64,000 nt of DNA from Bacteroidales bacterium (GTDB lineage Bacteria; Bacteroidota; Bacteroidia; Bacteroidales; VadinHA17): contig JADJLX010000001.1 of NCBI GenBank assembly GCA_016709865.1, positions 248,001 to 312,000 of the forward strand, written 5' to 3'. The stretch's first letter is position 1; each line of letters starts with the position of its first letter. The position numbers were made by a program, and so were the translations under genes. The notes under the pieces were generated by a model. It saw only the letters and a program-made list of their open reading frames with translations, ran no database searches and was not told the DNA's origin. Shown piece after piece: positions 1 to 64,000 of this stretch.

Positions 1-1
1 A

Positions 2-706
2 AAACAAGGAGTGATGCTAAATGAAGCAGCGGTAAAACAGCTTGGAATTACAGATCCGCTTGGTAAACAGATAGGCGGTGCAACAATAATCGGAATAGTA
101 AATGATTTCAACCTGCACTCTATTCATTCCGACATTCCTCCAATTTCGATTCACATGACTGACAAATATATACAACAGGTCGCAGTGCATTACAAGCCCG
201 GAACACTTAATGCCATTCTTCCAATGCTTGAAGCTGAATGGAAGAAAGCGGCACCCGACAGACCTTTCAGATATACTGCTATTGAAGACCTCATTAAAAA
301 CATTTACTCCTCGGAAAGGAACTTAAGTACAATTGTGTCAATTTTTGCACTTTTTACCCTGCTTATTGCTGCATTCGGATTATTTGGACTCACTCTGTTT
401 GTGTCCCGGTCAAGAACAAAGGAAATAGGAATAAAAAAAGCATTCGGGAGTTCAGGACAGGCTATTATTATGTCATTTCTTAAAAATAACCTCGTCCTTG
501 TAGTCATTGCTTCCTTTATTTCTATCCCTGTGACGATCTATTTTATGTCGGGATGGCTTAGCAATTTTGCATACAAGACTCCAATAAGCTGGTGGTTTTT
601 TGCAGTCTCATTTGCAGTGGCGGCAACAGTTGTTCTTTTCACAGTATACTTTCATTCCTACAAAGCATCAAGGATTAATCCGGTAAAAGCATTAAGATAT
701 GAGTAA
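2..706 (+). CDS. ABC transporter permease, MacB/FtsX family (5'-partial)
   Basis: C-terminal part of a MacB/FtsX-type ABC permease whose start lies before the window; the frame is open to base 2 (K-Q-G-V-M-L-N-E-A). The first ~80 residues are the end of the periplasmic MacB-PCD domain ('LNEAAVKQLG', then 'DPLGKQIGG'). An FtsX domain with three membrane helices follows, with the family loop 'RTKEIGIKKAFGSS' between helices 1 and 2 and the usual ending 'NPVKALRYE'. Such permeases pair with a LolD/MacB-like ATPase to move lipoproteins, peptides or drugs through the envelope, but the ATPase is not in the window, so the substrate is unknown. Bacteroidota carry many paralogues of this family. Confidence 0.9.
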   Translation, partial: KQGVMLNEAAVKQLGITDPLGKQIGGATIIGIVNDFNLHSIHSDIPPISIHMTDKYIQQVAVHYKPGTLNAILPMLEAEWKKAAPDRPFRYTAIEDLIKNIYSSERNLSTIVSIFALFTLLIAAFGLFGLTLFVSRSRTKEIGIKKAFGSSGQAIIMSFLKNNLVLVVIASFISIPVTIYFMSGWLSNFAYKTPISWWFFAVSFAVAATVVLFTVYFHSYKASRINPVKALRYE

Positions 707-745
707 AAAATCGTTCCCGAAATAAGTGGTATTTAACCTCTTAAC

Positions 746-767
746 TCCGGTCTCCGGTCTCCGGTCT
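746..767. repeat. Heptamer tandem repeat, three copies
   Basis: The 7-mer CCGGTCT occurs three times in direct tandem (747-753, 754-760, 761-767) between the ABC permease stop and the GH43-like gene. No hairpin or coding role is visible. A second, longer heptamer array lies at 32962-33017. Confidence 0.85.
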
Positions 768-815
768 TTCTGTTTCATGAATTAGTTTTATCTTCATCCG
801 AAATTAAGACAAGCG

Positions 816-1745
816 ATGAAAAATATTTTCTCATTTTGCCTGATGCTCATTTCTATGATCAGTCTTGGCGCCCCAAAACAAAAAGCTTATCTGTTCACAT
901 ATTTTAAAGGAAACGGAGAAGACGGCCTTCACCTTGCATACAGTCTGGACGGACTAAATTTCGCTGCTCTGAATAAGGACAAATCATTTCTTACCCCGCT
1001 CGTGGGAGTTTCCAAATTAATGCGGGACCCCTGCCTGATACAGACAAATGATGGTACGTTTCATATGGTCTGGACAGCAGGCTGGACAGAGCGCGGGATA
1101 GGCTATGCATCATCAAAAGACCTGGTTAACTGGTCGGAACAAATGTACATAATGGTAATGGAGAAGGAACCAACAGCCAGAAACTGCTGGGCACCAGAAA
1201 TCATTTTCGACAAAAAAACGAAACAGTTCCTGATCTTCTGGGCTACAACAATTCCCGGCCGGTTCCCTGATACTGAAAAGGGCGGTGATTCAAATTATAA
1301 TCACAGGATCTATTGTGTAACAACGAAAGATTTTGAGACCTTTTCCGATACAAGACTATTCTACGATAAAGGATTTAATGTTATTGACGCTACAATTATC
1401 AACACCGGAAAGAACTATGTGATGTTTGTTAAGGATGAAACACGAAATCCTCCGCAAAAAAACATCAGAGTTACAACATCCGCCTCCCTCTTTGGCCCGT
1501 ATTCTGCTCCCTCCGAACCAATTACAGGAAAATACTGGGCAGAAGGCCCGACATCAATAAAGATAAAAGATAGCTGGTACGTGTATTTTGATAAATACAC
1601 CGAAAAGAAAATTGGGGCTGTTTGCTCAAAAGATCTGATCAATTGGGAAGATATATCAGATAAGGTCTCCTTCCCAGATGGCATGAGGCATGGGACGGTA
1701 ATTGAGGTAGATAGGAAGATAATTGAGATGCTTTTGAAAAAATAA
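816..1745 (+). CDS. GH43-like five-bladed propeller glycosidase, secreted
   Basis: Likely exported arabinosidase/xylosidase-type glycoside hydrolase of the GH43/GH32 five-bladed propeller fold (309 aa). A signal peptide occupies about residues 1-19. The three acidic residues expected in GH43 can be placed: Asp71 in 'RDPCLIQ' (general base), Asp191 in 'VIDATII' (pKa modulator) and Glu243 in 'WAEGPTS' (general acid). Blade signatures such as 'YASSKDLVNW' and 'VCSKDLINW' are typical. It is short for GH43 with no accessory binding module. The GT4 gene begins 4 bp after its stop, so the two are probably co-transcribed. Substrate cannot be told from sequence alone. Confidence 0.8.
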   Translation: MKNIFSFCLMLISMISLGAPKQKAYLFTYFKGNGEDGLHLAYSLDGLNFAALNKDKSFLTPLVGVSKLMRDPCLIQTNDGTFHMVWTAGWTERGIGYASSKDLVNWSEQMYIMVMEKEPTARNCWAPEIIFDKKTKQFLIFWATTIPGRFPDTEKGGDSNYNHRIYCVTTKDFETFSDTRLFYDKGFNVIDATIINTGKNYVMFVKDETRNPPQKNIRVTTSASLFGPYSAPSEPITGKYWAEGPTSIKIKDSWYVYFDKYTEKKIGAVCSKDLINWEDISDKVSFPDGMRHGTVIEVDRKIIEMLLKK

Positions 1746-1749
1746 AAAG

Positions 1750-2880
1750 ATGAATATCTCCTTTCTTACATCGGGACATGATCCTTTTGATGACAGGATA
1801 TTCTATCATATGGCCAGATCTCTGGCAGATCATAACCACAATGTCACAATAATCAGCAGCAGATCCGATCTGGTAAAGGTTGAGGATGTTATCAATATGT
1901 ATTGTTTTGACGGTAATGATCTGTCAAAAAGAAATAAAATCGACAAATTCGTTGGGATACTATCTGCAAATGATCCGGATATTATAATCTGCTCTGAACC
2001 ACTTCCTGTTCTGGCTGCAAATAAATACAGATCTCAGTCTGATAAAAAAATCAGGATATTATATGATATTACCGAATGGTATCCCTTGAAAGGTCACGTG
2101 CAAAGACATCCCCCAGGCTTAAGAATTCTGCACTTTTTCATACTTCTAATATTTAATTACTGGGTTTCGAGATTTGCAGATTCATTTCTCTTTGGAGAAT
2201 TTTATAAGAGTAAGCCATATCGGTTTTTATACCCGCGGGAGTCATATATATGGTTGCCGTACTATCCTGATATAGAGATCATACCTTATGCGAGTCCGGA
2301 GTTATCAGAAGGGAAGTTAAGGCTCCTTTATTCAGGAGAGATAAGCATCAACAGAGGTTATAGAAATTTTATTAATGTTCTTAACAGGATCTGCCTGAAA
2401 AGGAAAGACCTTAAAATAGAAGCTACAATAATTGGTTGGTATCAAACAAAAGAGGATATGGCAGATTGTGAGTCATTTATGAAAACTGCCTCTAATAATA
2501 TTGCTTTCAGAATTATTGAAAAACAGAGTTACCAAGAATATCTTAGCTTAATTAAGAACACAGATATTTTTATTGATCTGAGAGCCGATAATATTGCAAA
2601 TAATTTTAACCTTCCCATTAAACTTTTCACTTACCTGGCCCTTGGAAGACCAGTTATCTTTTCTGATCTTAAGGCTATACGAAAAGAGGTGGATTTTGAT
2701 AATTTTGGTTTCCTGGTTAAGCCAAATGATGCGGAGAGCATATCTGGATTGATTAAAAATTATCTGGATAATAAAGATTTATATTACTTACACTGCAAAA
2801 ATGCCAGGGAAGCTGCAAATAATAAATATAGCTGGGGTAAAATTGAAACGGACTTTATAGATTTTATTTACCAGGGTTGA
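1750..2880 (+). CDS. Glycosyltransferase family 4-like protein
   Basis: Cytoplasmic GT-B glycosyltransferase (376 aa), probably adding a sugar to a surface polysaccharide. The N-terminal half opens with the GT4-like 'SGHDPFDDRIFYHMARSL' and has alternating beta-alpha structure. The C-terminal half holds the nucleotide-sugar domain: 'LLYSGEISINRGY' starts it and 'LPIKLFTYLALGRPVIFSD' aligns with the conserved P-x-K-x-x-E-x-x-A-x-G-x-P-V region. At the usual Glu of that motif there is Thr, so the EX7E pair is not intact and donor use may be unusual. It follows the GH43-like gene by 4 bp and converges with the asparagine-synthase-like gene. Confidence 0.8.
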   Translation: MNISFLTSGHDPFDDRIFYHMARSLADHNHNVTIISSRSDLVKVEDVINMYCFDGNDLSKRNKIDKFVGILSANDPDIIICSEPLPVLAANKYRSQSDKKIRILYDITEWYPLKGHVQRHPPGLRILHFFILLIFNYWVSRFADSFLFGEFYKSKPYRFLYPRESYIWLPYYPDIEIIPYASPELSEGKLRLLYSGEISINRGYRNFINVLNRICLKRKDLKIEATIIGWYQTKEDMADCESFMKTASNNIAFRIIEKQSYQEYLSLIKNTDIFIDLRADNIANNFNLPIKLFTYLALGRPVIFSDLKAIRKEVDFDNFGFLVKPNDAESISGLIKNYLDNKDLYYLHCKNAREAANNKYSWGKIETDFIDFIYQG

Positions 2881-2892
2881 ATAGCAATTGAC

Positions 2893-4464
2893 TCATTTCA
2901 TTTTATACAAATAAGCCTTTGTTTTAGCCAGGTACCACTGAGTTATAAATGAATTATAATAACTTGATTGCCTGGGAGGAATAATATTTTCTGAACCTAT
3001 ATCGTCGATCATGATTTTAGTGATCTCATCATAATAAATCTGACTCTTGTGCTCTATAAACAGATCCTTAATTTTATCAGGCACAAAGTCTTTTATTTTT
3101 TCTTTAACCCGTTGAACAGATTTCTGTATTGGTAAAGTATTCAATTCATTAGGAAAGTTCAGATTATGCTTTTTAAAAACAAACTCCCTTAAAACATGAT
3201 CATATAACCTTTTATTAAGCTTAGGTTGAAATGGTATTGCTGCAAAAAAATCTTCAAGCTCACTGTCCCATAAAGGAAGGACAAAGTCATAACCAAAGAA
3301 AAGATACACTTTTGATGAATTAACATTAAATTTTGCTTTCGGCTCCTTATGATCCCAGCTTTCAAAAACCTTCCAAATCAACCTCTTGTCAAATGGTATT
3401 TTAAAGCTAATTTGATTCATGATTTCAACAGCTGTAAAGTAATCAGGCTTTGTTAATCTGAAAAACTCTTTATAGATAACTCTTGCAATCTGATCCCTGG
3501 AAGCTAATTTGTTCATTGAGGGTGTCAGGTTGCATCCCGCCAGGACATCGCCGCAAAAACCTGGCATGAAAACACTATTCTCAGGTATCAGTTTATTATC
3601 TTTCAAGTACTTCACTGCAAAATATTCCTGCATGAAAAACATACTTGAGAGTTCAGATACATACGGATAATACTTTTTGAAAACCTCATCTTCCAGGTAT
3701 CCGGCAATCAGCTGTGAATCATATACAATATTAATCCATTTAAATCCCAGTCTGCCGGCAACCTCCTTTGCATTTGCTACTTCACAGTTGTTTTCAATAC
3801 CATAAGTGTAACATAAAACGTTCTCAGGGTGAAACTCTGAACACATTGAGGCTATAAGTCTTGAATCAAATCCACCAGATAATGGGATGACAATAAATTT
3901 GTCGCTTAAAGCCTTAAAGTGATTCTCAAAAACTTTCAGAAATAGTAAATTCAATTCTTGAGATAAAACATTAAAGTCTTTATCTATCAAAGGAATAGAA
4001 GCTGAATCATAATAGAACTTTCTGGAAAATGTTCTTCCTTCATTTATTAATTCCCCTGCCTCAACCTGATAGACATTACTGATAAGTGTCAAATCATTAA
4101 CAGAATAACCGGCAGCCAGAAAGCTATCAACAGCAACTTCATTTAGTCTCCTGTCAGGTTGTTTATCTGTAAGGACATAACAATCATCACTGATTAAAAA
4201 CTCTCCGTTTATCCGTGTATAAAAAAGGGGGAAATTTCTGAACCTGTCAGTGGCTGCCCAAATGTAATCTTCAGATTTAATTACTACTGAGAAATGCCCA
4301 TTTGCGCTCCTGAGTTTTGTCTCAAATAGATCAAGTGAATCTGTTCCGGAAAAATAATCAACAAGTTCCTGATTCCTCAAATACCGGTCTCCTTCTTTTA
4401 TGAATCCGGTGATATGGATATCATTTCTGGTATGCCATTGAAATTTCGCAAGCAGAATATTCAT
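2893..4464 (-). CDS. Asparagine-synthase-like protein lacking the glutaminase cysteine
   Basis: AsnB-like ATP-dependent amide-forming protein. The N-terminal Ntn-hydrolase-like region (about 1-150) is degenerate: no Cys follows the initiator Met, so glutamine hydrolysis is unlikely. The C-terminal synthetase domain is recognisable from its PP-loop 'LSGGFDSRLIAS' (SGGxDS). I chose the ATG at 4464 ('MNILLAKFQ'); a TTG at 4473 would add three residues. Such proteins are common in exopolysaccharide or small-molecule clusters next to glycosyltransferases, where they amidate or adenylate a precursor, and a GT4 gene lies convergently beside it. The leader DNA upstream is a dispersed repeat (4474-4517). 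A dedicated role in asparagine synthesis is unlikely. Confidence 0.8.
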   Translation of the reverse strand: MNILLAKFQWHTRNDIHITGFIKEGDRYLRNQELVDYFSGTDSLDLFETKLRSANGHFSVVIKSEDYIWAATDRFRNFPLFYTRINGEFLISDDCYVLTDKQPDRRLNEVAVDSFLAAGYSVNDLTLISNVYQVEAGELINEGRTFSRKFYYDSASIPLIDKDFNVLSQELNLLFLKVFENHFKALSDKFIVIPLSGGFDSRLIASMCSEFHPENVLCYTYGIENNCEVANAKEVAGRLGFKWINIVYDSQLIAGYLEDEVFKKYYPYVSELSSMFFMQEYFAVKYLKDNKLIPENSVFMPGFCGDVLAGCNLTPSMNKLASRDQIARVIYKEFFRLTKPDYFTAVEIMNQISFKIPFDKRLIWKVFESWDHKEPKAKFNVNSSKVYLFFGYDFVLPLWDSELEDFFAAIPFQPKLNKRLYDHVLREFVFKKHNLNFPNELNTLPIQKSVQRVKEKIKDFVPDKIKDLFIEHKSQIYYDEITKIMIDDIGSENIIPPRQSSYYNSFITQWYLAKTKAYLYKMK

Positions 4465-4473
4465 ACAAATCAA

Positions 4474-4517
4474 CTCTGCGGTTCTCCTCCTAAACTCTGC
4501 GTACCTCTGCGGTTAAA
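4474..4517. repeat. CTCTGCGG-family dispersed repeat (short form)
   Basis: Contains 'CTCTGCGGTT', 'CTCTGCGTACC' and 'CTCTGCGGTTAAA', the same words as the right arms of the palindromes at 17046-17156 and 63178-63285. It fills the gap between the cytochrome-porin gene and the asparagine-synthase-like gene, both on the minus strand, and would form the latter's leader. Confidence 0.75.
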
Positions 4518-4524
4518 GAATAGT

Positions 4525-5733
4525 CTAAAACGCCGAAACAAATCCCACATTAACCTTACCATAAGAATCCGGCACAACAACCTGAGTGTATTCCGTTACC
4601 AGTCTCACATTTCTTCTCAGAAGATATCCTGCATGAAGTGTGGCCGATGTATAATCAAGAGCACCAAGGTTAGAATCCACCCAGTTCATAAGTCCGGTAA
4701 AGTAAAATTTACTGTTATCTCCTTTCGGGGAATAAATGATTTCAGCAAATCCCCCCTGTGTAATCACATCATCATATGTGACACCTCCTCCGGGTGCATA
4801 TACATGAGAATCTGTTCTCCTCAGATACTGCATATTTACAATTAACTTATCCCCGAAGTCAAGAGCGATATCCGGACCAAACATCTGAATCTTGTTGGTA
4901 ATCCCGCCAAAAAACAATCCCGGATCAGATAGAATTTCCTTACCGGTATATCCGAATACTCCTACGCTTATACTTTTTCCGATTGATTGGTTTATCCTAA
5001 GCATATAGTTTTTATACTTGTCGTGATCAAAGAGATATCCTTCTCCTGCTTCACCAATCCCGTTCCCGTTCAGGATCTCGCCAATAACTGTTGTGCCTGT
5101 CTTGAAATCCTTTTCAATAATTGTTCCCCTGTCGTACTTAAGATCAGCCATTGAATTTCCGGGTTTGGTACCGTAGATTTTATACGGTTCAAGCGTCAGG
5201 CGCAGTTCTCCTTTAAACAGAGGATCAGAAGCCTGGAACTGTCCTAAATACAAATTGACACCGGTATTCATCAGATCGTGATACATAAGAAAGGCATCTT
5301 CAACTCCGGCAATGGCACCTCTTTCATTGAAAAGAAAGTAGAAATAATATGAAAGTTTATCAGAAAGCTCGCCTCCTGATAAAATCTTCAGAACAAAAGG
5401 GCCACTGAAATCGGCTGTTCCGGCGTCATTAAAATTATAAGAGGCAAAACCATCCATCCTGATTGCCAGCGGTAATTCTCTTAATAATGAGAGCTTGTCA
5501 TCTCCGATAGGAATAAAGTATCTTGGAGCTTCATATTCAGTCATCCTGAAACCATTTCCGGCAAACTCATCACCAAATCCTTTCAGCCTTGGCATTACAG
5601 GAGAATGACATACCTGACAACTAAGCTGGTACTTTCTTGCAAAAGCCGGAATTGCGTCACATTTCCTTGCCGGAAGCATTCCGAGCAAAACAACTGCTAT
5701 TATTGTAAAACAGTATATTGAAGATCTTTTCAT
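4525..5733 (-). CDS. Fused monoheme cytochrome c-outer membrane porin (Cyc2-like architecture)
   Basis: Predicted outer-membrane protein with one covalently bound heme at its N terminus (402 aa). Residues 1-26 are a signal peptide. The mature start 'AIPAFARKYQLSCQVCH' carries a CxxCH heme site (C39, C42, H43), followed by 'PRLKGFGDEFAGNGFRM'. The rest (about 80-402) is rich in alternating aromatic/polar strands, with Asp/Gly turns, and ends in F, as in a beta barrel. This layout and the A-x-P-x-F-A-R lead match the Cyc2 iron oxidases of neutrophilic Fe oxidisers, though similar N termini occur in barrels of unknown function. The pentaheme cytochrome gene lies 33 bp or more upstream on the same strand, which suggests one electron-transfer unit. 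Iron oxidation itself is not shown. Confidence 0.75.
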   Translation of the reverse strand: MKRSSIYCFTIIAVVLLGMLPARKCDAIPAFARKYQLSCQVCHSPVMPRLKGFGDEFAGNGFRMTEYEAPRYFIPIGDDKLSLLRELPLAIRMDGFASYNFNDAGTADFSGPFVLKILSGGELSDKLSYYFYFLFNERGAIAGVEDAFLMYHDLMNTGVNLYLGQFQASDPLFKGELRLTLEPYKIYGTKPGNSMADLKYDRGTIIEKDFKTGTTVIGEILNGNGIGEAGEGYLFDHDKYKNYMLRINQSIGKSISVGVFGYTGKEILSDPGLFFGGITNKIQMFGPDIALDFGDKLIVNMQYLRRTDSHVYAPGGGVTYDDVITQGGFAEIIYSPKGDNSKFYFTGLMNWVDSNLGALDYTSATLHAGYLLRRNVRLVTEYTQVVVPDSYGKVNVGFVSAF

Positions 5734-5766
5734 ATTGAAGGGTTTTAGGTTTCAGAAAAAGTTTTA

Positions 5767-7146
5767 TCAGGGTAATATTTTCACAGTTGTGAAATGCTCG
5801 TTAACCACCTTTATTTCAGATTCATCCGAAGGAACCTTTAGATAATCTGCTACTGGCTTTACAAGTAACTGATAATTCAGAACTGCTGTTACTTTCATCT
5901 CACCGGGAGCTACATCAAATGGCAGTTTGAATGTAAACTTTTCAACTTTGGTCTCACGCGGGCCGATTCGATAATCAACCCCCTGCTTAGCGGTGTTCCA
6001 CTGCATTATTGTCATTCTTCCTTCAGGATCAAAATAAGGCATCCTGAAAATTCTGTTCCCGTAAGGTATCCCATCGCGCTGTACTCCTTTAAAATCAGGA
6101 ATACCAAGAGGAACATTCATATCCTGGTATGCCAGGTAATCACCTGAAATAGTATATTCCTCTCCTTCGAATCCTTTCTTGTCAACGTTCAAATGGTACA
6201 CTTTCCCTTTGGCATCGGTTGCCTCAACCTGAAGCCATGCAATCCTGTCCTCAACTGACCCTGTCGGAAATTTGTGCCCGGTCTTCTGGTTAAACAATGC
6301 AACTGTAAATATCAGAGATTCACCCGGTTCAGCCTCTCTCATATCGGGCTGAATTCTTAATTCTATCGTTCCTCTCACTTTTCCCGGATCGTGCGCCCCG
6401 TGAAAAAGGTGAAGTCGTGAATCATCGTATGGCTTCGTCATAAGAGCATTAAGAAAGGGCCCTCCTTTTGGCATATGGCAATCCTGGCATCTCACTCCCT
6501 CTTTGGCATAAGGACCCTCCTTCCATTCAAGCTGGGTACTCTTGACCCAGATCCCAAACGGATTCTTTTCATTATGGCAATTGCCGCAAAACTCTGTTGT
6601 ACGGTGAAAATCGCTGGTCACAATTTTATGCGCCGGTGATTCTACCGTTGGAGTGCGTCCAGCATACTTTGTTGTTCCCGGCTTTAAAACATAACTGAAA
6701 TTAAATGGCGGCTCAGTCTGAGTGCCCTGAGTAAGATGGCAAACCTCACATGATACTGACTCATTTGCCATGCTGTTCTCCGAAGGTCGTGGAGGTGGAA
6801 ATGGTCCGGTCATAAATGCCATTGGTGAATGGCAGCCATTACATCCGTCAACCGGACCCTGCAATTCAGGTTTGGCTGCTGCATGCCTGACGGCCAGCTC
6901 AAAATATTCAATCTCATCCCAATGATGTGTGTAGGCCTGCGACATCATTGCCTGCGACCATTGTTCATAAATACCGGGGTGACATGTCCGGCATTTTTTA
7001 GCAGATTCAAAATCTTTGTATGAATACTTTGCCTTTAAATCTTCCTGTGGGGCCATTCTACTGATTGTGAATGCAGTAAGAACCAGTAAAAGTGAAGCGA
7101 CGGGAAGAAGAAAGATTATTACCGGAGTTTTCATTCTGCTGCTCAT
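5767..7146 (-). CDS. Pentaheme cytochrome c, cytochrome c554-like
   Basis: Exported multiheme cytochrome c. Numbering from a possible ATG at 7182, five CxxCH sites lie at C64, C114, C145, C199 and C232 ('CRTCH', 'CNGCH', 'CEVCH', 'CGNCH', 'CQDCH'), all in the N-terminal half as in cytochrome c554-type domains. The C-terminal ~200 residues form a probable beta-sandwich with 'GHKFPTGSVEDRIAWLQV', common in large periplasmic multiheme proteins. A hydrophobic segment near the N terminus is a signal or anchor. Starts at 7182, 7146 and 7134 are possible; 7146 gives the best signal and leaves more room to the divergent photolyase gene. The downstream gene is the heme-bearing barrel. Likely a periplasmic electron carrier. 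Confidence 0.85.
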   Translation of the reverse strand: MSSRMKTPVIIFLLPVASLLLVLTAFTISRMAPQEDLKAKYSYKDFESAKKCRTCHPGIYEQWSQAMMSQAYTHHWDEIEYFELAVRHAAAKPELQGPVDGCNGCHSPMAFMTGPFPPPRPSENSMANESVSCEVCHLTQGTQTEPPFNFSYVLKPGTTKYAGRTPTVESPAHKIVTSDFHRTTEFCGNCHNEKNPFGIWVKSTQLEWKEGPYAKEGVRCQDCHMPKGGPFLNALMTKPYDDSRLHLFHGAHDPGKVRGTIELRIQPDMREAEPGESLIFTVALFNQKTGHKFPTGSVEDRIAWLQVEATDAKGKVYHLNVDKKGFEGEEYTISGDYLAYQDMNVPLGIPDFKGVQRDGIPYGNRIFRMPYFDPEGRMTIMQWNTAKQGVDYRIGPRETKVEKFTFKLPFDVAPGEMKVTAVLNYQLLVKPVADYLKVPSDESEIKVVNEHFTTVKILP

Positions 7147-7220
7147 AAAGATTAGTATTTTTAGACTTGAAAAGATAGTCATTTTTTTGTTTAGACTGTT
7201 ATTAAATTAACAGCAAAAAT

Positions 7221-8507
7221 ATGAAGGTTAACATATTCTGGTTTCGAAGAGATCTGCGTCTTGAAGACAACACCGCTCTTGAAGAAGCTTTAGGCAGTGG
7301 ATTACCTGTCCTTCCGGTATTTATATTTGATACTAATATCACAGAAGAACTGGCATCTGATGATGCGAGAATAAGTTTCATATATGATACCCTGGCTTCA
7401 ATAAACCACGGTCTCAAAAAATGGGGAAGCTCACTAAAAGTTATTAAAGGTGACCCTCATACAGTCTGGCAAGAACTCATATCATCGTATGATATTAATT
7501 CCGTCCTGATTAACAAAGATTACGAGCCATATGCTCTTCAAAGGGATATTGCAATTGAGGTCTTGTTGCGAAAGCATAACATAGCTCTAAAAAGGTATAA
7601 AGACCAAGTAATCTTCGGTGAAAGAGATATTCTTAAAGCAGACAATACTCCGTATACCGTATTTACTCCATATAAAGCGCGATGGCTTCAGAAATTTAAT
7701 GAAATATTACCCTTTAAAAACAGTATAGGTTCAGACTTTTTTAAGAATTTCCATAAATGCAATTTTGAATTCCCGGCAATTGAAAAGATCGGTTTTTATC
7801 ATAGCTCCTTAAAAGTCAGGCCATATGATCTCACTGCATTAAACGAATATGAAAAATATCGTGATCTTCCATTTGCTGACAGGACCAGTTATTTGTCACC
7901 ACACCTTCGTTTCGGCACGGTAAGTATCCGGAACTTGGTTACACTGGCCTTAAAATCAAATCAGACATTTCTTAATGAACTTATCTGGAGGGAATTCTTC
8001 ATGCAGATCCTTTTCAATTTCCCAAAGGTTGTCACAGAAAATTTCAGATCGAAGTATGATGGAATCAACTGGATAAACAGGGAAGATGAATTTGAAAAAT
8101 GGTGCAACGGAGAAACAGGCTATCCTTTGGTTGACGCCGGGATGAGGCAGCTTAATACTACCGGATATATGCATAACAGGGTAAGAATGGTAACAGCGGG
8201 CTTCCTCTGTAAACATCTGCTGATCGACTGGCGGTGGGGCGAGGCATACTTTGCCGGAAAATTACTCGACTATGAACTCTCTTCAAACAACGGAAACTGG
8301 CAATGGGCTGCAGGTACAGGTTGCGATGCCGCACCATACTTCCGGATTTTTAGTCCTGATTCCCAGCAAAAACGGTTCGATCCGAAAATGGAATATATCC
8401 GAAAATGGGTACCGGATTTTGAAAAATCCTCATACCCAAAACCTATGATAGAACACGACTTTGCCAGAAAAAGGGCAATCGAAATATATAAATCCGGAAT
8501 AAAATAA
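7221..8507 (+). CDS. phrB: Deoxyribodipyrimidine photolyase (class I)
   Basis: Light-driven repair of cyclobutane pyrimidine dimers in DNA. The protein has the usual ~430 residues: an N-terminal alpha/beta antenna domain starting 'VNIFWFRRDLRLEDNTALEEA', and a helical FAD-binding domain with 'LRFGTVSIRNL', 'ELIWREFFMQ', 'TGYPLVDAGMRQL', 'GYMHNRVRMV' and 'NNGNWQWAAGTGCDAAPYFR', which hold the dimer-binding and Trp electron-chain residues. It is divergent from the pentaheme cytochrome gene with a very short intergenic region. The second chromophore cannot be deduced. Its presence suggests that the organism meets light at least at times. Confidence 0.95.
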   Translation: MKVNIFWFRRDLRLEDNTALEEALGSGLPVLPVFIFDTNITEELASDDARISFIYDTLASINHGLKKWGSSLKVIKGDPHTVWQELISSYDINSVLINKDYEPYALQRDIAIEVLLRKHNIALKRYKDQVIFGERDILKADNTPYTVFTPYKARWLQKFNEILPFKNSIGSDFFKNFHKCNFEFPAIEKIGFYHSSLKVRPYDLTALNEYEKYRDLPFADRTSYLSPHLRFGTVSIRNLVTLALKSNQTFLNELIWREFFMQILFNFPKVVTENFRSKYDGINWINREDEFEKWCNGETGYPLVDAGMRQLNTTGYMHNRVRMVTAGFLCKHLLIDWRWGEAYFAGKLLDYELSSNNGNWQWAAGTGCDAAPYFRIFSPDSQQKRFDPKMEYIRKWVPDFEKSSYPKPMIEHDFARKRAIEIYKSGIK

Positions 8508-8528
8508 TCCTGATTAATTAAAAATCCA

Positions 8529-8628
8529 TTTGTCCCTTTGTGTTCCTTTGTGTTTACCTTTGCGTTCCTTCTTGGTTACTTTTTTACCACCAAAGGACTC
8601 AAAGGCTATCACTAAGTACACAAAGGAT
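8529..8628. repeat. CACAAAGG/CTTTGTG-family imperfect palindrome
   Basis: Left part carries 'CCCTTTGTGTTCCTTTGTG', right part carries 'CCACCAAAGGACTCAAAGG' and 'CACAAAGGA', so the element can fold back on itself. It lies between phrB and the GH16 gene and ends only about 5 bp before the GH16 start codon. It resembles the element at 40696-40814. Confidence 0.8.
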
Positions 8629-8633
8629 TTATC

Positions 8634-9515
8634 ATGAAGCATCTATTGATTTCTGTATCGCTACTGGTTTTTAACTTTGCATCCACTCTTCCTGCTCAAA
8701 AAGCGGATTCCTACAAACCTGACTTCTCCAACCCAGCGGTTGTTAAAGGAATGTCGCTTGTGTGGAATGATGAATTCAACATTTCAGGAAAGCCGGATAC
8801 GTCAGTCTGGAGATATGAAAAGGGATTTGTCAGAAACCAGGAACTTCAATGGTACCAGTCCGAAAACGCCAACTGTAAGAACGGATTGCTGATTATTGAA
8901 GGACGGAAAGAAAATTTTAAAAATCCGGGCTATGTCCCCGGGAGTACTAACTGGAAGACTAACAGGGAGTATGCTGAATACAGCTCCTCCAGTATACAGA
9001 CCAGAGGGAAGAAGCAATTTCAGTTCGGGAGGTTTGAGATACGGGCAAGAATTGATACAGCGTGCGGTTCATGGCCTGCTATATGGACACTCGGAATAAC
9101 GAAAACCTGGCCTTCGAACGGGGAAATAGATATTATGGAATTTTACAGAATCAAAGGTGTTCCCACAATCCTGGCCAATTTTGCCTGGGGTACAAATCAG
9201 CGAAATGTCGGAAAGTGGGACGATCTGAAAAAGCCTTTGTCTGATTTTATAAAAAACGATCCGGACTGGACCAGGAAGTTTCATGTCTGGAGAATGGACT
9301 GGACTAAAGATTCAATAAGCCTGTTTATTGACGACCAGCTACTGAATTCTGTCTTATTAGGTGAAACTTATAATCCTGATGGTTTCAATCCGTTCCTTCA
9401 GCCACATTACATACTGCTGAATCTTGCTCTGGGTGGTAATGGCGGTGACCCTTCAAAGTCGATGTTCCCGATAAAATATGAAGTTGACTATGTGAGGGTT
9501 TATCAGGAGAAGTAA
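8634..9515 (+). CDS. GH16 family beta-glucanase (laminarinase-like), secreted
   Basis: Secreted endo-beta-1,3(4)-glucanase-type enzyme, 293 aa, signal peptide about 1-21. The GH16 catalytic signature 'GEIDIMEF' gives nucleophile Glu164, helper Asp166 and acid/base Glu169; the intact bulged E-x-D-x-x-E form is typical of laminarinases. The N-terminal 'LVWNDEFNISGKPD', 'SWPAIWTLG' and C-terminal 'YILLNLALGGNGGD' and 'YEVDYVRVYQ' are classic strands of the jelly roll. No binding module is attached. It stands alone between two intergenic regions, the upstream one being a dispersed palindrome. Substrate (laminarin, mixed-linkage glucan) cannot be separated here. Confidence 0.92.
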   Translation: MKHLLISVSLLVFNFASTLPAQKADSYKPDFSNPAVVKGMSLVWNDEFNISGKPDTSVWRYEKGFVRNQELQWYQSENANCKNGLLIIEGRKENFKNPGYVPGSTNWKTNREYAEYSSSSIQTRGKKQFQFGRFEIRARIDTACGSWPAIWTLGITKTWPSNGEIDIMEFYRIKGVPTILANFAWGTNQRNVGKWDDLKKPLSDFIKNDPDWTRKFHVWRMDWTKDSISLFIDDQLLNSVLLGETYNPDGFNPFLQPHYILLNLALGGNGGDPSKSMFPIKYEVDYVRVYQEK

Positions 9516-9573
9516 ACAATTATTCAGATTCGTTGTTTAAATCATAAAAACAGCTGGGTATGAAGTTAATGAT

Positions 9574-9581
9574 TACCTTTG
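9574..9581 (+). promoter_or_regulatory. Candidate -7 box TACCTTTG
   Basis: Matches the Bacteroidota -7 consensus TAnnTTTG, about 25 bp before the start codon of the DhaL-DegV fusion gene at 9607. No clear -33 TTG element is seen at the right spacing, so this is only a candidate. Confidence 0.4.
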
Positions 9582-9606
9582 CAAAACATTTGTAAGATAA
9601 CGACAT

Positions 9607-11412
9607 ATGATTCTAACGACTCCGGTGCCGCTAAATGAAATGGATGGACGCAGACTCTACTACACGTTTATTGCAGGCGCCCGTAAGGTAATTGAACACC
9701 AGGTAGAACTTAATAAAATTAATGTTTTCCCTGTTAACGACGGTGATACCGGAACCAACCTGGCATCAACAATAAGAGCCGTTGTCGATTCGCTGCACCC
9801 GCACAGATCATATAAAATAACTGCCGACAGGATTGCTGAAACAACCCTGGTAAATGCTCGTGGGAACTCAGGTATTATCTTTGCTCAGTTCCTCTACGGA
9901 ATGAGTTGCGAAACAGGCAATTTTAAAACAATCACAATCAGTCAGTTTGCTGAGAGCGTAAAAAACTCTATCCGCTATATTTACGAAGCTGTTGCCAATC
10001 CAGTTGAAGGAACCATGCTTACAGTGATAAAGGACTGGGCGGAATATATCTACGAGAACAGGTTCAGAATAACAGACTTCAACCAAATGTTTTTAAGCTC
10101 CCTAAGTGTACTCAACAAGTCGCTTATCGAGACCAAAACAAAACTTGCGGTTCTGGCAAAAGCCAATGTTGTTGATGCCGGGGCAAGAGGATTTGTATTC
10201 TTTGTTGAAGGAATAACCGATTTTATCACAAACAGTAACCTTAAAGAACTGGTACAGGCAAAATCCGAGACCGGAGTATTCGAAAAGATTGAGGAGTCGA
10301 TCCCTGAGAAACCTGATTTCAGATTTTGTACTGAAGCGCTTATTAAAAACAGTTCAATTAACAGTAAAGATCTTCTTTCGACTCTCGAAAGGTTTGGCAA
10401 CTCAATTGTAGTTGCAGGATCCGACAGGATGCGCCGGTTACATGTTCATACCGACACCCCAGCCGAGCTTTTCAATGAACTCAGGCTTACCGGTACTCTA
10501 GCATTTCAGAAAGCCGATGATATGGTTAGGCAGAGTGATGTTGTTTATAACAGGAAATGGAAAATTGCCCTTGTTACAGACTCAACTTGCGATCTGTCGC
10601 AGGATCTGCTCGACAACTACCAGGTAAACATGCTCCCGATAAACATCAACTTCGGTGAAAATCATTATCTCGATAAAGTAACTATTCAGCCGGAACAGTT
10701 TTATACTCTGCTCAAGGAAAATAAAAATTACCCCAAATCATCGCAGGTAAATGAAAAGGCATTTGTTAATCTCTATTCACATCTTGCCTCTCACTACGAT
10801 TCTGTAATAGCAATTCACCTTAGCGATAAACTCAGCGGCACTTTCAACAGCAGTCAGAAAGCAGCTCTGGCAATCAGTAAAGAATTCGGCAAACCAATTA
10901 CAGCCATTAACTCTAAAAATCTTTCAGGGGCCCTTGGTCTTCTCGTTCTTAGAGCAGCCAGAGCAATTGAAGAGGGCAAGTCGCATGATGAGATTGTTCA
11001 AATGACCACCAAATGGACTTCTGACCTGAAAATCTTTGTGTCGGTGAGGGATATAATTTACCTTATCCGCGGAGGACGTCTTTCTGCAGCCAAGGGGTTA
11101 ATTGCCAGATTATTGAACATAAATCCTATAGTCTCGATCGATGAAACCGGAAAAGCCATTGTTTTTGATAAATCGTTTAATCAAAAGGCTAACATGGAAA
11201 AAGTGATGGGACATATCGCCAAAATCTGCAGTGAGAATAAGATCTGGAATTATGTTGTTCTTCATGCAAACAATGATGAAGCTGCAAAATGGTATGCTGA
11301 ACGCATGGAGGAGGTTACCGGATTACCTCCGGTTTCATCTGTAAACATCTCACCAATAATAGGAGCCAACGCAGGCATCGGAGCTGCAGCTGTAGCTCTT
11401 ATGTGTGAATAA
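9607..11412 (+). CDS. DhaL (FakA-like) kinase fused to DegV (FakB-like) fatty-acid-binding domain
   Basis: Two-part protein of 601 aa. Residues about 15-210 form a DhaL/DAK2 kinase domain, with 'INVFPVNDGDTGTNL' (Mg-nucleotide loop) and 'NARGNSGIIFAQFLYG'; 230-315 resembles the FakA C-terminal region. From about residue 319 a DegV domain begins ('KIALVTDSTCDLS'), with the fatty-acid pocket signature 'SSQVN' and 'IYLIRGGRLS'. In Firmicutes FakA phosphorylates fatty acids held by separate FakB proteins; here both are on one chain, so it is likely a self-contained fatty acid kinase feeding phospholipid synthesis. The DUF1295 gene starts 12 bp after its stop. The plsX gene of the same lipid route is at 59-60 kb. 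Confidence 0.88.
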   Translation: MILTTPVPLNEMDGRRLYYTFIAGARKVIEHQVELNKINVFPVNDGDTGTNLASTIRAVVDSLHPHRSYKITADRIAETTLVNARGNSGIIFAQFLYGMSCETGNFKTITISQFAESVKNSIRYIYEAVANPVEGTMLTVIKDWAEYIYENRFRITDFNQMFLSSLSVLNKSLIETKTKLAVLAKANVVDAGARGFVFFVEGITDFITNSNLKELVQAKSETGVFEKIEESIPEKPDFRFCTEALIKNSSINSKDLLSTLERFGNSIVVAGSDRMRRLHVHTDTPAELFNELRLTGTLAFQKADDMVRQSDVVYNRKWKIALVTDSTCDLSQDLLDNYQVNMLPININFGENHYLDKVTIQPEQFYTLLKENKNYPKSSQVNEKAFVNLYSHLASHYDSVIAIHLSDKLSGTFNSSQKAALAISKEFGKPITAINSKNLSGALGLLVLRAARAIEEGKSHDEIVQMTTKWTSDLKIFVSVRDIIYLIRGGRLSAAKGLIARLLNINPIVSIDETGKAIVFDKSFNQKANMEKVMGHIAKICSENKIWNYVVLHANNDEAAKWYAERMEEVTGLPPVSSVNISPIIGANAGIGAAAVALMCE

Positions 11413-11424
11413 CATTTCTTATAA

Positions 11425-12228
11425 ATGGGACTCCTTCAAATCTGGGTTCAGGCATTACTTGTTATAATGTCAATGATGACGATTCTATGGATTGTCAGCG
11501 TTGCAATTAAAAATGTCAGCATCGTTGACATCTTCTGGGGATTCGGCTTTGTTCTTACATCAGTATTCTATTTTGTCAGTACGGAAGGATATGAAACCAG
11601 GAAAATGATTCTTCTGACCCTTGTTACTATCTGGGGATTAAGGTTATCTGTTTACCTCGCCTGGAGAAATATCGGCAAAGGCGAAGATTTCAGGTACAGG
11701 GAATTCAGGAAAAAATATGGTGAAAACAGGTACTGGTGGGTAAGCTTTTTCCAGACATTCCTTCTTCAGGGTGTGCTGATGTGGCTTATATCTGCCCCCT
11801 TACTGGGAGCCCAATACTATTCAGAGAATAATCAATTGGGAGTACTGGATTATGCCGGCATCGCCTTCTGGCTTTTTGGCTTCAGTTTCGAAGCAGGAGG
11901 CGATTTTCAGCTTGCAGTTTTTAAAGCTAATCCTTCAAATAAAGGGAAGGTACTTGATACCGGATTCTGGCGCTATACCCGCCATCCGAATTATTTCGGG
12001 GATTCGTGTGCATGGTGGGGGTATGGACTGATTTGCATCGCTGCCGGAAGTTACGTTCCTGTCCTTGGATCAATACTTATGACAGCTCTTATAATAAAAG
12101 TATCAGGCGTTGCACTTCTTGAAAAGAGCCTTAAGGATACCAAACCCCAATACAGGGAATACATTGAAAAAACACGTGCTTTCCTGCCCTGGTTCCCTAA
12201 GAAGATCAAACGCCCCCAAACCCCCTAA
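11425..12228 (+). CDS. DUF1295 membrane protein (steroid 5-alpha-reductase/ICMT-like fold)
   Basis: Polytopic inner-membrane protein, 267 aa with about six or seven helices. It belongs to DUF1295, related to steroid 5-alpha reductases and isoprenylcysteine methyltransferases: 'NVSIVDIFWGFGF' near the N terminus and the C-terminal 'DTGFWRYTRHPNYFGDSCAWWGYGL' and 'PQYREYIEKTRAFLPWFP' are diagnostic. The natural substrate is unknown. It follows the DhaL-DegV gene by 12 bp, so a lipid-linked role is plausible. The last codons (KRPQTP) lie inside the palindromic repeat at 12212-12312, so the repeat supplied the present stop codon. Confidence 0.85.
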   Translation: MGLLQIWVQALLVIMSMMTILWIVSVAIKNVSIVDIFWGFGFVLTSVFYFVSTEGYETRKMILLTLVTIWGLRLSVYLAWRNIGKGEDFRYREFRKKYGENRYWWVSFFQTFLLQGVLMWLISAPLLGAQYYSENNQLGVLDYAGIAFWLFGFSFEAGGDFQLAVFKANPSNKGKVLDTGFWRYTRHPNYFGDSCAWWGYGLICIAAGSYVPVLGSILMTALIIKVSGVALLEKSLKDTKPQYREYIEKTRAFLPWFPKKIKRPQTP

Positions 12229-12312
12229 AGGGGGCTTAAATCCTCATCCTCATAAGATTATCTTATTAATGTAGATAATCATAAAGTCCCCTTCAGGGGA
12301 TTTAGGGGCTTA
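12212..12312. repeat. CCCCCTAAAGGGGG inverted-repeat element
   Basis: Two G/C-rich hairpin arms, 'GCCCCCAAACCCCCTAAAGG' on the left and 'AAGTCCCCTTCAGGGGATTT' on the right, are inverted relative to each other around an A/T-rich core with its own 'GATTATC'/'GATAATC' pair. The left arm overlaps the last codons of the DUF1295 gene. It could end transcription from the upstream gene. The remaining gap to 12441 holds an A/T-rich leader with nothing else clear. Confidence 0.8.
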
Positions 12313-12441
12313 AAAAGGAGGAACACAAAAGAATAACTGCACGAATCCAAATGAGACTTGGTATTGAGGATAGTTTCATATTCGTAGAATCTATATCTTT
12401 ATATTCCTATTAAATTAAAAGATGGTTTCTTAAACGACTTT

Positions 12442-14403
12442 ATGAAAATAAATGTAAAACATACACTTATCCCAATCTTACTTTTTGTCTCTCTGTTTAA
12501 TACAATCAAAGGACAAGATATACCAAAAGAATTCCTGAATCCGTCCCGTGAGTTTTCCGTTATGCCATTCTGGTTCTGGAACGATACTCTTAAAGATGAT
12601 GAAATAATTAGACAGATTTCTGATTTCGAAGCTCATGGTGTATACGGATTTGTTATTCACCCGAGGATCGGCCTGCCCGATAATGTGAAATGGCTCTCTC
12701 CTGAAATGATCCATTCAATGAATGTTGCAATAGGTGAAGCTGCCAGGCGTAAAATGTATGTTGTCCTTTATGATGAAGGAATGTATCCCTCAGGCTCATC
12801 AAGCGGACAGGTTGTTGCGCGTAACCCCGGTCATGCTGCCAGGGGACTTTCCAAAATAGATCTTAAGCCGGGAGAAGAACTCAAAATTCCTGAAGGCAAA
12901 AAATTAGTTACAGTAATTACCCGTCCCGGAGGTGAAAAAGTTGCAATTGTTGATCAGCCATCCGGAGGCAATATAAGGGGTCTCCATTATATCGGCGAAG
13001 GTACCGGACAAATTAAGGAGGAATCTCCTCCTGCAGGCGACATACTTAATCCGGATGCCGTAACAAGCTTCATGGAACTGGTGTACGACAAATATGCAAA
13101 AGAGTTTGGAAAGTACTTCGGGACAACAGTTATCGGGATCTTTACCGACGAACCATCTCCGCTCGGGAGAGGCGGGGCAAGAGGTGTTTTACCGGGTAAT
13201 AAAGCATTACTGCCTCAGATAAATAAGGTTCTCGGATATGATATAACTCCTTTTCTGACAGACCTGTGGTATGATGATAATCCCGATTCAAAAAAACACC
13301 GTATAGATTATAACAGTGCAATAAATATTTGTCTGGAAGAGAATTATTATAAACGTCTTGGGAACTGGTGTAAAGAGCACGGAATTGCATTAATGGGGCA
13401 TCCGGCAGGATCGATGGATATAGGCGCAGAGAGATATTTCCAGATCCCTGGTCAGGACCTCGTATGGCGCTACGTGGAGCCAGGCCCAAAAGCTCTTGAT
13501 GGTCAGCATTCCACGATGGCAAAGTGTGCGTCCAGCGCCATGCTGCATCTTGGTTTTCGCAGGAATGCCAATGAACTTTATGGGGCATACGGACATAATC
13601 TTACCTATGATGAAATGGAATGGCTGGCAAACTGGTGTTTTGTACGCGGGCAAAATTTTCTGATTCCTCATGCATTTTACTATTCTGTACGTGGTCCGCG
13701 GCTCGATGAACGCCCACCTGATGTAGGGCCTAATGCAGCATGGTGGGATAAATACAGGTCATATGCTGATGCCTGCAGCAGACTCAGCTGGCTCAATACA
13801 GATTCAAGGCAGGTTTGCGAAGTTGCATTACTTTCTGAGGCAACTTGGCTGCCCGACAGAGTGGCAAAGATTTGCTATCAGAACCAGAGGGATTTCAATT
13901 ACCTCGAAATAAGACATCTTTGGGAAGATGCAAAAGTTGATAAAGAAGGGATAAATATTGCAGGCATGCTTTACCGCACTCTGATTATTGACAGCCTTTC
14001 ATTTATTCCGGAACAGGTAGTTCCAGCTTTAAAAATAATGGCCGGTAACGGAAGACTGATTGTCTGGAAAGACACAAAATACTCAACATATTTTAAAGGG
14101 GCCAGGATAGTCAGCAGCCAGGCAGAACTGGTGTCAGCAATTGATAAACTTATTAAACCGGATCTGATTCTCACACCTGCTTCTTCAAACATCAGATACA
14201 GACATGTTGTAAAGGGAGGAGATCATTATTACATTTTTTTCAATGAAGAAAATACTGAAGTATCGACCCGCTTATCTGTTCCTGTAAAAGGTAAATATCA
14301 ATGGATTGACCCCAAAACAGCTATTATTCATGATTACTCCGCTGATAATAATATTAGTTTCAAACCCCATGAACTAAAAGTACTTTGGATCAATAAACCT
14401 TAG
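12442..14403 (+). CDS. GH106-like glycosidase (putative alpha-L-rhamnosidase), secreted
   Basis: Secreted protein of 653 aa with a signal peptide (about 1-24). It starts with the GH106-type 'MPFWFWNDTLKDDEIIRQI', then 'GVYGFVIHPRIGLP', 'VVLYDEGMYPSGSSSGQV' and 'IGIFTDEP', strands of a TIM-like barrel with acidic residues at strand ends. GH106 rhamnosidases are generally above 1000 residues and carry extra beta domains; here only the barrel and a short C-terminal part remain, so it may be a divergent subfamily with another substrate. Followed by an FAD oxidoreductase and an esterase on the same strand, it looks like part of a plant- or algal-glycan degradation set. No SusC/D pair is present in the window. 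Confidence 0.7.
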   Translation: MKINVKHTLIPILLFVSLFNTIKGQDIPKEFLNPSREFSVMPFWFWNDTLKDDEIIRQISDFEAHGVYGFVIHPRIGLPDNVKWLSPEMIHSMNVAIGEAARRKMYVVLYDEGMYPSGSSSGQVVARNPGHAARGLSKIDLKPGEELKIPEGKKLVTVITRPGGEKVAIVDQPSGGNIRGLHYIGEGTGQIKEESPPAGDILNPDAVTSFMELVYDKYAKEFGKYFGTTVIGIFTDEPSPLGRGGARGVLPGNKALLPQINKVLGYDITPFLTDLWYDDNPDSKKHRIDYNSAINICLEENYYKRLGNWCKEHGIALMGHPAGSMDIGAERYFQIPGQDLVWRYVEPGPKALDGQHSTMAKCASSAMLHLGFRRNANELYGAYGHNLTYDEMEWLANWCFVRGQNFLIPHAFYYSVRGPRLDERPPDVGPNAAWWDKYRSYADACSRLSWLNTDSRQVCEVALLSEATWLPDRVAKICYQNQRDFNYLEIRHLWEDAKVDKEGINIAGMLYRTLIIDSLSFIPEQVVPALKIMAGNGRLIVWKDTKYSTYFKGARIVSSQAELVSAIDKLIKPDLILTPASSNIRYRHVVKGGDHYYIFFNEENTEVSTRLSVPVKGKYQWIDPKTAIIHDYSADNNISFKPHELKVLWINKP

Positions 14404-14424
14404 CGTCTTTGCGCCTTAGCGTGA
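14402..14424. repeat. Fragment of the TTTGCG/CTTAGCG dispersed repeat
   Basis: 'GCGTCTTTGCGCCTTAGCGTG' directly after the GH106-like stop codon resembles one arm of the CACAAAG/CTTTGTG palindrome family seen elsewhere in the window. Only one arm is present. Confidence 0.45.
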
Positions 14425-14452
14425 TACTTTTTTAATTTTTAAACGAATAATA

Positions 14453-16093
14453 ATGAAAACAAGTCTCTCCCTCTTATTCCTGGCATTACTCAGTTTATCG
14501 GGCTGCCAGACCGATCCAAATTCCTATAAAGCCGATGTGATCGTTTATGGCGGAACTTCAGCTGCCGTAACAACCGCCGTACAGGTTTCCAGAATGGGAA
14601 AATCTGTTATAGTTGTGTCACCTGATAAACACCTTGGCGGTTTATCATCATCCGGATTGGGTTTCACCGATACGGGTAACAAAGAAGTAATTGGCGGACT
14701 TGCAAGGGAGTTCTACCAGTTATTATATCAGCATTATATGAAAGCCGAATCGTGGAACTGGCAAAAACAGTCAGAATATGGCAATAAGGGACAGGGAAAT
14801 CCGGCAATTGACGGCGAAAACCGTACAATGTGGATCTTTGAACCCCATGCTGCTGAGGAAGCCTTCGAACAGATGATAAAAGCAAACAATATAACTGTGT
14901 TCAGGGAGGAACTTCTGGACCGCGAAAAAGGAGTGGTAAAAAAGAATGGAAAGATTATTTCCATTAGAACCTTAAGCGGCAAATTATTTAAAGCAAAGAT
15001 TTTTGTTGATGCAACTTATGAAGGAGACCTCATGGCTTCTGCAGGAGTTAAGTATACCGTCGGACGTGAAGCAAACAGTGAATATGGAGAAACCTGGAAC
15101 GGAGTACAGAAGGGAGTCTTCCATCATGGTCATTATTTCAAAGATAAAATAGATCCTTACAAGATCCCCGGAGATCCTTCTAGCGGATTGCTTCCCAGGA
15201 TTTCAAAAGAGACTCCGGGCGAAAACGGAACAGCTGATAACAAAATCCAGGCTTACTGTTTCAGATTATGTCTAACACAAAACGTTAACAACCAGGTGCC
15301 TATAACAAAACCTGAAGGTTACGACTCCACCCAGTATGAATTACTTGCAAGACTGGCCACAACCAGATGGGATGAGTTTTTCGGGAAATATGATCCGATT
15401 CCGAATCTGAAAACCGATGTCAATAATCATGGACCCATGAGTTTCGATAACATAGGAATGAACTGGGATTACCCCGATGCTTCATATGAACGGAGAAGAG
15501 AAATAATTAATGAACACATCCTTTACCAGAAGGGTATACTATACTTCATGGCTACCGATAAGCGGATACCTGAAAAAGTGAGAGTTACTATGAACAAATG
15601 GGGCTATGCAAAAGACGAGTTTACAGATAACGGGAACTGGCCTTACAACATTTATGTAAGAGAATCGCGCAGGATGCTCGGGGAATATGTAATGACAGAA
15701 AATGATGTCCTGGTAAAAAGACCGGTGCCTCATCCCGTTGGAATGGGCTCATATACAATGGATTCTCATAATGTACAAAGATATGTAACCGCAGAAGGTT
15801 ATGTTCAGAATGAAGGTGATCTTGGAGTAAAAGCACCGAAACCTTATCAGATCGATCTCGGTTCAATAATGCCGAAAAAAGAAGATTGCCTCAACCTGAT
15901 TGTTCCTGTATGCGTGTCGAGTACACATATTGCATTCGGGTCAATTCGTATGGAACCTGTATTTATGATCCTCGGACAAAGTGCAGGAACAATAGCGTCA
16001 ATGGCAATTGACAAAAGAAAAACAATCTATGATCTTACTTACGATGAGATAAAAACCAAACTTGAAGCTGACGGACAAATTCTAAATTATTAA
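14453..16093 (+). CDS. FAD-dependent oxidoreductase lipoprotein (FAD_oxidored family)
   Basis: Predicted lipoprotein (signal ending 'LSLSGC', Cys18) with an FAD-binding Rossmann fold: 'DVIVYGGTSAAVTTAVQVSR' (dinucleotide loop), 'HLGGLSSSGLGFTDTGN', and 'FVDATYEGDLMASAGVKYTVGRE'. The C-terminal 'QSAGTIASMAID' closes the FAD site. Length 546 aa is normal for the family sometimes labelled xanthan lyase-associated FAD oxidoreductase; these accompany polysaccharide utilisation genes but their reaction is not settled. The gene lies 49 bp after the GH106-like gene and 3 bp before the esterase, so one transcript is likely. It may oxidise a sugar or a released aglycone in the periplasm. Confidence 0.82.
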   Translation: MKTSLSLLFLALLSLSGCQTDPNSYKADVIVYGGTSAAVTTAVQVSRMGKSVIVVSPDKHLGGLSSSGLGFTDTGNKEVIGGLAREFYQLLYQHYMKAESWNWQKQSEYGNKGQGNPAIDGENRTMWIFEPHAAEEAFEQMIKANNITVFREELLDREKGVVKKNGKIISIRTLSGKLFKAKIFVDATYEGDLMASAGVKYTVGREANSEYGETWNGVQKGVFHHGHYFKDKIDPYKIPGDPSSGLLPRISKETPGENGTADNKIQAYCFRLCLTQNVNNQVPITKPEGYDSTQYELLARLATTRWDEFFGKYDPIPNLKTDVNNHGPMSFDNIGMNWDYPDASYERRREIINEHILYQKGILYFMATDKRIPEKVRVTMNKWGYAKDEFTDNGNWPYNIYVRESRRMLGEYVMTENDVLVKRPVPHPVGMGSYTMDSHNVQRYVTAEGYVQNEGDLGVKAPKPYQIDLGSIMPKKEDCLNLIVPVCVSSTHIAFGSIRMEPVFMILGQSAGTIASMAIDKRKTIYDLTYDEIKTKLEADGQILNY

Positions 16094-16096
16094 AAT

Positions 16097-17023
16097 ATGA
16101 AAACTCTTAAACCTGCTGTTTCTCTTATACTTTTTCTTGTTGTTTCAACAGTTGCCATATCGCAGAATCCGGTTCTGAAGGTATGGCCTATGGGGGTTCC
16201 GGGATCTTTAAAGAGCGACATCTGGACTGAGAAAGTTACAGAAGCTAACGGATCGCCATCGCGGTATGAGAAGGTCACAGATCCAACATTAACAGTTTTT
16301 CTTCCAACAGCTGAAAAAGCAACCGGTACTGCAGTGCTGATATGTCCGGGAGGCGGATATGGTGTTCTGGCGTTCGATCATGAGGGATTTGCAATAGCCA
16401 GGTGGTTAAATGAAAATGGTATTGCAGCCTATATTCTTAAGTACCGTTTACCATCCGATCAGATTATGAAAGATAAATCAGTCGGACCATTGCAGGATGC
16501 CCAGGAAGCAATAAGAATAATTCGCAGGAACAGGGAACACTATAAGATAAATCCTAATAAAATCGGGGTAATCGGATTTTCTGCAGGAGGTCACCTTGCC
16601 TCTACCCTTTCAACACATTATGCAGAAAAAGTTTATGAAACCACTGATACAGTCAGTGCCCGACCCGATTTTTCATTATTGATTTATCCGGTAATTACTT
16701 TCGATGCCTCATTCACACATGCAGGTTCGAGGAAAAATCTTATCGGTGATAATCCGTCACAAACAGCAATCGATCACTTTTCAAATGAGCTTCAGATAAA
16801 TGCAAAAACACCACCGGCATTTCTTGTTCACTCTTCAGATGATAAGACAGTTCCGGTAAAAAACAGCCTTGCCTATTATGAGAATCTTGTGAAAAACAAT
16901 GTTATTGCCGAGATGCACATCTTTCAGAAAGGAGGCCACGGATATGGCATGTCGGTCGGCAGAGGCACCCAGGCCTCATGGCCTGATCTGTGTATTAAGT
17001 GGTTAAATACAAATGGTTTTTAA
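16097..17023 (+). CDS. Secreted alpha/beta-hydrolase, carbohydrate esterase type (BD-FAE-like)
   Basis: Exported esterase, 308 aa with a signal peptide (about 1-22). Alpha/beta-hydrolase core: oxyanion-type 'CPGGGYGVLAFDHEG', nucleophile Ser162 in 'IGFSAGGHLAS', acid Asp248 or 249 in 'HSSDDKTVPV', and His281 in 'GGHGYGM'. This layout is typical of acetyl-xylan/bifunctional feruloyl-acetyl esterases that strip acyl groups from plant glycans. It starts 3 bp after the FAD oxidoreductase, and with the GH106-like enzyme forms a three-gene glycan-processing unit. A palindromic repeat follows its stop and may end the transcript. Confidence 0.85.
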   Translation: MKTLKPAVSLILFLVVSTVAISQNPVLKVWPMGVPGSLKSDIWTEKVTEANGSPSRYEKVTDPTLTVFLPTAEKATGTAVLICPGGGYGVLAFDHEGFAIARWLNENGIAAYILKYRLPSDQIMKDKSVGPLQDAQEAIRIIRRNREHYKINPNKIGVIGFSAGGHLASTLSTHYAEKVYETTDTVSARPDFSLLIYPVITFDASFTHAGSRKNLIGDNPSQTAIDHFSNELQINAKTPPAFLVHSSDDKTVPVKNSLAYYENLVKNNVIAEMHIFQKGGHGYGMSVGRGTQASWPDLCIKWLNTNGF

Positions 17024-17045
17024 TTTGGACTAGTATAAAATTCCC

Positions 17046-17156
17046 TTTTACCGCAGAGGGCCACGGAGGAAATGCATGAGGGCCGCGGAGAAGAAACATA
17101 ATTGCAATATTTCTCTGCGTACCTCTGCGCCTCCTCAGCGTTTCTCTGCGGTAAAA
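17046..17156. repeat. TTTTACCGCAGAG/CTCTGCGGTAAAA palindromic element
   Basis: Perfect 13-bp terminal inverted repeats (17046-17058 and 17144-17156) flank an imperfect palindrome with internal 'CCGCGGAG', 'TTTCTCTGCG' and 'CCTCTGCG'. It sits downstream of the esterase gene. Up to the TPR gene at 17241 only A/T-rich sequence is left. Related copies: 4474-4517 and 63178-63285. Confidence 0.85.
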
Positions 17157-17240
17157 AATATTATATAAATATTTGTATAACTATAATATTCGTTATATAT
17201 TTAAGTTTATTAGTTATTCCAACATAATAAACCAGATCCA

Positions 17241-18530
17241 ATGAAAAAGCTACCCCTGATTCTCATAATTTTCGCCTCCCTTCATTTCTCAAATGCCTCA
17301 GCTCAAACTTCTCCCGACTACTCAAAGATCGACATGATGCTCGGCCGGGGCGAGTACAACCGGGTAATTGACACCTGCAAACTGATTCTCTCCGCAGACA
17401 GCCTTAATGATGTTATTTATTACAAAATGGGACTGGCATACCAGAACTTCCTGCCTGATGACAAATCATTTGACTGTTATCTTAAAGCCTCTGAAATTGC
17501 ACCTGAGAATAAAATATACAGATTTATGGTTGCCAAAGGGTATAATAACAAGGGTAAAAATAAAATGGCTGCACCTCTTCTGGAAAGTCTGTATGAAGCG
17601 GACACAATGAACTGGACCTATGCTTATTACCTGACTTCAATATATATGCTGGATAAAAAATATGACGAATCTTTAAAGATATACAAGAGGTTTTATGAAA
17701 AGGATTCAACAGATTATGTAGTTCTTGATAAGATTGGCTTTGCGCTTCTGAGAAAAGGTTTTTACCCGACCGCGATTGAGTATTACAACAAATCGCTGGC
17801 AATAAACCCCAAAAATATTGGGTCAATCAAGAATCTTTCATTTTTATATGCTTCAACTCTAATGGCTGATACAGCACTGAAACTGCTTACAATGGGAATT
17901 AAAATAGATTCTTCTGATCTTGATCTTTATATTCGCAGAGCTGCTCTCAACTTTTCGTATAACTATACAAAAAGAGCATTAGATGATTATCTCAGAATTA
18001 TGGCCACTGGTGATTCCACACTTCTCTTTATTAAACGGGCCGGTATAGGATATCACTATAACCTTCAGAACGAAAAAGCGGTTGAGTATCTTAAAATAGC
18101 GTTCAAAAAAGACTCAACTGATATTGAAGTTTCCACATTTCTGGCACGCAGTTACGAAAGGATGAAAGATTATAAGACCAGTGCCTGGTACTACAGAAGC
18201 ATTATCAGGAATCTTAATCCTTACCTGATGCAATTAAGCTATGCATATATATCTCTGGCACAGACATTGAATACAGATGGCCTTCATAAAGAGGCAATTG
18301 ACAATTATCTGGCAGGACAAAAATTTGGTCCGAACAGGAATACTGATATGATAATTGCAAATATCTATGACGAGAAACTTAACGACATCCCGAATGCCTT
18401 GCGTTATTATCAGCGTGTTCTCAATAATTATAAAAACGACAAGATGCCTCCCTCTTCAAAGTATTATGAATCAGTCCAGAAACGGGTTGATTACCTGAAA
18501 GAGAAACAGGCAACTGCGGCAAAAAAGTAG
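17241..18530 (+). CDS. Secreted tetratricopeptide-repeat protein
   Basis: Periplasmic or surface TPR protein of 429 aa. Signal peptide about 1-21 ('FASLHFSNASAQ'). The rest is helical hairpins with TPR spacing (34 residues) and residues, for example 'DKIGFALLRKGFYPTAIEYYNKSLAINPKN' type units near 160-190, and 'NEKAVEYLKIAFKKDSTD' near 280. TPR arrays bind protein partners; no catalytic domain is attached, so the function is unknown. It is followed 14 to 56 bp later by an alpha/beta hydrolase on the same strand. Confidence 0.8.
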   Translation: MKKLPLILIIFASLHFSNASAQTSPDYSKIDMMLGRGEYNRVIDTCKLILSADSLNDVIYYKMGLAYQNFLPDDKSFDCYLKASEIAPENKIYRFMVAKGYNNKGKNKMAAPLLESLYEADTMNWTYAYYLTSIYMLDKKYDESLKIYKRFYEKDSTDYVVLDKIGFALLRKGFYPTAIEYYNKSLAINPKNIGSIKNLSFLYASTLMADTALKLLTMGIKIDSSDLDLYIRRAALNFSYNYTKRALDDYLRIMATGDSTLLFIKRAGIGYHYNLQNEKAVEYLKIAFKKDSTDIEVSTFLARSYERMKDYKTSAWYYRSIIRNLNPYLMQLSYAYISLAQTLNTDGLHKEAIDNYLAGQKFGPNRNTDMIIANIYDEKLNDIPNALRYYQRVLNNYKNDKMPPSSKYYESVQKRVDYLKEKQATAAKK

Positions 18531-18586
18531 ATATTTAGCAGTATTTGCCTATCTTGCATATAATTGTTTTCCTTAAACCAATAAGT

Positions 18587-19582
18587 ATGAAGACTTTTGC
18601 AAAATGGCTTGGCGGGATTATCCTGGTACTTCTGATAGCTTACGCTGTTGGTCCCAAACCGGCAAAACCTGAATTTAAGATACCTGAAATAAGTGTTGCT
18701 TCAACACTTATTGATCTTGAAAAACAAATTACTGAAAGTGAAAAGGGTGTCCGGGGTATTAAACCCGACAATCAGGCAAGAATAGTCTGGGCCGACACAA
18801 GTAAAAAAGAGAAAACGAAGATTGCATTTCTTTACCTTCACGGGTTTTCTGCAAGTCAGGCTGAGGGAGAACCTGTACACAGGCGTATAGCGAAAAAATA
18901 TAATGCAAATCTGTTCCTTGCAAGGCTTGCAGCACATGGAATCGACAGAGGTGACAGCTCAATGATAGACCTGACTGCAGATGATTATGTTGCCTCAGCT
19001 GAAATAGCACTGGCCATTGCTAAGCAGTTGGGTGAAGAAGTTATTGTAATAGGGACATCTGCAGGCGGAGCGCTTACTCTTTTTCTAGCCTCCCGTCATC
19101 CGGAAATAAAGGGTATTGTACTCTATTCCCCTTGTGTTAAATTATATGATGGTACAGCAGTAATCTTAAACAAACCATGGGGATTGCAGATTGCGCGAAA
19201 AGTAACCGGCGGACCTGTAAATAAATATGATGCCGAGAGTCCGGAACATGCAAACTACTGGCAGCTTAAGTACAGGATTGAAGCATTGGTTGCTCTTCAG
19301 AATCTTGTTTCAAATACGATGAAACCAGAGACCTTCTCTAAGATTAAATGTCCTGTTTTCCTTGGTTACTATTATAAAAGCGAAACCGAACAGGATAATA
19401 CTGTATCAGTTCCTGCAATGCTTAAAATGTATGATGAATTAGGTACTCCTGCGGATTTGAAACAAAAGATGGCCTTCCCTGAAACCGGGGCACATGTAAT
19501 TGCTTCGTATATCAGATCTAAGGATTGGCAAAGCGTTGAAAGGGAAACAGATAGGTTTCTTGCTGAGATCGTAAAACTATAA
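18587..19582 (+). CDS. Alpha/beta-hydrolase, membrane-anchored or secreted
   Basis: Serine hydrolase of the lysophospholipase/esterase type (331 aa from the ATG at 18587; a TTG at 18545 would add 14 residues before a normal signal/anchor, so is less likely). N-terminal hydrophobic segment 'WLGGIILVLLIAYAVG'. Core: 'FLYLHGFSASQAEGE' (oxyanion loop), nucleophile Ser in 'IGTSAGGALTLFLAS', late Asp region near 'FLGYYYKSETEQDNTV' and catalytic His in 'ETGAHVIAS'. Substrate unknown; a lipid or ester at the envelope is probable. Downstream lies an SDR remnant. Confidence 0.8.
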   Translation: MKTFAKWLGGIILVLLIAYAVGPKPAKPEFKIPEISVASTLIDLEKQITESEKGVRGIKPDNQARIVWADTSKKEKTKIAFLYLHGFSASQAEGEPVHRRIAKKYNANLFLARLAAHGIDRGDSSMIDLTADDYVASAEIALAIAKQLGEEVIVIGTSAGGALTLFLASRHPEIKGIVLYSPCVKLYDGTAVILNKPWGLQIARKVTGGPVNKYDAESPEHANYWQLKYRIEALVALQNLVSNTMKPETFSKIKCPVFLGYYYKSETEQDNTVSVPAMLKMYDELGTPADLKQKMAFPETGAHVIASYIRSKDWQSVERETDRFLAEIVKL

Positions 19583-19604
19583 ACATATTTAAATTTTTCC
19601 GGCT

Positions 19605-19763
19605 TTGTTAAAGGTGCTTGTTACAGGAGGAGCCACAGGTAGAGTTGGCATGCCTTCCGACATAGCAAAAGCCTGTATCTTCCTGTCTGAGAATGATTTC
19701 ATTAATGGAGAGAATATAATAATTGATGGCGGGATGACGCGAAAAATGATATATGAACCATAG
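19605..19763 (+). pseudogene. Short-chain dehydrogenase remnant with internal deletion
   Basis: An open frame of about 52 codons reads 'LKVLVTGGATGRVGMPSDIA' and goes on with 'ACIFLSENDFINGENIIIDGG'. The first part is the N-terminal NAD(P)-binding TGxxxG strand of classical SDRs; the second is their C-terminal end (R-x-G-x-P-x-D-I-A ... G-x-x-I-x-x-D-G-G). About 170 codons, including the Ser-Tyr-Lys catalytic core, are missing and the two ends are joined in frame. Not enzymatically able. No clear ATG start (TTG at 19605). Confidence 0.8.
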
Positions 19764-19807
19764 AATATAAATCTCCCTTTCTCCTCTTCTTCCCCTCACC
19801 TGTTCAA

Positions 19808-19850
19808 AACAAAAAATGCCGCCCTGAGCGAAGCCGAAGGGCGACATTTT
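19808..19850 (-). terminator. Intrinsic terminator of tRNA-Gln containing a dispersed palindrome
   Basis: On the minus strand, just after tRNA-Gln, 'AAAATGTCGCCCTTC' pairs with 'GGGCGGCATTTTTTG'; the stem is G/C-rich and is followed by a T run. The loop/stem holds 'CCCTTCGGCTTCGCTCAGGG', a palindrome found widely between bacterial genes. Confidence 0.7.
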
Positions 19851-19851
19851 G

Positions 19852-19924
19852 TTGACCCACCAGGTTTCGAACCTGGACTCTTCAGAACCAAAATCTGACG
19901 TGTTGCCAATTACACCATGGGTCA
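19852..19924 (-). tRNA. tRNA-Gln (anticodon TTG)
   Basis: Complete cloverleaf on the minus strand: acceptor TGACCCA/TGGGTCA with discriminator A, D-arm GTGT/ACAC, anticodon arm TCAGA-TTTTGGT-TCTGA with anticodon TTG, and T-arm CCAGG-TTCGAAA-CCTGG. CCA is not encoded. The nearby stretch to 20010 holds nothing else I can name. Confidence 0.97.
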
Positions 19925-20010
19925 GTTATTCCGCAAAACGCGATGCAAAATTAGAAAAATATTTTAAAAGTGATCACAAACTGTCGATTTTGATCCGGAG
20001 CTTATAAGAT

Positions 20011-20433
20011 CTATTTCTGACCGGATAAGATCTGCTCATACTTTTTGCTGCTCATCTCATTCACCTCAACAACCAGAAACGGACACTCCAGAAGAGATCG
20101 AAGAATAAAACCCAGCTCACCCATATCATCATCACCCTGTTCAAAATACCAGGTAACGCTGGCATTATCACATATTTCATTGAGTCCGGACAACTCTTTA
20201 AGGATAGTATAGATCCATTTAGTAGAACTGGTGTTTATGTATTCAAAACCTATGTCTATTTTTGATTTTCCCTTATACTTAACTACATATTCCGCCAGCC
20301 ATTCCAAAACAGGTCTGTAGAATTCTCCGGGGTTTTCAGGGATTGAGCGACCCATAATGAAAATCCTGCCGGGTTGCAGAATAATCCGGGGAGTTCTTTT
20401 TGTAGAATCTTTTATAATTGAATCAGGGTACAT
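20011..20433 (-). CDS. SiaC-family regulatory phosphoprotein (DUF1987)
   Basis: Small cytoplasmic protein of 140 aa, DUF1987/SiaC fold related to anti-sigma antagonists. Seen: 'GRSIPENPGEFYRPVLEWL' (family signature), 'IGFEYINTSSTKWIYTIL' with Thr68 at the position that is the phosphorylation site in Pseudomonas SiaC, and 'VTWYFEQGDDDMGELG'. In Pseudomonas SiaB phosphorylates SiaC, the SiaA PP2C phosphatase reverses it, and unphosphorylated SiaC activates a diguanylate cyclase. Here no SiaB-like gene or GGDEF protein is next door; two SpoIIE/PP2C phosphatases are in the window (26.8 and 38.2 kb). Its partner is thus unknown. Confidence 0.85.
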   Translation of the reverse strand: MYPDSIIKDSTKRTPRIILQPGRIFIMGRSIPENPGEFYRPVLEWLAEYVVKYKGKSKIDIGFEYINTSSTKWIYTILKELSGLNEICDNASVTWYFEQGDDDMGELGFILRSLLECPFLVVEVNEMSSKKYEQILSGQK

Positions 20434-20503
20434 AATTACATCATTACACCTTAAACAGAGTGTTAACCTGTAAAATTAGAAAAAGGTATAAACTATCCAA
20501 ATA

Positions 20504-20746
20504 TTACTGTGTTACATTCTGGTTAAAAAGCGTCGGTTCATTCTCTTCCCACAGAGTAGGATGCTCTTCTTCAAACCGCTTAAGTATAGCCTTCATTATT
20601 GTTTCCCTGAGAAATTCAGATTTGTTCTTAATCCTGTATCGGTTACAGTAAATCCCCAAGGCTCTCATCTCCCTGTTATTGAGCATTAGAGAGAGACGGT
20701 TTGTTCGTCTTAAACGATCTTCCTTATATATATTTCGTCGCACCAA
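20504..20746 (-). CDS. Small conserved ribbon-helix-helix-like protein
   Basis: 80-residue basic protein. The middle 'NRLSLMLNNREMRALGIYCNRYRIKNKSEFLRETIMKAI' splits into a beta strand and two helices in ribbon-helix-helix (CopG/MetJ-like) order, with 'NKSEFLRETI' as helix 2. This suggests DNA binding, but the match is structural, not to a named family. It starts near 'TATATATTTC' in the aldolase downstream region and is preceded by the aldolase terminator, so it has its own promoter. It may control nearby genes or itself. Confidence 0.6.
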   Translation of the reverse strand: MVRRNIYKEDRLRRTNRLSLMLNNREMRALGIYCNRYRIKNKSEFLRETIMKAILKRFEEEHPTLWEENEPTLFNQNVTQ

Positions 20747-20774
20747 ATTAATTTCCGCTTCAGACAGCTAATAT

Positions 20775-20808
20775 AAAAAAAAACAGCCAGTCTGTTTCGA
20801 CTGGCTGT
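20775..20808 (-). terminator. Intrinsic terminator of the aldolase gene
   Basis: A 10-bp perfect stem, ACAGCCAGTC/GACTGGCTGT, with a 6-nt loop, lies 8 bp after the aldolase stop; on the minus strand it is followed by a run of nine T. Confidence 0.93.
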
Positions 20809-20815
20809 ATGCTAA

Positions 20816-21787
20816 TTATGCTTTGTTCGCACTTCCGAGTACGTTTACAACTTTATGTTTGTAAAGCTCTTTAAGCTTATCGCGTGCAGGTCCCAGATAA
20901 TTACGCGGGTCAAATTCACCTGGTTTTTCAACAAACACCTTGCGGATTGCAGCAGTCATTGCAAGACGTCCGTCGCTATCTATGTTGATCTTGCAGACAG
21001 CTGATTTTGCAGCTCTGCGTAACTGATCCTCAGAAACACCTGCAGTATTTTCCATTTTACCACCATATTTGTTAATATCTGCAACAATATCCTGAGGTAC
21101 TGAAGATGCTCCATGAAGAACAATAGGAAAGCCGGGAATACGTTTCTCACACTCCTCAAGAATGTCAAAACGAAGAGGGGGAGGAAGCTGACCCGGTTCT
21201 ACCTTAAATTTGAAAGCTCCATGTGATGTACCGATCGAAATTGCAAGTGAGTCTACTCCGGTTTTCTTAACGAAGTCTTCAACTTCCTCAGGCCTTGTGT
21301 AAGATGAATGGTCTGACGATACTTCATCTTCGATACCGGCTAAAACACCAAGTTCACCTTCTACAGTAACATCATATTTATGCGCATATTCGACTACCTC
21401 CTTCGTTAACCTGATGTTTTCTTCATAAGGAAAATGTGAGCCATCGAACATCACTGAGGAAAAACCTGATTCTATACAAGATTTACAGGTTTCGAGTGAA
21501 TCACCATGATCAAGATGCAGAACAATCGGAATTGCATATCCAAGTTCCTTGGCATACTCAACAGCACCTTTTGCAAGATATTGAAGCAGAGTCTGGTTGG
21601 CATATTTGCGTGCACCTTTAGATACCTGAAGAATCACCGGAGATTTCGTCTCCACACAGGCACTTATAATTGCCTGTAACTGCTCAAGATTATTAAAATT
21701 GAAAGCAGGAATAGCATACCCGCCTTTAACCGCATTCCTGAACAATTCTTTCGAATTTACTAAGCCTAATTCTTTATAATGTAACAT
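20816..21787 (-). CDS. fba: Class II fructose-bisphosphate aldolase
   Basis: Zinc-dependent cleavage of fructose 1,6-bisphosphate to glyceraldehyde 3-phosphate and dihydroxyacetone phosphate in glycolysis, and the reverse. The 323-aa chain has the class II set: 'AIPAFNFNNLEQLQAI', the zinc/active-site strand 'VLHLDHGDSLETCKSCI', 'SSVMFDGSHFPYEENI', 'VEGELGVLAGIED', 'LAISIGTSHGAFKF', 'FPIVLHGASSVP' and 'KINIDSDGRLAMTAAIRK'. The lengths and motifs fit the type common in Bacteroidota. It is monocistronic with a strong terminator downstream. The gap before the TolC gene (21788-22017) is A/T-rich with no clear element. Confidence 0.95.
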   Translation of the reverse strand: MLHYKELGLVNSKELFRNAVKGGYAIPAFNFNNLEQLQAIISACVETKSPVILQVSKGARKYANQTLLQYLAKGAVEYAKELGYAIPIVLHLDHGDSLETCKSCIESGFSSVMFDGSHFPYEENIRLTKEVVEYAHKYDVTVEGELGVLAGIEDEVSSDHSSYTRPEEVEDFVKKTGVDSLAISIGTSHGAFKFKVEPGQLPPPLRFDILEECEKRIPGFPIVLHGASSVPQDIVADINKYGGKMENTAGVSEDQLRRAAKSAVCKINIDSDGRLAMTAAIRKVFVEKPGEFDPRNYLGPARDKLKELYKHKVVNVLGSANKA

Positions 21788-22017
21788 AATTTAATGTTTT
21801 AAATTAAGTCGCACAAGATAGCTATTTTAGCTTTAGCGGCCAAAATAAATAGAAATAAATATCAATTCTGTCTGAGATATTAATTATCTTCGTAGCCTTA
21901 TTTTTAAAAATATCTGCACTGATAAATAAAAGTTGTAATTGCCAAATAACCACATTTTTAATAGCAATGTCCCGCTCGTTTTCCATTAATATAATTTCAA
22001 AAACAAACTTTTTTCAA

Positions 22018-23397
22018 ATGAAAAGAATCCTTTTGTTAATGTTTTCATTTCTTCTTCTCTCACGCGGAATTACTTTTTCCCAGCAGAAAGACTGGTCCCT
22101 TGAAGATTGTATCAGATATGCAATTGATAATAATATTCAGATCAAACAGCAGGGGATTCAGACTGAATACCAGAAGAATGCACTTGAACTTTCAAAACTG
22201 AGGCTGCTGCCATCTGTCAATGGTTCGGCAAGCCACAATTACTCATTCGGCCGTGCACTCGATCAGACTACTTACCAGTATACCGATAATCAGACAGTAC
22301 AGTCAAACAATTTTTATGTCGGTGCAACTCTTAATCTGTTTAATGGCCTGGTTAATTATAATACAATCAACAGAAGCAAATATGATCTCCTCTCAAGTCA
22401 GGAAGATCTTAATAATTTCAGAGACAATATTGCCCTTACTGTTGCAATGGATTATCTGCAGATTCTTCTTAATAAAGAGCTTGTTACGGCAACTGAGAAC
22501 CAGCTTGAGATTACCAGACAACAGATTGAAAAAACAAGGAAACTGGTTGATGCAGGTAGTGTTGCCAGGGGAAGCCTTCTACAGATTGAAGCTCAGGCTG
22601 CCAATGAGGAGCTTCAGCTTATAAACATCAAAAATCAGCTGGAGACCTCCATACTCAATATCACTCAGCTCCTTGAACTTAAAACCCCTGAAGGATTTCA
22701 GATTTTTGTTCCTGATATAGCATTGGACACTAATACATTGGTAACAGGAAATATAAATGAAATCTATGAAGTTGCTGTAGGTACAAGACCTGAGATAAAG
22801 AGTTCACAATACAAACTTATGGCCAGTGAATACGACCTTAAAATAGCCCAGGGAGGCAGAAGTCCCAGACTTTCAATGAGCAATTCGTTTAGTACCGGGT
22901 ATTCCGACATAAGAAAAAAAATGCTGGGTATTGACCCGGCTACTCTTCAGCCAATTTATGGCAACTACTCATTCGCAGACCAGGTGAACGATAACATCAA
23001 TTACGGTATAGGTTTTTCTCTTAACATCCCAATCCTCAACGGATGGCAGGTGAACAAAAATATTTCAAACTCCCGCCTTGCAATACAGAACAGCGAATAT
23101 GCACTTGAGGGAACAAAGAAAACACTTTATAAAAACATACAGAAAGCATATACCGATGCTGTTGCTGCCATGAAAAAATATAATGCCAGCTTAAAGGCAG
23201 TTGTCTCAACACAGGAATCTTTCAGATATACCGAACAGAAATTCAATGTTGGCATGGTTACTCCTGTCGATTATAATGCTGCCAAAACCCAGCTTCTGAA
23301 TGCACAGTCAGATATGGCGCAGTCTAAATATGAATTTATTTTCAAAACAAAGGTTCTCGACTTCTACAAAGGGATGCCTCTTAACCTCAATAACTGA
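22018..23397 (+). CDS. TolC-family outer membrane efflux protein
   Basis: Outer-membrane channel subunit for export or efflux. The ATG at 22018 gives a signal peptide ('MKRILLLMFSFLLLSRGITFS'); an ATG at 21967 adds a poor 17-residue extension. Mature 'WSLEDCIRYAIDNNIQIKQQ' and a second similar repeat from about residue 265 ('IYEVAVGTRPEIKSSQYKLM') are the two OEP halves; long helices with Gln/Glu/Ala follow 'LDQTTYQYTDNQTVQSNNFY'. The HlyD-type adaptor starts 31 bp later, in the same operon, but no inner-membrane pump gene follows. Confidence 0.92.
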   Translation: MKRILLLMFSFLLLSRGITFSQQKDWSLEDCIRYAIDNNIQIKQQGIQTEYQKNALELSKLRLLPSVNGSASHNYSFGRALDQTTYQYTDNQTVQSNNFYVGATLNLFNGLVNYNTINRSKYDLLSSQEDLNNFRDNIALTVAMDYLQILLNKELVTATENQLEITRQQIEKTRKLVDAGSVARGSLLQIEAQAANEELQLINIKNQLETSILNITQLLELKTPEGFQIFVPDIALDTNTLVTGNINEIYEVAVGTRPEIKSSQYKLMASEYDLKIAQGGRSPRLSMSNSFSTGYSDIRKKMLGIDPATLQPIYGNYSFADQVNDNINYGIGFSLNIPILNGWQVNKNISNSRLAIQNSEYALEGTKKTLYKNIQKAYTDAVAAMKKYNASLKAVVSTQESFRYTEQKFNVGMVTPVDYNAAKTQLLNAQSDMAQSKYEFIFKTKVLDFYKGMPLNLNN

Positions 23398-23428
23398 TTA
23401 AAACCAAATCATTTTAAGATACAAAATC

Positions 23429-24690
23429 ATGAAAAACAATAAGATCCTTAAGATTTTACTTCCTATAGCAATAATCCTAATAATATTTGCAATTATTGGC
23501 AAGAAACAGGGTTGGTTCGGAAAGGCATTAACAGTAAAGGTAGCTGTGGAAAATGCTGAAGCAAGGGTTATTATCGAAACTATAACAGCCAACGGGAAGA
23601 TTCAGCCCGAAAAAGAAGTTAAAATCAGTCCTGATGTTTCAGGTGAGATTGTTGAACTGACAATTAAAGAGGGCGATCAGGTTCAGAAGGGGCAGCTGCT
23701 TCTCAGAATAAAACCCGACACTTATATCTCACAGAGAGACAGGTCTCTTGCAGCAATTAGTTCATCACGTGCACGTCTTGCACAGTCAGAAGCTCAGTTT
23801 ACCCAGGCAGAACTTTCCTTTAACAGGAGTAAACAGCTATATGAAGAACAGACTATTTCAAAATCTGAATTTGAACAGGCTCAGGCTTCTTATGCAGTTG
23901 CGAAAGCCGAGGTAGAAGCAGCAAAATTTTCTGTTGTGAGTTCAGAAGCTTCACTTAAAGAGGCAAATGAAATGCTTACTAAGACATCAATATTTGCTCC
24001 TATGTCCGGTACTGTCTCAATGCTTCTTGTTGAACTGGGAGAAAGAGTTGCCGGAACCAACCTCATGGCGGGTACAGAGCTTCTTAGAGTTGCCGACTTA
24101 TCGAGGATGGAGGCCCAGGTACAGGTTAATGAGAACGATATTGTCAGAGTTAGTCTTGGTGATACCGCACTCATTGAGGTTGATGCGTATCTTGACCAGA
24201 AATTTAAAGGTATTGTAACCGAAATCGCCAACTCTGCAAAAACAACAGGTGTCTCCGCCGATCAGGTTACTAACTTCGATGTCAAGATTCTTGTCATCCC
24301 GGAATCATATAAAAAACTTGTTGATGCGGGTGAAGCAAATCCGTTCAGACCGGGGATGTCGGCTACAGTTGATATCCAGACAGAATCAAAAAGGACATTA
24401 TTACTGTTCCCATCCAATCAGTTACAACCCGTACCGATACAACGAAAGTATCAACAGGTACTGCAACTTACGATGACATCCGGACAATTGTATTCACAAC
24501 CGACGGTACATATGCTTTTGCAAAAGATGTGAAGACCGGAATTCAGGATAACACCTATATTGAGATTTTATCAGGAGTAAGTGCAGGCGAAAAAGTAATA
24601 TCTGCCCCATTCAGTGCAATCAGTAAGAAATTATCTGACAGTACTCTTATTGAAATAGTAAAGAAAGAAGATCTTTTCAAGGTAAAATAG
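23429..24690 (+). CDS. HlyD/MacA-type periplasmic adaptor (frameshifted as sequenced)
   Basis: Membrane fusion protein linking an inner-membrane pump to TolC. N-terminal membrane helix 'ILKILLPIAIILIIFAIIG', then lipoyl-like 'GEIVELTIKEGDQVQKGQLL', a coiled-coil hairpin (about 95-175) and the second lipoyl half 'IFAPMSGTVSMLLVELGERV'. The frame breaks near 24389 where an A run (TCAAAAAGG) seems one base short: the first frame ends in an unrelated tail at 24532, while a shift of one base restores 'KDIITVPIQSVTTR', 'VKTGIQDNTYIEILSG' and 'GEKVISAPFSAI' to a stop at 24690, giving a normal ~420-residue adaptor. Likely a sequencing error. tsaB follows. Confidence 0.85.
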
Positions 24691-24712
24691 ATTTTCCGTA
24701 TTCCTGTTAAAC

Positions 24713-25390
24713 ATGATTATATGTCTTGAGACAGCAACAAATCTTTGTTCCGTAGCGTTGTGTAACAATGCCGGTGTTATCTCTTTGAGAGAAAGCAATG
24801 ATTTGAAGTCGCATGCATCTATGCTCACTGTCTTTATCAATGAAATACTCAATGAAGCAGGAATAAAAGCCCGGCAACTTGATGCTGTAGCTGTAAGTAA
24901 GGGACCCGGTTCTTATACCGGACTCAGAATAGGAGTCTCTGTAGCAAAAGGAATTGCATACGCAGCATCAATACCGCTGATCGGTATCGACACAATGGTA
25001 TCGATGTTTCATGGTGCTGGCAGAAAAAGTTCACTTTATTGCCCGATGCTTGATGCAAGAAGAATGGAGGTCTATTATGCAGTTTATAACAGTAAAGGCG
25101 AAACAATAAGGGGTATTTCAGCTAAAATTATTACTGAAGATACATTTAGTGATATCCCTTCATCAGAAGAGATTCTTATTTTCGGAGACGGAGCAGCAAA
25201 ATGCAAAGGGGTTATAAAACGGCCGAATATAAAATTTGATGACAGTTTCAGGATTTCTGCTTCGCATATGTATATACCTGCTGTTCAGGCTTTGAAAGAT
25301 CGTCACTTTGAAGATGTTGCATATTTTGAGCCATTTTATCTTAAAGATTTCATAACTTCCACTCCCAGGAAGAATGTCCTTGGGAATTAA
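24713..25390 (+). CDS. tsaB: tRNA threonylcarbamoyladenosine biosynthesis protein TsaB
   Basis: Part of the TsaB-TsaD-TsaE complex that puts t6A on A37 of ANN-reading tRNAs. The 225-aa protein has the ASKHA start 'MIICLETATNLCSVALCN', the dimerisation/phosphate region 'LDAVAVSKGPGSYTGLRIGVSVAKGIAYA', 'DARRMEVYYAVY' and 'FGDGAAKCKGV'. Typical length and motif order. It lies 22 bp after the adaptor gene; the next gene starts after its end or slightly inside it, depending on start choice. Confidence 0.94.
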   Translation: MIICLETATNLCSVALCNNAGVISLRESNDLKSHASMLTVFINEILNEAGIKARQLDAVAVSKGPGSYTGLRIGVSVAKGIAYAASIPLIGIDTMVSMFHGAGRKSSLYCPMLDARRMEVYYAVYNSKGETIRGISAKIITEDTFSDIPSSEEILIFGDGAAKCKGVIKRPNIKFDDSFRISASHMYIPAVQALKDRHFEDVAYFEPFYLKDFITSTPRKNVLGN

Positions 25391-25424
25391 TTGGCACAAT
25401 TACTGCTTGTATTCAGACAAGAGC

Positions 25425-26204
25425 ATGAATAAGATTTTAAATATCGCCATTCTGGGACTCTTTCTTTCAACCGGAAGTAAGGGACAAACGATTTCTTATA
25501 AAACCGGGGAGCTGATTAATTATAGCATTCATTATGGAGTTATTACAGGGGGTCTGGCTTCCCTTGAACTAATTAGTGAAATAAATAACGGGAAAGAGGT
25601 ATGGCATTCAAAACTGATTGCTAAAACCACCGGGGTGGCTGATGCAGTTTATAGAGTGCTTGATGTCTACGAAAGCTACATCGATCCGGCTACTGAACTT
25701 CCTGTTAAGTCGATAAGGAATATACGTGAGGGACGATACAGGAAATACAATGTTGTTCTTTTCGATCATAAAACACGTGCTGATTCTGCCATTCTGACCA
25801 GTGATCTTACAGGCAATCACGTCGTTCAGAAAGGAATTCATGACATCCTCTCCTGCTTTTACTATTTCCGGAACCACATTCTTCCGGTTGGCTCAAATCT
25901 TAAAGAAGGAGAATTAATCACCATTATGACCTGGTTCACGGATGAACTATACCCGATCAGACTCAGGTATATTGGAACGGAAGAAGTAAAAACAAAGGTA
26001 GGTAAGATCAAATGTTTGAAATTTAATCCGGTAACCGAAACAGGAAGGTTATTCAAAACAGAGGAGGACGTCTCTTTCTGGTTTTCAGCAGATAAAAATT
26101 TTTTACCGGTTAAAGTACGATTTGATATCTTTGTGGGGGCATTTACTGTTGAAATGATAAGTTATCAGGGACTTATGTACCCGCTTGAGACAATAAAAAA
26201 ATAA
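25425..26204 (+). CDS. DUF3108 domain protein, exported
   Basis: Periplasmic protein of 259 aa, signal peptide about 1-21 ('MNKILNIAILGLFLSTGSKG'). The body is the DUF3108 beta-rich fold: 'GELINYSIHYGVITGGLASLELI', 'SKLIAKTTGVADAVYRVLDVYES', 'GIHDILSCFYYFR' and 'VKTKVGKIKCLKFNPV'. No enzymatic residues are known for the family. The ATG at 25425 is preferred; one at 25374 overlaps the tsaB end by 17 bp and adds residues ahead of the signal. efp follows 33 bp later. Confidence 0.82.
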   Translation: MNKILNIAILGLFLSTGSKGQTISYKTGELINYSIHYGVITGGLASLELISEINNGKEVWHSKLIAKTTGVADAVYRVLDVYESYIDPATELPVKSIRNIREGRYRKYNVVLFDHKTRADSAILTSDLTGNHVVQKGIHDILSCFYYFRNHILPVGSNLKEGELITIMTWFTDELYPIRLRYIGTEEVKTKVGKIKCLKFNPVTETGRLFKTEEDVSFWFSADKNFLPVKVRFDIFVGAFTVEMISYQGLMYPLETIKK

Positions 26205-26237
26205 TTACTAACTTTATTATAGAATAACTCAAATTTT

Positions 26238-26804
26238 ATGGCAAGTACTGCAGATTTCAGAAATGGTTTAGTCATTGAATTCAACAATGACCTTTGTACA
26301 ATTGTCCAGTTTCAGCATGTGAAACCAGGAAAAGGACCTGCTTTTGTCAGGACAAAACTTAAGAGCCTGAAAACGGGGAGAGTTTTGGAGAATACTTTTT
26401 CTTCCGGCACCAAAGTAAACCTCGCAAGAGTGGAAAGACGTCCATACCAATATCTCTATAAAGATGATATGGGCTATTACTTCATGCATCTTGAAACTTT
26501 CGAACAGGTTCATGTACACGAGGATCTTATAGACAATCATCAGTTCCTCCTTGAAGGCATGGGTGTTGAAATAGTTGTACATGCTGATACAGAGACAATT
26601 CTTAACGTTGACATTCCTCAGTTTGTGGTAATGGAAGTTGTTTATTCCGAGCCTGGACTAAGAGGCGATACCGCTACCAACACTCTTAAACAGGCAAAAG
26701 TACAGAACGGCGAAACTATCATGGTCCCGCTGTTTGTTAATACCGGCGATAAGATAAAAATAGATACTACCGACAAGACTTATGTTGAAAGGGTAAAAGC
26801 TTAA
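26238..26804 (+). CDS. efp: Elongation factor P
   Basis: Binds the ribosome between P and E sites and rescues stalling at Pro-Pro stretches. 188 aa, three beta-barrel domains: KOW-like N domain with the tip loop 'KPGKGPAF' (Lys32 at the site that is modified or acts directly), the central 'RRPYQYLYKDDMGYYFMHLETFEQ' domain and the C-terminal 'EVVYSEPGLRGDTATN' and 'VPLFVNTGDKIKIDT' domain. Complete and typical. No EpmA/EpmB gene is in the window, so the modification state is not known. The PP2C phosphatase gene follows 8 bp later. Confidence 0.96.
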   Translation: MASTADFRNGLVIEFNNDLCTIVQFQHVKPGKGPAFVRTKLKSLKTGRVLENTFSSGTKVNLARVERRPYQYLYKDDMGYYFMHLETFEQVHVHEDLIDNHQFLLEGMGVEIVVHADTETILNVDIPQFVVMEVVYSEPGLRGDTATNTLKQAKVQNGETIMVPLFVNTGDKIKIDTTDKTYVERVKA

Positions 26805-26812
26805 TAATTAGT

Positions 26813-28039
26813 ATGGAAGATAAAAAGATTCCAACGGACAGGCTTAAGATCTCTAAATTCAAATTAGACTCATTGCTCGATATCACATTATCGATCAATG
26901 CGAATTTGCCTACCGAGGACCTTTTATCCAAATACGAATCTATTCTGCGTAATAACCTTGGGATTGGAAAGATCCTTATCTATAAACGATCTGAAACCTG
27001 GGGCTGTCTGCTAAATGGCGGGTTCCCGAAACACTATGAGACTATTGATGTCGAATCGAAGTTACTTGGTATAACAGAGATTGAATATGTAACTCCGGCA
27101 CTTGGCTTTGATGCGGTAGATATAATTGTCCCTGTTTATAATAATAATGTCCACCTCGCTTTCGTATTTATCGGCGACATTGAGGAAGAGGGTGAGGGAA
27201 TGAGTCCGGTTCTTAAGCATCTTAACTTTATTCAGACAATCTCAAGCATAATAATCGTTGCAATTGAGAATATCAGACTGTTTAAAGAGAGTCTCCTTCA
27301 GGAAGCATTTAAGAAGGAGCTCGAGCTTGCTGCAAGGATGCAGCAGATGCTTATACCTGATGACGATCAGATGCCAAAAAATCCAAAGGTAATCGTAAAT
27401 GGCTTCTATTATCCTCATTATGAAGTTGGCGGCGACTATTACGATTGTATTAAACTCTCCGAGACGAAGACCGGATTTTGTATTGCCGATGTTTCCGGGA
27501 AGGGAATATCTGCTGCCATCCTGATGTCAAATTTCCAGGCGAGCTTAAGAGCCCTTTTTACACATGACATAAACCTTGAAGTCCTAATTACAAAGTTAAA
27601 TTCGATAGTTGCAGTGAATGCTGCCGGAGAGAAGTTTATAACCTTTTTTGTTGCCAGATACGATCATAAGACCGGAGTTCTTGAATATATAAATGCAGCT
27701 CATAACCCTCCGGTTCTTTATGATACTGTTACAGGAAATGTACTTCACCTGAAAGCGTCGTGTGTAGGCCTTGGAATGCTCGATGAAATACCTGTTGTAC
27801 ATAAATCTGAGCTGGTCATTGACAATTACTCAAAGATTGTATGTTACACCGACGGGCTATCGGAATTAAAAGGAGACGATGGCAAAGATATCGGAACAGG
27901 GGTAATTATCAGACATATATCGAATTTGAATCCTGTTGCAGGCAACGTAAGGGAAATGATCAGAGAGCTTGGATTACCACACAATAATCCATCCACCTTT
28001 GATGATGTTTCGATAATTGTTGCAGACCTGATAAGGTAA
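26813..28039 (+). CDS. GAF-like/SpoIIE-type PP2C serine phosphatase
   Basis: Soluble signalling phosphatase, 408 aa. Residues 15-155 look like a GAF sensor; a helical linker ('KELELAARMQQMLIP', about 168-182) of the RsbU type leads to the PP2C/SpoIIE domain. Metal and catalytic motifs: 'VGGDYYDCIKL', 'CIADVSGKGISAAILMSNFQASLR', 'NAAHNPPVLYD', 'CYTDGLSEL' and 'DDVSIIVADL'. In such proteins the sensor drives dephosphorylation of STAS or SiaC-type proteins. The SiaC-like protein at 20.0 kb is a candidate target. It follows efp by 8 bp, and converges with tyrS with 4 bp between stops. Confidence 0.9.
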   Translation: MEDKKIPTDRLKISKFKLDSLLDITLSINANLPTEDLLSKYESILRNNLGIGKILIYKRSETWGCLLNGGFPKHYETIDVESKLLGITEIEYVTPALGFDAVDIIVPVYNNNVHLAFVFIGDIEEEGEGMSPVLKHLNFIQTISSIIIVAIENIRLFKESLLQEAFKKELELAARMQQMLIPDDDQMPKNPKVIVNGFYYPHYEVGGDYYDCIKLSETKTGFCIADVSGKGISAAILMSNFQASLRALFTHDINLEVLITKLNSIVAVNAAGEKFITFFVARYDHKTGVLEYINAAHNPPVLYDTVTGNVLHLKASCVGLGMLDEIPVVHKSELVIDNYSKIVCYTDGLSELKGDDGKDIGTGVIIRHISNLNPVAGNVREMIRELGLPHNNPSTFDDVSIIVADLIR

Positions 28040-28043
28040 TTTT

Positions 28044-29333
28044 CTAACGAACCCTTATGAGATAGTAATTTTTCTTGCCCTTCTGAACCAGAAGGTATTT
28101 TCCGTTAAGCAGTAACTCTTTACCAACTGTCATTTCAGGATTCTCAATTTTTAATTTATTGATACTGAGACCCCCTCCTGAACAAGTCTCCTTAACTCAC
28201 CTTTAGAAGGAAAAACCTGGGTGTGTTCTGCGCAAAGATCGGCTATTGTTACACCGCTAACAATAATATCCATCTTAACATCAAACACCGGAACCCCTTC
28301 AAAAACTGAAAGGAAAGTGCTCTCACTCATTCGTGTAAGAGATTCTGTAGTTCCCTTTCCAAACAAGATCTGAGATGCCTCAACAGCACCTTCATAGTCG
28401 CTCCTTGAGTGTACCATAACTGTTACCTCTTCTGCAAGCCGCTTCTGAAGTAGTCTTTCATGGGGAGCTTTATTGTGCTCATTTATAATACATTCTATCT
28501 CTTCCTGTCCCAGGATAGTAAAGATCTTAATATATTTCGATGCATCCTCATCAGATACATTAAGCCAGAACTGGTAAAACTGGTATGGCGTTGTTTTCTC
28601 AGGGTCGAGCCAAACATTACCCGACTCTGTTTTCCCGAATTTTGAACCGTCAGCTTTTGTTATGAGCGGACATGTCAGCGCATAAGCCTCACCACCAGCC
28701 TTTCGTCTGATAAGCTCGGTTCCGGTAACGATGTTTCCCCACTGGTCGGAACCACCCATCTGAAGCCTGCAGTTGTTATTATTGTACAGATGGAGAAAGT
28801 CTGTACCCTGAACCAGCTGATAGGAAAACTCTGTAAATGACATCCCGTCTTTGGATTCAGATCCGATTCTTTTTTTAACAGAATCTTTCGACATCATGTA
28901 ATTCACTGTGATATGCTTGCCGATATCCCTTATAAATCCAAGGAACGAATAATCCTTCATCCAGTCATAATTATTGACCATTACCGCCCTGTTCTCCTTC
29001 TCTGACTGGAAATCGAGAAACTTTGAAAGCTGCTTTTTAATACCTTCCTGGTTCTTTCTGAGCGACGCCTCATCAAGAAGATTCCTTTCCTCAGATTTTC
29101 CGGAAGGATCACCAATCATTCCGGTTGCTCCTCCAACAAGTGCAATCGGGGTATGTCCCGCTCTCTGGAAATGAACCAGCAGCATTACCTGCACCATGTG
29201 ACCAATATGTAATGAGTCGGCGGTCGGATCGAATCCAATATATCCGCTTGTTTTTCTTTTTTAACAGCTCTTCAGTACCGGGCATGATATCGTGTATCAT
29301 GCCTCTCCATTTCAGTTCGTCAATAAAATTCAT
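28044..29333 (-). CDS. tyrS: Tyrosyl-tRNA synthetase (two frameshifts as sequenced)
   Basis: Charges tRNA-Tyr. Three frames must be joined: '[20 protein letters not shown]' to 'EELLKK', then '[18 protein letters not shown]' with the HIGH motif, later '[12 protein letters not shown]' in the KMSKS place, and an S4 RNA-binding tail ending '[19 protein letters not shown]'. The first break is in the A-run near 29262 (one extra base), the second in a G-run near 28172 (one base missing). With both corrected the chain has normal bacterial TyrRS length (~430 aa). As the gene is essential and both breaks sit in homopolymers, sequencing error is by far the best reading. Minus strand, upstream of it is cvpA. 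Confidence 0.92.
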
Positions 29334-29372
29334 ATAAGTTAAATTTCAGAGATGCAAATATAGCAAAGCGGG

Positions 29373-29909
29373 TCAGATAGTAACAGGTTCAGGTTTCTTT
29401 TTAAACCTGTCGAAGCTCTGTCCGAATCCTCCCTCTCCTATAATAGGAAAAATAACAGGAGCAATATCGGATATAGGATTGAAAAATATCGATTGTTCAA
29501 TTGTTTCCTTTGGAAGAAAAGATCTTTTATCATTAATGACATTCAGCACTACAAAAAACACACTCATAATAAGAACCGATTTCAGCAGTCCGAATACAAT
29601 ACCTAAAATCCGGTTGACAAATCCCAGGGAAACGGCATTGACAATTTTATCAGCAACGATGCCGATAAAATGAATAATCACAACTATTATGGCGAAGGTA
29701 ATAATGAAAGCAATAACCCCCACATACTGACCGGTCATATCAAAATAATCGTAAAGTTTAGCAGCAGTAAAGCTTGAGAACTTAATAGCACCCCAGATAC
29801 CAAGAATCAGTGCTGCCAGTGAAGCTACCTCCTTAACCAGTCCGTTAATAAATCCCATTACCATAGATAGTATGAGGATAACGACTATTGTAATATCAAT
29901 CCAGTTCAT
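29373..29909 (-). CDS. CvpA family membrane protein
   Basis: Inner-membrane protein, 178 aa, four helices, starting 'WIDITIVVILILSMVMGFINGLV' and including 'VASLAALILGIWGAIKF', 'YVGVIAFIITFAIIVVIIHF' and 'NRILGIVFGLLKSVLIMSV'. The G-x-x-x-G-L-x-K/R signature of CvpA is present near the N terminus. CvpA is needed for colicin V export in E. coli and bears on envelope homeostasis in others; the molecular action is not settled. It lies 39 bp upstream of tyrS on the same strand. Confidence 0.88.
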   Translation of the reverse strand: MNWIDITIVVILILSMVMGFINGLVKEVASLAALILGIWGAIKFSSFTAAKLYDYFDMTGQYVGVIAFIITFAIIVVIIHFIGIVADKIVNAVSLGFVNRILGIVFGLLKSVLIMSVFFVVLNVINDKRSFLPKETIEQSIFFNPISDIAPVIFPIIGEGGFGQSFDRFKKKPEPVTI

Positions 29910-30028
29910 ATCTTAATTATTTGAAAGAATCAAAGATAATTTATTTTCAATTAGAATTTTAGAGGACAATGAATCCCATAAAGTAAATGGCGGGTTTCTG
30001 ATCCAAATTATTGACACTGTATGTTTTA

Positions 30029-30060
30029 TTTGACTTGCGTCAGACTCTTTCATAACTTTA
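30029..30060 (+). promoter_or_regulatory. Candidate Bacteroidota promoter of the S74 surface protein gene
   Basis: TTTG at 30029-30032, a 20-bp spacer and TAACTTTA at 30053-30060 fit the -33 TTTG / -7 TAnnTTTG pattern with one mismatch. The start codon is at 30101. The remaining gap from 29910 holds only A/T-rich sequence. Confidence 0.5.
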
Positions 30061-30100
30061 ACTAATAAAATCATTTAGAAGGTATTTAAAAGTCTTTACC

Positions 30101-32723
30101 ATGAAAACAAAACTCTTCCTCTCCTTACTTTTGTCTTTAAACTTTTATCTTTTGTCTTCCCAGGTTCCCAGGGAATAAACTACCAGGCCCTTGCAGGTGA
30201 TCCATCCGGTAATCCAATCAGGAATACTGAGCTTCAGGTAAAAATCAGTATTCTTTCAGACACAATTCTCCCTGTAACTGTATGGGAAGAACTGCATCCC
30301 CTGGTCAGAACAAATGCACATGGGATCTTTTCTCTTGTCGTGGGAAAAGGAACCCGGCTGCCTGCCTCTACTGTATCCAAGTTCGGTGACATCAGCTGGA
30401 AAACCTCCCAACTGTATATCAAAACCCAGGTATACTATCAAAGTGCATGGAAGACAATGGGATCAGCTAAACTGTGGAGTGTGCCATATTCACTGGTAGC
30501 AGACAATCTTAGCGGTGCAGTCGGAAAGCTATCTGTTGCAGGAACGACTGAAGCAATGGATGAAGCACTTTTTGAGGTGAAGAACAAGAATGGACAAACA
30601 GTTTTTGCAGTTTATAATGAAGGAGTCAGGGTATATGTTGATGATGGAGCAAAAAGTCCTAAAGGAGGTTTTGCCATTGGCGGATTTGATGTTGAAAAAG
30701 GGACCCTGGTAAACTACTTTATTATTAGTCCCGACAGTGCCAGGATTTACATTAACAATGCCTCATCATCAAAGGTACCAAAAGGTGGTTTTGCAATTGG
30801 TGGATTTGATAATGAAAAGGGGACAGCCACACGTGATCTTTTAACGGTAAGCGATGATAGCATAAGAATGTATATCGACAACAACACAAAAACACCAAAG
30901 GGAGGATTTGCAATTGGTGGTTTTGATAATGAAAAGGAATAAACAGACATTTCCTTGATGTATCTACTGATGCAACAGGAATAGTAAATCCTTCTCAAAA
31001 CAGGATACTCTGGTACCCGATTAAGAATGCTTTTCTGGCAGGTAAAGTACTGATTGAAAAACCTGATAGTGTTGGAGAAAACTCGATGGCAATAGGTTAC
31101 GAATCTAAAGCAAAGGGACAGTTTTCTCAGGCAATGGGCTACCAGGCAATAGCGAGGGGTAAATATTCAACATCAATCGGGTTTCAGTCTGCTGCAAATA
31201 ATGATAACTCATTCGCATTCGGACAATGGGCAATTGCTAAAAGTGCTGAGAGCTATGCCTTTGGCAGGGGAGCTATTGCAGAGGGTTTCAGAAGTTTTGC
31301 CTTTGGAAGTGCAGGGGTTGATTCCTTAGGCAAGAGGACCGGAGTTGCATATGCAAAAGGAGATTATGCATTTTCTATAGGACAGGGTTCACAAGCCCTG
31401 AATGGTGGTGCATTTGCTATTGGAATTGGTGATACAGCAAGGGGATGGGGATCAACTGCTATAGGATATAAGACTCTTGCAAATGGAAGTGTTTCAACAT
31501 CAATCGGATCTGAGACAAAGGCAATTGGTAATTCCTCAACAGCAATGGGATATAGAACAATAGCAAGTGAATGGGCTTCTATGGCAACAGGAGACAGGAC
31601 AGTTGCTTCAGGTGGAAGTTCATTTGCCGGAGGGAACTTAAGCAGGGCCATTGGTCATGCCGATTTTTCTTTCGGATATAACAACGTTGCCAGCGGTGGA
31701 CAATCAGTCGCTTTGGGTTTCAACACCCGTGCAACAAACTGGTTTTCAACCGCTACAGGCAGTCAAACTCATGCAGGTGGCAATGCTTCATTTGCGGGAG
31801 GTCAGGATTGTGAAGCAACTGGAGATGCCTCCTTCTCGTTTGGATGGAATGGACTCTCCAGTGGTGGCGGTTCAGTAACATTTGGTCATAATGCCAAGGC
31901 CACAAATTTTGCTTCTTTTGCGACAGGTAGTGAAACTTATTCTTCAGGTGCTTGCTCTCTTGCAGGAGGAAAATTTTCTCAGGCACGCGGAAACAATTCT
32001 GTTTCTTTTGGCGACAACACAAAAGCTATTGGTAATCAGAGCTTTGCTATGGGAAATAATAATGAATCCCATGGAAATTCTTCTGTTTCATTTGGGTCAT
32101 TTACCAAGTCTAAGTCATTTGGATCCATGGTTATTGGACAGTACAATGATACATCGGGTGTGCAACCTGATTATTGGCTTGGAACTGATCCTGCTTTTGT
32201 TATTGGAAACGGCACATCAAACACTAACCGTAAAAACGCTTTTACAGTTTTACAGAACAGCAATGTCGGTATAAACATGGTTAATCCACAGCAGAAGCTC
32301 GATATAGCTAGTGGAAATGGCAGGGTTGAATCGGGTTACAACTGGCTTACAAGTTCCGATATTCGGTTCAAAAAGAATATCTCAACCCTTGAATCCTCAT
32401 TGGAAAAGGTAATCAGAATGAGGGGTGTCCGGTACGATATTAGTGCTGATGAAGTTTCTGATGATCTTCCAGGGGAAAATATCGGATTTATTGCCCAGGA
32501 ACTTGAAACTGTTGTTCCGGAAGTTGTCGTAACCGGATCTGATGGATACAAATCCGTCGCTTATGATAAAATAACTGCCGTGCTGACTGAAGCCATTAAA
32601 GAACAGCAGAAACAGATCGAGAACTACAGGAAGGAAAACCTAGATCTAAAATCAGAACTTGATGAGCTGAAAACACTTGTTAATAATCTTCTGGTGAAGC
32701 AGAATCTTAAGAGCGACAATTAG
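30101..32723 (+). CDS. YadA-head/S74-chaperone surface protein (two frameshifts as sequenced)
   Basis: Large exported fibre-like protein, about 870 residues if two frame breaks are mended. Order: signal peptide; 'GINYQALAGDPSGNP', a Bacteroidota domain of many surface proteins; three ~40-residue units each opening 'PKGGFAIGGFD' (30658, 30778, 30895); a long YadA/Hia-type head of ~14-residue units such as 'AIGYESKAKGQFSQAMGYQA' (31086-32150); and a C-terminal intramolecular chaperone of the endosialidase/S74 type, 'SSDIRFKKNISTL', 'GFIAQELETVVPEVV', with coiled-coil tail. S74 domains trimerise fibres and then cut themselves off before the Ser of S-D-x-R-x-K. Breaks are within 30105-30165 and at about 30935 ('GAAAAGGAATAA'), each one base short. 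No outer-membrane anchor domain is seen. Confidence 0.85.
30658..30945 (+). repeat. Three in-gene repeats of 117-120 bp
   Basis: Direct repeats starting at 30658, 30778 and 30895 encode PKGGFAIGGFDxEKG followed by a variable strand and (in the first two) 'DSxRxYI-N'. Spacing 120 and 117 bp keeps the frame. They lie between the N-terminal domain and the YadA-like head. Confidence 0.85.
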
Positions 32724-32738
32724 TTTCTGATTCAAATG

Positions 32739-32779
32739 AATAATCCCTTATGTGATTGTACATAAGGGATTATTTTTTG
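32739..32779 (+). terminator. Intrinsic terminator of the S74 surface protein gene
   Basis: AATAATCCCTTATG (32739-32752) and CATAAGGGATTATT (32761-32774) form a perfect 14-bp stem with an 8-nt loop, then a run of T, 16 bp after the stop codon. Confidence 0.95.
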
Positions 32780-32851
32780 TAGCCCCACCAGGAATCGAAC
32801 CTGAATCTAAGGTTTAGGAAACCTCCATTCTATCCATTGAACTATGGGGCC
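32780..32851 (-). tRNA. tRNA-Arg (anticodon CCT)
   Basis: Cloverleaf on the minus strand: acceptor GGCCCCA/TGGGGCT with a G-U end pair and discriminator A, D-arm GTTC/GAAT, anticodon arm GAGGT-TTCCTAA-ACCTT giving CCT (reads AGG), T-arm TCAGG-TTCGATT-CCTGG. CCA not encoded. Confidence 0.95.
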
Positions 32852-32961
32852 GGTATTAGAAGCGCAAAAGTATGTTATTTTTTTATTATTACAAACGATC
32901 ATGTATTGGGAATCGACAAACGACTCACGGCTCACGACGCAAGGAAGAAAAGAAACAGTCT

Positions 32962-33017
32962 GTCGTGCGTCGTGCATCGTGTGTCGTGTGTCGTGCGTCG
33001 TGCGTCGTGCGTCGTGC
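32962..33017. repeat. Heptamer array, eight copies of GTCGTGC-like units
   Basis: Eight tandem 7-bp units, GTCGTGC with variants ATCGTGT and GTCGTGT, end 4 bp before the stop codon (on the other strand) of the PQQ-like gene. Near 32920-32942 there are inverse-complement words ('CGACTCACGGCTCACGACGC') which could fold back on the array. Confidence 0.92.
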
Positions 33018-33021
33018 GCCC

Positions 33022-34308
33022 TTACTTCCCTATTCTATAAAGATATTTCTCTGTCCGTAATATCACCTCATTCCTCACAAACGCTGGTGTAGCCCAAATC
33101 CCTGAATCCATAAGATTCTGTGCAACAACCTCATACTTCCTGCCTGCTTTGACAGCAATAACATCCCCCTTTGTAGAAAAGAACCATACATTCCCGTTTA
33201 CATATACCGGCGATGAATTGAAATTGGTCCTTTGCCGTTCCGACCAGATCTCCTCCCCTGTCTTTGCATCAATGCACATCAGCATATTTCTGGTATTAAC
33301 TGTATAAATCAAGCCATCTTTTATAACTGGTGTCAGCATCTGTGTCTGGGTCTGATTATCTCTCTTTCTCCAGAGAACATTAGTTGCTGTGATGTCACCT
33401 TTACCATCAGGGTTAACCGCAAGAAGCTCTGTGAAATTTGAAGACTCTGCATCAACCATAAAACCTGTATAGAAATAAACAATGCCATTTTCCGATATGG
33501 GCATCGGAACTGTCGACTCTGCACCCCTGATAACGCGCCAGACTTCCTCTCCGGTAAGTGGATCGTAAGCGAAACAGGCTGCTGAACCATTTGAGATTAA
33601 AAGATCGCGACCTTTTACATTAATGATTATCGGTGTAATATATGCCTTTGTTCCAATGTTTGGTAACGGCTTATAGGGCTCTTCCGGACGATCAGTACGC
33701 CAAACCTGCTTTCCCGTTGATTTGTCGAGCGCTATAACAAATCTTACATCTGTCCCTTCGTAATGCAAAATAAGCAGATTCTTATAGATTACAGGTGATG
33801 ATCCCGGACCCTGAACATGCTTGCATTTAAGATCAGTCCGTTTCCAGACAATTGAACCGTCGGTTGTCTTTATGCAGGCTGTTCCCAGACTGCCATAATG
33901 AACATACACGAATCCCTTTTCTATACATGGCGAGGGACTAGCATAAGTGTTAATTGAGTGTTTTCCGATAGTTTCATCAGGAACTACAACTCTGATATCA
34001 TGAAGAATCTTCCCGGTCTGATAATCAGCACAAACAGCGTAAAGTTCCTTTCCGTCGGGGGTTCCGGTAGTCATCCAGATCTGATTATCATATACAACAG
34101 GTGAGGAGTATCCTTTTCCGTGGATTTCCGTCTTCCATTTAATTGCTGTTGAATCCCATTTGAGAGGAGCCTCTCTGGAAACAGATATTGCATTCAGATT
34201 ACTTCCCCTGAAATGAGTCCAGTTCTTATCCTGGGCTGCAGTATTCTGATTTAAAAAAATGAGAAGCGTAATTATCGAAAATAATATGCTACAGGATCTT
34301 CTTATCAT
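33022..34308 (-). CDS. PQQ-like beta-propeller repeat protein, secreted
   Basis: Exported seven- or eight-bladed propeller (428 aa; signal peptide about 1-25). Blades carry 'W' motifs such as 'NWTHFRGSNLNAISVS', 'GKILHDIRVV', 'DGSIVWKRTDLKCKHVQGPGSSPVIYKNLLILHYEG', split here by short variable loops, and 'TGKQVWRTDRPEEPYKP', 'TGEEIWSERQRTNFNSSPVYV'. The set looks like PQQ-dependent dehydrogenase blades but lacks the PQQ/Ca-binding disulfide Cys pair and catalytic Asp region, so it is likely a non-enzymatic binding or BamB-like scaffold. Alone on the minus strand. The heptamer array abuts its 3' end. Confidence 0.85.
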   Translation of the reverse strand: MIRRSCSILFSIITLLIFLNQNTAAQDKNWTHFRGSNLNAISVSREAPLKWDSTAIKWKTEIHGKGYSSPVVYDNQIWMTTGTPDGKELYAVCADYQTGKILHDIRVVVPDETIGKHSINTYASPSPCIEKGFVYVHYGSLGTACIKTTDGSIVWKRTDLKCKHVQGPGSSPVIYKNLLILHYEGTDVRFVIALDKSTGKQVWRTDRPEEPYKPLPNIGTKAYITPIIINVKGRDLLISNGSAACFAYDPLTGEEVWRVIRGAESTVPMPISENGIVYFYTGFMVDAESSNFTELLAVNPDGKGDITATNVLWRKRDNQTQTQMLTPVIKDGLIYTVNTRNMLMCIDAKTGEEIWSERQRTNFNSSPVYVNGNVWFFSTKGDVIAVKAGRKYEVVAQNLMDSGIWATPAFVRNEVILRTEKYLYRIGK

Positions 34309-34466
34309 ATTGATATGTATTAGAATCAGGTTTTGTATTATTCAAATGAAATGAAAAATAAGCTAATATCAAAACTGGCAGGATATTTGTTATTTTCTTA
34401 ACAGTAACCCTAAAATCAATTATTAAACAATATTACCAACCTAAGTCTAAGTAAAACCTGAATGCT

Positions 34467-35468
34467 ATGAAAACAAAATTTTCCGTTCCAATGATCGTCA
34501 TTGGATTATTATTAATGCTTGCAATTGGTTCTGCATCTTATGGTCAGGACTCAATTACGCAGAAATCGCAGATGCTCGACATTAAACTTCAGTTACTCGA
34601 TTCCAAGCTTGATCTTCTTGACACAAAAATGAAACTCTGGGAAGCCAAGCCAAAAGAACTTGATATCAGACTTACAGAACTGAATACCAAGGTAAAAGAG
34701 CTTGATTTTGATCCTCAGCAAATGACAAAAAAGTTGAATGAAGTTGATTCAATGTTAAGAATAAGTCAGAGTCCGGTTCAGCAGGCTCAAAATCAGCCCG
34801 AAGTTGAGAAAGAAGAAGCTGTTGCAAAAGTCCCGGAGTTTTATCCTGTATATAATTCCGCTATAATGCTCGACCCTGTAAGGCTCCTCGAAGGAACATT
34901 CTGCCTGTCATATGAAAGAATCCTTAATACACGTTTTTCTGTTAACCTGAGTGCAATGGCTACTTATTCAACCACACAGGGATTATCAAATTACTATTTC
35001 TCAAACCAGAGTTTTGCCTATATGGATATGAGTACACGCCAGTACGAGACATATACAGGAGAAGTAATGTCCGGTGGAGGATTTAATGTCCAGTTCCGTA
35101 ATTATCTTTTAGCCAGTCACCCGGGAAGAAAAACTGCACCCTTAGGCTTATATGCAGCCCCTCAGTTTATGTACAGAAATATGAAGATTACCGGTTATAA
35201 GCGGGAAATGGAGGAAACAGAGCCAGGCAAATTTGAGATGGTCGACAGACAGGTAGTTCAGCATCTTAATATTTATGCAGGCGGTGCAGTTATCGGCATG
35301 AAGATTCCTCTTTTTAAGGTACTTGCGCTTGATATTTTTGCAGGGGGAAACATAAGGCTCTGTGAATACACCGGTGAAAAAGGATTCACAAAATATAAGG
35401 ACTGGTTTAATGTCGATTTTTCAGGTGTCTCTCCTGTTGCCGGAATAGCTATAGGAATACTGAAATAA
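34467..35468 (+). CDS. Exported coiled-coil/beta-barrel envelope protein
   Basis: 333 aa, signal peptide about 1-26 ('LLLMLAIGSASYGQ'). Residues 30-95 are heptad-like with recurring Leu-Asp-Lys words ('LDIKLQLLDSKLDLLDTKMKLW'-like, cut here) and are likely a coiled coil. From about 125 on the sequence is strands with aromatic ends ('GTFCLSYERI', 'GLYAAPQFMYRN', 'VAGIAIGILK'), as in an outer-membrane barrel of the OmpA-like/porin size. I do not recognise a named family. A coiled-coil stem in front of a barrel suggests periplasmic contact, for instance with peptidoglycan or a partner. Stands alone on the plus strand. Confidence 0.7.
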   Translation: MKTKFSVPMIVIGLLLMLAIGSASYGQDSITQKSQMLDIKLQLLDSKLDLLDTKMKLWEAKPKELDIRLTELNTKVKELDFDPQQMTKKLNEVDSMLRISQSPVQQAQNQPEVEKEEAVAKVPEFYPVYNSAIMLDPVRLLEGTFCLSYERILNTRFSVNLSAMATYSTTQGLSNYYFSNQSFAYMDMSTRQYETYTGEVMSGGGFNVQFRNYLLASHPGRKTAPLGLYAAPQFMYRNMKITGYKREMEETEPGKFEMVDRQVVQHLNIYAGGAVIGMKIPLFKVLALDIFAGGNIRLCEYTGEKGFTKYKDWFNVDFSGVSPVAGIAIGILK

Positions 35469-35470
35469 AA

Positions 35471-35617
35471 TCAATTCTTCCGTTTTAACCACTTGTCAGG
35501 TACAGGAATAATACAAATATTCAAAGACTTGTTATCTTCCGAAAGCAATGCAGACTGGATCTCAATCCTGGTCCCGTCTGCATTGAATGTCGGATGAGGG
35601 TGATCTGATGAAGTCTC
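35471..35617 (-). pseudogene. C-terminal remnant of a PD40/TolB-like propeller protein
   Basis: Minus-strand frame without a start reads 'ETSSDHPHPTFNADGTRIEI', then 'SALLSEDNKSLNICIIPVPD' and 'KWLKRKN' before TGA. 'HPHPTFNADG' is the usual end blade of TolB/oligogalacturonate-lyase-type propellers. The frame is closed upstream by TGA just before 'FKETSS'. Only about 47 codons are left, so the gene has lost its 5' part. Confidence 0.7.
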
Positions 35618-35653
35618 CTTAAATCAAGCTTAAAGCATGTTTTCTCAGGTATC

Positions 35654-35690
35654 CGTCATTGCGAGTCCGACGAAGGAGGACGAAGCAATC
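35654..35690. repeat. CGTCATTGCGAG/CGAAGCAATC dispersed repeat
   Basis: 'CGTCATTGCGAG' and 'GACGAAGCAATC' with inverted 'ATTGC'/'GCAAT' ends match a short palindromic repeat that is scattered through many bacterial genomes. It lies between the PD40 remnant and the end of ettA, 10 bp downstream of the latter's stop codon. Confidence 0.7.
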
Positions 35691-35699
35691 CCTGGCCAC

Positions 35700-37381
35700 C
35701 TACACGAGTTTCTTATACTTAATCCTTGCAGGGGTTGTATCTGAAACTCTCTTCTTATAGTTTTCTTCATAATCTGAATAGTTCCCTTCGAACCAAACCA
35801 CCTTTGAATTGCCTTCAAAGGCTATCATATGAGTAGTTACCCTGTCGAGGAACCATCTGTCGTGTGATATAATTACAGCACATCCGGCGAAGTTCTCCAG
35901 ACCTTCTTCCAATGCTCTGAGAGTATTAACATCTATATCGTTTGTCGGCTCATCGAGCAGAAGAACATTTGCGCCGGATTTAAGGGTAAGTGCAAGGTGA
36001 AGCCTGTTTCTCTCTCCTCCTGAAAGGACCCCGCATTTTTCTCCTGATCGGCTCCGGTGAAGTTAAAACGAGCCACATAAGCACGTGCATTCACCGGACG
36101 GTTTCCGACCATTACATCCTGCTGTCCTCCTGAAATAACCTCATAAACTGTTTTCGCAGGGTCAATTGCAGAATGTGCCTGGTCGACATATCCAAGTGTA
36201 ACGGTCTCACCTATTTTGAAGCTTCCCTTGTCAGCCCCTTCCTGTCCCATTATCATTCTGAAGAGAGTTGTTTTACCGGCGCCATTTGGTCCGATAACAC
36301 CAACTATTCCGTTTGGAGGAAGGCTGAATTCCAAATCTTCAAATAATACTTTATTATCGAAAGCTTTTGTAACAGACTTCGCCTCGATTACCTTGTCGCC
36401 TAAGCGTGGTCCGTTAGGAATAAATATTTCAAGTTTATCTTCCTTCTGTTTTACATCCTGATTAAGGAGGTTTTCATAGGCCCCTAACCTGGCTTTCGAC
36501 TTTGCATGACGTGCTTTCGGGGACATTCTGACCCATTCAAGTTCGCGTTCAAGGATCTTGCGTCTCTTAACATTTCCTTTTTCTTCTGATTCCAGTCTTT
36601 TTGCTTTCTGTTCAAGCCATGAAGAATAATTCCCTTTCCAGGGGATTCCTTCGCCGCGGTCGAGCTCGAGTATCCATCCGGCTACATTATCCAGGAAATA
36701 ACGGTCGTGAGTGATGCAAATCACTGTTCCGTGGTATTGCTTGAGTGTTGTTTCAAGCCACTGAACAGATTCTGCATCGAGGTGGTTTGTAGGCTCATCG
36801 AGAAGAAGAACATCGGGCTGCTGCAGTAGTAATCTGCAGAGCGCCACCCTTCTCCGTTCTCCTCCAGAAAGGACATTTACCCTTGCATCGCCTTCCGGAC
36901 AACGGAGTGCGTCCATAGCCCTTTCCAGCTTATGCTCAATATTCCAGCCATCGTGGTATTCAATCTTTTCCTGAAGTACTGCCTGACGATCCATCAGTTG
37001 CTGCATCTTATCAGGATTTTCATATACCTCAGGTTCCCCGAAACTGTTATTTATTTTTCATACTCTTTTATAATCTCCATTATATCCTTCACTCCTTCCT
37101 CAACGATTTCCCTTACTGAACGGTTTTCATCAAGCAAAGGATCCTGTGAGAGATGTCCAACAGTGTATCCTGGAAGAAATGTAACCTCTCCCTGATACTC
37201 CTTTTCGAGACCGGCAATTATTTTCAGAAGTGTTGATTTCCCTGATCCGTTAAGACCGATGATGCCGATTTTCGCTCCAAGGAAAAATGATAGAGATATA
37301 TCTTTCAGCACCTGCCTGTGAGGAGGGAAAGGTTTTCCCTACACGGTACATTGAAAAAATGATCTTATTGTCGTCAGCCAT
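35700..37381 (-). CDS. ettA: ABC-F ATPase EttA (three frameshifts as sequenced)
   Basis: Energy-sensing translational throttle protein acting at the ribosomal E site. Joining four segments gives a full ABC-F chain of ~560 aa: start '[19 protein letters not shown]', Walker A '[12 protein letters not shown]', signature '[14 protein letters not shown]', Walker B '[20 protein letters not shown]', second Walker A '[13 protein letters not shown]', and the end '[20 protein letters not shown]' and '[12 protein letters not shown]'. '[10 protein letters not shown]' marks EttA among ABC-F proteins. Frame breaks lie near 37330 (one extra C), 37053 (A run one short) and 36036 (A run one short). All three sit in homopolymers, so errors are likely. 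No ORF in a single frame spans it. Confidence 0.9.
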
Positions 37382-37415
37382 AATATTATAGATTAGTCAC
37401 CGTACAAAAATAAGC

Positions 37416-37440
37416 AGAGACGCCCGATTTGGGCGTCTCT
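37416..37440 (-). terminator. Intrinsic terminator of the small membrane protein gene
   Basis: Perfect 10-bp stem AGAGACGCCC/GGGCGTCTCT with a 5-nt loop. On the minus strand it is followed by 'GCTTATTTTTG' and it lies 22 bp after the stop of the gene at 37463. Confidence 0.85.
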
Positions 37441-37462
37441 ACCATAATATTTTTTCAAAATT

Positions 37463-37840
37463 TTATTTCTTCTCAAATAATTTAAGAGTCTCATCCTGCA
37501 TTAATACCCAGATGGAGTAGACCCCTTTTAAAGTTCCTATCGGGATATTCAGGCATCCTACCACAGCAACTACCATAACCAGGTATCTTGCCCATGGCAG
37601 ATACGACAGAAGCCCCAATCCGCCAACCAGTCCAAGTGTTGATAAGAACCCTATAAGCAGAGGGACACTTATTGACAGGAATCTGAGTACTATTACTCCT
37701 GTCTCGTCATTTTCAACAAACCCGCTGGCAAACCTCAAAGCAAAAAATGCTGCAACAGCACCTATCAGACCGAGGATTCCGAAGCCGATATGAATAGCTC
37801 CGACCACGGTTACATGCTTTCTCATTTTTGAATCTTCCAT
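37463..37840 (-). CDS. Small four-helix membrane protein, unknown function
   Basis: 125 aa. After a short basic start ('MEDSKMRKHV') come four hydrophobic helices ('GAIHIGFGILGLIGAVAAFF', 'VLRFLSISVPLLIGFLSTLG', 'YLVMVVAVVGCLNIPIG', and 'YSIWVL'), with a short charged tail 'QDETLKLFEKK'. The compact loops and helix lengths are as in small integral-membrane proteins of no known role. Has its own terminator. I cannot name a function. Confidence 0.75.
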   Translation of the reverse strand: MEDSKMRKHVTVVGAIHIGFGILGLIGAVAAFFALRFASGFVENDETGVIVLRFLSISVPLLIGFLSTLGLVGGLGLLSYLPWARYLVMVVAVVGCLNIPIGTLKGVYSIWVLMQDETLKLFEKK

Positions 37841-37935
37841 GATGCTAATTTTTTATGCAATTTATAAATATTTTCATTCCTGATACAATGACTATCAATT
37901 TTGGAGATTGCTGCATACAAAGAAAAGAGTTTTAG

Positions 37936-37943
37936 TATCTTTG
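37936..37943 (+). promoter_or_regulatory. Candidate -7 box TATCTTTG
   Basis: TATCTTTG fits TAnnTTTG exactly, about 20 bp before the ATG at 37963; a TTG at 37908-37910 is slightly too far for the -33 box. Confidence 0.45.
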
Positions 37944-37962
37944 GACTTTAAAATATGATTAT

Positions 37963-38190
37963 ATGAAAAGGAAATTACTCTATGCTGCCGGATTTTTACT
38001 AGTTGCTTTTTCGTTTAATGCCTGCGAAGGACTGACCTGTAAAGTTTGTTCACAGAATACATATAATTCTTCCGGATCACTGATTACAGCAGGCACAGAA
38101 ACAGAATATTGTGATGCAGACCTGGTAAAGATTCAGGCTACTCCTGATGTTACGGTATTAGGGGTTACAACTAAATGGGTTTGCAGGTAA
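37963..38190 (+). CDS. Small cysteine-containing lipoprotein
   Basis: 75-aa protein. Residues 1-21 are a lipoprotein signal ('LLVAFSFNAC', lipobox N-A-C with Cys21). The 54-residue mature part has four other cysteines ('CKVCS', 'YCDAD', 'VCR'), possibly disulfide-bonded. The C-terminal stop abuts the stop of the convergent SpoIIE-type phosphatase gene at 38191. No named family recognised; its size and secretion suggest an extracytoplasmic partner or sensor role. Confidence 0.65.
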   Translation: MKRKLLYAAGFLLVAFSFNACEGLTCKVCSQNTYNSSGSLITAGTETEYCDADLVKIQATPDVTVLGVTTKWVCR

Positions 38191-40086
38191 TTAGTACCTG
38201 ACTCCTATCATAGTCACGTCATCAACCTGAGAGTTGTCTCCGCGCCACTCTTCAAATATCTCATTTAGCCGCTCACCCTGCTTAAGCATTGGTTTTCCTG
38301 CCATTGCAATCAGGGTTTCTTTTAGTTGGGCAGACATAAATTTCTTCTCTTTCGGTCCGCCAAACTGGTCGCAATAACCATCAGAGAAAATATACATGGC
38401 ATCTCCCTTCTGGAGATCAATCTCATTAAGGGTAAATGGTGTCATTTTATAATGAATGGCAACCGGCATCTTATCAGCCCGGTAATGAATAAGCTCATTG
38501 CCCCTGATCAGATAGAGCGGATTATTTGCTCCTGAGTAATAGAGTTTATTTTTGTCAAAATCAATAACAAGAACAGCGATATCCATTCCGTCCTTTATAC
38601 TCTCTTCTTCGGCAACCTGTTTCAGTGCCTTAATAATACCGGCACGAAGTTCTTCAATTATCTGGTCGGGCATCAGGACATGCTTCCCGTTTACGATTTC
38701 ATTTAGCATCGTTACTCCAAGCATGCTCATAAAGGCACCCGGAACTCCATGACCAGTACAGTCGGCTGCAATAATAACCTGAAGGTTCCCCTGGGATGAA
38801 ACCCAGTAAAAGTCACCGCTTACAATAGCCAGCGGTTTATATAATACAAAGTGTTCCAGCTTATCGCTGAAGAGTTCAAGAGAAGGTATAAGTGCAGTTT
38901 GAATTCTCTTTGCATACATTATACTATCGGTAATATGCTTCTTCTGGTATGCAATCTGGTCACGCTGAGCTTCAGCAAGGTCTCTCTGCTGTTCAATCTC
39001 ATCCTTCTGGGCTGATATAATCCGGTTTTTCTCCTCGAGCCTTATATTGGCTTCTTTCTTAATCTTATATCCTCTGTAGATATAGTACCCGAGAAAACTG
39101 ACGAGGAGTAAAGCAAACAATACAAAATAGAGTATAAGTTTCTGTTTTTCAATAGCTTCCAGCTGGACTTTGATCTTGTTGTCCTGCTCTGAGATTCTTT
39201 TAAGCTGCTCATCAATCCTGGCTAACTGAAGGTTTATCTTTTCCTTTTGATTTGTCAGAGTATCCTTTTGTATCTGTACCTCTTTCTGCTGCAGAACAAT
39301 AGTCTGCTTCTGAACAGTGATCTCACCCTGCTGTTTACTTATCTGGACAAACTGTCTGTCGAGAACTTTTTGTTTTTCATTAAGGGTTTTTTCTTTAATC
39401 GCAATCTCCTGATTAAGGCTGTCGAGATGAGCTTTTTGTCGTAGTATTTCAGCTTTCTGATTATTTATCATTTCAAGCTGTTGGCGAATAGTATCGCGCT
39501 GTATCACAATCTGTTCGCTCGCCTTTCCAAAAAGGTTTTCCCAGTCTTCCTTTGTTTTAATTGCCTGGGTAAGCATATTGGGATTAACGTTCATTCCGGC
39601 CTTTTTGATCATATCTTCATTCACACCATAGTTTGGCATTTGTCCCTTAACTCCCATGAAATTGATCATTGATTCCCTGAATTCATAGCCTTCTGTGATC
39701 AGCAATGTCTGATGACCTTCAAGTTTAGCTTTAACTTTATTAAGGTTAAATCCTTTTGCCTTATTTATATACAATACCTGAGTATGAAGAATGTCCTCCT
39801 CCCTTCTGAAAGCAACAAGTTCAACAGGTTTGTCCTGAATCGTCTTCCGGGTTTTCGCAAGGTTTCCCATTTCCCAGAAAAGTTCAGAGGTATTATCAAG
39901 AATCCCTATCCTGAATATTGCGGAATCTGCAAATCCGGGTCCGTAATCAATATATTTTGATATATCGAAGATAAATACAGAACGGGTCCCGTCGTCCAAT
40001 CCTCCCTGGCTGTAACCATTACTGATAAACAATAACAATCCTAATGACAGGATTGAAGCTCTGATAAAGCGGATCTGTTTTAACAT
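38191..40086 (-). CDS. YfiR-like sensor-coiled coil-SpoIIE phosphatase, membrane-bound
   Basis: Transmembrane signalling phosphatase, 631 aa. Signal peptide 1-26, YfiR/DUF4154-like domain about 32-150 ('SVFIFDISKYIDYG', 'VLYINKAKGFNL', 'TLLITEGYEF'), then a long coiled coil (190-316, 'I-x-x-Q-K' rich), one membrane helix (317-337), a cytoplasmic helix and a PP2C/SpoIIE domain from about 395. Metal motifs 'IVSGDFYWVS' (Asp425), 'ADCTGHGVPGAFMSMLG', 'YSGANNPLYLI', 'FSDGYCDQFGG' and 'DDVTMIGVRY' look complete. It would sense a periplasmic or redox signal and set phosphorylation of a cytoplasmic target. Divergent from a stand-alone receiver gene (170 bp apart). Confidence 0.88.
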   Translation of the reverse strand: MLKQIRFIRASILSLGLLLFISNGYSQGGLDDGTRSVFIFDISKYIDYGPGFADSAIFRIGILDNTSELFWEMGNLAKTRKTIQDKPVELVAFRREEDILHTQVLYINKAKGFNLNKVKAKLEGHQTLLITEGYEFRESMINFMGVKGQMPNYGVNEDMIKKAGMNVNPNMLTQAIKTKEDWENLFGKASEQIVIQRDTIRQQLEMINNQKAEILRQKAHLDSLNQEIAIKEKTLNEKQKVLDRQFVQISKQQGEITVQKQTIVLQQKEVQIQKDTLTNQKEKINLQLARIDEQLKRISEQDNKIKVQLEAIEKQKLILYFVLFALLLVSFLGYYIYRGYKIKKEANIRLEEKNRIISAQKDEIEQQRDLAEAQRDQIAYQKKHITDSIMYAKRIQTALIPSLELFSDKLEHFVLYKPLAIVSGDFYWVSSQGNLQVIIAADCTGHGVPGAFMSMLGVTMLNEIVNGKHVLMPDQIIEELRAGIIKALKQVAEEESIKDGMDIAVLVIDFDKNKLYYSGANNPLYLIRGNELIHYRADKMPVAIHYKMTPFTLNEIDLQKGDAMYIFSDGYCDQFGGPKEKKFMSAQLKETLIAMAGKPMLKQGERLNEIFEEWRGDNSQVDDVTMIGVRY

Positions 40087-40255
40087 GTTATTCAGGTATT
40101 ATTAATACGAATTTGCACAATTTTATTTTAGAAACCAAATCTGCCGGAGTCATGATCTTCCGGGAATGTTGATAAAATGTTAATAACTGCGGTATTATAG
40201 CAGTTCCTGCTGATTTTCTTATAGTAATTTTATAGATGTTTAAAAAATAGCGATA

Positions 40256-40675
40256 ATGACCCTGAATATCAGCAACTTGGAGCTTGAAGGAAAAAATCTG
40301 GTAATTGTAGAGGATGATCTCCCATCGATAAAATACTATGAGACTCTGCTGAAGAATTCAGGCGCTGATGTTAAAATCTTTCGTACAGGCAAAGAATTTG
40401 TTGAATATCTAAATGAAGGAAAACCTGCAATAGATCTGGTTTTCATGGATTTTCTTATTCCTCTGATAAATGGTATTGAGTGCATCAGAATTTTCCGAAA
40501 AGAAAGAAAAGGTACTCCTGTAATAATGATTACCGCATACTCTTCCGAACAGGCAAAAACAGATGCTTATATTGCGGGCTGCAGTGAATATGTCCTTAAG
40601 CCTATTTATCCCGAGAAGATATTCTTCCTAATTGAAAAATATCTCAGAACAACCACAACTGTTTTCCAACAATAG
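40256..40675 (+). CDS. Stand-alone response-regulator receiver domain
   Basis: 139-residue CheY-like protein with no output domain. Acidic pocket 'VIVEDDL' (Glu19, Asp20, Asp21), phosphoacceptor Asp65 in 'LVFMDFLIPLING', Thr in 'MITAYSSEQA', and Lys115 in 'YVLKPIYPE'. It may be the partner of a hybrid histidine kinase or of the divergent phosphatase next to it. The 170-bp divergent region upstream has no clear box that I can call. Downstream is a palindromic repeat. Confidence 0.9.
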   Translation: MTLNISNLELEGKNLVIVEDDLPSIKYYETLLKNSGADVKIFRTGKEFVEYLNEGKPAIDLVFMDFLIPLINGIECIRIFRKERKGTPVIMITAYSSEQAKTDAYIAGCSEYVLKPIYPEKIFFLIEKYLRTTTTVFQQ

Positions 40676-40695
40676 TAATCAACCATACCTTTATC

Positions 40696-40814
40696 TAACC
40701 ACAAAGGGCACAAAGAATTTACACGAAGGCCACAAAGGATTATTCTTAATAGGGACTATCGAATAAAAAAAATACTTTGTGTACTTTGAGTATCCTTTGT
40801 GTGCTTTGTGGTTA
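40696..40814. repeat. AACCACAAAGG/CCTTTGTGGTT palindromic element
   Basis: Terminal inverted repeats of about 20 bp, 'TAACCACAAAGGGCACAAAG' left and 'CTTTGTGTGCTTTGTGGTTA' right (two mismatches), surround a core with more 'CACAAAGG' and 'CTTTG' words. The whole gap between the receiver gene and the DUF2723 gene is made of this element. Kin to 8529-8628. Confidence 0.9.
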
Positions 40815-40828
40815 ATGGATTTCGACTT

Positions 40829-43800
40829 CTAATTTCCGGAAGGCTGCACCATCTTCACATAGTCGGCATAATATCCTTCAAGTTTTGATGTTATCTCCTG
40901 ACCCAGTTCGTTCTTACCATATGCCTCGCATGCATTTGCAACCCTTGATGTGTACTGGATAGCTGTTTGTATTTCAAACTCGGCTGAATTGATAATGTAT
41001 GGCCTCTGTTTAAGATAATAGTCAAGCTGTTCAAAATAATACTTACTAAAATCGTTCGTCATAGCGACAGCTTTTTCGGTTGCTCCTGCAGCAAAATAGG
41101 CTTCAATAATATCTGCCACATAAGGATCATATGAAACCTTCTCAAGCGGCAGTGCATTCATACAATAATCAAGAACCTCTATTGCTTTCTCATTCTTTCC
41201 CTCAGCAACAAGTTCCTTTGCCAGTCTGGCATGATTAAGCCTTGCTTTGATAACAATTATTGTACGCTTATGGTTATAGTCAATATTTACCTTGGGATCA
41301 TTTGCACCGCCCCAGGCAAATTTCTTAATCATATTCTCATACAAAATATCGGCATCTATCCTTCCATATTCAAGCCAGTTCTTATTTTGCGATTTAATAG
41401 GAACAAGTCTGAAAGCAAGTCCTTCAAGCTGAAAATATTCCTCAAGGCCAAAAGCATCATTGTGATATCCCGTTACAAAATAAATCGGGCGTTCCCATTT
41501 ATTGTGTGCAAGTATGTCAAGGACAATGAGCTGACTTTTCAAAATTGAATTCCCCTTCAGTTTGATATCGATGTATGGAACAATTTTGTCGGCATCCTCA
41601 GGCTTAACTGTTCCGGAGGCGATAACTTTTGCTGCATCAACAGGGATCCTGATTATTTTTGTAGGCACAACATCGAGCATTTCAGTAGTCGAAACCTGAA
41701 CTTTAGTGCCCTTATTATCACTTTTTATCCACTCGATCACAGTTGAAATGTCAACAGGGTCTTTTGTTTTTTCCACAATAAAAACCTGGTTGTTAATACC
41801 GTCATAATATTTTTTTACAGGCAGTGTAACAGGAAGAGGAGCAGATTCATATACTTTGTTTTTCATCTGGTTTATATACCAGTCTGTGTTAAGCAGCATC
41901 AGGTTGCAAACACGTATATCGGTTCTGGTTCCTTCAACTTCCTGTGCATACCATAACGGGAAGGTGTCGTTATCGCCGTTTGTAAACAGAATAGCGTTAG
42001 GAGCACACGAATTAAGATAGTTTTTTGCAACATCTCTTGCCAGATAACGTCCCGAACGGTCATGATCATCCCAGTTCTCTGAGCCCATAACCAAAGGTAC
42101 AGCCACAAAACAGAGCACTCCGGCAACCGGTGCTGCAATTTTCTCGCTGACAACTTTTGAAAATAAATCGAATAAAGCAAGTACTCCAAGCCCTATCCAT
42201 ACAGAAAAGAAGTAGAAAGATCCTGTATAGGCATAATCTCTTTCTCTTGGCTGGTTCGGATACTGGTTCAGATAAATCACAATTGCTATTCCTGTCATTA
42301 TGAAGAGGATACCGATTATTCCCCAGTTTCTGTTGTCGCGGTTGAGGTGATAAAACATACCTGCTAATCCAAGCAGGAAAGGAAGGAGGAAATACTTGTT
42401 CCGTGAAGTATCGTTTTTCTGTTCTGCAGGAAGATCTGCTGTTCCAAGTCTTGGTTCATCCAGGAATTTAATTCCTGTAATCCAGTTGCCGTTAACAGCA
42501 CCACCTGTTCCCTGAGTGTCGTTCTGCTTTCCTGAAAAGTTCCACATGAAATACCTGAAGTACATATACCCAAACTGATAGGAAAACATAAACCTCAGAT
42601 TCTCTCCGAAAGTCGGACGTCTTATTACTTTTTTCTCGCCTGCCTGGTCAGTTGTCTGAAGAGGAGTTCCTTTCACCTCTCCCCATTGTTCATATACGCT
42701 GATATGATCTTCCTGGTCGCTCCACATCCTTGGAAACAGGGTCATGAAACGCGGATCATAAATCCTTTCAAGATTTTTTCCGGTAATTATATATTTTCCT
42801 TTTTCAAGTGCATATTTGGGTTTACCATCTTTATAATCAGTAACAGGTGCATTATAATATGCCCCGTGAAAAAGCGGCCTCTGCCCATACTGCTCCCTGT
42901 TAAGAAAATAGAGCAGGTTGAATGGATTTGAAGGATTATTTTCATTAAGAGGAGTATCAGCTGTTGATCTGATGACGATAATTGCATTTGACGAATAACC
43001 GATCATTATAACCATTATAGCGGTCATTGAGGTATTGAGTATTGTTCTGCTCTTTCCCGCGATATACCAGATAAGTCCCGATACTGAAACAAGAACCAGA
43101 ATATTAAGTATGGCAGAGCCGGAAATTATCCAAATACCAACAAAAAACAGAGCGGCAATGGCAAAGAGGGCATTTTTGGTTGTGTTATTTGAAGTAAAGG
43201 AGAACCTGACCGAAAGTATAAAAAGAGCAGCCAGCAAAATAATATGAAATGCCATTCCGCTGTTAACAGGAAGTCCCAGTGTATTTACAAAAAACAGATC
43301 AAATTTTGATGAGATAATTACAACTCCGGGCATGATCCCATACATCAGAAGTGCCAGAAGAGCAACAGAAGTTGACAAAGAAAAGAGAAATCCTTTCCAT
43401 GAAAACTCAAACTTTTTGAAATAATAGACGAGTACAATAGCAGGCAGGGCCAGAAGGTTAAGAAGGTGAACACCTATCGACAGACCCATAAGAAATGCTA
43501 TAAGGATCAGCCAGCGGTCGGCGTACTGCTCATCAGCCACATCTTCCCATTTCAGGATAGCCCAGAATACACAAGCAGTAAATAATGAGGATGTTGCATA
43601 CACTTCTCCTTCAACTGCAGAAAACCAGAAAGAATCGGAAAAGGTATAAGCCAGTGAACCGACAAAACCTGCAGCCATAACTGCAATTAACCGGCCCTGA
43701 CTGAATTTACTTTCGTCATTAAGCAGGATTTTTCTAGCAAGATGTGTAATTGTCCAGAACAAAAACAGAATTGTAAATGCACTTACAAGAGCTGACATAG

Positions 43801-44041
43801 CGTTCACCATTACAGCAACTTTTGATACATCACCTCCGGCAAAAAGAGTAAAGAAACGAGCCATAACCATAAATACCGGGTTCCCGGGAGGATGTCCGAC
43901 TTCAAGTTTAAATGCGGAAGCAATGAATTCCCCGCAATCCCAGAGACTAGCAGTGGGTTCCAGTGTCATAAGGTAAGTAACAGCTGCAACAGCAAAAACT
44001 ACCCATCCTGAAATGTTATTTATGAGCCTGTAATTCTTCAT
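40829..44041 (-). CDS. DUF2723 membrane glycosyltransferase (GT117-like)
   Basis: Large polytopic membrane protein, 1070 aa from the ATG at 44041 ('MKNYRLINNISGWVVFAVAAVTYL'-like start, cut here); an earlier ATG at 44071 only adds ten residues. Twelve or so helices make up the first ~650 residues, with the DUF2723 signatures 'LEPTASLWDCGEFIASAFKLEVGHPPGNP' in two parts and 'FTNGDNDTFPLWYAQEVEGTR', then a soluble C-terminal part with TPR-like helices. Members are thought to be protein O-mannosyl- or other lipid-sugar-dependent transferases, typical of Bacteroidota. Asp in 'WDCGEF' is the conserved candidate catalyst. Likely acts on secreted proteins. Monocistronic. Confidence 0.88.
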   Translation of the reverse strand: MKNYRLINNISGWVVFAVAAVTYLMTLEPTASLWDCGEFIASAFKLEVGHPPGNPVFMVMARFFTLFAGGDVSKVAVMVNAMSALVSAFTILFLFWTITHLARKILLNDESKFSQGRLIAVMAAGFVGSLAYTFSDSFWFSAVEGEVYATSSLFTACVFWAILKWEDVADEQYADRWLILIAFLMGLSIGVHLLNLLALPAIVLVYYFKKFEFSWKGFLFSLSTSVALLALLMYGIMPGVVIISSKFDLFFVNTLGLPVNSGMAFHIILLAALFILSVRFSFTSNNTTKNALFAIAALFFVGIWIISGSAILNILVLVSVSGLIWYIAGKSRTILNTSMTAIMVIMIGYSSNAIIVIRSTADTPLNENNPSNPFNLLYFLNREQYGQRPLFHGAYYNAPVTDYKDGKPKYALEKGKYIITGKNLERIYDPRFMTLFPRMWSDQEDHISVYEQWGEVKGTPLQTTDQAGEKKVIRRPTFGENLRFMFSYQFGYMYFRYFMWNFSGKQNDTQGTGGAVNGNWITGIKFLDEPRLGTADLPAEQKNDTSRNKYFLLPFLLGLAGMFYHLNRDNRNWGIIGILFIMTGIAIVIYLNQYPNQPRERDYAYTGSFYFFSVWIGLGVLALFDLFSKVVSEKIAAPVAGVLCFVAVPLVMGSENWDDHDRSGRYLARDVAKNYLNSCAPNAILFTNGDNDTFPLWYAQEVEGTRTDIRVCNLMLLNTDWYINQMKNKVYESAPLPVTLPVKKYYDGINNQVFIVEKTKDPVDISTVIEWIKSDNKGTKVQVSTTEMLDVVPTKIIRIPVDAAKVIASGTVKPEDADKIVPYIDIKLKGNSILKSQLIVLDILAHNKWERPIYFVTGYHNDAFGLEEYFQLEGLAFRLVPIKSQNKNWLEYGRIDADILYENMIKKFAWGGANDPKVNIDYNHKRTIIVIKARLNHARLAKELVAEGKNEKAIEVLDYCMNALPLEKVSYDPYVADIIEAYFAAGATEKAVAMTNDFSKYYFEQLDYYLKQRPYIINSAEFEIQTAIQYTSRVANACEAYGKNELGQEITSKLEGYYADYVKMVQPSGN

Positions 44042-44144
44042 TTTATCTGTTTGTGTTTCCCGGAAAATCAAATATAAGATCAGCTGACGAAATTACTTAT
44101 TTTTTTCAAACTACCGTCAACGGTTTACAGCTCACTTATTTTAC

Positions 44145-44152
44145 TACTTTTG
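44145..44152 (+). promoter_or_regulatory. Candidate -7 box TACTTTTG
   Basis: Fits TAnnTTTG, 20 bp before the start codon at 44172; a TTT at 44124 is a weak -33 candidate. Confidence 0.4.
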
Positions 44153-44171
44153 ACCAATATTTGTTTGATAA

Positions 44172-47069
44172 ATGAGATCATCTCTTTGTTTAATAATTCT
44201 ATCATTATTCTTCTCTACCTGTATTGTCTCTGCCCAGTTTTACGAAACCGGACAGGATCCGGCATCTCTGAAATGGATGCAGATAAAAACAGGCAGGTTT
44301 ACAGTTATTTATCCTGAAAAATATGATGCAGGAGGACGGGCTTTTGCTAAATCGCTTGACGAGGCTTATTCAAAATTAGTAACTCTCTTTCCTGAAAAAA
44401 AATTCAGAATTCCTGTAGTCATTCATAATTATTCCACCCGTTCAAATGGTTATGTTGCCTGGGCTCCCAAAAGAATGGAGATCTATCCTACTCCCGAGCA
44501 AAATACAATCCCTCTCGATCCGAATAGGCAACTTGCGGTACATGAACTCACACATGTTTTCCAGATGGAAGCATTAAACAGTGGATTTTCAAGATTAATG
44601 ACAATTCCAATGGGAGAACAGTTCACCGGTATTGTTGCCTCTCTTCTTCCTCTCTGGTTCCTTGAGGGAGATGCTGTTTTTGCAGAAACATATCTTACAG
44701 GCTCAGGGAGAGGGAGAAGTCCCTCATTTCAGAAACAGCTTAAAGCACTCACAGTAGAAAAAAACGGCTATTACAGTTACGACAAAAGCCTGAATGGTTC
44801 ATATCGTAACTTTGTGCCTGATCATTACCAGTATGGTTATCAGATGGTAACATGGTCGCTGGCGAAATATGATCCTCAGATCTGGAACAGGGTCCTGAAA
44901 TTTACGGCAGAACAGCCATTCTCAATAGTTCCTGTAAACATAAGCCTCAACAAGAGTGCAGGACTGACAAAAAAGAGACTTTACCGGGAAGCATTTGATT
45001 CCCTCAGGAGTATCTGGACTGAAGATTCAGCGGAAGGAGATACTAGAGTTTATGAGACGATGAATCCTGATAAAAAAGGAAGATACATAAACTACTATTC
45101 ACCTGTTTTTGCAGGAAAGGATAGTATTATATCAATTAAAACATCTCTTTCGGATCCTCCGGTATTCGTCCTTATAAAGCCATCTGAAAAGACAGAAAAA
45201 AGACTACATATACCAGGACAGATGTATCCGTGGTATATTTCGTACGGGAATGGGAAGATTGTATGGGTTGAAACAGAGGCGGATACCAGATGGGAGAACA
45301 GGGATTATTCTGTTATTAAAATCCTTGATCTTCGAAATAATATGACCAGAAAACTATCCCGAAAGACAAGATATCTTTCCGCCGCAATATCTCCCGACGG
45401 AAAAACAATCTGTGCTGTTGAAAACACAATTTCAAACATTAATAACCTTGTTCTGATAGAATCTGAGACAGGAAATATTCTTAAAAATATCCCGTCTCCT
45501 CAAAACCTCTATCTACAGCGACCACAGTGGTCTGGAGGTGGCAGGGAAATTACTGTTATTTATTTAACAGAGAGTGGTGAAGGAATTTTTTCATATTCTC
45601 CGGCAGAAAACTCCTGGAAAACTCTTCTGGAATCCGGAAACGAAGATATCCAGTCATCACAGCTCAGAAACGACTCCCTTTATTACATTACCTCACAATC
45701 AGGGACTGACAACGTCTTTCTCATAACACCTGATAAAAAGAAAACCGGTATTACAAGATCAAGATTCGGGGTAAGCGACCTTACATTGGATAACAACAGG
45801 ATAATCTTCAGTGATTATTCATCTGACGGAAACTCCGTGTGCATTTCCGCATTATCAGATTATGATGAGCCACAGAATATTAGCTCTACGTCATTTCTGA
45901 TTAACCGTGTAAACACTAAATCTGAAGAATTAATTCCGGCAGAGACAAGTGATTATAATCCTGTACCGTACAGAAAGTGGCAGCATCTTTTCAGATTTCA
46001 CAGCTGGATGCCGTTTTACGCCGATCTGGAAGAGATAAAGACAGATCCGACCTCCCTGAGACCAGGAATTACATTATTGACACAAAATACTTTAAGTACC
46101 CTGACTTCAACAATCGGATATGAGTACTCACAGGAAAAGAATCATGTTATACACTCAAGGGTAACATGGAGTGGCTGGTATCCCGTTATTGAATCTCAAC
46201 TCGACTATGGCGATGATCCCCAGATCTATAAAGTGGGAGAAACTGTTGGTGATCCCTCAGATATTCAGCCTGGCATAAGATTCTCGAATGCCGTTTCCTT
46301 CCCATTTCGCTTTTCATCCGGAAGATTCACAGAGTATCTTCGTCCGTCATTTACATCAGAATACCATAACAGATATGTGTTTCTTAAAGATATTGACGGA
46401 GGAACGTATGACTATGGTCAGACCATCTTTTCCGGCAGGGTATATTTTTCGAATTACACCCGCTCAGCTCTCCGTAACATATATCCAAAATGGGCACAGA
46501 CAATTGATCTGAATTACTCCTATGCACCATTCGACAGGAGAATTTATGGAACAAGTATATCTCTGAAAACATCCTTCTTTTTCCCCGGATTATTACCTGA
46601 TAACGGCATAAAAATAAGACTTGAAAAAGAGAAACAGGAAGTTGGAAAATACCTGTATAGTAACAGGGCATCTCTGCCCCGAGGATACAGGAATATCATT
46701 TCAAAAGACATTGAATTTCTTTCTGCCGATTATGTAATACCTCTGGCTTATCCCGATTTTAACATTTCCAGTATCCTCTATTTAAAAAGGATTAGAACAA
46801 GTCTTTTCTATGATTATGCCTCCGGAACAGGGAACTATTTTTTAGCCAAGGATCCCTCAGGGATGGCAACCAGCTACTATCACAACTACAATGAAACCTT
46901 CAAATCGTTTGGCTTTGAGTTGCTTGCAGATTTTCACATACTGAGAATCCCTTATATGATCTCCGGAGGTGTACAGACAGCCTGGAAGGATATAAAACAG
47001 AAACCTGTATTTGAGATTTTATTTAATATGGATCTTTTCGGAATGACGCTCGGAAAGAGAAACTTATAA
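44172..47069 (+). CDS. Gluzincin-like peptidase with propeller and outer-membrane barrel
   Basis: Exported 965-aa protein. Signal peptide 1-21. Residues about 30-280 are a peptidase-MA-like domain with the zinc motif 'HELTHVF' (His124, Glu125, His128) and downstream third ligand Glu165 in 'WFLEGDAVFAE'. From about 330 to 620 PD40/WD-like propeller strands ('SAAISPDGKTICAV', 'RPQWSGGGREITVIY'). The last ~320 residues look like a barrel ('TSTIGYEYSQEKN', 'SYAPFDRRIYGTSI', 'DFHILRIPYMISGG'). The predicted topology is a surface or periplasmic protease tethered by its own barrel. Substrate unknown. Confidence 0.82.
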   Translation: MRSSLCLIILSLFFSTCIVSAQFYETGQDPASLKWMQIKTGRFTVIYPEKYDAGGRAFAKSLDEAYSKLVTLFPEKKFRIPVVIHNYSTRSNGYVAWAPKRMEIYPTPEQNTIPLDPNRQLAVHELTHVFQMEALNSGFSRLMTIPMGEQFTGIVASLLPLWFLEGDAVFAETYLTGSGRGRSPSFQKQLKALTVEKNGYYSYDKSLNGSYRNFVPDHYQYGYQMVTWSLAKYDPQIWNRVLKFTAEQPFSIVPVNISLNKSAGLTKKRLYREAFDSLRSIWTEDSAEGDTRVYETMNPDKKGRYINYYSPVFAGKDSIISIKTSLSDPPVFVLIKPSEKTEKRLHIPGQMYPWYISYGNGKIVWVETEADTRWENRDYSVIKILDLRNNMTRKLSRKTRYLSAAISPDGKTICAVENTISNINNLVLIESETGNILKNIPSPQNLYLQRPQWSGGGREITVIYLTESGEGIFSYSPAENSWKTLLESGNEDIQSSQLRNDSLYYITSQSGTDNVFLITPDKKKTGITRSRFGVSDLTLDNNRIIFSDYSSDGNSVCISALSDYDEPQNISSTSFLINRVNTKSEELIPAETSDYNPVPYRKWQHLFRFHSWMPFYADLEEIKTDPTSLRPGITLLTQNTLSTLTSTIGYEYSQEKNHVIHSRVTWSGWYPVIESQLDYGDDPQIYKVGETVGDPSDIQPGIRFSNAVSFPFRFSSGRFTEYLRPSFTSEYHNRYVFLKDIDGGTYDYGQTIFSGRVYFSNYTRSALRNIYPKWAQTIDLNYSYAPFDRRIYGTSISLKTSFFFPGLLPDNGIKIRLEKEKQEVGKYLYSNRASLPRGYRNIISKDIEFLSADYVIPLAYPDFNISSILYLKRIRTSLFYDYASGTGNYFLAKDPSGMATSYYHNYNETFKSFGFELLADFHILRIPYMISGGVQTAWKDIKQKPVFEILFNMDLFGMTLGKRNL

Positions 47070-47073
47070 TCAC

Positions 47074-48492
47074 CTATTTTGATAAGCCCCTTGCAGTGGA
47101 TTTGATATTAATCCATGCCCTTTCGACATGCTCAATAGTTACATTTGTTTGTGCGGTTACCATTCTGAGAGTGTATTTCCCGTTTAAAACTGTATGGCTG
47201 AGATAGAGTTTCCCGGAATCATTCAGAAGATGATTCAGCTTCTCATTTATCTTGTTCAGTTGTTCATTACTATAACCGGCCGGCCTGTATCTGAAACAGA
47301 CAACGCTTATAACCACCGGTGCAAGAATCTCAAAATCTGTCTCTTCTGAGATCATCCTTGCTAACTTTGAGGCAATATCTATATGGCAGCGTACTTTCTC
47401 CTTAAGGCCATCTGTTCCATAGCTCCTGATTACACTCCACAGCTTCAGTGCCCGGAACCTCCTGCCCAGAGGTACTCCCCAATCACGATAGTCGTTTACT
47501 TTTCCACGTGTCCTGGTCTTGAGATACTCGGGGAGAACCTCGAAAGTCCGGATAAGAGTACCTGCATCCTTTACAAAATATGCTGTACAATCGAAGTTCG
47601 TAAACATCCATTTATGCGGATTAAATACAAAACTGTCGATATATTCTTTCCCGTCGAGCATCCATTGAAACTCGGGCAAGATAAGGGCCGTGCCGGCCAT
47701 TGCGGCATCAACATGAAGCCAGACACTATTCTTGCTGCAAATCTCTCCTACTGCCCTTAATGGGTCTATAGCTGTCGTTCCGGTTGTACCGAGAGTTGCT
47801 ACTACACAACATGGAACAAAACCCCGCTTGATATCTTCCGTTATTGCTTCCTCCAGCTTTTCAGTATTCATTGAAAAGTCATCTCTTACAGGGACCTTAA
47901 TAAGGTTTTTTCTGCCAATTCCACTTATTTTAACAGCCTTTTCCACTGAAGAGTGAGTCTGATCTGAGCAATAGACTCTAAGGATTCCAGCACTTTCAGC
48001 ACCTTCCGCATTAACAGAAAATTCTGTAACTTTCTCACGGGCAGTGAGTATCGCAGCCAGGGTAGCCGTTGAGGCTGAATCCTGTATTACACCTTCAAAT
48101 CCTTCAGGCAGGCAAATCATATTCCTGAGCCAGATCATCATCTTCTCTTCCAGTTCAGCAGCAGCAGGAGATGTTTCCCATATCATACACTGTGCTCCGA
48201 GTGCAGATACAAGCATCTCCGCAAGAACTGAAGGAGGACTTGTGTTAGCTGGAAAATACGCAAAGAAACTGGGATTCTGCCAGTGAGTTATACCCGGCAT
48301 AATTATCTCCTCAAAGTCCTTCATCAGAGCACTGAAGGGTTCTGATTCAGATGGAGGAGTGTCAGGAATTTTGTTAAATATATCTCCCGGGGTAACTGAT
48401 GATTTTACAGGATATTTTTCCACATTTTCCATATAACCTGCCATCCAGTCGACAAGTTCATGGGCATGTTTCCGAAATTCATCAGGATTCAT
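47074..48492 (-). CDS. Group II PLP-dependent amino-acid decarboxylase
   Basis: Aromatic-L-amino-acid/tyrosine-decarboxylase-like protein, 472 aa. Seen: 'GITHWQNPSFFAYFPANTSPPS' in two parts with 'MIWETSPAAAELE', His180 stacking region 'DQTHSSVEKAVKI', 'WLHVDAAMAGTAL' (Asp262 to pyridine N) and PLP Lys294 in 'FNPHKWMFTNFDC'. Substrate specificity (Trp, Tyr, Phe, other) cannot be fixed. It starts 10 bp after the atpC stop, in the same direction, so it probably rides on the atpDC transcript. Function may be amine production or acid resistance. Confidence 0.9.
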   Translation of the reverse strand: MNPDEFRKHAHELVDWMAGYMENVEKYPVKSSVTPGDIFNKIPDTPPSESEPFSALMKDFEEIIMPGITHWQNPSFFAYFPANTSPPSVLAEMLVSALGAQCMIWETSPAAAELEEKMMIWLRNMICLPEGFEGVIQDSASTATLAAILTAREKVTEFSVNAEGAESAGILRVYCSDQTHSSVEKAVKISGIGRKNLIKVPVRDDFSMNTEKLEEAITEDIKRGFVPCCVVATLGTTGTTAIDPLRAVGEICSKNSVWLHVDAAMAGTALILPEFQWMLDGKEYIDSFVFNPHKWMFTNFDCTAYFVKDAGTLIRTFEVLPEYLKTRTRGKVNDYRDWGVPLGRRFRALKLWSVIRSYGTDGLKEKVRCHIDIASKLARMISEETDFEILAPVVISVVCFRYRPAGYSNEQLNKINEKLNHLLNDSGKLYLSHTVLNGKYTLRMVTAQTNVTIEHVERAWINIKSTARGLSK

Positions 48493-48502
48493 TCTGTAGA
48501 GC

Positions 48503-48748
48503 TTATTTCACAGAATCGGCCAACAGGATTATCTTGTTGGCTTTAACTTCAATCACACCACTGCTGATTTCAAAAACCTTTTCTTCACCTTCCGTTTCAA
48601 CCATTGTTACTATGCCCTGCTCAAGGGTGGAAATAATCGGTGCGTGATCTTTCAGAACCTGAAAGGATCCCTTCTTACCGGGGACTCTTACAGATTTAAT
48701 ATCGCCTTCGTATACTTTTTTATCAGGTGTGATAATCTCTATTTTCAT
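48503..48748 (-). CDS. atpC: ATP synthase F1 epsilon subunit
   Basis: 81 aa, only the N-terminal beta-sandwich ('MKIEIITPDKKVYEGDIKSV', 'GSFQVLKDHAPIISTLEQGI', 'GVIEVKANKIILLADSVK'); the C-terminal helical hairpin that can brake the enzyme in E. coli is absent, usual for Bacteroidota. 12 bp after atpD. Confidence 0.93.
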   Translation of the reverse strand: MKIEIITPDKKVYEGDIKSVRVPGKKGSFQVLKDHAPIISTLEQGIVTMVETEGEEKVFEISSGVIEVKANKIILLADSVK

Positions 48749-48760
48749 CAGAAAATATTT

Positions 48761-50275
<1,515 letters not shown>

Positions 50276-50305
50276 TTATTATTTATTAAAGTTTTACAGA
50301 AGATA

Positions 50306-50313
50306 CAAATTTA
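50306..50313 (-). promoter_or_regulatory. Candidate -7 box of atpDC (TAAATTTG)
   Basis: On the minus strand TAAATTTG fits TAnnTTTG, with ATTG 18 bp upstream as a -33 candidate, 37 bp before the atpD start. Confidence 0.5.
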
Positions 50314-50344
50314 ATAATTTATGAGTATCAGCAATAACTAATAA

Positions 50345-50375
50345 TTGAAATAATTATTCTATTTTTCTATCTTTA
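50345..50375 (+). promoter_or_regulatory. Candidate promoter of the 50424 barrel gene
   Basis: TTG at 50345-50347, 20-bp spacer, TATCTTTA at 50368-50375 (one mismatch to TAnnTTTG). Start codon at 50424. The atpD promoter candidate lies back-to-back. Confidence 0.5.
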
Positions 50376-50423
50376 TCAGCATAACCCAGAGAAACTATTT
50401 ATAACTATTTAAAAAAGTAAAAT

Positions 50424-51002
50424 ATGAAAAAGCTTGTTCTGACATTAGTACTTATTTTATCTGTTCTCTCCACTGTGAATGCACAGTTCACTAAAGTTGG
50501 AGGAGGATTGGCTCTGAGCAGCGGATTCCCTTTTCATCAGATGGATTATCCTGAAAACAGGAGCGGTATTATGGCTGTTTCATTTAAGGGAATATATGAG
50601 ATAAGTGTCCCCCTTCATATCTCCCCATCTTTTACTTTTTTCTATCCAAATATTACAAAATTTCAGGTAGAAAAAGTTAAGGTCTCTTCAATGATGTTTG
50701 ATATTAATGGTCATTATGTATTCAATTCTCTTGACAAATATGAGTTCTACGGAATTGCAGGACTTGATATATTATTAGCAAAGAAAAAGAATGATTATGA
50801 ATCTTCCGTGGATTATACTGAGTCAGATAATGCTCTGGGGCTTAACATTGGTATAGGAACATATATGAAAATGACCGAAACGATGGATATTTACGGTGAA
50901 GCGAAATATGTCTTCAACAACAAATACAATCAGTTTATGCTGAATGTAGGTGTGCTTCTTAATATTGACTGGATGAAGAAAAACGAAAATTCCGAACTAT
51001 AG
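50424..51002 (+). CDS. Small outer-membrane beta-barrel protein
   Basis: 192 aa, signal peptide about 1-20 ('LVLTLVLILSVLSTVNAQ'). The rest is alternating strands ('FTKVGGGLALSSGFPF', 'MMFDINGHYVFNSLDKYEFYGIAGLDILL', in two parts, 'NALGLNIGIGTYMKMT', 'EAKYVFNNKYNQFMLNVGVLLNI') as in an eight-stranded OmpW/OmpA-like barrel. The gene is inserted in the opposite direction between atpD and the prenyl synthase gene, converging with the latter (stops 1 bp apart). Function unknown. Confidence 0.75.
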   Translation: MKKLVLTLVLILSVLSTVNAQFTKVGGGLALSSGFPFHQMDYPENRSGIMAVSFKGIYEISVPLHISPSFTFFYPNITKFQVEKVKVSSMMFDINGHYVFNSLDKYEFYGIAGLDILLAKKKNDYESSVDYTESDNALGLNIGIGTYMKMTETMDIYGEAKYVFNNKYNQFMLNVGVLLNIDWMKKNENSEL

Positions 51003-51003
51003 A

Positions 51004-51978
51004 TTATTTATCTCTTCCGATAAGCGAGCTGGCCAGTTGTGCCAGCTCTTTTTTTCTTTCACTTTCAACACTTACTCTATCAAGTAGTCCAAAAGCTGTG
51101 TTTATATACTCATTTGCCAGCTCTTCTGTTACAGATCTTATATTTAGATGATCATATATGGTAACTACCTCCTTCACTTTCTCCTCAGGATTGAATTCTT
51201 TAAGTGAATATAGTGTCTTAAGTTCTTTCAATTCTTTTCCTGATGCAATCTCTAGCGCTTTTACCAGCAAAAATGTCTTCTTATTTGAAATGATATCCCC
51301 GCCGGCCACTTTCCCAAAAACCCGGGTATCTCCATACGCGTCAAGAAGATCATCCTGTATCTGGAATGCCAGTCCAAGGTTTCTTCCAAACTCATAAAGC
51401 AGATCTGAATCCTTATCCCCTGCGCCACCGATTACAGCACCAATCCTGACGGCTGCAGCCAGCAAAACTGAAGTTTTCAGTTCTATCATCCGGATATACT
51501 CATTCTGCGAAACTATCGTTGCTTTTTCAAAATCGATATCAAGCTGCTGTCCGACACATACTTCTACAGCTGCTTTGTTAAAGATCCTGAAGACTTTAGC
51601 CATACAGTGCAAAGGGGCCTGCAGGAAACAGTCATTTGCTATAAAGGCCATCACATCACCTGAAAGAACAGCCTGATTAATATTCCATTTGGTATGAACT
51701 GTCGGGAAATTTCTTCTTACAGGAGCCTGATCCATAATATCATCATGTACCAGTGTAAAATTATGGAAGACCTCTATTCCTGTAGCTGGCATAACAGCCT
51801 CATCGATTTTGTCATTGTACAGGTTACAAGCCATCAGGGCAAGAACCGGCCTAAGACGTTTTCCGCCAATTGAAAGAATATATTTAACAGGGTCTATTAG
51901 TTTTTCTGCCTCCGTGTTGTACGAAAGATTTAAGATAGCCTTTTCGACTAAGTCTTTTAGTTCAGCCTGATTATACAT
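51004..51978 (-). CDS. Polyprenyl diphosphate synthase
   Basis: Condenses isopentenyl diphosphate with allylic diphosphates to short- or medium-chain isoprenoids. All-helical 324 aa with first Asp-rich motif 'DDIMD' (79-83), second 'DDLLD' (209-213), and 'GGKRLRPVLALMA', 'LSGDVMAF'. Phe at position -5 before the first motif suggests short-chain (C15/C20) products, but chain length is uncertain. Placed directly after atpG (5-bp gap, same strand), so co-transcription with the F1 genes is likely; a link to quinone or carotenoid supply is possible but inferred. Confidence 0.9.
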   Translation of the reverse strand: MYNQAELKDLVEKAILNLSYNTEAEKLIDPVKYILSIGGKRLRPVLALMACNLYNDKIDEAVMPATGIEVFHNFTLVHDDIMDQAPVRRNFPTVHTKWNINQAVLSGDVMAFIANDCFLQAPLHCMAKVFRIFNKAAVEVCVGQQLDIDFEKATIVSQNEYIRMIELKTSVLLAAAVRIGAVIGGAGDKDSDLLYEFGRNLGLAFQIQDDLLDAYGDTRVFGKVAGGDIISNKKTFLLVKALEIASGKELKELKTLYSLKEFNPEEKVKEVVTIYDHLNIRSVTEELANEYINTAFGLLDRVSVESERKKELAQLASSLIGRDK

Positions 51979-51983
51979 TATCG

Positions 51984-52868
51984 TTATCCTCTCAGAGCCT
52001 CAGCACCACTTACAACTTCAAGTATCTGGTTTGTTATTGTCGCCTGTCTTGCTTTGTTGTACTGCAGGGTAAGATCCCTAATCATGCTTGTTGCATTGTC
52101 AGTTGCCTTGTGCATTGATGTCATTCTGGCTCCATGTTCCGCTACAAAAGAATTAAGTATCGCTTTATAGAACTGAATTTTAAGGGATTTCGGAATAAGT
52201 TCCTTAACTATTTCCTCCTGGGTTGGTTCATATATGTAATCTGTCGGAGCCAGAGCTGTTTTTCCTTCCGTAATTGTACTTACCGGGAGAAATTGTTCAT
52301 TTGTAAGGATCTGAACTGCTGCATTTTTAAACTGGTTATACACGAGTTCTATTCTGTCAAATTCCTTCAGGGTAAAACTCTTCATTACCTGTTCTGCAAC
52401 ACCGGCAACGTTATCAAATGTAAGATCGTGAAGTAGATTATTCTGATCCTGAAGCATGTTAATTTTAAGCTTTCTGAAGAAGTCGTATCCCTTCTTACCG
52501 ATTGGCAGAAGCCATACATTATTGTTCTTGTATTGTTCTGAGTATTTTTCGGTAATGATTCTTCGTGTCTCTTTTATAACATTCGTATTAAATGCTCCGC
52601 AAAGACCGCGGTTTGAGGTGATTACAACAATTAGCACTTTTTCAGGACTGGATTGTCTCCCATATACGTTTTCAATCTCAGAGTCTGCCAGACTCTGATT
52701 GAGTCCTACAAGAATCTCGTATAATTTGTTTGCATATGGACGAAGCCGTACTATTTTATCCTGTGCTTTTCTCAACTTTGCAGCAGAAACCATTTTCATG
52801 GCTGAAGTAATCTGTCGCGTTGATTTGACAGAGGTTATCCTAATCCTTATTGCTTTTAAATTCGCCAT
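51984..52868 (-). CDS. atpG: ATP synthase F1 gamma subunit
   Basis: Central shaft of F1, 294 aa. N helix 'MANLKAIRIRITSVKSTRQITSAMKMVSAAKL' in the usual form (shown partly) and C helix ending 'YNKARQATITNQILEVVSGAEAL', with 'SNRGLCGAFN' between. 29 bp after atpA. Confidence 0.97.
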   Translation of the reverse strand: MANLKAIRIRITSVKSTRQITSAMKMVSAAKLRKAQDKIVRLRPYANKLYEILVGLNQSLADSEIENVYGRQSSPEKVLIVVITSNRGLCGAFNTNVIKETRRIITEKYSEQYKNNNVWLLPIGKKGYDFFRKLKINMLQDQNNLLHDLTFDNVAGVAEQVMKSFTLKEFDRIELVYNQFKNAAVQILTNEQFLPVSTITEGKTALAPTDYIYEPTQEEIVKELIPKSLKIQFYKAILNSFVAEHGARMTSMHKATDNATSMIRDLTLQYNKARQATITNQILEVVSGAEALRG

Positions 52869-52897
52869 TTAAAGTTCATTTATTCAACCCCGAAGTC

Positions 52898-54481
52898 TTA
52901 ATCTGCCTGATATTTCATTGCTAATTCTGTTGCAACTTTCTCGAGGGTTTTTGTGATATCATTGTTAAGGATCCCATCCCGAAGACTGTCAAGCACATCG
53001 CGGTGTTTAAGTTCCATAAACTCGAGAAATTCACTTTCAAAGTTTTTAACCTTACTTGTGGGAACATTCTTTAACAAACCCATTGTTCCGCAATAAATTA
53101 TTGCAACCTGATTTTCAACAGTCATTGGTGCATACTGTGGCTGTTTAAGAATCTGAACGTTTTTGGCACCTTTATTAAGAATAGCCAGTGTTGTTGCATC
53201 CAGATCGGAACCAAATTTGGAAAATGCTTCAAGTTCACGATACTGGGCCTGGTCAACCTTAAGTGTACCGGCTATTTTCTTCATCGATTTGATCTGAGCG
53301 TTACCACCCACCCTCGACACTGAAATACCAACGTTGATAGCCGGTCTTACACCAGAGTTAAAGAGGCTTGATTCGAGAAAGATCTGACCGTCTGTTATAG
53401 AAATAACATTGGTAGGAATATAGGCAGAAACGTCACCGGCCTGTGTTTCAATTATAGGAAGTGCTGTTAATGATCCTCCTCCTTTAACCATATGTCTTAT
53501 AGATTCAGGAAGGTCATTCATTTTTTGTGCAACCTCGTCTGATTCAATGATTTTAGCAGCTCTTTCCAGAAGTCTGGAGTGCAAATAGAATACGTCGCCG
53601 GGATATGCTTCACGTCCAGGTGGACGACGAAGCAGGAGGGAGACCTCCCTGTATGAAACAGCCTGTTTTGAAAGGTCATCGTAAATGATCAAAGCATCGC
53701 GGCCTGTATCGCGGAAAAATTCACCAATAGCGGCTCCTGCGAAAGGTGCATAGAACTGCGATGCGGCAGGATCAGAAGCCGTAGCAAGTACAATAACAGT
53801 ATACTGAAGAGCTCCGTGTTCCTCTAGAGTTGCAGCAATATTTGCAACTGTTGAACCCTTCTGACCGATAGCTACATAAATGCAATATACAGGCTTTCCT
53901 TTTTCGAAATTACTTTTCTGATTGATAATAGTATCTATGGCAATAGCTGTCTTTCCGGTCTGCCTGTCGCCGATAATCAATTCACGCTGTCCGCGTCCGA
54001 TCGGTATCATTGCATCGATTGCCTTGATTCCGGTCTGCAGAGGCTGCCTGACCGGCTGACGGAAAATAACCCCGGGGGCTTTTCTTTCAAACGGAAGATT
54101 ATATAATTCTCCGGTTATCGGACCTTTTCCATCGAGAGGCTGGCCTGTAGGACTGATAACCCTTCCAAGCAATCCTTCACCTACACCCAGTGATGCAATT
54201 CTACCCGTTCTTTTTACTATATCGCCTTCATTTACCTCTTCGGTCGGTCCGAGCAATACAGCTCCTATATTGTCTTCCTCCAGGTTCAGAACAATAGCTT
54301 CAATTCCATTTTCAAATACAATCAGCTCATTCGACTGAACATTTGAAAGTCCGTAAATACGGGCTATCCCGTCACCAACCTGAAGCACGGTTCCTACTTC
54401 CTCAAGTTCAACACCGGTCTGTATCCCTTCGAGTTGCTGTTTGAGAATCTTTGAAACTTCTGCTGGTTTAATATTTGCCAT
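52898..54481 (-). CDS. atpA: ATP synthase F1 alpha subunit
   Basis: Non-catalytic nucleotide-binding subunit, 527 aa. P-loop 'GDRQTGKT' (171-178), '[17 protein letters not shown]', '[17 protein letters not shown]', '[27 protein letters not shown]' (in part) and '[16 protein letters not shown]' are standard. Lies between atpH and atpG. Confidence 0.98.
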
Positions 54482-54519
54482 ATTATGTTATCTTAAAATA
54501 CTTTAATACTACTATGCAA

Positions 54520-55068
54520 TTATGAGACTACAAGGCCTCCTAATAACTCTTTTCTAATTTTTCTTAATTTATTCTGAATGCTGGCATCAATGTAATTATC
54601 ATCGACACGCAGAATGAATCCCCCAACTATAGAAGGATCCACGATTTCCTGAAGATCTACCTTTGTGGAAAATATACTGGAAATAAGATCGGTAATTTGT
54701 TTTTTTACCTTGGGATCCACCTTAACTGCTGTTGTAAGAACTGATTCAGTTATTCCCCTGTATTTCCTGGTCTCATTAATAAATTCTCTGGCAATTGCAG
54801 GCAGGTTACTCTCTCTGCCGTTTTTAACTACAAGATCGATAAGAGAAAGGGTAACTTTCTCGACATTGCCTTCCAGCATCTTGTGTAAAATTGCTGTCTT
54901 TTTAGAAGGTATAATTATTGGACTATGCAGAAATTCCTTTGTTTCGGGTAATTTGCATACCTCAGCAATAAAGATCATATCCTCATTTACTTTATCGATG
55001 ATCTTTTTTTCGAGTGCTGACTGAAACAGAGCCCTTGAATACCTTACAGATATTTTGCCGTCGTTCAT
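54520..55068 (-). CDS. atpH: ATP synthase delta subunit
   Basis: Stator protein joining F1 alpha to subunit b, 182 aa. N-terminal helical domain 'ISVRYSRALFQSALEKKI', C-terminal 'VDPSIVGGFILRVDDNYIDASIQNKLRKI' (partial) with the family's G-G-x-x-x-x-x-x-x-x-x-D-x-S motif. Overlap-free, 15 bp after atpF. Confidence 0.95.
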   Translation of the reverse strand: MNDGKISVRYSRALFQSALEKKIIDKVNEDMIFIAEVCKLPETKEFLHSPIIIPSKKTAILHKMLEGNVEKVTLSLIDLVVKNGRESNLPAIAREFINETRKYRGITESVLTTAVKVDPKVKKQITDLISSIFSTKVDLQEIVDPSIVGGFILRVDDNYIDASIQNKLRKIRKELLGGLVVS

Positions 55069-55083
55069 TACAGATTATTCTTC

Positions 55084-55599
55084 CTAGTTCTTATTGAAAT
55101 CAATCTCTTTCAGGTAATTATCAATCAGCTTTTCCTGTTCACCTGTTTGCTTCAGTTTTTCGCCAAGCAGGCGCGATGCGATCTCCACGGAGATACTGGC
55201 AACCTGTTCGTGAATTTCAGAGAGTGCTTTGCGCTTTTCGCTTTCGATTCCTGCTCTTGCTTTTTCAACAAGTTTTTCAGCCTCTTCAGATGCCTTTCCT
55301 TTAGCTTCAGAGATTAGTTTATCGCGCACTTCCCTTGCTTCCTTCAGAATAACTTCGCGTTCTTCTCTAGCTTTACGAAGGATAGCTTCATTGTCGCTTT
55401 TCAGCTTGAGCATTTCTTCTCTTGCTTTTTCAGCTGACTCGAGTGAGCTTCTGATCATTTCATCCCTGGCCTTAACAGCAGCAAGAATAGGTTTCCAGGC
55501 AAATTTTGTAAGAATCAGAAAGAAGAGCCCGAAAATCAGTGCAGACCAGACAAGCGTCCCGATTGCAGGAGTGGTCAGACTGTTTGCTAATAATATCAT
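55084..55599 (-). CDS. atpF: ATP synthase F0 b subunit
   Basis: Peripheral stalk protein, 171 aa: one N-terminal membrane helix ('LVWSALIFGLFFLILTKFAW'), then a long charged helix rich in Ala, Glu, Lys and Arg ('REERE', 'EAREVRDKLISEA'). Lies between atpE and atpH. Confidence 0.94.
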   Translation of the reverse strand: MILLANSLTTPAIGTLVWSALIFGLFFLILTKFAWKPILAAVKARDEMIRSSLESAEKAREEMLKLKSDNEAILRKAREEREVILKEAREVRDKLISEAKGKASEEAEKLVEKARAGIESEKRKALSEIHEQVASISVEIASRLLGEKLKQTGEQEKLIDNYLKEIDFNKN

Positions 55600-55673
55600 A
55601 ATATTGTTTTTTTACAATTAGTTAAAAATGAAGCACTGCAACCAACCGTTGCAGGCTTCAGTTTCTTAAGTTA

Positions 55674-55886
<213 letters not shown>

Positions 55887-55903
55887 TTAGTTAAACAAAA
55901 ATT

Positions 55904-56962
55904 CTAATGATGTTCCTGAACTGCCATACTGATGAACAGAGCAGAAAGTAAAGTAAAAATATATGCCTGAAGGAATGCCACCAGAAGTTCGAGGCAATCC
56001 ATAAAAATCACAAAGAATATTGAAACAGGAGCTAATGCAAGTGAGTCGAAGATAAAAATCAGACAAATAAGACTAAGCACAATAATATGTCCTGCCGTGA
56101 TATTTGCAAAGAGACGAATCATCAGAGCAAAGGGTTTTGAGAACAGACCGATAATTTCAACTGGTATCATTACCGGCAGAAGCCAGAATGGAACACCTGG
56201 TGTGGCAAAGACATGTTTCCAGTATGCTTTATTTCCGCTGAACTGTGTCACAAGGAATGTGCAGGTAGCGAGAAGAAAGGTAATTGCTATGTTCCCTGTA
56301 ACGTTTGCTCCAAATGGCGGCGGAAATGGAATAAGTCCCATCAGGTTATTTATAAGTATGAAAAAGAATACCGTAAGAAGGTAAGGCATGTATTTTTCAT
56401 ATTTATGACCGAGATTGGGAATTGCCACATCGTCGCGGACAAATAAAACAACAGGCTCAAGAAAACTCTGAATCCCTTTAGGGTGGCTAATGCCTGTTTT
56501 TTTGTAGGAGCGTGCAAGAGAAAGAAACAGGAAGAGTCCTATTAATGCGGCCGATAACATTCCAATAACTGTTTTTGTCATAGAAAGGTCAAGCGGAAGA
56601 TTTTCTTCGTCAATAACGCCTGCCTCGCTTATGTTGACAATTTTTCCTTTAAGATCGCCTTCTTCTTCAATTTTGAATCCCTTGTATTCGTGTCCATGTG
56701 CAAGATGCTTTGAGGAAAAAACATTCACCCCTTTTTCTTTACTGTAGACGATTACCGGCAGATAAATGGCTACACTGCTGCCATCTTTCTTTGTCCAGAG
56801 ATGCCACTCGTGCGAATCAGCAATGTGTTCAAGTATATACGTGCTGGCTTTGAATTTTTCTTTACCTTCCTCTTTTTCCTCACCATGTTGCCCAAAGGCA
56901 GGTCCAGTGGTAACGGCAAAGAGAAGAAACAGGAAAAAGCCGATCAATTTATTTGTTTTCAA
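55904..56962 (-). CDS. atpB: ATP synthase F0 a subunit with secreted N-terminal extension
   Basis: Proton channel subunit, 352 aa. Residues 1-24 resemble a signal peptide and 25-130 a periplasmic His/Glu-rich stretch ('GQHGEEKEEGKEKF'), a layout common in Bacteroidota; the core from about 130 has five helices with the essential Arg283 in 'MIRLFANITAGHIIVL' and 'FLQAYIFTLLSALFIS' at the end. atpE starts 29 bp later. Confidence 0.95.
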   Translation of the reverse strand: MKTNKLIGFFLFLLFAVTTGPAFGQHGEEKEEGKEKFKASTYILEHIADSHEWHLWTKKDGSSVAIYLPVIVYSKEKGVNVFSSKHLAHGHEYKGFKIEEEGDLKGKIVNISEAGVIDEENLPLDLSMTKTVIGMLSAALIGLFLFLSLARSYKKTGISHPKGIQSFLEPVVLFVRDDVAIPNLGHKYEKYMPYLLTVFFFILINNLMGLIPFPPPFGANVTGNIAITFLLATCTFLVTQFSGNKAYWKHVFATPGVPFWLLPVMIPVEIIGLFSKPFALMIRLFANITAGHIIVLSLICLIFIFDSLALAPVSIFFVIFMDCLELLVAFLQAYIFTLLSALFISMAVQEHH

Positions 56963-56975
56963 ATCAGTATTGGTT

Positions 56976-57362
56976 TTATAACGATCTGTTTTTCAGTGTT
57001 TTCAATATAATTGATACTGAAAACAAAGTGAGTGTTAAATATAAAACAAAAAATATTAAAACAGATGGTAAAGAAGTTTTTTTAGCAACAATAAACCAAA
57101 CAAGTGCAAGAAACATCTCGAGAAGGAACTTCAGGCCAATGGCAACAAAGCTGTGAAGTGTCTGACTTTCCGGATCTTTAGTCTGGCCCCTTAAAAAAAT
57201 GATAATTGTAATTACAGCTATAATTGAGAACAGAAGAGTAAGTAATAAAATATTGCTTAAGGAGAGAGCTGTGTCGCTGTAGGAGACATACAGATATCCT
57301 GCGCTGCCAATCAGAATATTGATACACAGAAGTATCAGGGAATATTTATAGATCGGTTTCAA
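56976..57362 (-). CDS. Putative ATP synthase protein I-like membrane protein
   Basis: 128 aa, four helices ('YSLILLCINILIGSAGYLYV', 'NILLLTLLFSIIAVITIII', 'FLLEMFLALVWFIV', 'VLIFFVLYLTLTLFSV') with short loops. Position (13 bp before atpB, after atpZ) and helix number suggest an AtpI-like assembly factor for the c ring; sequence similarity is too weak for me to name it firmly. Confidence 0.65.
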   Translation of the reverse strand: MKPIYKYSLILLCINILIGSAGYLYVSYSDTALSLSNILLLTLLFSIIAVITIIIFLRGQTKDPESQTLHSFVAIGLKFLLEMFLALVWFIVAKKTSLPSVLIFFVLYLTLTLFSVSIILKTLKNRSL

Positions 57363-57369
57363 AAAGATG

Positions 57370-57612
57370 TCACTTAATAAAGCCTTTTATGGCTGTATAG
57401 ATTGCTGCAAAAACTCCCAGGAGCGAGAGTACAATTGTGAAAACAGGTGTTTCAAATCCTGTCAGTTTATCAAGTTTTGTTCCACCCCAGGTAGTTATAA
57501 GTATGATTCCAATCATCTGGAATGCAATGCCTGAGTATTTTGCAAAGTTGTTGAGTCCCTTATTTTCCTGACTTATCAGGTTCTTTTTCTTTTGTGGTTG
57601 AGTTTCCTCCAT
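57370..57612 (-). CDS. AtpZ/AtpI-family F0F1 accessory protein
   Basis: 80 aa from the ATG at 57612 ('MEETQPQKKKNL'); a GTG at 57627 adds five residues. Two helices with 'YSGIAFQMIGIILITTWGGTKLD' and 'VFTIVLSLLGVFAAIYTAIKGF'. The A-F-Q-M and G-x-x-x-D words fit the AtpZ/AtpI family, which helps F0 assembly or acts in Mg/Ca uptake. The start lies inside the end of the bactofilin gene, so the two are translationally coupled. Confidence 0.8.
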   Translation of the reverse strand: MEETQPQKKKNLISQENKGLNNFAKYSGIAFQMIGIILITTWGGTKLDKLTGFETPVFTIVLSLLGVFAAIYTAIKGFIK

Positions 57613-57961
57613 TATTGTCGTTGTCACTCATTTTGCAGTTTCCTGAGAACTTGGCACCAGGCTCGATTGAAAGTTTTGAAGTAGCAATATCTCCTAGAAT
57701 TTTTGAAGAAGCTTTTAAATTAAGCAATTGCCCCACTGTAATTCTGCCTTCAACGATTCCTGAAACTTCCGAGTTTTTACATATAACCTCACCGCTAATT
57801 TTTCCTGTTGGTCCAATAACAACTTTCCCCTTGGTATTCAGACTCCCCTTTAGTGTTCCATCGATCCGTATATCGCCATTGGAAATAATATCGCCTGTTA
57901 TATCTGTTCCGTTACTGATAAGATTAATAGTAGTGTTATCTACCTCGTTGTATTTTGCCAT
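57560..57961 (-). CDS. Bactofilin
   Basis: Polymer-forming cytoskeletal protein, 133 aa: beta-helix core with the hexapeptide-like 'ISNGDIRIDGTLKGSLNTKG', 'VVIGPTGKISGEVICKNSEV', 'GIVEGRITVGQLLNL' and 'IATSKLSIEPGAKFSGNCKM', with short unstructured ends rich in Asn and Lys. Bactofilins scaffold cell-wall or stalk enzymes. The 3' end overlaps atpZ, placing it at the head of the ATP synthase operon. Probable role in positioning envelope machinery. Confidence 0.9.
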   Translation of the reverse strand: MAKYNEVDNTTINLISNGTDITGDIISNGDIRIDGTLKGSLNTKGKVVIGPTGKISGEVICKNSEVSGIVEGRITVGQLLNLKASSKILGDIATSKLSIEPGAKFSGNCKMSDNDNNGGNSTTKEKEPDKSGK

Positions 57962-58002
57962 AATATTAAAAGGTTTATTATAGGTTTAAACTTATTAACT
58001 CA

Positions 58003-58010
58003 CAAATATA
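58003..58010 (-). promoter_or_regulatory. Candidate -7 box (TATATTTG) of the bactofilin-ATP synthase operon
   Basis: On the minus strand TATATTTG fits TAnnTTTG, 42 bp before the bactofilin start codon. The -33 region falls in the T-rich tail of the fabH terminator (58022-58062). Confidence 0.5.
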
Positions 58011-58021
58011 AAAACTATTGC

Positions 58022-58062
58022 AGATTAAAAGAAAAGAGGCTGAACTCTTTTGAGTCAGCCTC
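58022..58062 (-). terminator. Intrinsic terminator of the fabH gene
   Basis: Stem GAGGCTGA/TCAGCCTC followed on the minus strand by 'TTTTCTTTT'; lies 26 bp after the fabH stop and ends just upstream of the ATP synthase operon promoter candidate. Confidence 0.85.
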
Positions 58063-58088
58063 CGATAATATTTTAATTACAATTCCGG

Positions 58089-59087
58089 TTATTTAGGATC
58101 ATATGCCCACTTAAGATATATCGAACCCCATGTAAAGCCGCCACCAAATGCTGCCAGGATCAGAATATCTCCTTTTTTAAGCTTATCCTCATATTCCCAC
58201 ATGCATAAAGGAATTGTTGCAGTGGTTGTATTACCATAATTCTGAATATTAATCATAACCTTTTCCGGGGCAAGTCCCATTCTTCTCCCGGTAGCGTCAA
58301 TAATACGAAGATTGGCCTGATGGGGAACCAGCCAAGATATATCTTCTGACTTAAGGTTATTTTTTTCCATGATCTCGGCAGCAACGTCTGCCATATTGGA
58401 AACTGCAAATTTGAAAACGCTCTGTCCTTCCTGATATATAAAATGTTCTTTCGCATCAATAGTCTCGTATGAAGCAGGCTTTACAGATCCACCGGCTTTC
58501 ATGTGAAGATATTTGCGGCCTGAACCGTCAGTTTTGAAAATATGGTCCATTATCCCATATTCTTCTGTTGTCGGCTCAAGTAACACGGCACCGGCTGCAT
58601 CGCCGAAAAGAGGACATGTTGTACGGTCGGTATAATCAGTTATTGAGGACATCTTATCAGCACCGACAACGACAACTTTCTTGTATCTCCCGGATTCAAC
58701 ATAAACAGCGCCTGTCTGTAATGCGAAAAGAAATCCGGAGCATGCAGCATTTAAGTCGAAACTGAATGCATTTTTTATACCGCATTTATCAGAGATGATA
58801 TTCGCAGTTGCGGGAAAAGCCATGTCGGGAGTTACTGAACAGCAGATAAGCAGGTCAACTTCTTCAGGAGCAGTATTTGTTTTCAGTAATAAGCCTTTAA
58901 CAGCCTGCTCTCCAAGATCTGAACTTCCCAGTCCCTCTCCTTTTAGTATCCTTCTTTCTTTTATTCCGACCCTCTGCATTATCCATTCGTCGGAAGTATC
59001 GACCATCTTTGAAAGTTCCTGATTTGTCAGCTTGTATTCCGGCACCCAGGCGTTAATTCCTGTAATAGCTGCCCGTAACTTTTCCAT
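58089..59087 (-). CDS. fabH: 3-oxoacyl-ACP synthase III
   Basis: Starts fatty acid synthesis by condensing acyl-CoA with malonyl-ACP. 332 aa; catalytic Cys116 in '[12 protein letters not shown]', His in '[10 protein letters not shown]' and Asn in '[12 protein letters not shown]'. Other marks: 'RVGIKERRI', '[14 protein letters not shown]'. Two bp after plsX, last in the DUF177-rpmF-plsX-fabH run. Confidence 0.97.
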
Positions 59088-59089
59088 AA

Positions 59090-60028
59090 TTATATTGCTT
59101 CTTTAATCATTTGAGCCAGGTTAGCGTGCACAACTGCCCTGGTCTGCCGGACCATATTCATAATAGCCCTTCTTTTCGATATTCCGTGACCGATAACAAC
59201 ATTGGCATTGATACCGACAATAGGAGTACCTCCGATATTTTCCCAATCGAGGCGATCAAAAAATTCGTCTTTAAGATTTCTGTTTTTATAGATATGATGA
59301 AATGATTCTCCCTGTTTCAGAATAACATTTCCGACAAAGCCATCACAGACAATTACATCTGTCATCTTTTCCCTGAAAAGGTCATTTCCTTCAATATTTC
59401 CAACAAAATTTATTCCGGGATGCTCTTTCATCAGTTCATATGCAGCCTTTACCGCAGGAGTTCCTTTGGTCTCTTCCTCACCAATATTGATTAAAGCTAC
59501 GGTAGGATTTTCTGCACCAAGAACATATTTGGCATAAATACTTCCGAGAACACCATACTGGAGAAGTACATCAGGTTTGCAATCAGGATTTAAACCCACA
59601 TCAAGTATTACAGAATCGCGGTTATCGATACATGGAAGTACTGTTGCCAGGGCCGGACGTAATACACCGGGGATAACATTTACTGTGTAGCTTGCGCCAA
59701 CCAGCATTGCACCTGTATTCCCGGCACTGCAAAATCCATCCAGACTGCCGTTTTTCAGCATCCCGTAACCGACTGCGATACTTGAATTTTTTTTCTGAGA
59801 AAAGGCTTTGGCTGGATGATCGCCCATCTCAATTACCTGTGTTGTATGAACAATCTCAAAAAGCGAAGGCTCTACCTTCATCTCATTTAACTTACTGCGA
59901 ATGGCTACCTCATCCCCAATAAGAATAAGGTTCTCATCTGCTTTTAAATGCTGAAGGGAATCTACTGCGCCCTCAATGATTGCATCAGGTGCATAATCGC
60001 CACCCATGACATCAAGGCCAATTCTCAT
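59090..60028 (-). CDS. plsX: Phosphate acyltransferase PlsX
   Basis: Makes acyl-phosphate from acyl-ACP for glycerolipid synthesis (312 aa). Start '[20 protein letters not shown]' and '[15 protein letters not shown]', '[15 protein letters not shown]', '[10 protein letters not shown]', '[11 protein letters not shown]' are family signatures. Acyl-phosphate could also arise from the DhaL-DegV fatty acid kinase at 9.6 kb. Confidence 0.96.
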
Positions 60029-60052
60029 AGTACTTATTTTAAGTTAAAGAAG

Positions 60053-60238
60053 TTAAGCTGTAGCTTTCTTCTCAATAGCAAGTTTGCCTCTGTAAAATCC
60101 GCACTCAGGGCATACCCTGTGATACAGAACTGAAGAACCGCAGTTTGAGCAGCTACCTACCTGAGGAGCTGTTGCTTTATAATGTGTTCTGCGCTTATCT
60201 CTTCTGGTTTTCGAATGTTTGTGTTTAGGATTTGGCAT
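60053..60238 (-). CDS. rpmF: 50S ribosomal protein L32
   Basis: 61 aa, 'MPNPKHKHSKTRRDKRRTHY' and a zinc ribbon 'CSNCGSSVLYHRVCPECG' with four Cys. 24 bp before plsX, in the classic rpmF-plsX-fabH order. Confidence 0.97.
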   Translation of the reverse strand: MPNPKHKHSKTRRDKRRTHYKATAPQVGSCSNCGSSVLYHRVCPECGFYRGKLAIEKKATA

Positions 60239-60250
60239 TTTCTTCTGTAT

Positions 60251-60772
60251 TTAATTGTTATTCATTAATTTCTTCAACTCATTCCATCGCGGATCTTCTT
60301 CCTGATCCTCCTCTATTATAAACTCATCAAGCTTCTTCAACATCTCCGGATCACATGTGCTATCGCCATCAGGATCGTTTGGGTGAACCCTTTTGATCGG
60401 CAGCGCAAGAAGAATAAATTCATAAATATGCTGCTGCAGATCAAGTTCATTTTCCCCAACCGGCAAAGATAGAATGTCAGGATCAGTATCTTCTATGGCC
60501 TTTCCAAATTTAACCAGAAGTCTGTTTTCACAGACTACCGGGTGAAAAAACATCTCAAGACACCTGTCACAGCAGATTCTAACGTTGCCGGAAATCCTTA
60601 TTGCAAGATCCAGATGCGAGGATCTTTTATCCATTACAACATTTGCAACAAGGCTACCTTCCTTAACTTCCGACTCTTCAATATGTTCAAAAAACTTATT
60701 ATCAATCTCAAAATCAATAGTGTGCCGTCCTTCCTTTAATCCGCTTAGCGGTATAGTATATCTTCGGGACAT
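60251..60772 (-). CDS. DUF177 (YceD) protein
   Basis: 173 aa from the ATG at 60772 ('MSRRYTIPLSGLKEGRHT'); an ATG at 60814 adds 14 odd residues. DUF177 signatures 'VRICCDRCLEMF', 'GENELDLQQHIYEFILLALP' and 'PEMLKKLDEF'. YceD sits before rpmF in most bacteria and is linked to 23S rRNA processing; its molecular role is unclear. Confidence 0.9.
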   Translation of the reverse strand: MSRRYTIPLSGLKEGRHTIDFEIDNKFFEHIEESEVKEGSLVANVVMDKRSSHLDLAIRISGNVRICCDRCLEMFFHPVVCENRLLVKFGKAIEDTDPDILSLPVGENELDLQQHIYEFILLALPIKRVHPNDPDGDSTCDPEMLKKLDEFIIEEDQEEDPRWNELKKLMNNN

Positions 60773-60922
60773 CTCTTTAAATTTTGGTTTGCAAAAATAT
60801 GAATCCTTCTTCAATTAAAAAAATTATCAACAAAAAAGTAACATTAAATGCCTTAAAAGACCAATCACCGATATAAAAACGCCATTCACCGATTTCTTCT
60901 CTGTAATCTTTTTAGTGTGCCT

Positions 60923-60930
60923 TACTTTTG
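60923..60930 (+). promoter_or_regulatory. Candidate -7 box TACTTTTG
   Basis: Fits TAnnTTTG exactly, 23 bp before the first gene of the LiaF-like/LytS operon at 60953. A -33 TTG is not clear. Confidence 0.45.
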
Positions 60931-60952
60931 ACATAAATAAATAATCTGAGTT

Positions 60953-61312
60953 ATGGGACACAAAAATTTTTATCACGAACATGAGAGAGAACACCACCCC
61001 AGAGTTGGTGTTGGACTGTTCTTCATTCTTCTCGGAGCAGCACTTCTGATAGCTACAAATGATCTTCTTAACCTGGGAAGCGTCAGTGAATATTTCACAT
61101 GGCAGACAGTTTTAATATTTATCGGAGCACTCCTTTTACTTAATCTTCAGTTCGTAGGAGGACTAATAATGATTGCCCTGGGAGTCTGGTTTCTGCAGGA
61201 TAAGATCTTCATGATCCCTAACGATGTCTTTCATACCTATTACTGGCCGGCTGTAGTAGGACTTGTTGGACTCTCATTTATATTATCATCGTTTTTTAAA
61301 CGCAGAAAATAA
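60953..61312 (+). CDS. LiaF-like N-terminal-type membrane protein (DUF5668-like)
   Basis: 119 aa; His/Glu-rich N terminus ('NFYHEHEREHHPRVG') followed by four helices ('GVGLFFILLGAALLIA', 'WQTVLIFIGALLLL', 'GGLIMIALGVWFL', 'YYWPAVVGLVGLSFILSSF'). Resembles the membrane half of LiaF and DUF5668 proteins. First of a run of four genes that ends in a LytS/LytTR pair. The role in envelope-stress sensing is inferred. Confidence 0.8.
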   Translation: MGHKNFYHEHEREHHPRVGVGLFFILLGAALLIATNDLLNLGSVSEYFTWQTVLIFIGALLLLNLQFVGGLIMIALGVWFLQDKIFMIPNDVFHTYYWPAVVGLVGLSFILSSFFKRRK

Positions 61313-61346
61313 AGAATCTTATTCAAAAACAAATAAATTTACAGTT

Positions 61347-62096
61347 ATGGAAACAAATGAAAATTTCAAAGATGAACGTCGTAGTCACAGACACGAGAAT
61401 CATCCGCTTCAAAATAACAGGGCAATTATCGGAGTTGTTCTGGTACTCCTTGGCTTATTTCTTGTAATGAGGAACACTGGCGTCTTCCCGGAATTTATTG
61501 AAGATATCATTTTCAGCTGGCCTATGCTTCTGGTAACAATTGGTCTTGTAATAACAATAGGATCTTCCGGAAGTAAGACTTCAGGGATCATTGTTATGGC
61601 TGTCGGTGCATTTTTCCTGATACCTCATATCTTCAGAGAAACCTTTGATGTTAACATGTTCTGGCCTTCAATTTTTATAATTATCGGAGTAGTTTTCATA
61701 TTCTCAAAGCGGCGGGGATGGAATTCAGTTACTACCACAGCCCAGGTTGGAGATGACTATATAGATTATGTTCATGTTTTCAGCGGAGGGGAGAGACAGA
61801 TTGTTTCTGAAAATTTCAGGGGCGGAAAAGTAAGCGCAGTATTTGGAGGAAGCGAAATAGACCTTACAAAAGCAAAACTTGCTCCCGGTGTTTCAGAACT
61901 TGAAATAGCATGCGTTTTTGGCGGCACAACAATTATTGTACCCGACGACTGGAATGTAAAAATTGAAGTTGTTCCTGTTCTCGGCGGATTCGGCGACTCA
62001 CGTAAATTACACCCCGGAAGAACAATTGACTTAAGCCGTCAGCTGATTATAAAAGGAGCTGTTGTGTTTGGCGGAGGCGAAGTAAAAAGTTACTAA
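61347..62096 (+). CDS. LiaF-like cell wall-active antibiotic response protein
   Basis: 249 aa from the ATG at 61347 (the same frame is open earlier, but 'METNENFKDERR' is a better start). N-terminal half: His/Arg-rich, then four helices like the preceding protein ('AIIGVVLVLLGLFLVMRNTG', 'WPMLLVTIGLVITIG', 'GIIVMAVGAFFLIPHI', 'MFWPSIFIIIGVVFIFS'). C-terminal half: LiaF/YvqF-type beta domain ('AVFGGSEIDLTKAKL', 'ELEIACVFGGTTIIVPDDW', 'VPVLGGFGDSR'). In Firmicutes LiaF inhibits the LiaRS cell-wall stress system; here the partner kinase is of the LytS type. Confidence 0.87.
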   Translation: METNENFKDERRSHRHENHPLQNNRAIIGVVLVLLGLFLVMRNTGVFPEFIEDIIFSWPMLLVTIGLVITIGSSGSKTSGIIVMAVGAFFLIPHIFRETFDVNMFWPSIFIIIGVVFIFSKRRGWNSVTTTAQVGDDYIDYVHVFSGGERQIVSENFRGGKVSAVFGGSEIDLTKAKLAPGVSELEIACVFGGTTIIVPDDWNVKIEVVPVLGGFGDSRKLHPGRTIDLSRQLIIKGAVVFGGGEVKSY

Positions 62097-62105
62097 AATA
62101 CTGTA

Positions 62106-63161
62106 ATGAAACATCCTGTATTTCAGAACAGAGTACGTTTGATAGTATGGTGGCTGATCTGGCTCTTCCTTGCGGCGGGCCAGTCGCTGCTTTTCTATTT
62201 CGCCTTCGGAAGTTTCAGCAATATTGGAGTAATTGACAGCCTTTTGTCACTATTGATCTATTCCGGACTGGCACTTTCATTATGGTATCCTTTCAGTTTC
62301 TTTAATTCATCAAAACCGTCAGTTCCTGTTCTTGTCGGGAACCTGGTTGCAAGCGGTGCAGTTTCAGTTATTATTTGGGTCCTGGTCACAAAGCTTATTA
62401 TGCAATCCATTTTACCTGAGGGAAACAACTACCAGGCCTATTATGACGCCACTTTCTCATACAGGGTTGGAACCGGAGTATTCATTTACGGACTGATAAT
62501 TCTTACTTATTATCTCTTTATTAGTCTTACAAATCTCTCAGAAAAAAATGCAAAAGAGGCCCGTCTTGAAAGCCTGGTAAAAGAGACCGAACTTAAAATG
62601 CTGAGGTCGCAGATAAATCCCCATTTTCTGTTCAACAGCCTGAACTCAATCAGTTCACTCACTGTAACCGACCCTGAAAAGGCGAGGACTATGGTTGTTA
62701 AACTTTCTGATTTTATGAGATATGCGCTTTCCAGAAAAGATGAACAGCCTGTCTCGCTTCAGAGTGAACTGGATAATCTTCGCTTATATCTCGAAATAGA
62801 AAAGGTAAGGTTTGGAGATAAGCTGACAACGGAGGAAAACATAGAAACCAACTGTCTTGATTTCAAACTACCGGTCATGCTTCTGCAACCACTCTACGAA
62901 AATGCTGTCAAGCATGGCGTTTATGAAAGTACTGAAACAGTCAGGATTATTACAGAAGCCAGAATGATCGACGGATTTATTGAAATAATAATTAAAAACA
63001 ATTACGACACAGTACCTTCTTTAAGGAAGGGAACCGGTACAGGATTATTAAATGTGACCAGAAGGCTTGAATTGTTTTACGGGAATAAAGCATCAATAAA
63101 AACAACAAAAGAGAACAACATATATACTGTAACACTCTATATACCAGCTGGTGTTTCATAA
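62106..63161 (+). CDS. LytS-type sensor histidine kinase
   Basis: Membrane kinase, 351 aa; four helices in the first ~145 residues ('LIVWWLIWLFLAAGQSLLF', 'SLLSLLIYSGLALSLW', 'VGNLVASGAVSVIIW', 'FIYGLIILTYYLFIS'), a His_kinase domain with phospho-His173 in 'SQINPHFLFNSLNSI', and an ATPase end with 'MLLQPLYENAVKHGV' and 'GTGTGLLNVTRRLEL'. 9 bp after the LiaF-like gene; its response regulator follows after a palindromic repeat. Confidence 0.92.
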   Translation: MKHPVFQNRVRLIVWWLIWLFLAAGQSLLFYFAFGSFSNIGVIDSLLSLLIYSGLALSLWYPFSFFNSSKPSVPVLVGNLVASGAVSVIIWVLVTKLIMQSILPEGNNYQAYYDATFSYRVGTGVFIYGLIILTYYLFISLTNLSEKNAKEARLESLVKETELKMLRSQINPHFLFNSLNSISSLTVTDPEKARTMVVKLSDFMRYALSRKDEQPVSLQSELDNLRLYLEIEKVRFGDKLTTEENIETNCLDFKLPVMLLQPLYENAVKHGVYESTETVRIITEARMIDGFIEIIIKNNYDTVPSLRKGTGTGLLNVTRRLELFYGNKASIKTTKENNIYTVTLYIPAGVS

Positions 63162-63177
63162 ATTTCAGGGTTCTTTT

Positions 63178-63285
63178 TTTACCGCTGAGCATCGCTGAGA
63201 AAAAGCAGAGAGCCGCTGAGATGAATTTGTAAAGAACGCACCTCTGCGGCTCTCAATTATATTCTCTGTGGCCCTCTGCGGTAAA
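63178..63285. repeat. TTTACCGCTGAG/CTCTGCGGTAAA palindromic element
   Basis: Inverted ends (63178-63189 and 63274-63285, one mismatch) around inner 'GCAGAGAGCCGC' and 'CTCTGCGGCTCTC' arms. Sits between the kinase and the response regulator genes, kin to 17046-17156. The rest of the gap to 63407 is A/T-rich; nothing else is seen. Confidence 0.85.
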
Positions 63286-63407
63286 CAAACCTCAAAACAT
63301 CAGAATTTTCAAACAACATCCGGTTTACTGATCTTTCGAACTCAATTATTTCATAAATTTAGGGTGCAGAAAATATAGGTTTTTCAAATACAAGGAATCT
63401 GGAAAAA

Positions 63408-64000
63408 ATGGAAAAGATAAAGATCATCATAATAGACGACGAAACACCGGCAAGAGAGTTAGTCAAGCACTATTTAAAGGAAGTTGACGACATTGAAGTT
63501 ATTGCCGAATGTGCAGATGGTTTTTCCGGACTTAAATCTATCTCAACGCTGAAACCCGACCTGGTATTCCTGGATATCCAGATGCCAAGACTTACCGGTA
63601 TTGAGTTGGTTGAAGTCCTTACAGAGAAACCTGAAATTATTTTTGCTACTGCTTATGATCAATTTGCCTTAAGGGCTTTTGAACTTAATGCAGTTGACTA
63701 TATTATGAAACCTTATGAAAAAAGAAGGTTCCTTGAAGCTGTAAAAAAAGCAATTGATAAGATAAGATCCGGGGCAGGAAATAATGTCCCGGCAAATCAA
63801 CTCCTTGCACAAAAGCCTGAACTACCTGCCCCGGTAAACAGGATAGTCGTGAGAAAAGCCAATTCTATAAATATCATCCCTGTTGATCAGGTAAGATATG
63901 TTGAGGCACAGGATGATTATGTTATGATATATCATGCTACAGGAAAGGCTCTGAAGCAACAGACAATGAAATACTACGAGGAAAACCTCCCGAAATCGGA
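63408..64000 (+). CDS. LytTR-family response regulator (3'-partial)
   Basis: Open from the ATG at 63408 to the window end (197 codons). Receiver domain with 'IIIDDETPARELV' (Asp10, Asp11), phosphoacceptor Asp56 in 'LVFLDIQMPRLTGIEL' and Lys101 in 'VDYIMKPYEKRRF'; then a linker and the LytTR DNA-binding domain from about 143 ('RIVVRKANSINIIPVDQVRYVEAQDDYVMIY', shown in part as 'VEAQDDYVMIY'). Pairs with the LytS kinase upstream. Only the last third of LytTR is cut off. Confidence 0.93.
   Translation, partial: MEKIKIIIIDDETPARELVKHYLKEVDDIEVIAECADGFSGLKSISTLKPDLVFLDIQMPRLTGIELVEVLTEKPEIIFATAYDQFALRAFELNAVDYIMKPYEKRRFLEAVKKAIDKIRSGAGNNVPANQLLAQKPELPAPVNRIVVRKANSINIIPVDQVRYVEAQDDYVMIYHATGKALKQQTMKYYEENLPKS

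Follow-up and report, generated by a model that had tools for sequence, protein, structure and literature searches.

Cyc2 of Acidithiobacillus and Mariprofundus PV-1 and Cyt572 of Leptospirillum are characterised by the motif AXPXFAR[Q/K][T/Y], one CXXCH and PXL (a definition set out in an excerpt of PMC8406198), by a length over 365 residues and by a predicted 16-stranded porin, and the Cyc2 of iron oxidisers has a monoheme cytochrome as its partner. Homologues of Cyc2 serve as markers for iron oxidation, and genes of Ignavibacteriales, Zixibacteria and Bacteroidota are read in this way in the portions of PMC8478452 and PMC9769843 available to us. The former places Ignavibacteriales and Zixibacteria among the carriers of iron-oxidation genes, which are dominantly Cyc2, and gives cluster 3 Cyc2 as dominant outside site D1, while the latter has Cyc2 in Bacteroidota among 17 phyla. 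In passages of PMC6344600, homologues in Bacteroidetes and Ignavibacteriaceae bins are treated broadly as extracellular electron transfer genes, and a passage of PMC5566968 leaves open that Cyc2 may serve other kinds of extracellular electron transfer.

The homologues in PMC6344600, PMC9769843 and PMC8478452 probably include the family described below; the passages of these papers that were read describe no partner gene or linkage. Where the open-licence literature mentions Cyc2 together with a pentaheme, the text excerpts retrieved deal with alternative complex III, with clusters of other kinds covered in a survey, or with a yeast namesake, and not with the pair; for Cyc2 with ExtKL nothing was found in that literature, and papers outside it may describe the pair. 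Published work already covers Cyc2 homologues of Bacteroidota, and their pairing with a pentaheme is undescribed as far as we searched. What is new here is a widespread Cyc2 clade with a near-obligate ExtKL-type partner.

Two further kinds of system are relevant for comparison. The ExtKL/pentaheme family (ExtKL of Geobacter, c552 of Thermochromatium with structure 5ze8, and PHC of cable bacteria) combines five hemes with a beta-rich C-terminal domain, and MtrAB, PioAB and OmbB-OmaB-OmcB, in which barrel and multiheme cytochrome genes also stand side by side, offer an analogy in the way of working. The window (the whole 64 kb stretch of DNA that was analysed) holds two neighbouring genes with the following features:

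4525..5733, minus strand: Cyc2-type fused monoheme cytochrome-porin, 402 aa, assigned by motif, profiles, hhalign, AlphaFold2 model and tree
5629..5655, minus strand: residues 27-35, AIPAFARKY, close to where the mature protein probably begins, in exact agreement with the published motif AXPXFAR[Q/K][T/Y]
5605..5619, minus strand: CQVCH, sole heme-binding site of the barrel protein, residues 39-43, from the sequence
4528..5472, minus strand: predicted 16-stranded porin domain, residues 88-402, from the AlphaFold2 model, Foldseek and VIA-align
5767..7182, minus strand: ExtKL/c552-family pentaheme c-type cytochrome, 471 aa as longest frame, assigned by family models and fold matches
6979..6993, minus strand: heme site 1, CRTCH, from the sequence
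6829..6843, minus strand: heme site 2, CNGCH, from the sequence
6736..6750, minus strand: heme site 3, CEVCH, from the sequence
6574..6588, minus strand: heme site 4, CGNCH, from the sequence
6475..6489, minus strand: heme site 5, CQDCH, from the sequence

The barrel shares the traits of the characterised Cyc2 proteins but has an ExtKL-type pentaheme as its partner and belongs to a separate clade. The pentaheme has the five hemes and the beta-rich C-terminal domain of the ExtKL family, but it scores below the equivalog cut-off, lies outside an ext cluster and is accompanied by a porin with a heme of its own. Unlike in MtrAB, PioAB and OmbB-OmaB-OmcB, one of the pair's six hemes is fused to the barrel, which is smaller (16 strands), and no MtrB/PioB-type porin Pfam model was found among 44 aligned barrel members at E up to 0.1. 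The probable role of the two proteins together is that of a small electrical link from one side of the outer membrane to the other.

The barrel and its place among Cyc2-like proteins

Judged from its sequence, the product of 4525-5733 is a Cyc2-type fused cytochrome-porin of a separate clade. The earlier note had proposed such a Cyc2-like heme barrel from a single CxxCH behind a leader, with AIPAFARKY on its N-terminal and PRLKGFGDEF on its C-terminal side, and all of this is borne out in the 402-aa protein. The hydrophobic leader was assigned as a signal sequence by eye, the arrangement AIPAFARKY-QLS-CQVCH-SPVM-PRL follows the Cyc2 definition with PXL four residues behind CXXCH, and the length exceeds the 365 aa that the definition requires at least. 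In a whole-protein search (window included), IPAF-x-RKY is present in all 34 aligned proteins and exact AIPAFARKY in 29 of them. The pattern is looser among the 80 barrel rows from genomes (79 loci and the window): the full Cyc2 pattern is found in 34, PXL is spaced 3 rather than 4 residues behind CXXCH in 39, and the leading A of the motif is missing from 12. The genome loci had been fetched using IPAFARKY and SCQVCH[SA]P, so that their IPAFARKY is no independent evidence for the motif.

Profiles that we built from other Cyc2-like proteins match the barrel (E 2.6e-7 and 3.5e-26), and so does hhalign against the Cyc2-like references (97.4 percent, E 9.5e-12), which are Cyc2-like by motif and similarity and include one from an A. 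ferrooxidans plasmid. A chance motif was rejected because the motif is common to the aligned relatives and Cyc2-like profiles match the barrel. No Pfam family was found for the window's barrel at E up to 10, NCBIfam and PHROGs gave no family assignment and a PDB sequence search gave no useful match. AlphaFold2 predicts, with moderate confidence (mean pLDDT 75.4), 16 strands spanning residues 89-401, more than the about 14 set as a threshold beforehand, and Foldseek and VIA-align point to a porin fold, with the phosphate porins OprP and OprO among the matches. The heme domain is not really modelled, since residues 21-43 and 68-87 are under pLDDT 50. H43 of the CxxCH is the sole His or Met that reaches 75% conservation across 79 aligned Cyc2-like rows, and this alignment shows no invariant residue that could be the sixth heme ligand; among the rows of the pair family alone, H367 is conserved to 89% and two Met columns to 82-84%. 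Speculatively, since the mature barrel protein probably starts close to the motif, its N-terminal amine could be a heme ligand, as in cytochrome f.

A maximum-likelihood tree was built from 68 rows. One side of a branch in it (support 100/99) consists of the 34 pair-type rows (33 of the 80 loci, hand-picked for diversity, and the window), and these group, with support 100/98, with 13 further Cyc2-like sequences from the phylum sample described below. Fourteen Proteobacteria-type rows and seven more phylum-sample rows, four of which carry ATPVFARQT, sit apart from the pair-type group; the tree is unrooted and its long branches meet, so that finer joins are unsafe. One of the 15 reference rows (L083) was left out, as the protein read from its annotated start does not contain the heme site, and L087, a gene annotated in two pieces, was excluded together with duplicate plasmid matches. 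None of the outcomes that had been named as a danger to the Cyc2 assignment appeared in the matches to our own profiles, the strand count, the tree or the gene neighbourhood, and a barrel with an unrelated CxxCH was rejected on the profile matches and the tree. The nearest barrels to that of the window come from Bacteroidales and Bacteroidetes bins. A viral origin was rejected, as no barrel relative was found in viral contigs, and so was a plasmid origin, the one weak plasmid match being itself Cyc2-like.

A different Cyc2-like clade, of the AIPAFARKYQTSC.TCH type and without pentaheme, is seen at L116-L119, L126 and L127 (genomes G190, G020, G103, G126, G222 and G170). Some genomes, e.g. G103, G186, G230 and G273, have five Cyc2-like matches each, and no more than one of the five was retrieved from any of them. 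The broad Cyc2-like profile gives weak scores (E 1e-3 and 1.6e-4, respectively) to two proteins, L026 3157-4740 with 527 residues and L027 4179-5768 with 529.

The pentaheme and its linkage to the barrel

The five CxxCH sites already counted in the neighbour lie at residues 64, 114, 145, 199 and 232 of the longest frame. The end of the gene had been placed at 7146, which is one of two later ATGs (7146 and 7134) that are other possible starts, but the longest frame reaches 7182. Heme site 1 is CxxxCH in 25 of 67 pentaheme relatives, the rows kept after frames under 380 aa had been dropped. The structural model has a mean pLDDT of 73.8, with the heme half mostly at 50-80, and the fold match to the Thermochromatium c552 5ze8 family spans residue 56 to 467; VIA-align rows ranked under 5ze8 cover the C-terminal beta domain only and were not counted as family evidence. 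Five heme sites and the family fold place 5767-7182 in the ExtKL/pentaheme family. The NCBIfam ExtKL model matches all 42 pentahemes searched, and the window's copy reaches 51.5 bits against an equivalog cut-off of 250 bits, which marks it, at the level of sequence, as a relative of ExtKL and not ExtKL itself. An identity as NrfA or NapC was rejected, as the matches are partial and low-scoring only.

The two genes are 33 bases apart on the minus strand, with the pentaheme first in reading direction, and the genes that flank them are unrelated (a photolyase at 7221-8507 on the plus strand and an asparagine-synthase-like protein at 2893-4473 on the minus strand). Among the genes called in the window there is no further CxxCH gene and no ext-type neighbour, and no such neighbour is conserved across the loci. 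A genome scan with IPAFARKY and SCQVCH[SA]P confirmed at least 538 relatives, which may include other Cyc2-like barrels, and the best 80 were kept. The earlier note had asked whether the two genes recur side by side: the pentaheme lies directly upstream of the barrel in 76 of these best 80 loci, also outside Bacteroidota, and the four exceptions (L040, L049, L057 and L061) have a barrel that lies no more than 201 bases from a contig end. The pair is found in Bacteroidota, Ignavibacteria, Aminicenantes and Zixibacteria, and the idea that it is unusual in Bacteroidota has to be given up, as 10 of 197 genomes of one order have it (G001 included) and all 80 kept loci are pair-type.

The strand is shared in all 74 sources with both frames called (window included), in which the intergenic gap has a median of 21 bases and a range of -41 to 314. 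Only the barrel and the pentaheme are conserved, the next gene cluster occurring in 9 of 81 sources; a longer conserved operon was rejected because no third gene is conserved across the 81 sources. L070 was missed by the neighbourhood clustering, and a profile match identified it as a barrel. The identities of barrel and pentaheme correlate (r 0.87 over 65 sources, with pentahemes of 430 aa or less omitted), which indicates co-inheritance only, since any pair of genes that follow one host tree would show it.

Because the best 80 loci had been found through the barrel, genomes were also sampled separately. The order sample comprises 197 genomes from the order of the relative G001, itself included. 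A barrel with E below 1e-100 is present in 10 of these, a pentaheme with E 5e-45 or better in the same 10, and the two are side by side in all 10 (Fisher 5e-17). The other 187 genomes contain weak barrel matches in G315, G368 and G479 (E 6e-15 or weaker) and weak pentaheme matches in G332, G459 and G482 (E 3e-6 or weaker), which fall in different genomes. The phylum sample has a Cyc2-like match in 79 of 296 genomes, 21 of them pair-type and 58 other. The pentaheme occurs in 20 of the 21 pair-type genomes and in none of the 58 with only other Cyc2-like barrels; it adjoins the barrel in 19 of 20 inspected pair-type loci, the exception being L099 of G157, and lies beside none of 20 fetched loci of the other kind. 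In a third sample, 119 genomes from the phylum of the Saccharicenans relative G008, Cyc2-like matches occur in 36 genomes, of which five are pair-type with the pentaheme side by side in all five. Among the other 31, G499 has a strong pentaheme without an adjacent barrel, G596 has a divergent copy (E 3e-54), 13 have weak pentaheme matches (E 1e-16 or weaker) and 16 have none, though absences in metagenome bins may reflect incompleteness. No Cyc2-like frame was found beside the pentaheme of G499 or G596 among frames ending in a stop. The linkage is near-strict and not absolute.

A few loci deserve separate mention. In G499 the ExtKL-like pentaheme (L149 6072-7484) and a Cyc2-like barrel (L150 3667-5022) are on different contigs. 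Contig C20 of G374 (L136 and L140), one of the 10 pair genomes of the order sample, has both pair genes broken, as if the unit decays together. One internal TGA, which may reflect decay, an error or recoding, lies in the barrel match of L094 (G079), and the pentaheme match is broken into two pieces at L012 4084-5351 and L016 7044-8353.

Host respiration and the function of the pair

Forty pair-bearing genomes, taken as every second locus, were examined for respiratory genes. A match to PF00115 (heme-copper oxidase, with NO reductases also taken in by these counts) is present in 19 and absent from 21, and about a dozen genomes have a strong one (E below 1e-140). The hosts thereby differ from those of Cyc2 in iron oxidisers, and Fe(II) oxidation as such, one of the roles suggested earlier, loses ground. 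A bd oxidase was found in 29 of the 40 and neither oxidase in 10, including all six genomes from L062, L064, L066, L072, L074 and L076, whose hosts include genomes named Acidobacteria, Saccharicenans and Aminicenantes; such absences are soft, as some of the genomes may be incomplete. The bd oxidase draws its electrons from quinol and could therefore not serve a route from barrel to oxidase. In the order sample, PF00115 is not enriched (7/10 pair genomes against 82/187 others, p 0.19), and PF03264 (NapC/NrfH) occurs in 10/10 pair genomes against 100/187 others (Fisher p 0.003), each of the ten having a match other than the pentaheme. The 40 genomes of the second set all match PF03264 at E 0.001 and 39 score over the cut-off, several of the matches being weak and partly the pentaheme itself.

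Since a barrel-fused heme and a five-heme relay are locked together genetically, an electron conduit is the best reading, and we put the probability that the two genes are one functional unit, a minimal six-heme conduit of the outer membrane, at roughly 55%. Electron exchange across this membrane, as proposed before, seems likely from the Cyc2-like barrel and its conserved cytochrome neighbour. If heme is attached in both proteins and the two are in contact, the short N-terminal heme domain of the barrel would plug or line the pore, with its heme held there, and would swap electrons with an extracellular partner. The pentaheme, possibly membrane-anchored in Bacteroidales, would be the periplasmic relay for electron transfer between the barrel heme and the quinone pool; a quinol dehydrogenase of NapC/NrfH type may take part in this in many hosts. 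Against the conduit count the barrel of G157 without a pentaheme, the strong pentaheme of G499 without an adjacent barrel, and a heading in PMC5877670 that calls the porin ExtI unimportant for fumarate and Fe(III) respiration.

The earlier note also assumed a one-way path, and nothing in the analysis fixes a direction. Outward flow, with Fe(III), humics or some other acceptor outside the cell as the sink, is slightly favoured, because 21 of the 40 hosts are without a heme-copper oxidase match and the partner family is known from reductive pathways; it is opposed by the three biochemically tested Cyc2 proteins, all of which oxidise Fe(II) according to the relevant part of PMC8406198. With less than even confidence, we suggest that a Cyc2 branch may have been turned round and, together with a low-potential ExtKL-type pentaheme, exports electrons in heterotrophs of several phyla. 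The opposite course, in which the barrel takes electrons from Fe(II) outside the cell (or from a reduced humic, a mineral or a partner cell) as the characterised Cyc2 do and electrons pass inward through the pentaheme to a periplasmic or quinone-linked acceptor, would agree with the homology to Cyc2, the potential of 208 mV given for PV-1 Cyc2 in an excerpt of PMC8406198, the oxidase matches of 19 hosts and the NapC/NrfH enrichment. We nevertheless regard it as rather unlikely, as the other 21 hosts have no such match, the oxidase is unenriched in the order sample, the pair clade is separate from the Proteobacteria rows in the tree, and the pair loci share no monoheme neighbour of the kind seen at several other Cyc2-like loci.

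The pair could also reduce soluble oxyanions: the barrel would let them through selectively, its heme sitting close to the channel opening, and selenite, tellurite or similar would be reduced by the pentaheme, as proposed for ExtI and ExtKL of Geobacter. The partner family is ExtKL, loss of the porin ExtI impairs selenite and tellurite reduction in the portion of PMC5877670 available, and the barrel's fold matches include OprP and OprO; but a plain channel leaves the barrel-bound heme unexplained, the pentaheme stays far under the ExtKL cut-off, ext-type neighbours are absent from the window's called genes with nothing else conserved across loci, and a comparison of the barrel with NCBIfam at E up to 10 brings up no model named ExtI, which makes this role improbable. 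Still further down in probability, to the point of being very doubtful, is a role outside energy metabolism, with the barrel heme sensing or quenching redox stress or the pair handling heme or iron: a ligand-binding heme would fit the lack of an invariant sixth ligand in the alignment, but sensing hardly explains a tightly linked five-heme relay, and proteins related to the partner are encoded in electron-transfer clusters.

A Cyc2 clade locked to an ExtKL-type pentaheme, with about half of its hosts lacking a heme-copper oxidase match, suggests that the marker reading of these genes may be wrong. If electrons are indeed exported, iron oxidation could no longer be read safely from the presence of Cyc2, and one barrel heme with five relay hemes would be among the smallest two-gene conduits of the outer membrane. 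One survey tool has a default of at least 15 hemes per gene cluster, as given in a passage of PMC11475568, so that a six-heme pair would be passed over. A system of two genes and six hemes is simple enough for expression and measurement.

Elsewhere in the window, the ATP synthase genes appear by eye to lie in two blocks (48503-50269 and 51984-56962), with beta and epsilon apart from gamma, alpha, delta, b and a, and with a polyprenyl-synthetase-like gene and an opposite-strand gene between the blocks. The protein encoded at 31086-32723 has repeats that, again by eye, resemble the heads of trimeric autotransporters.
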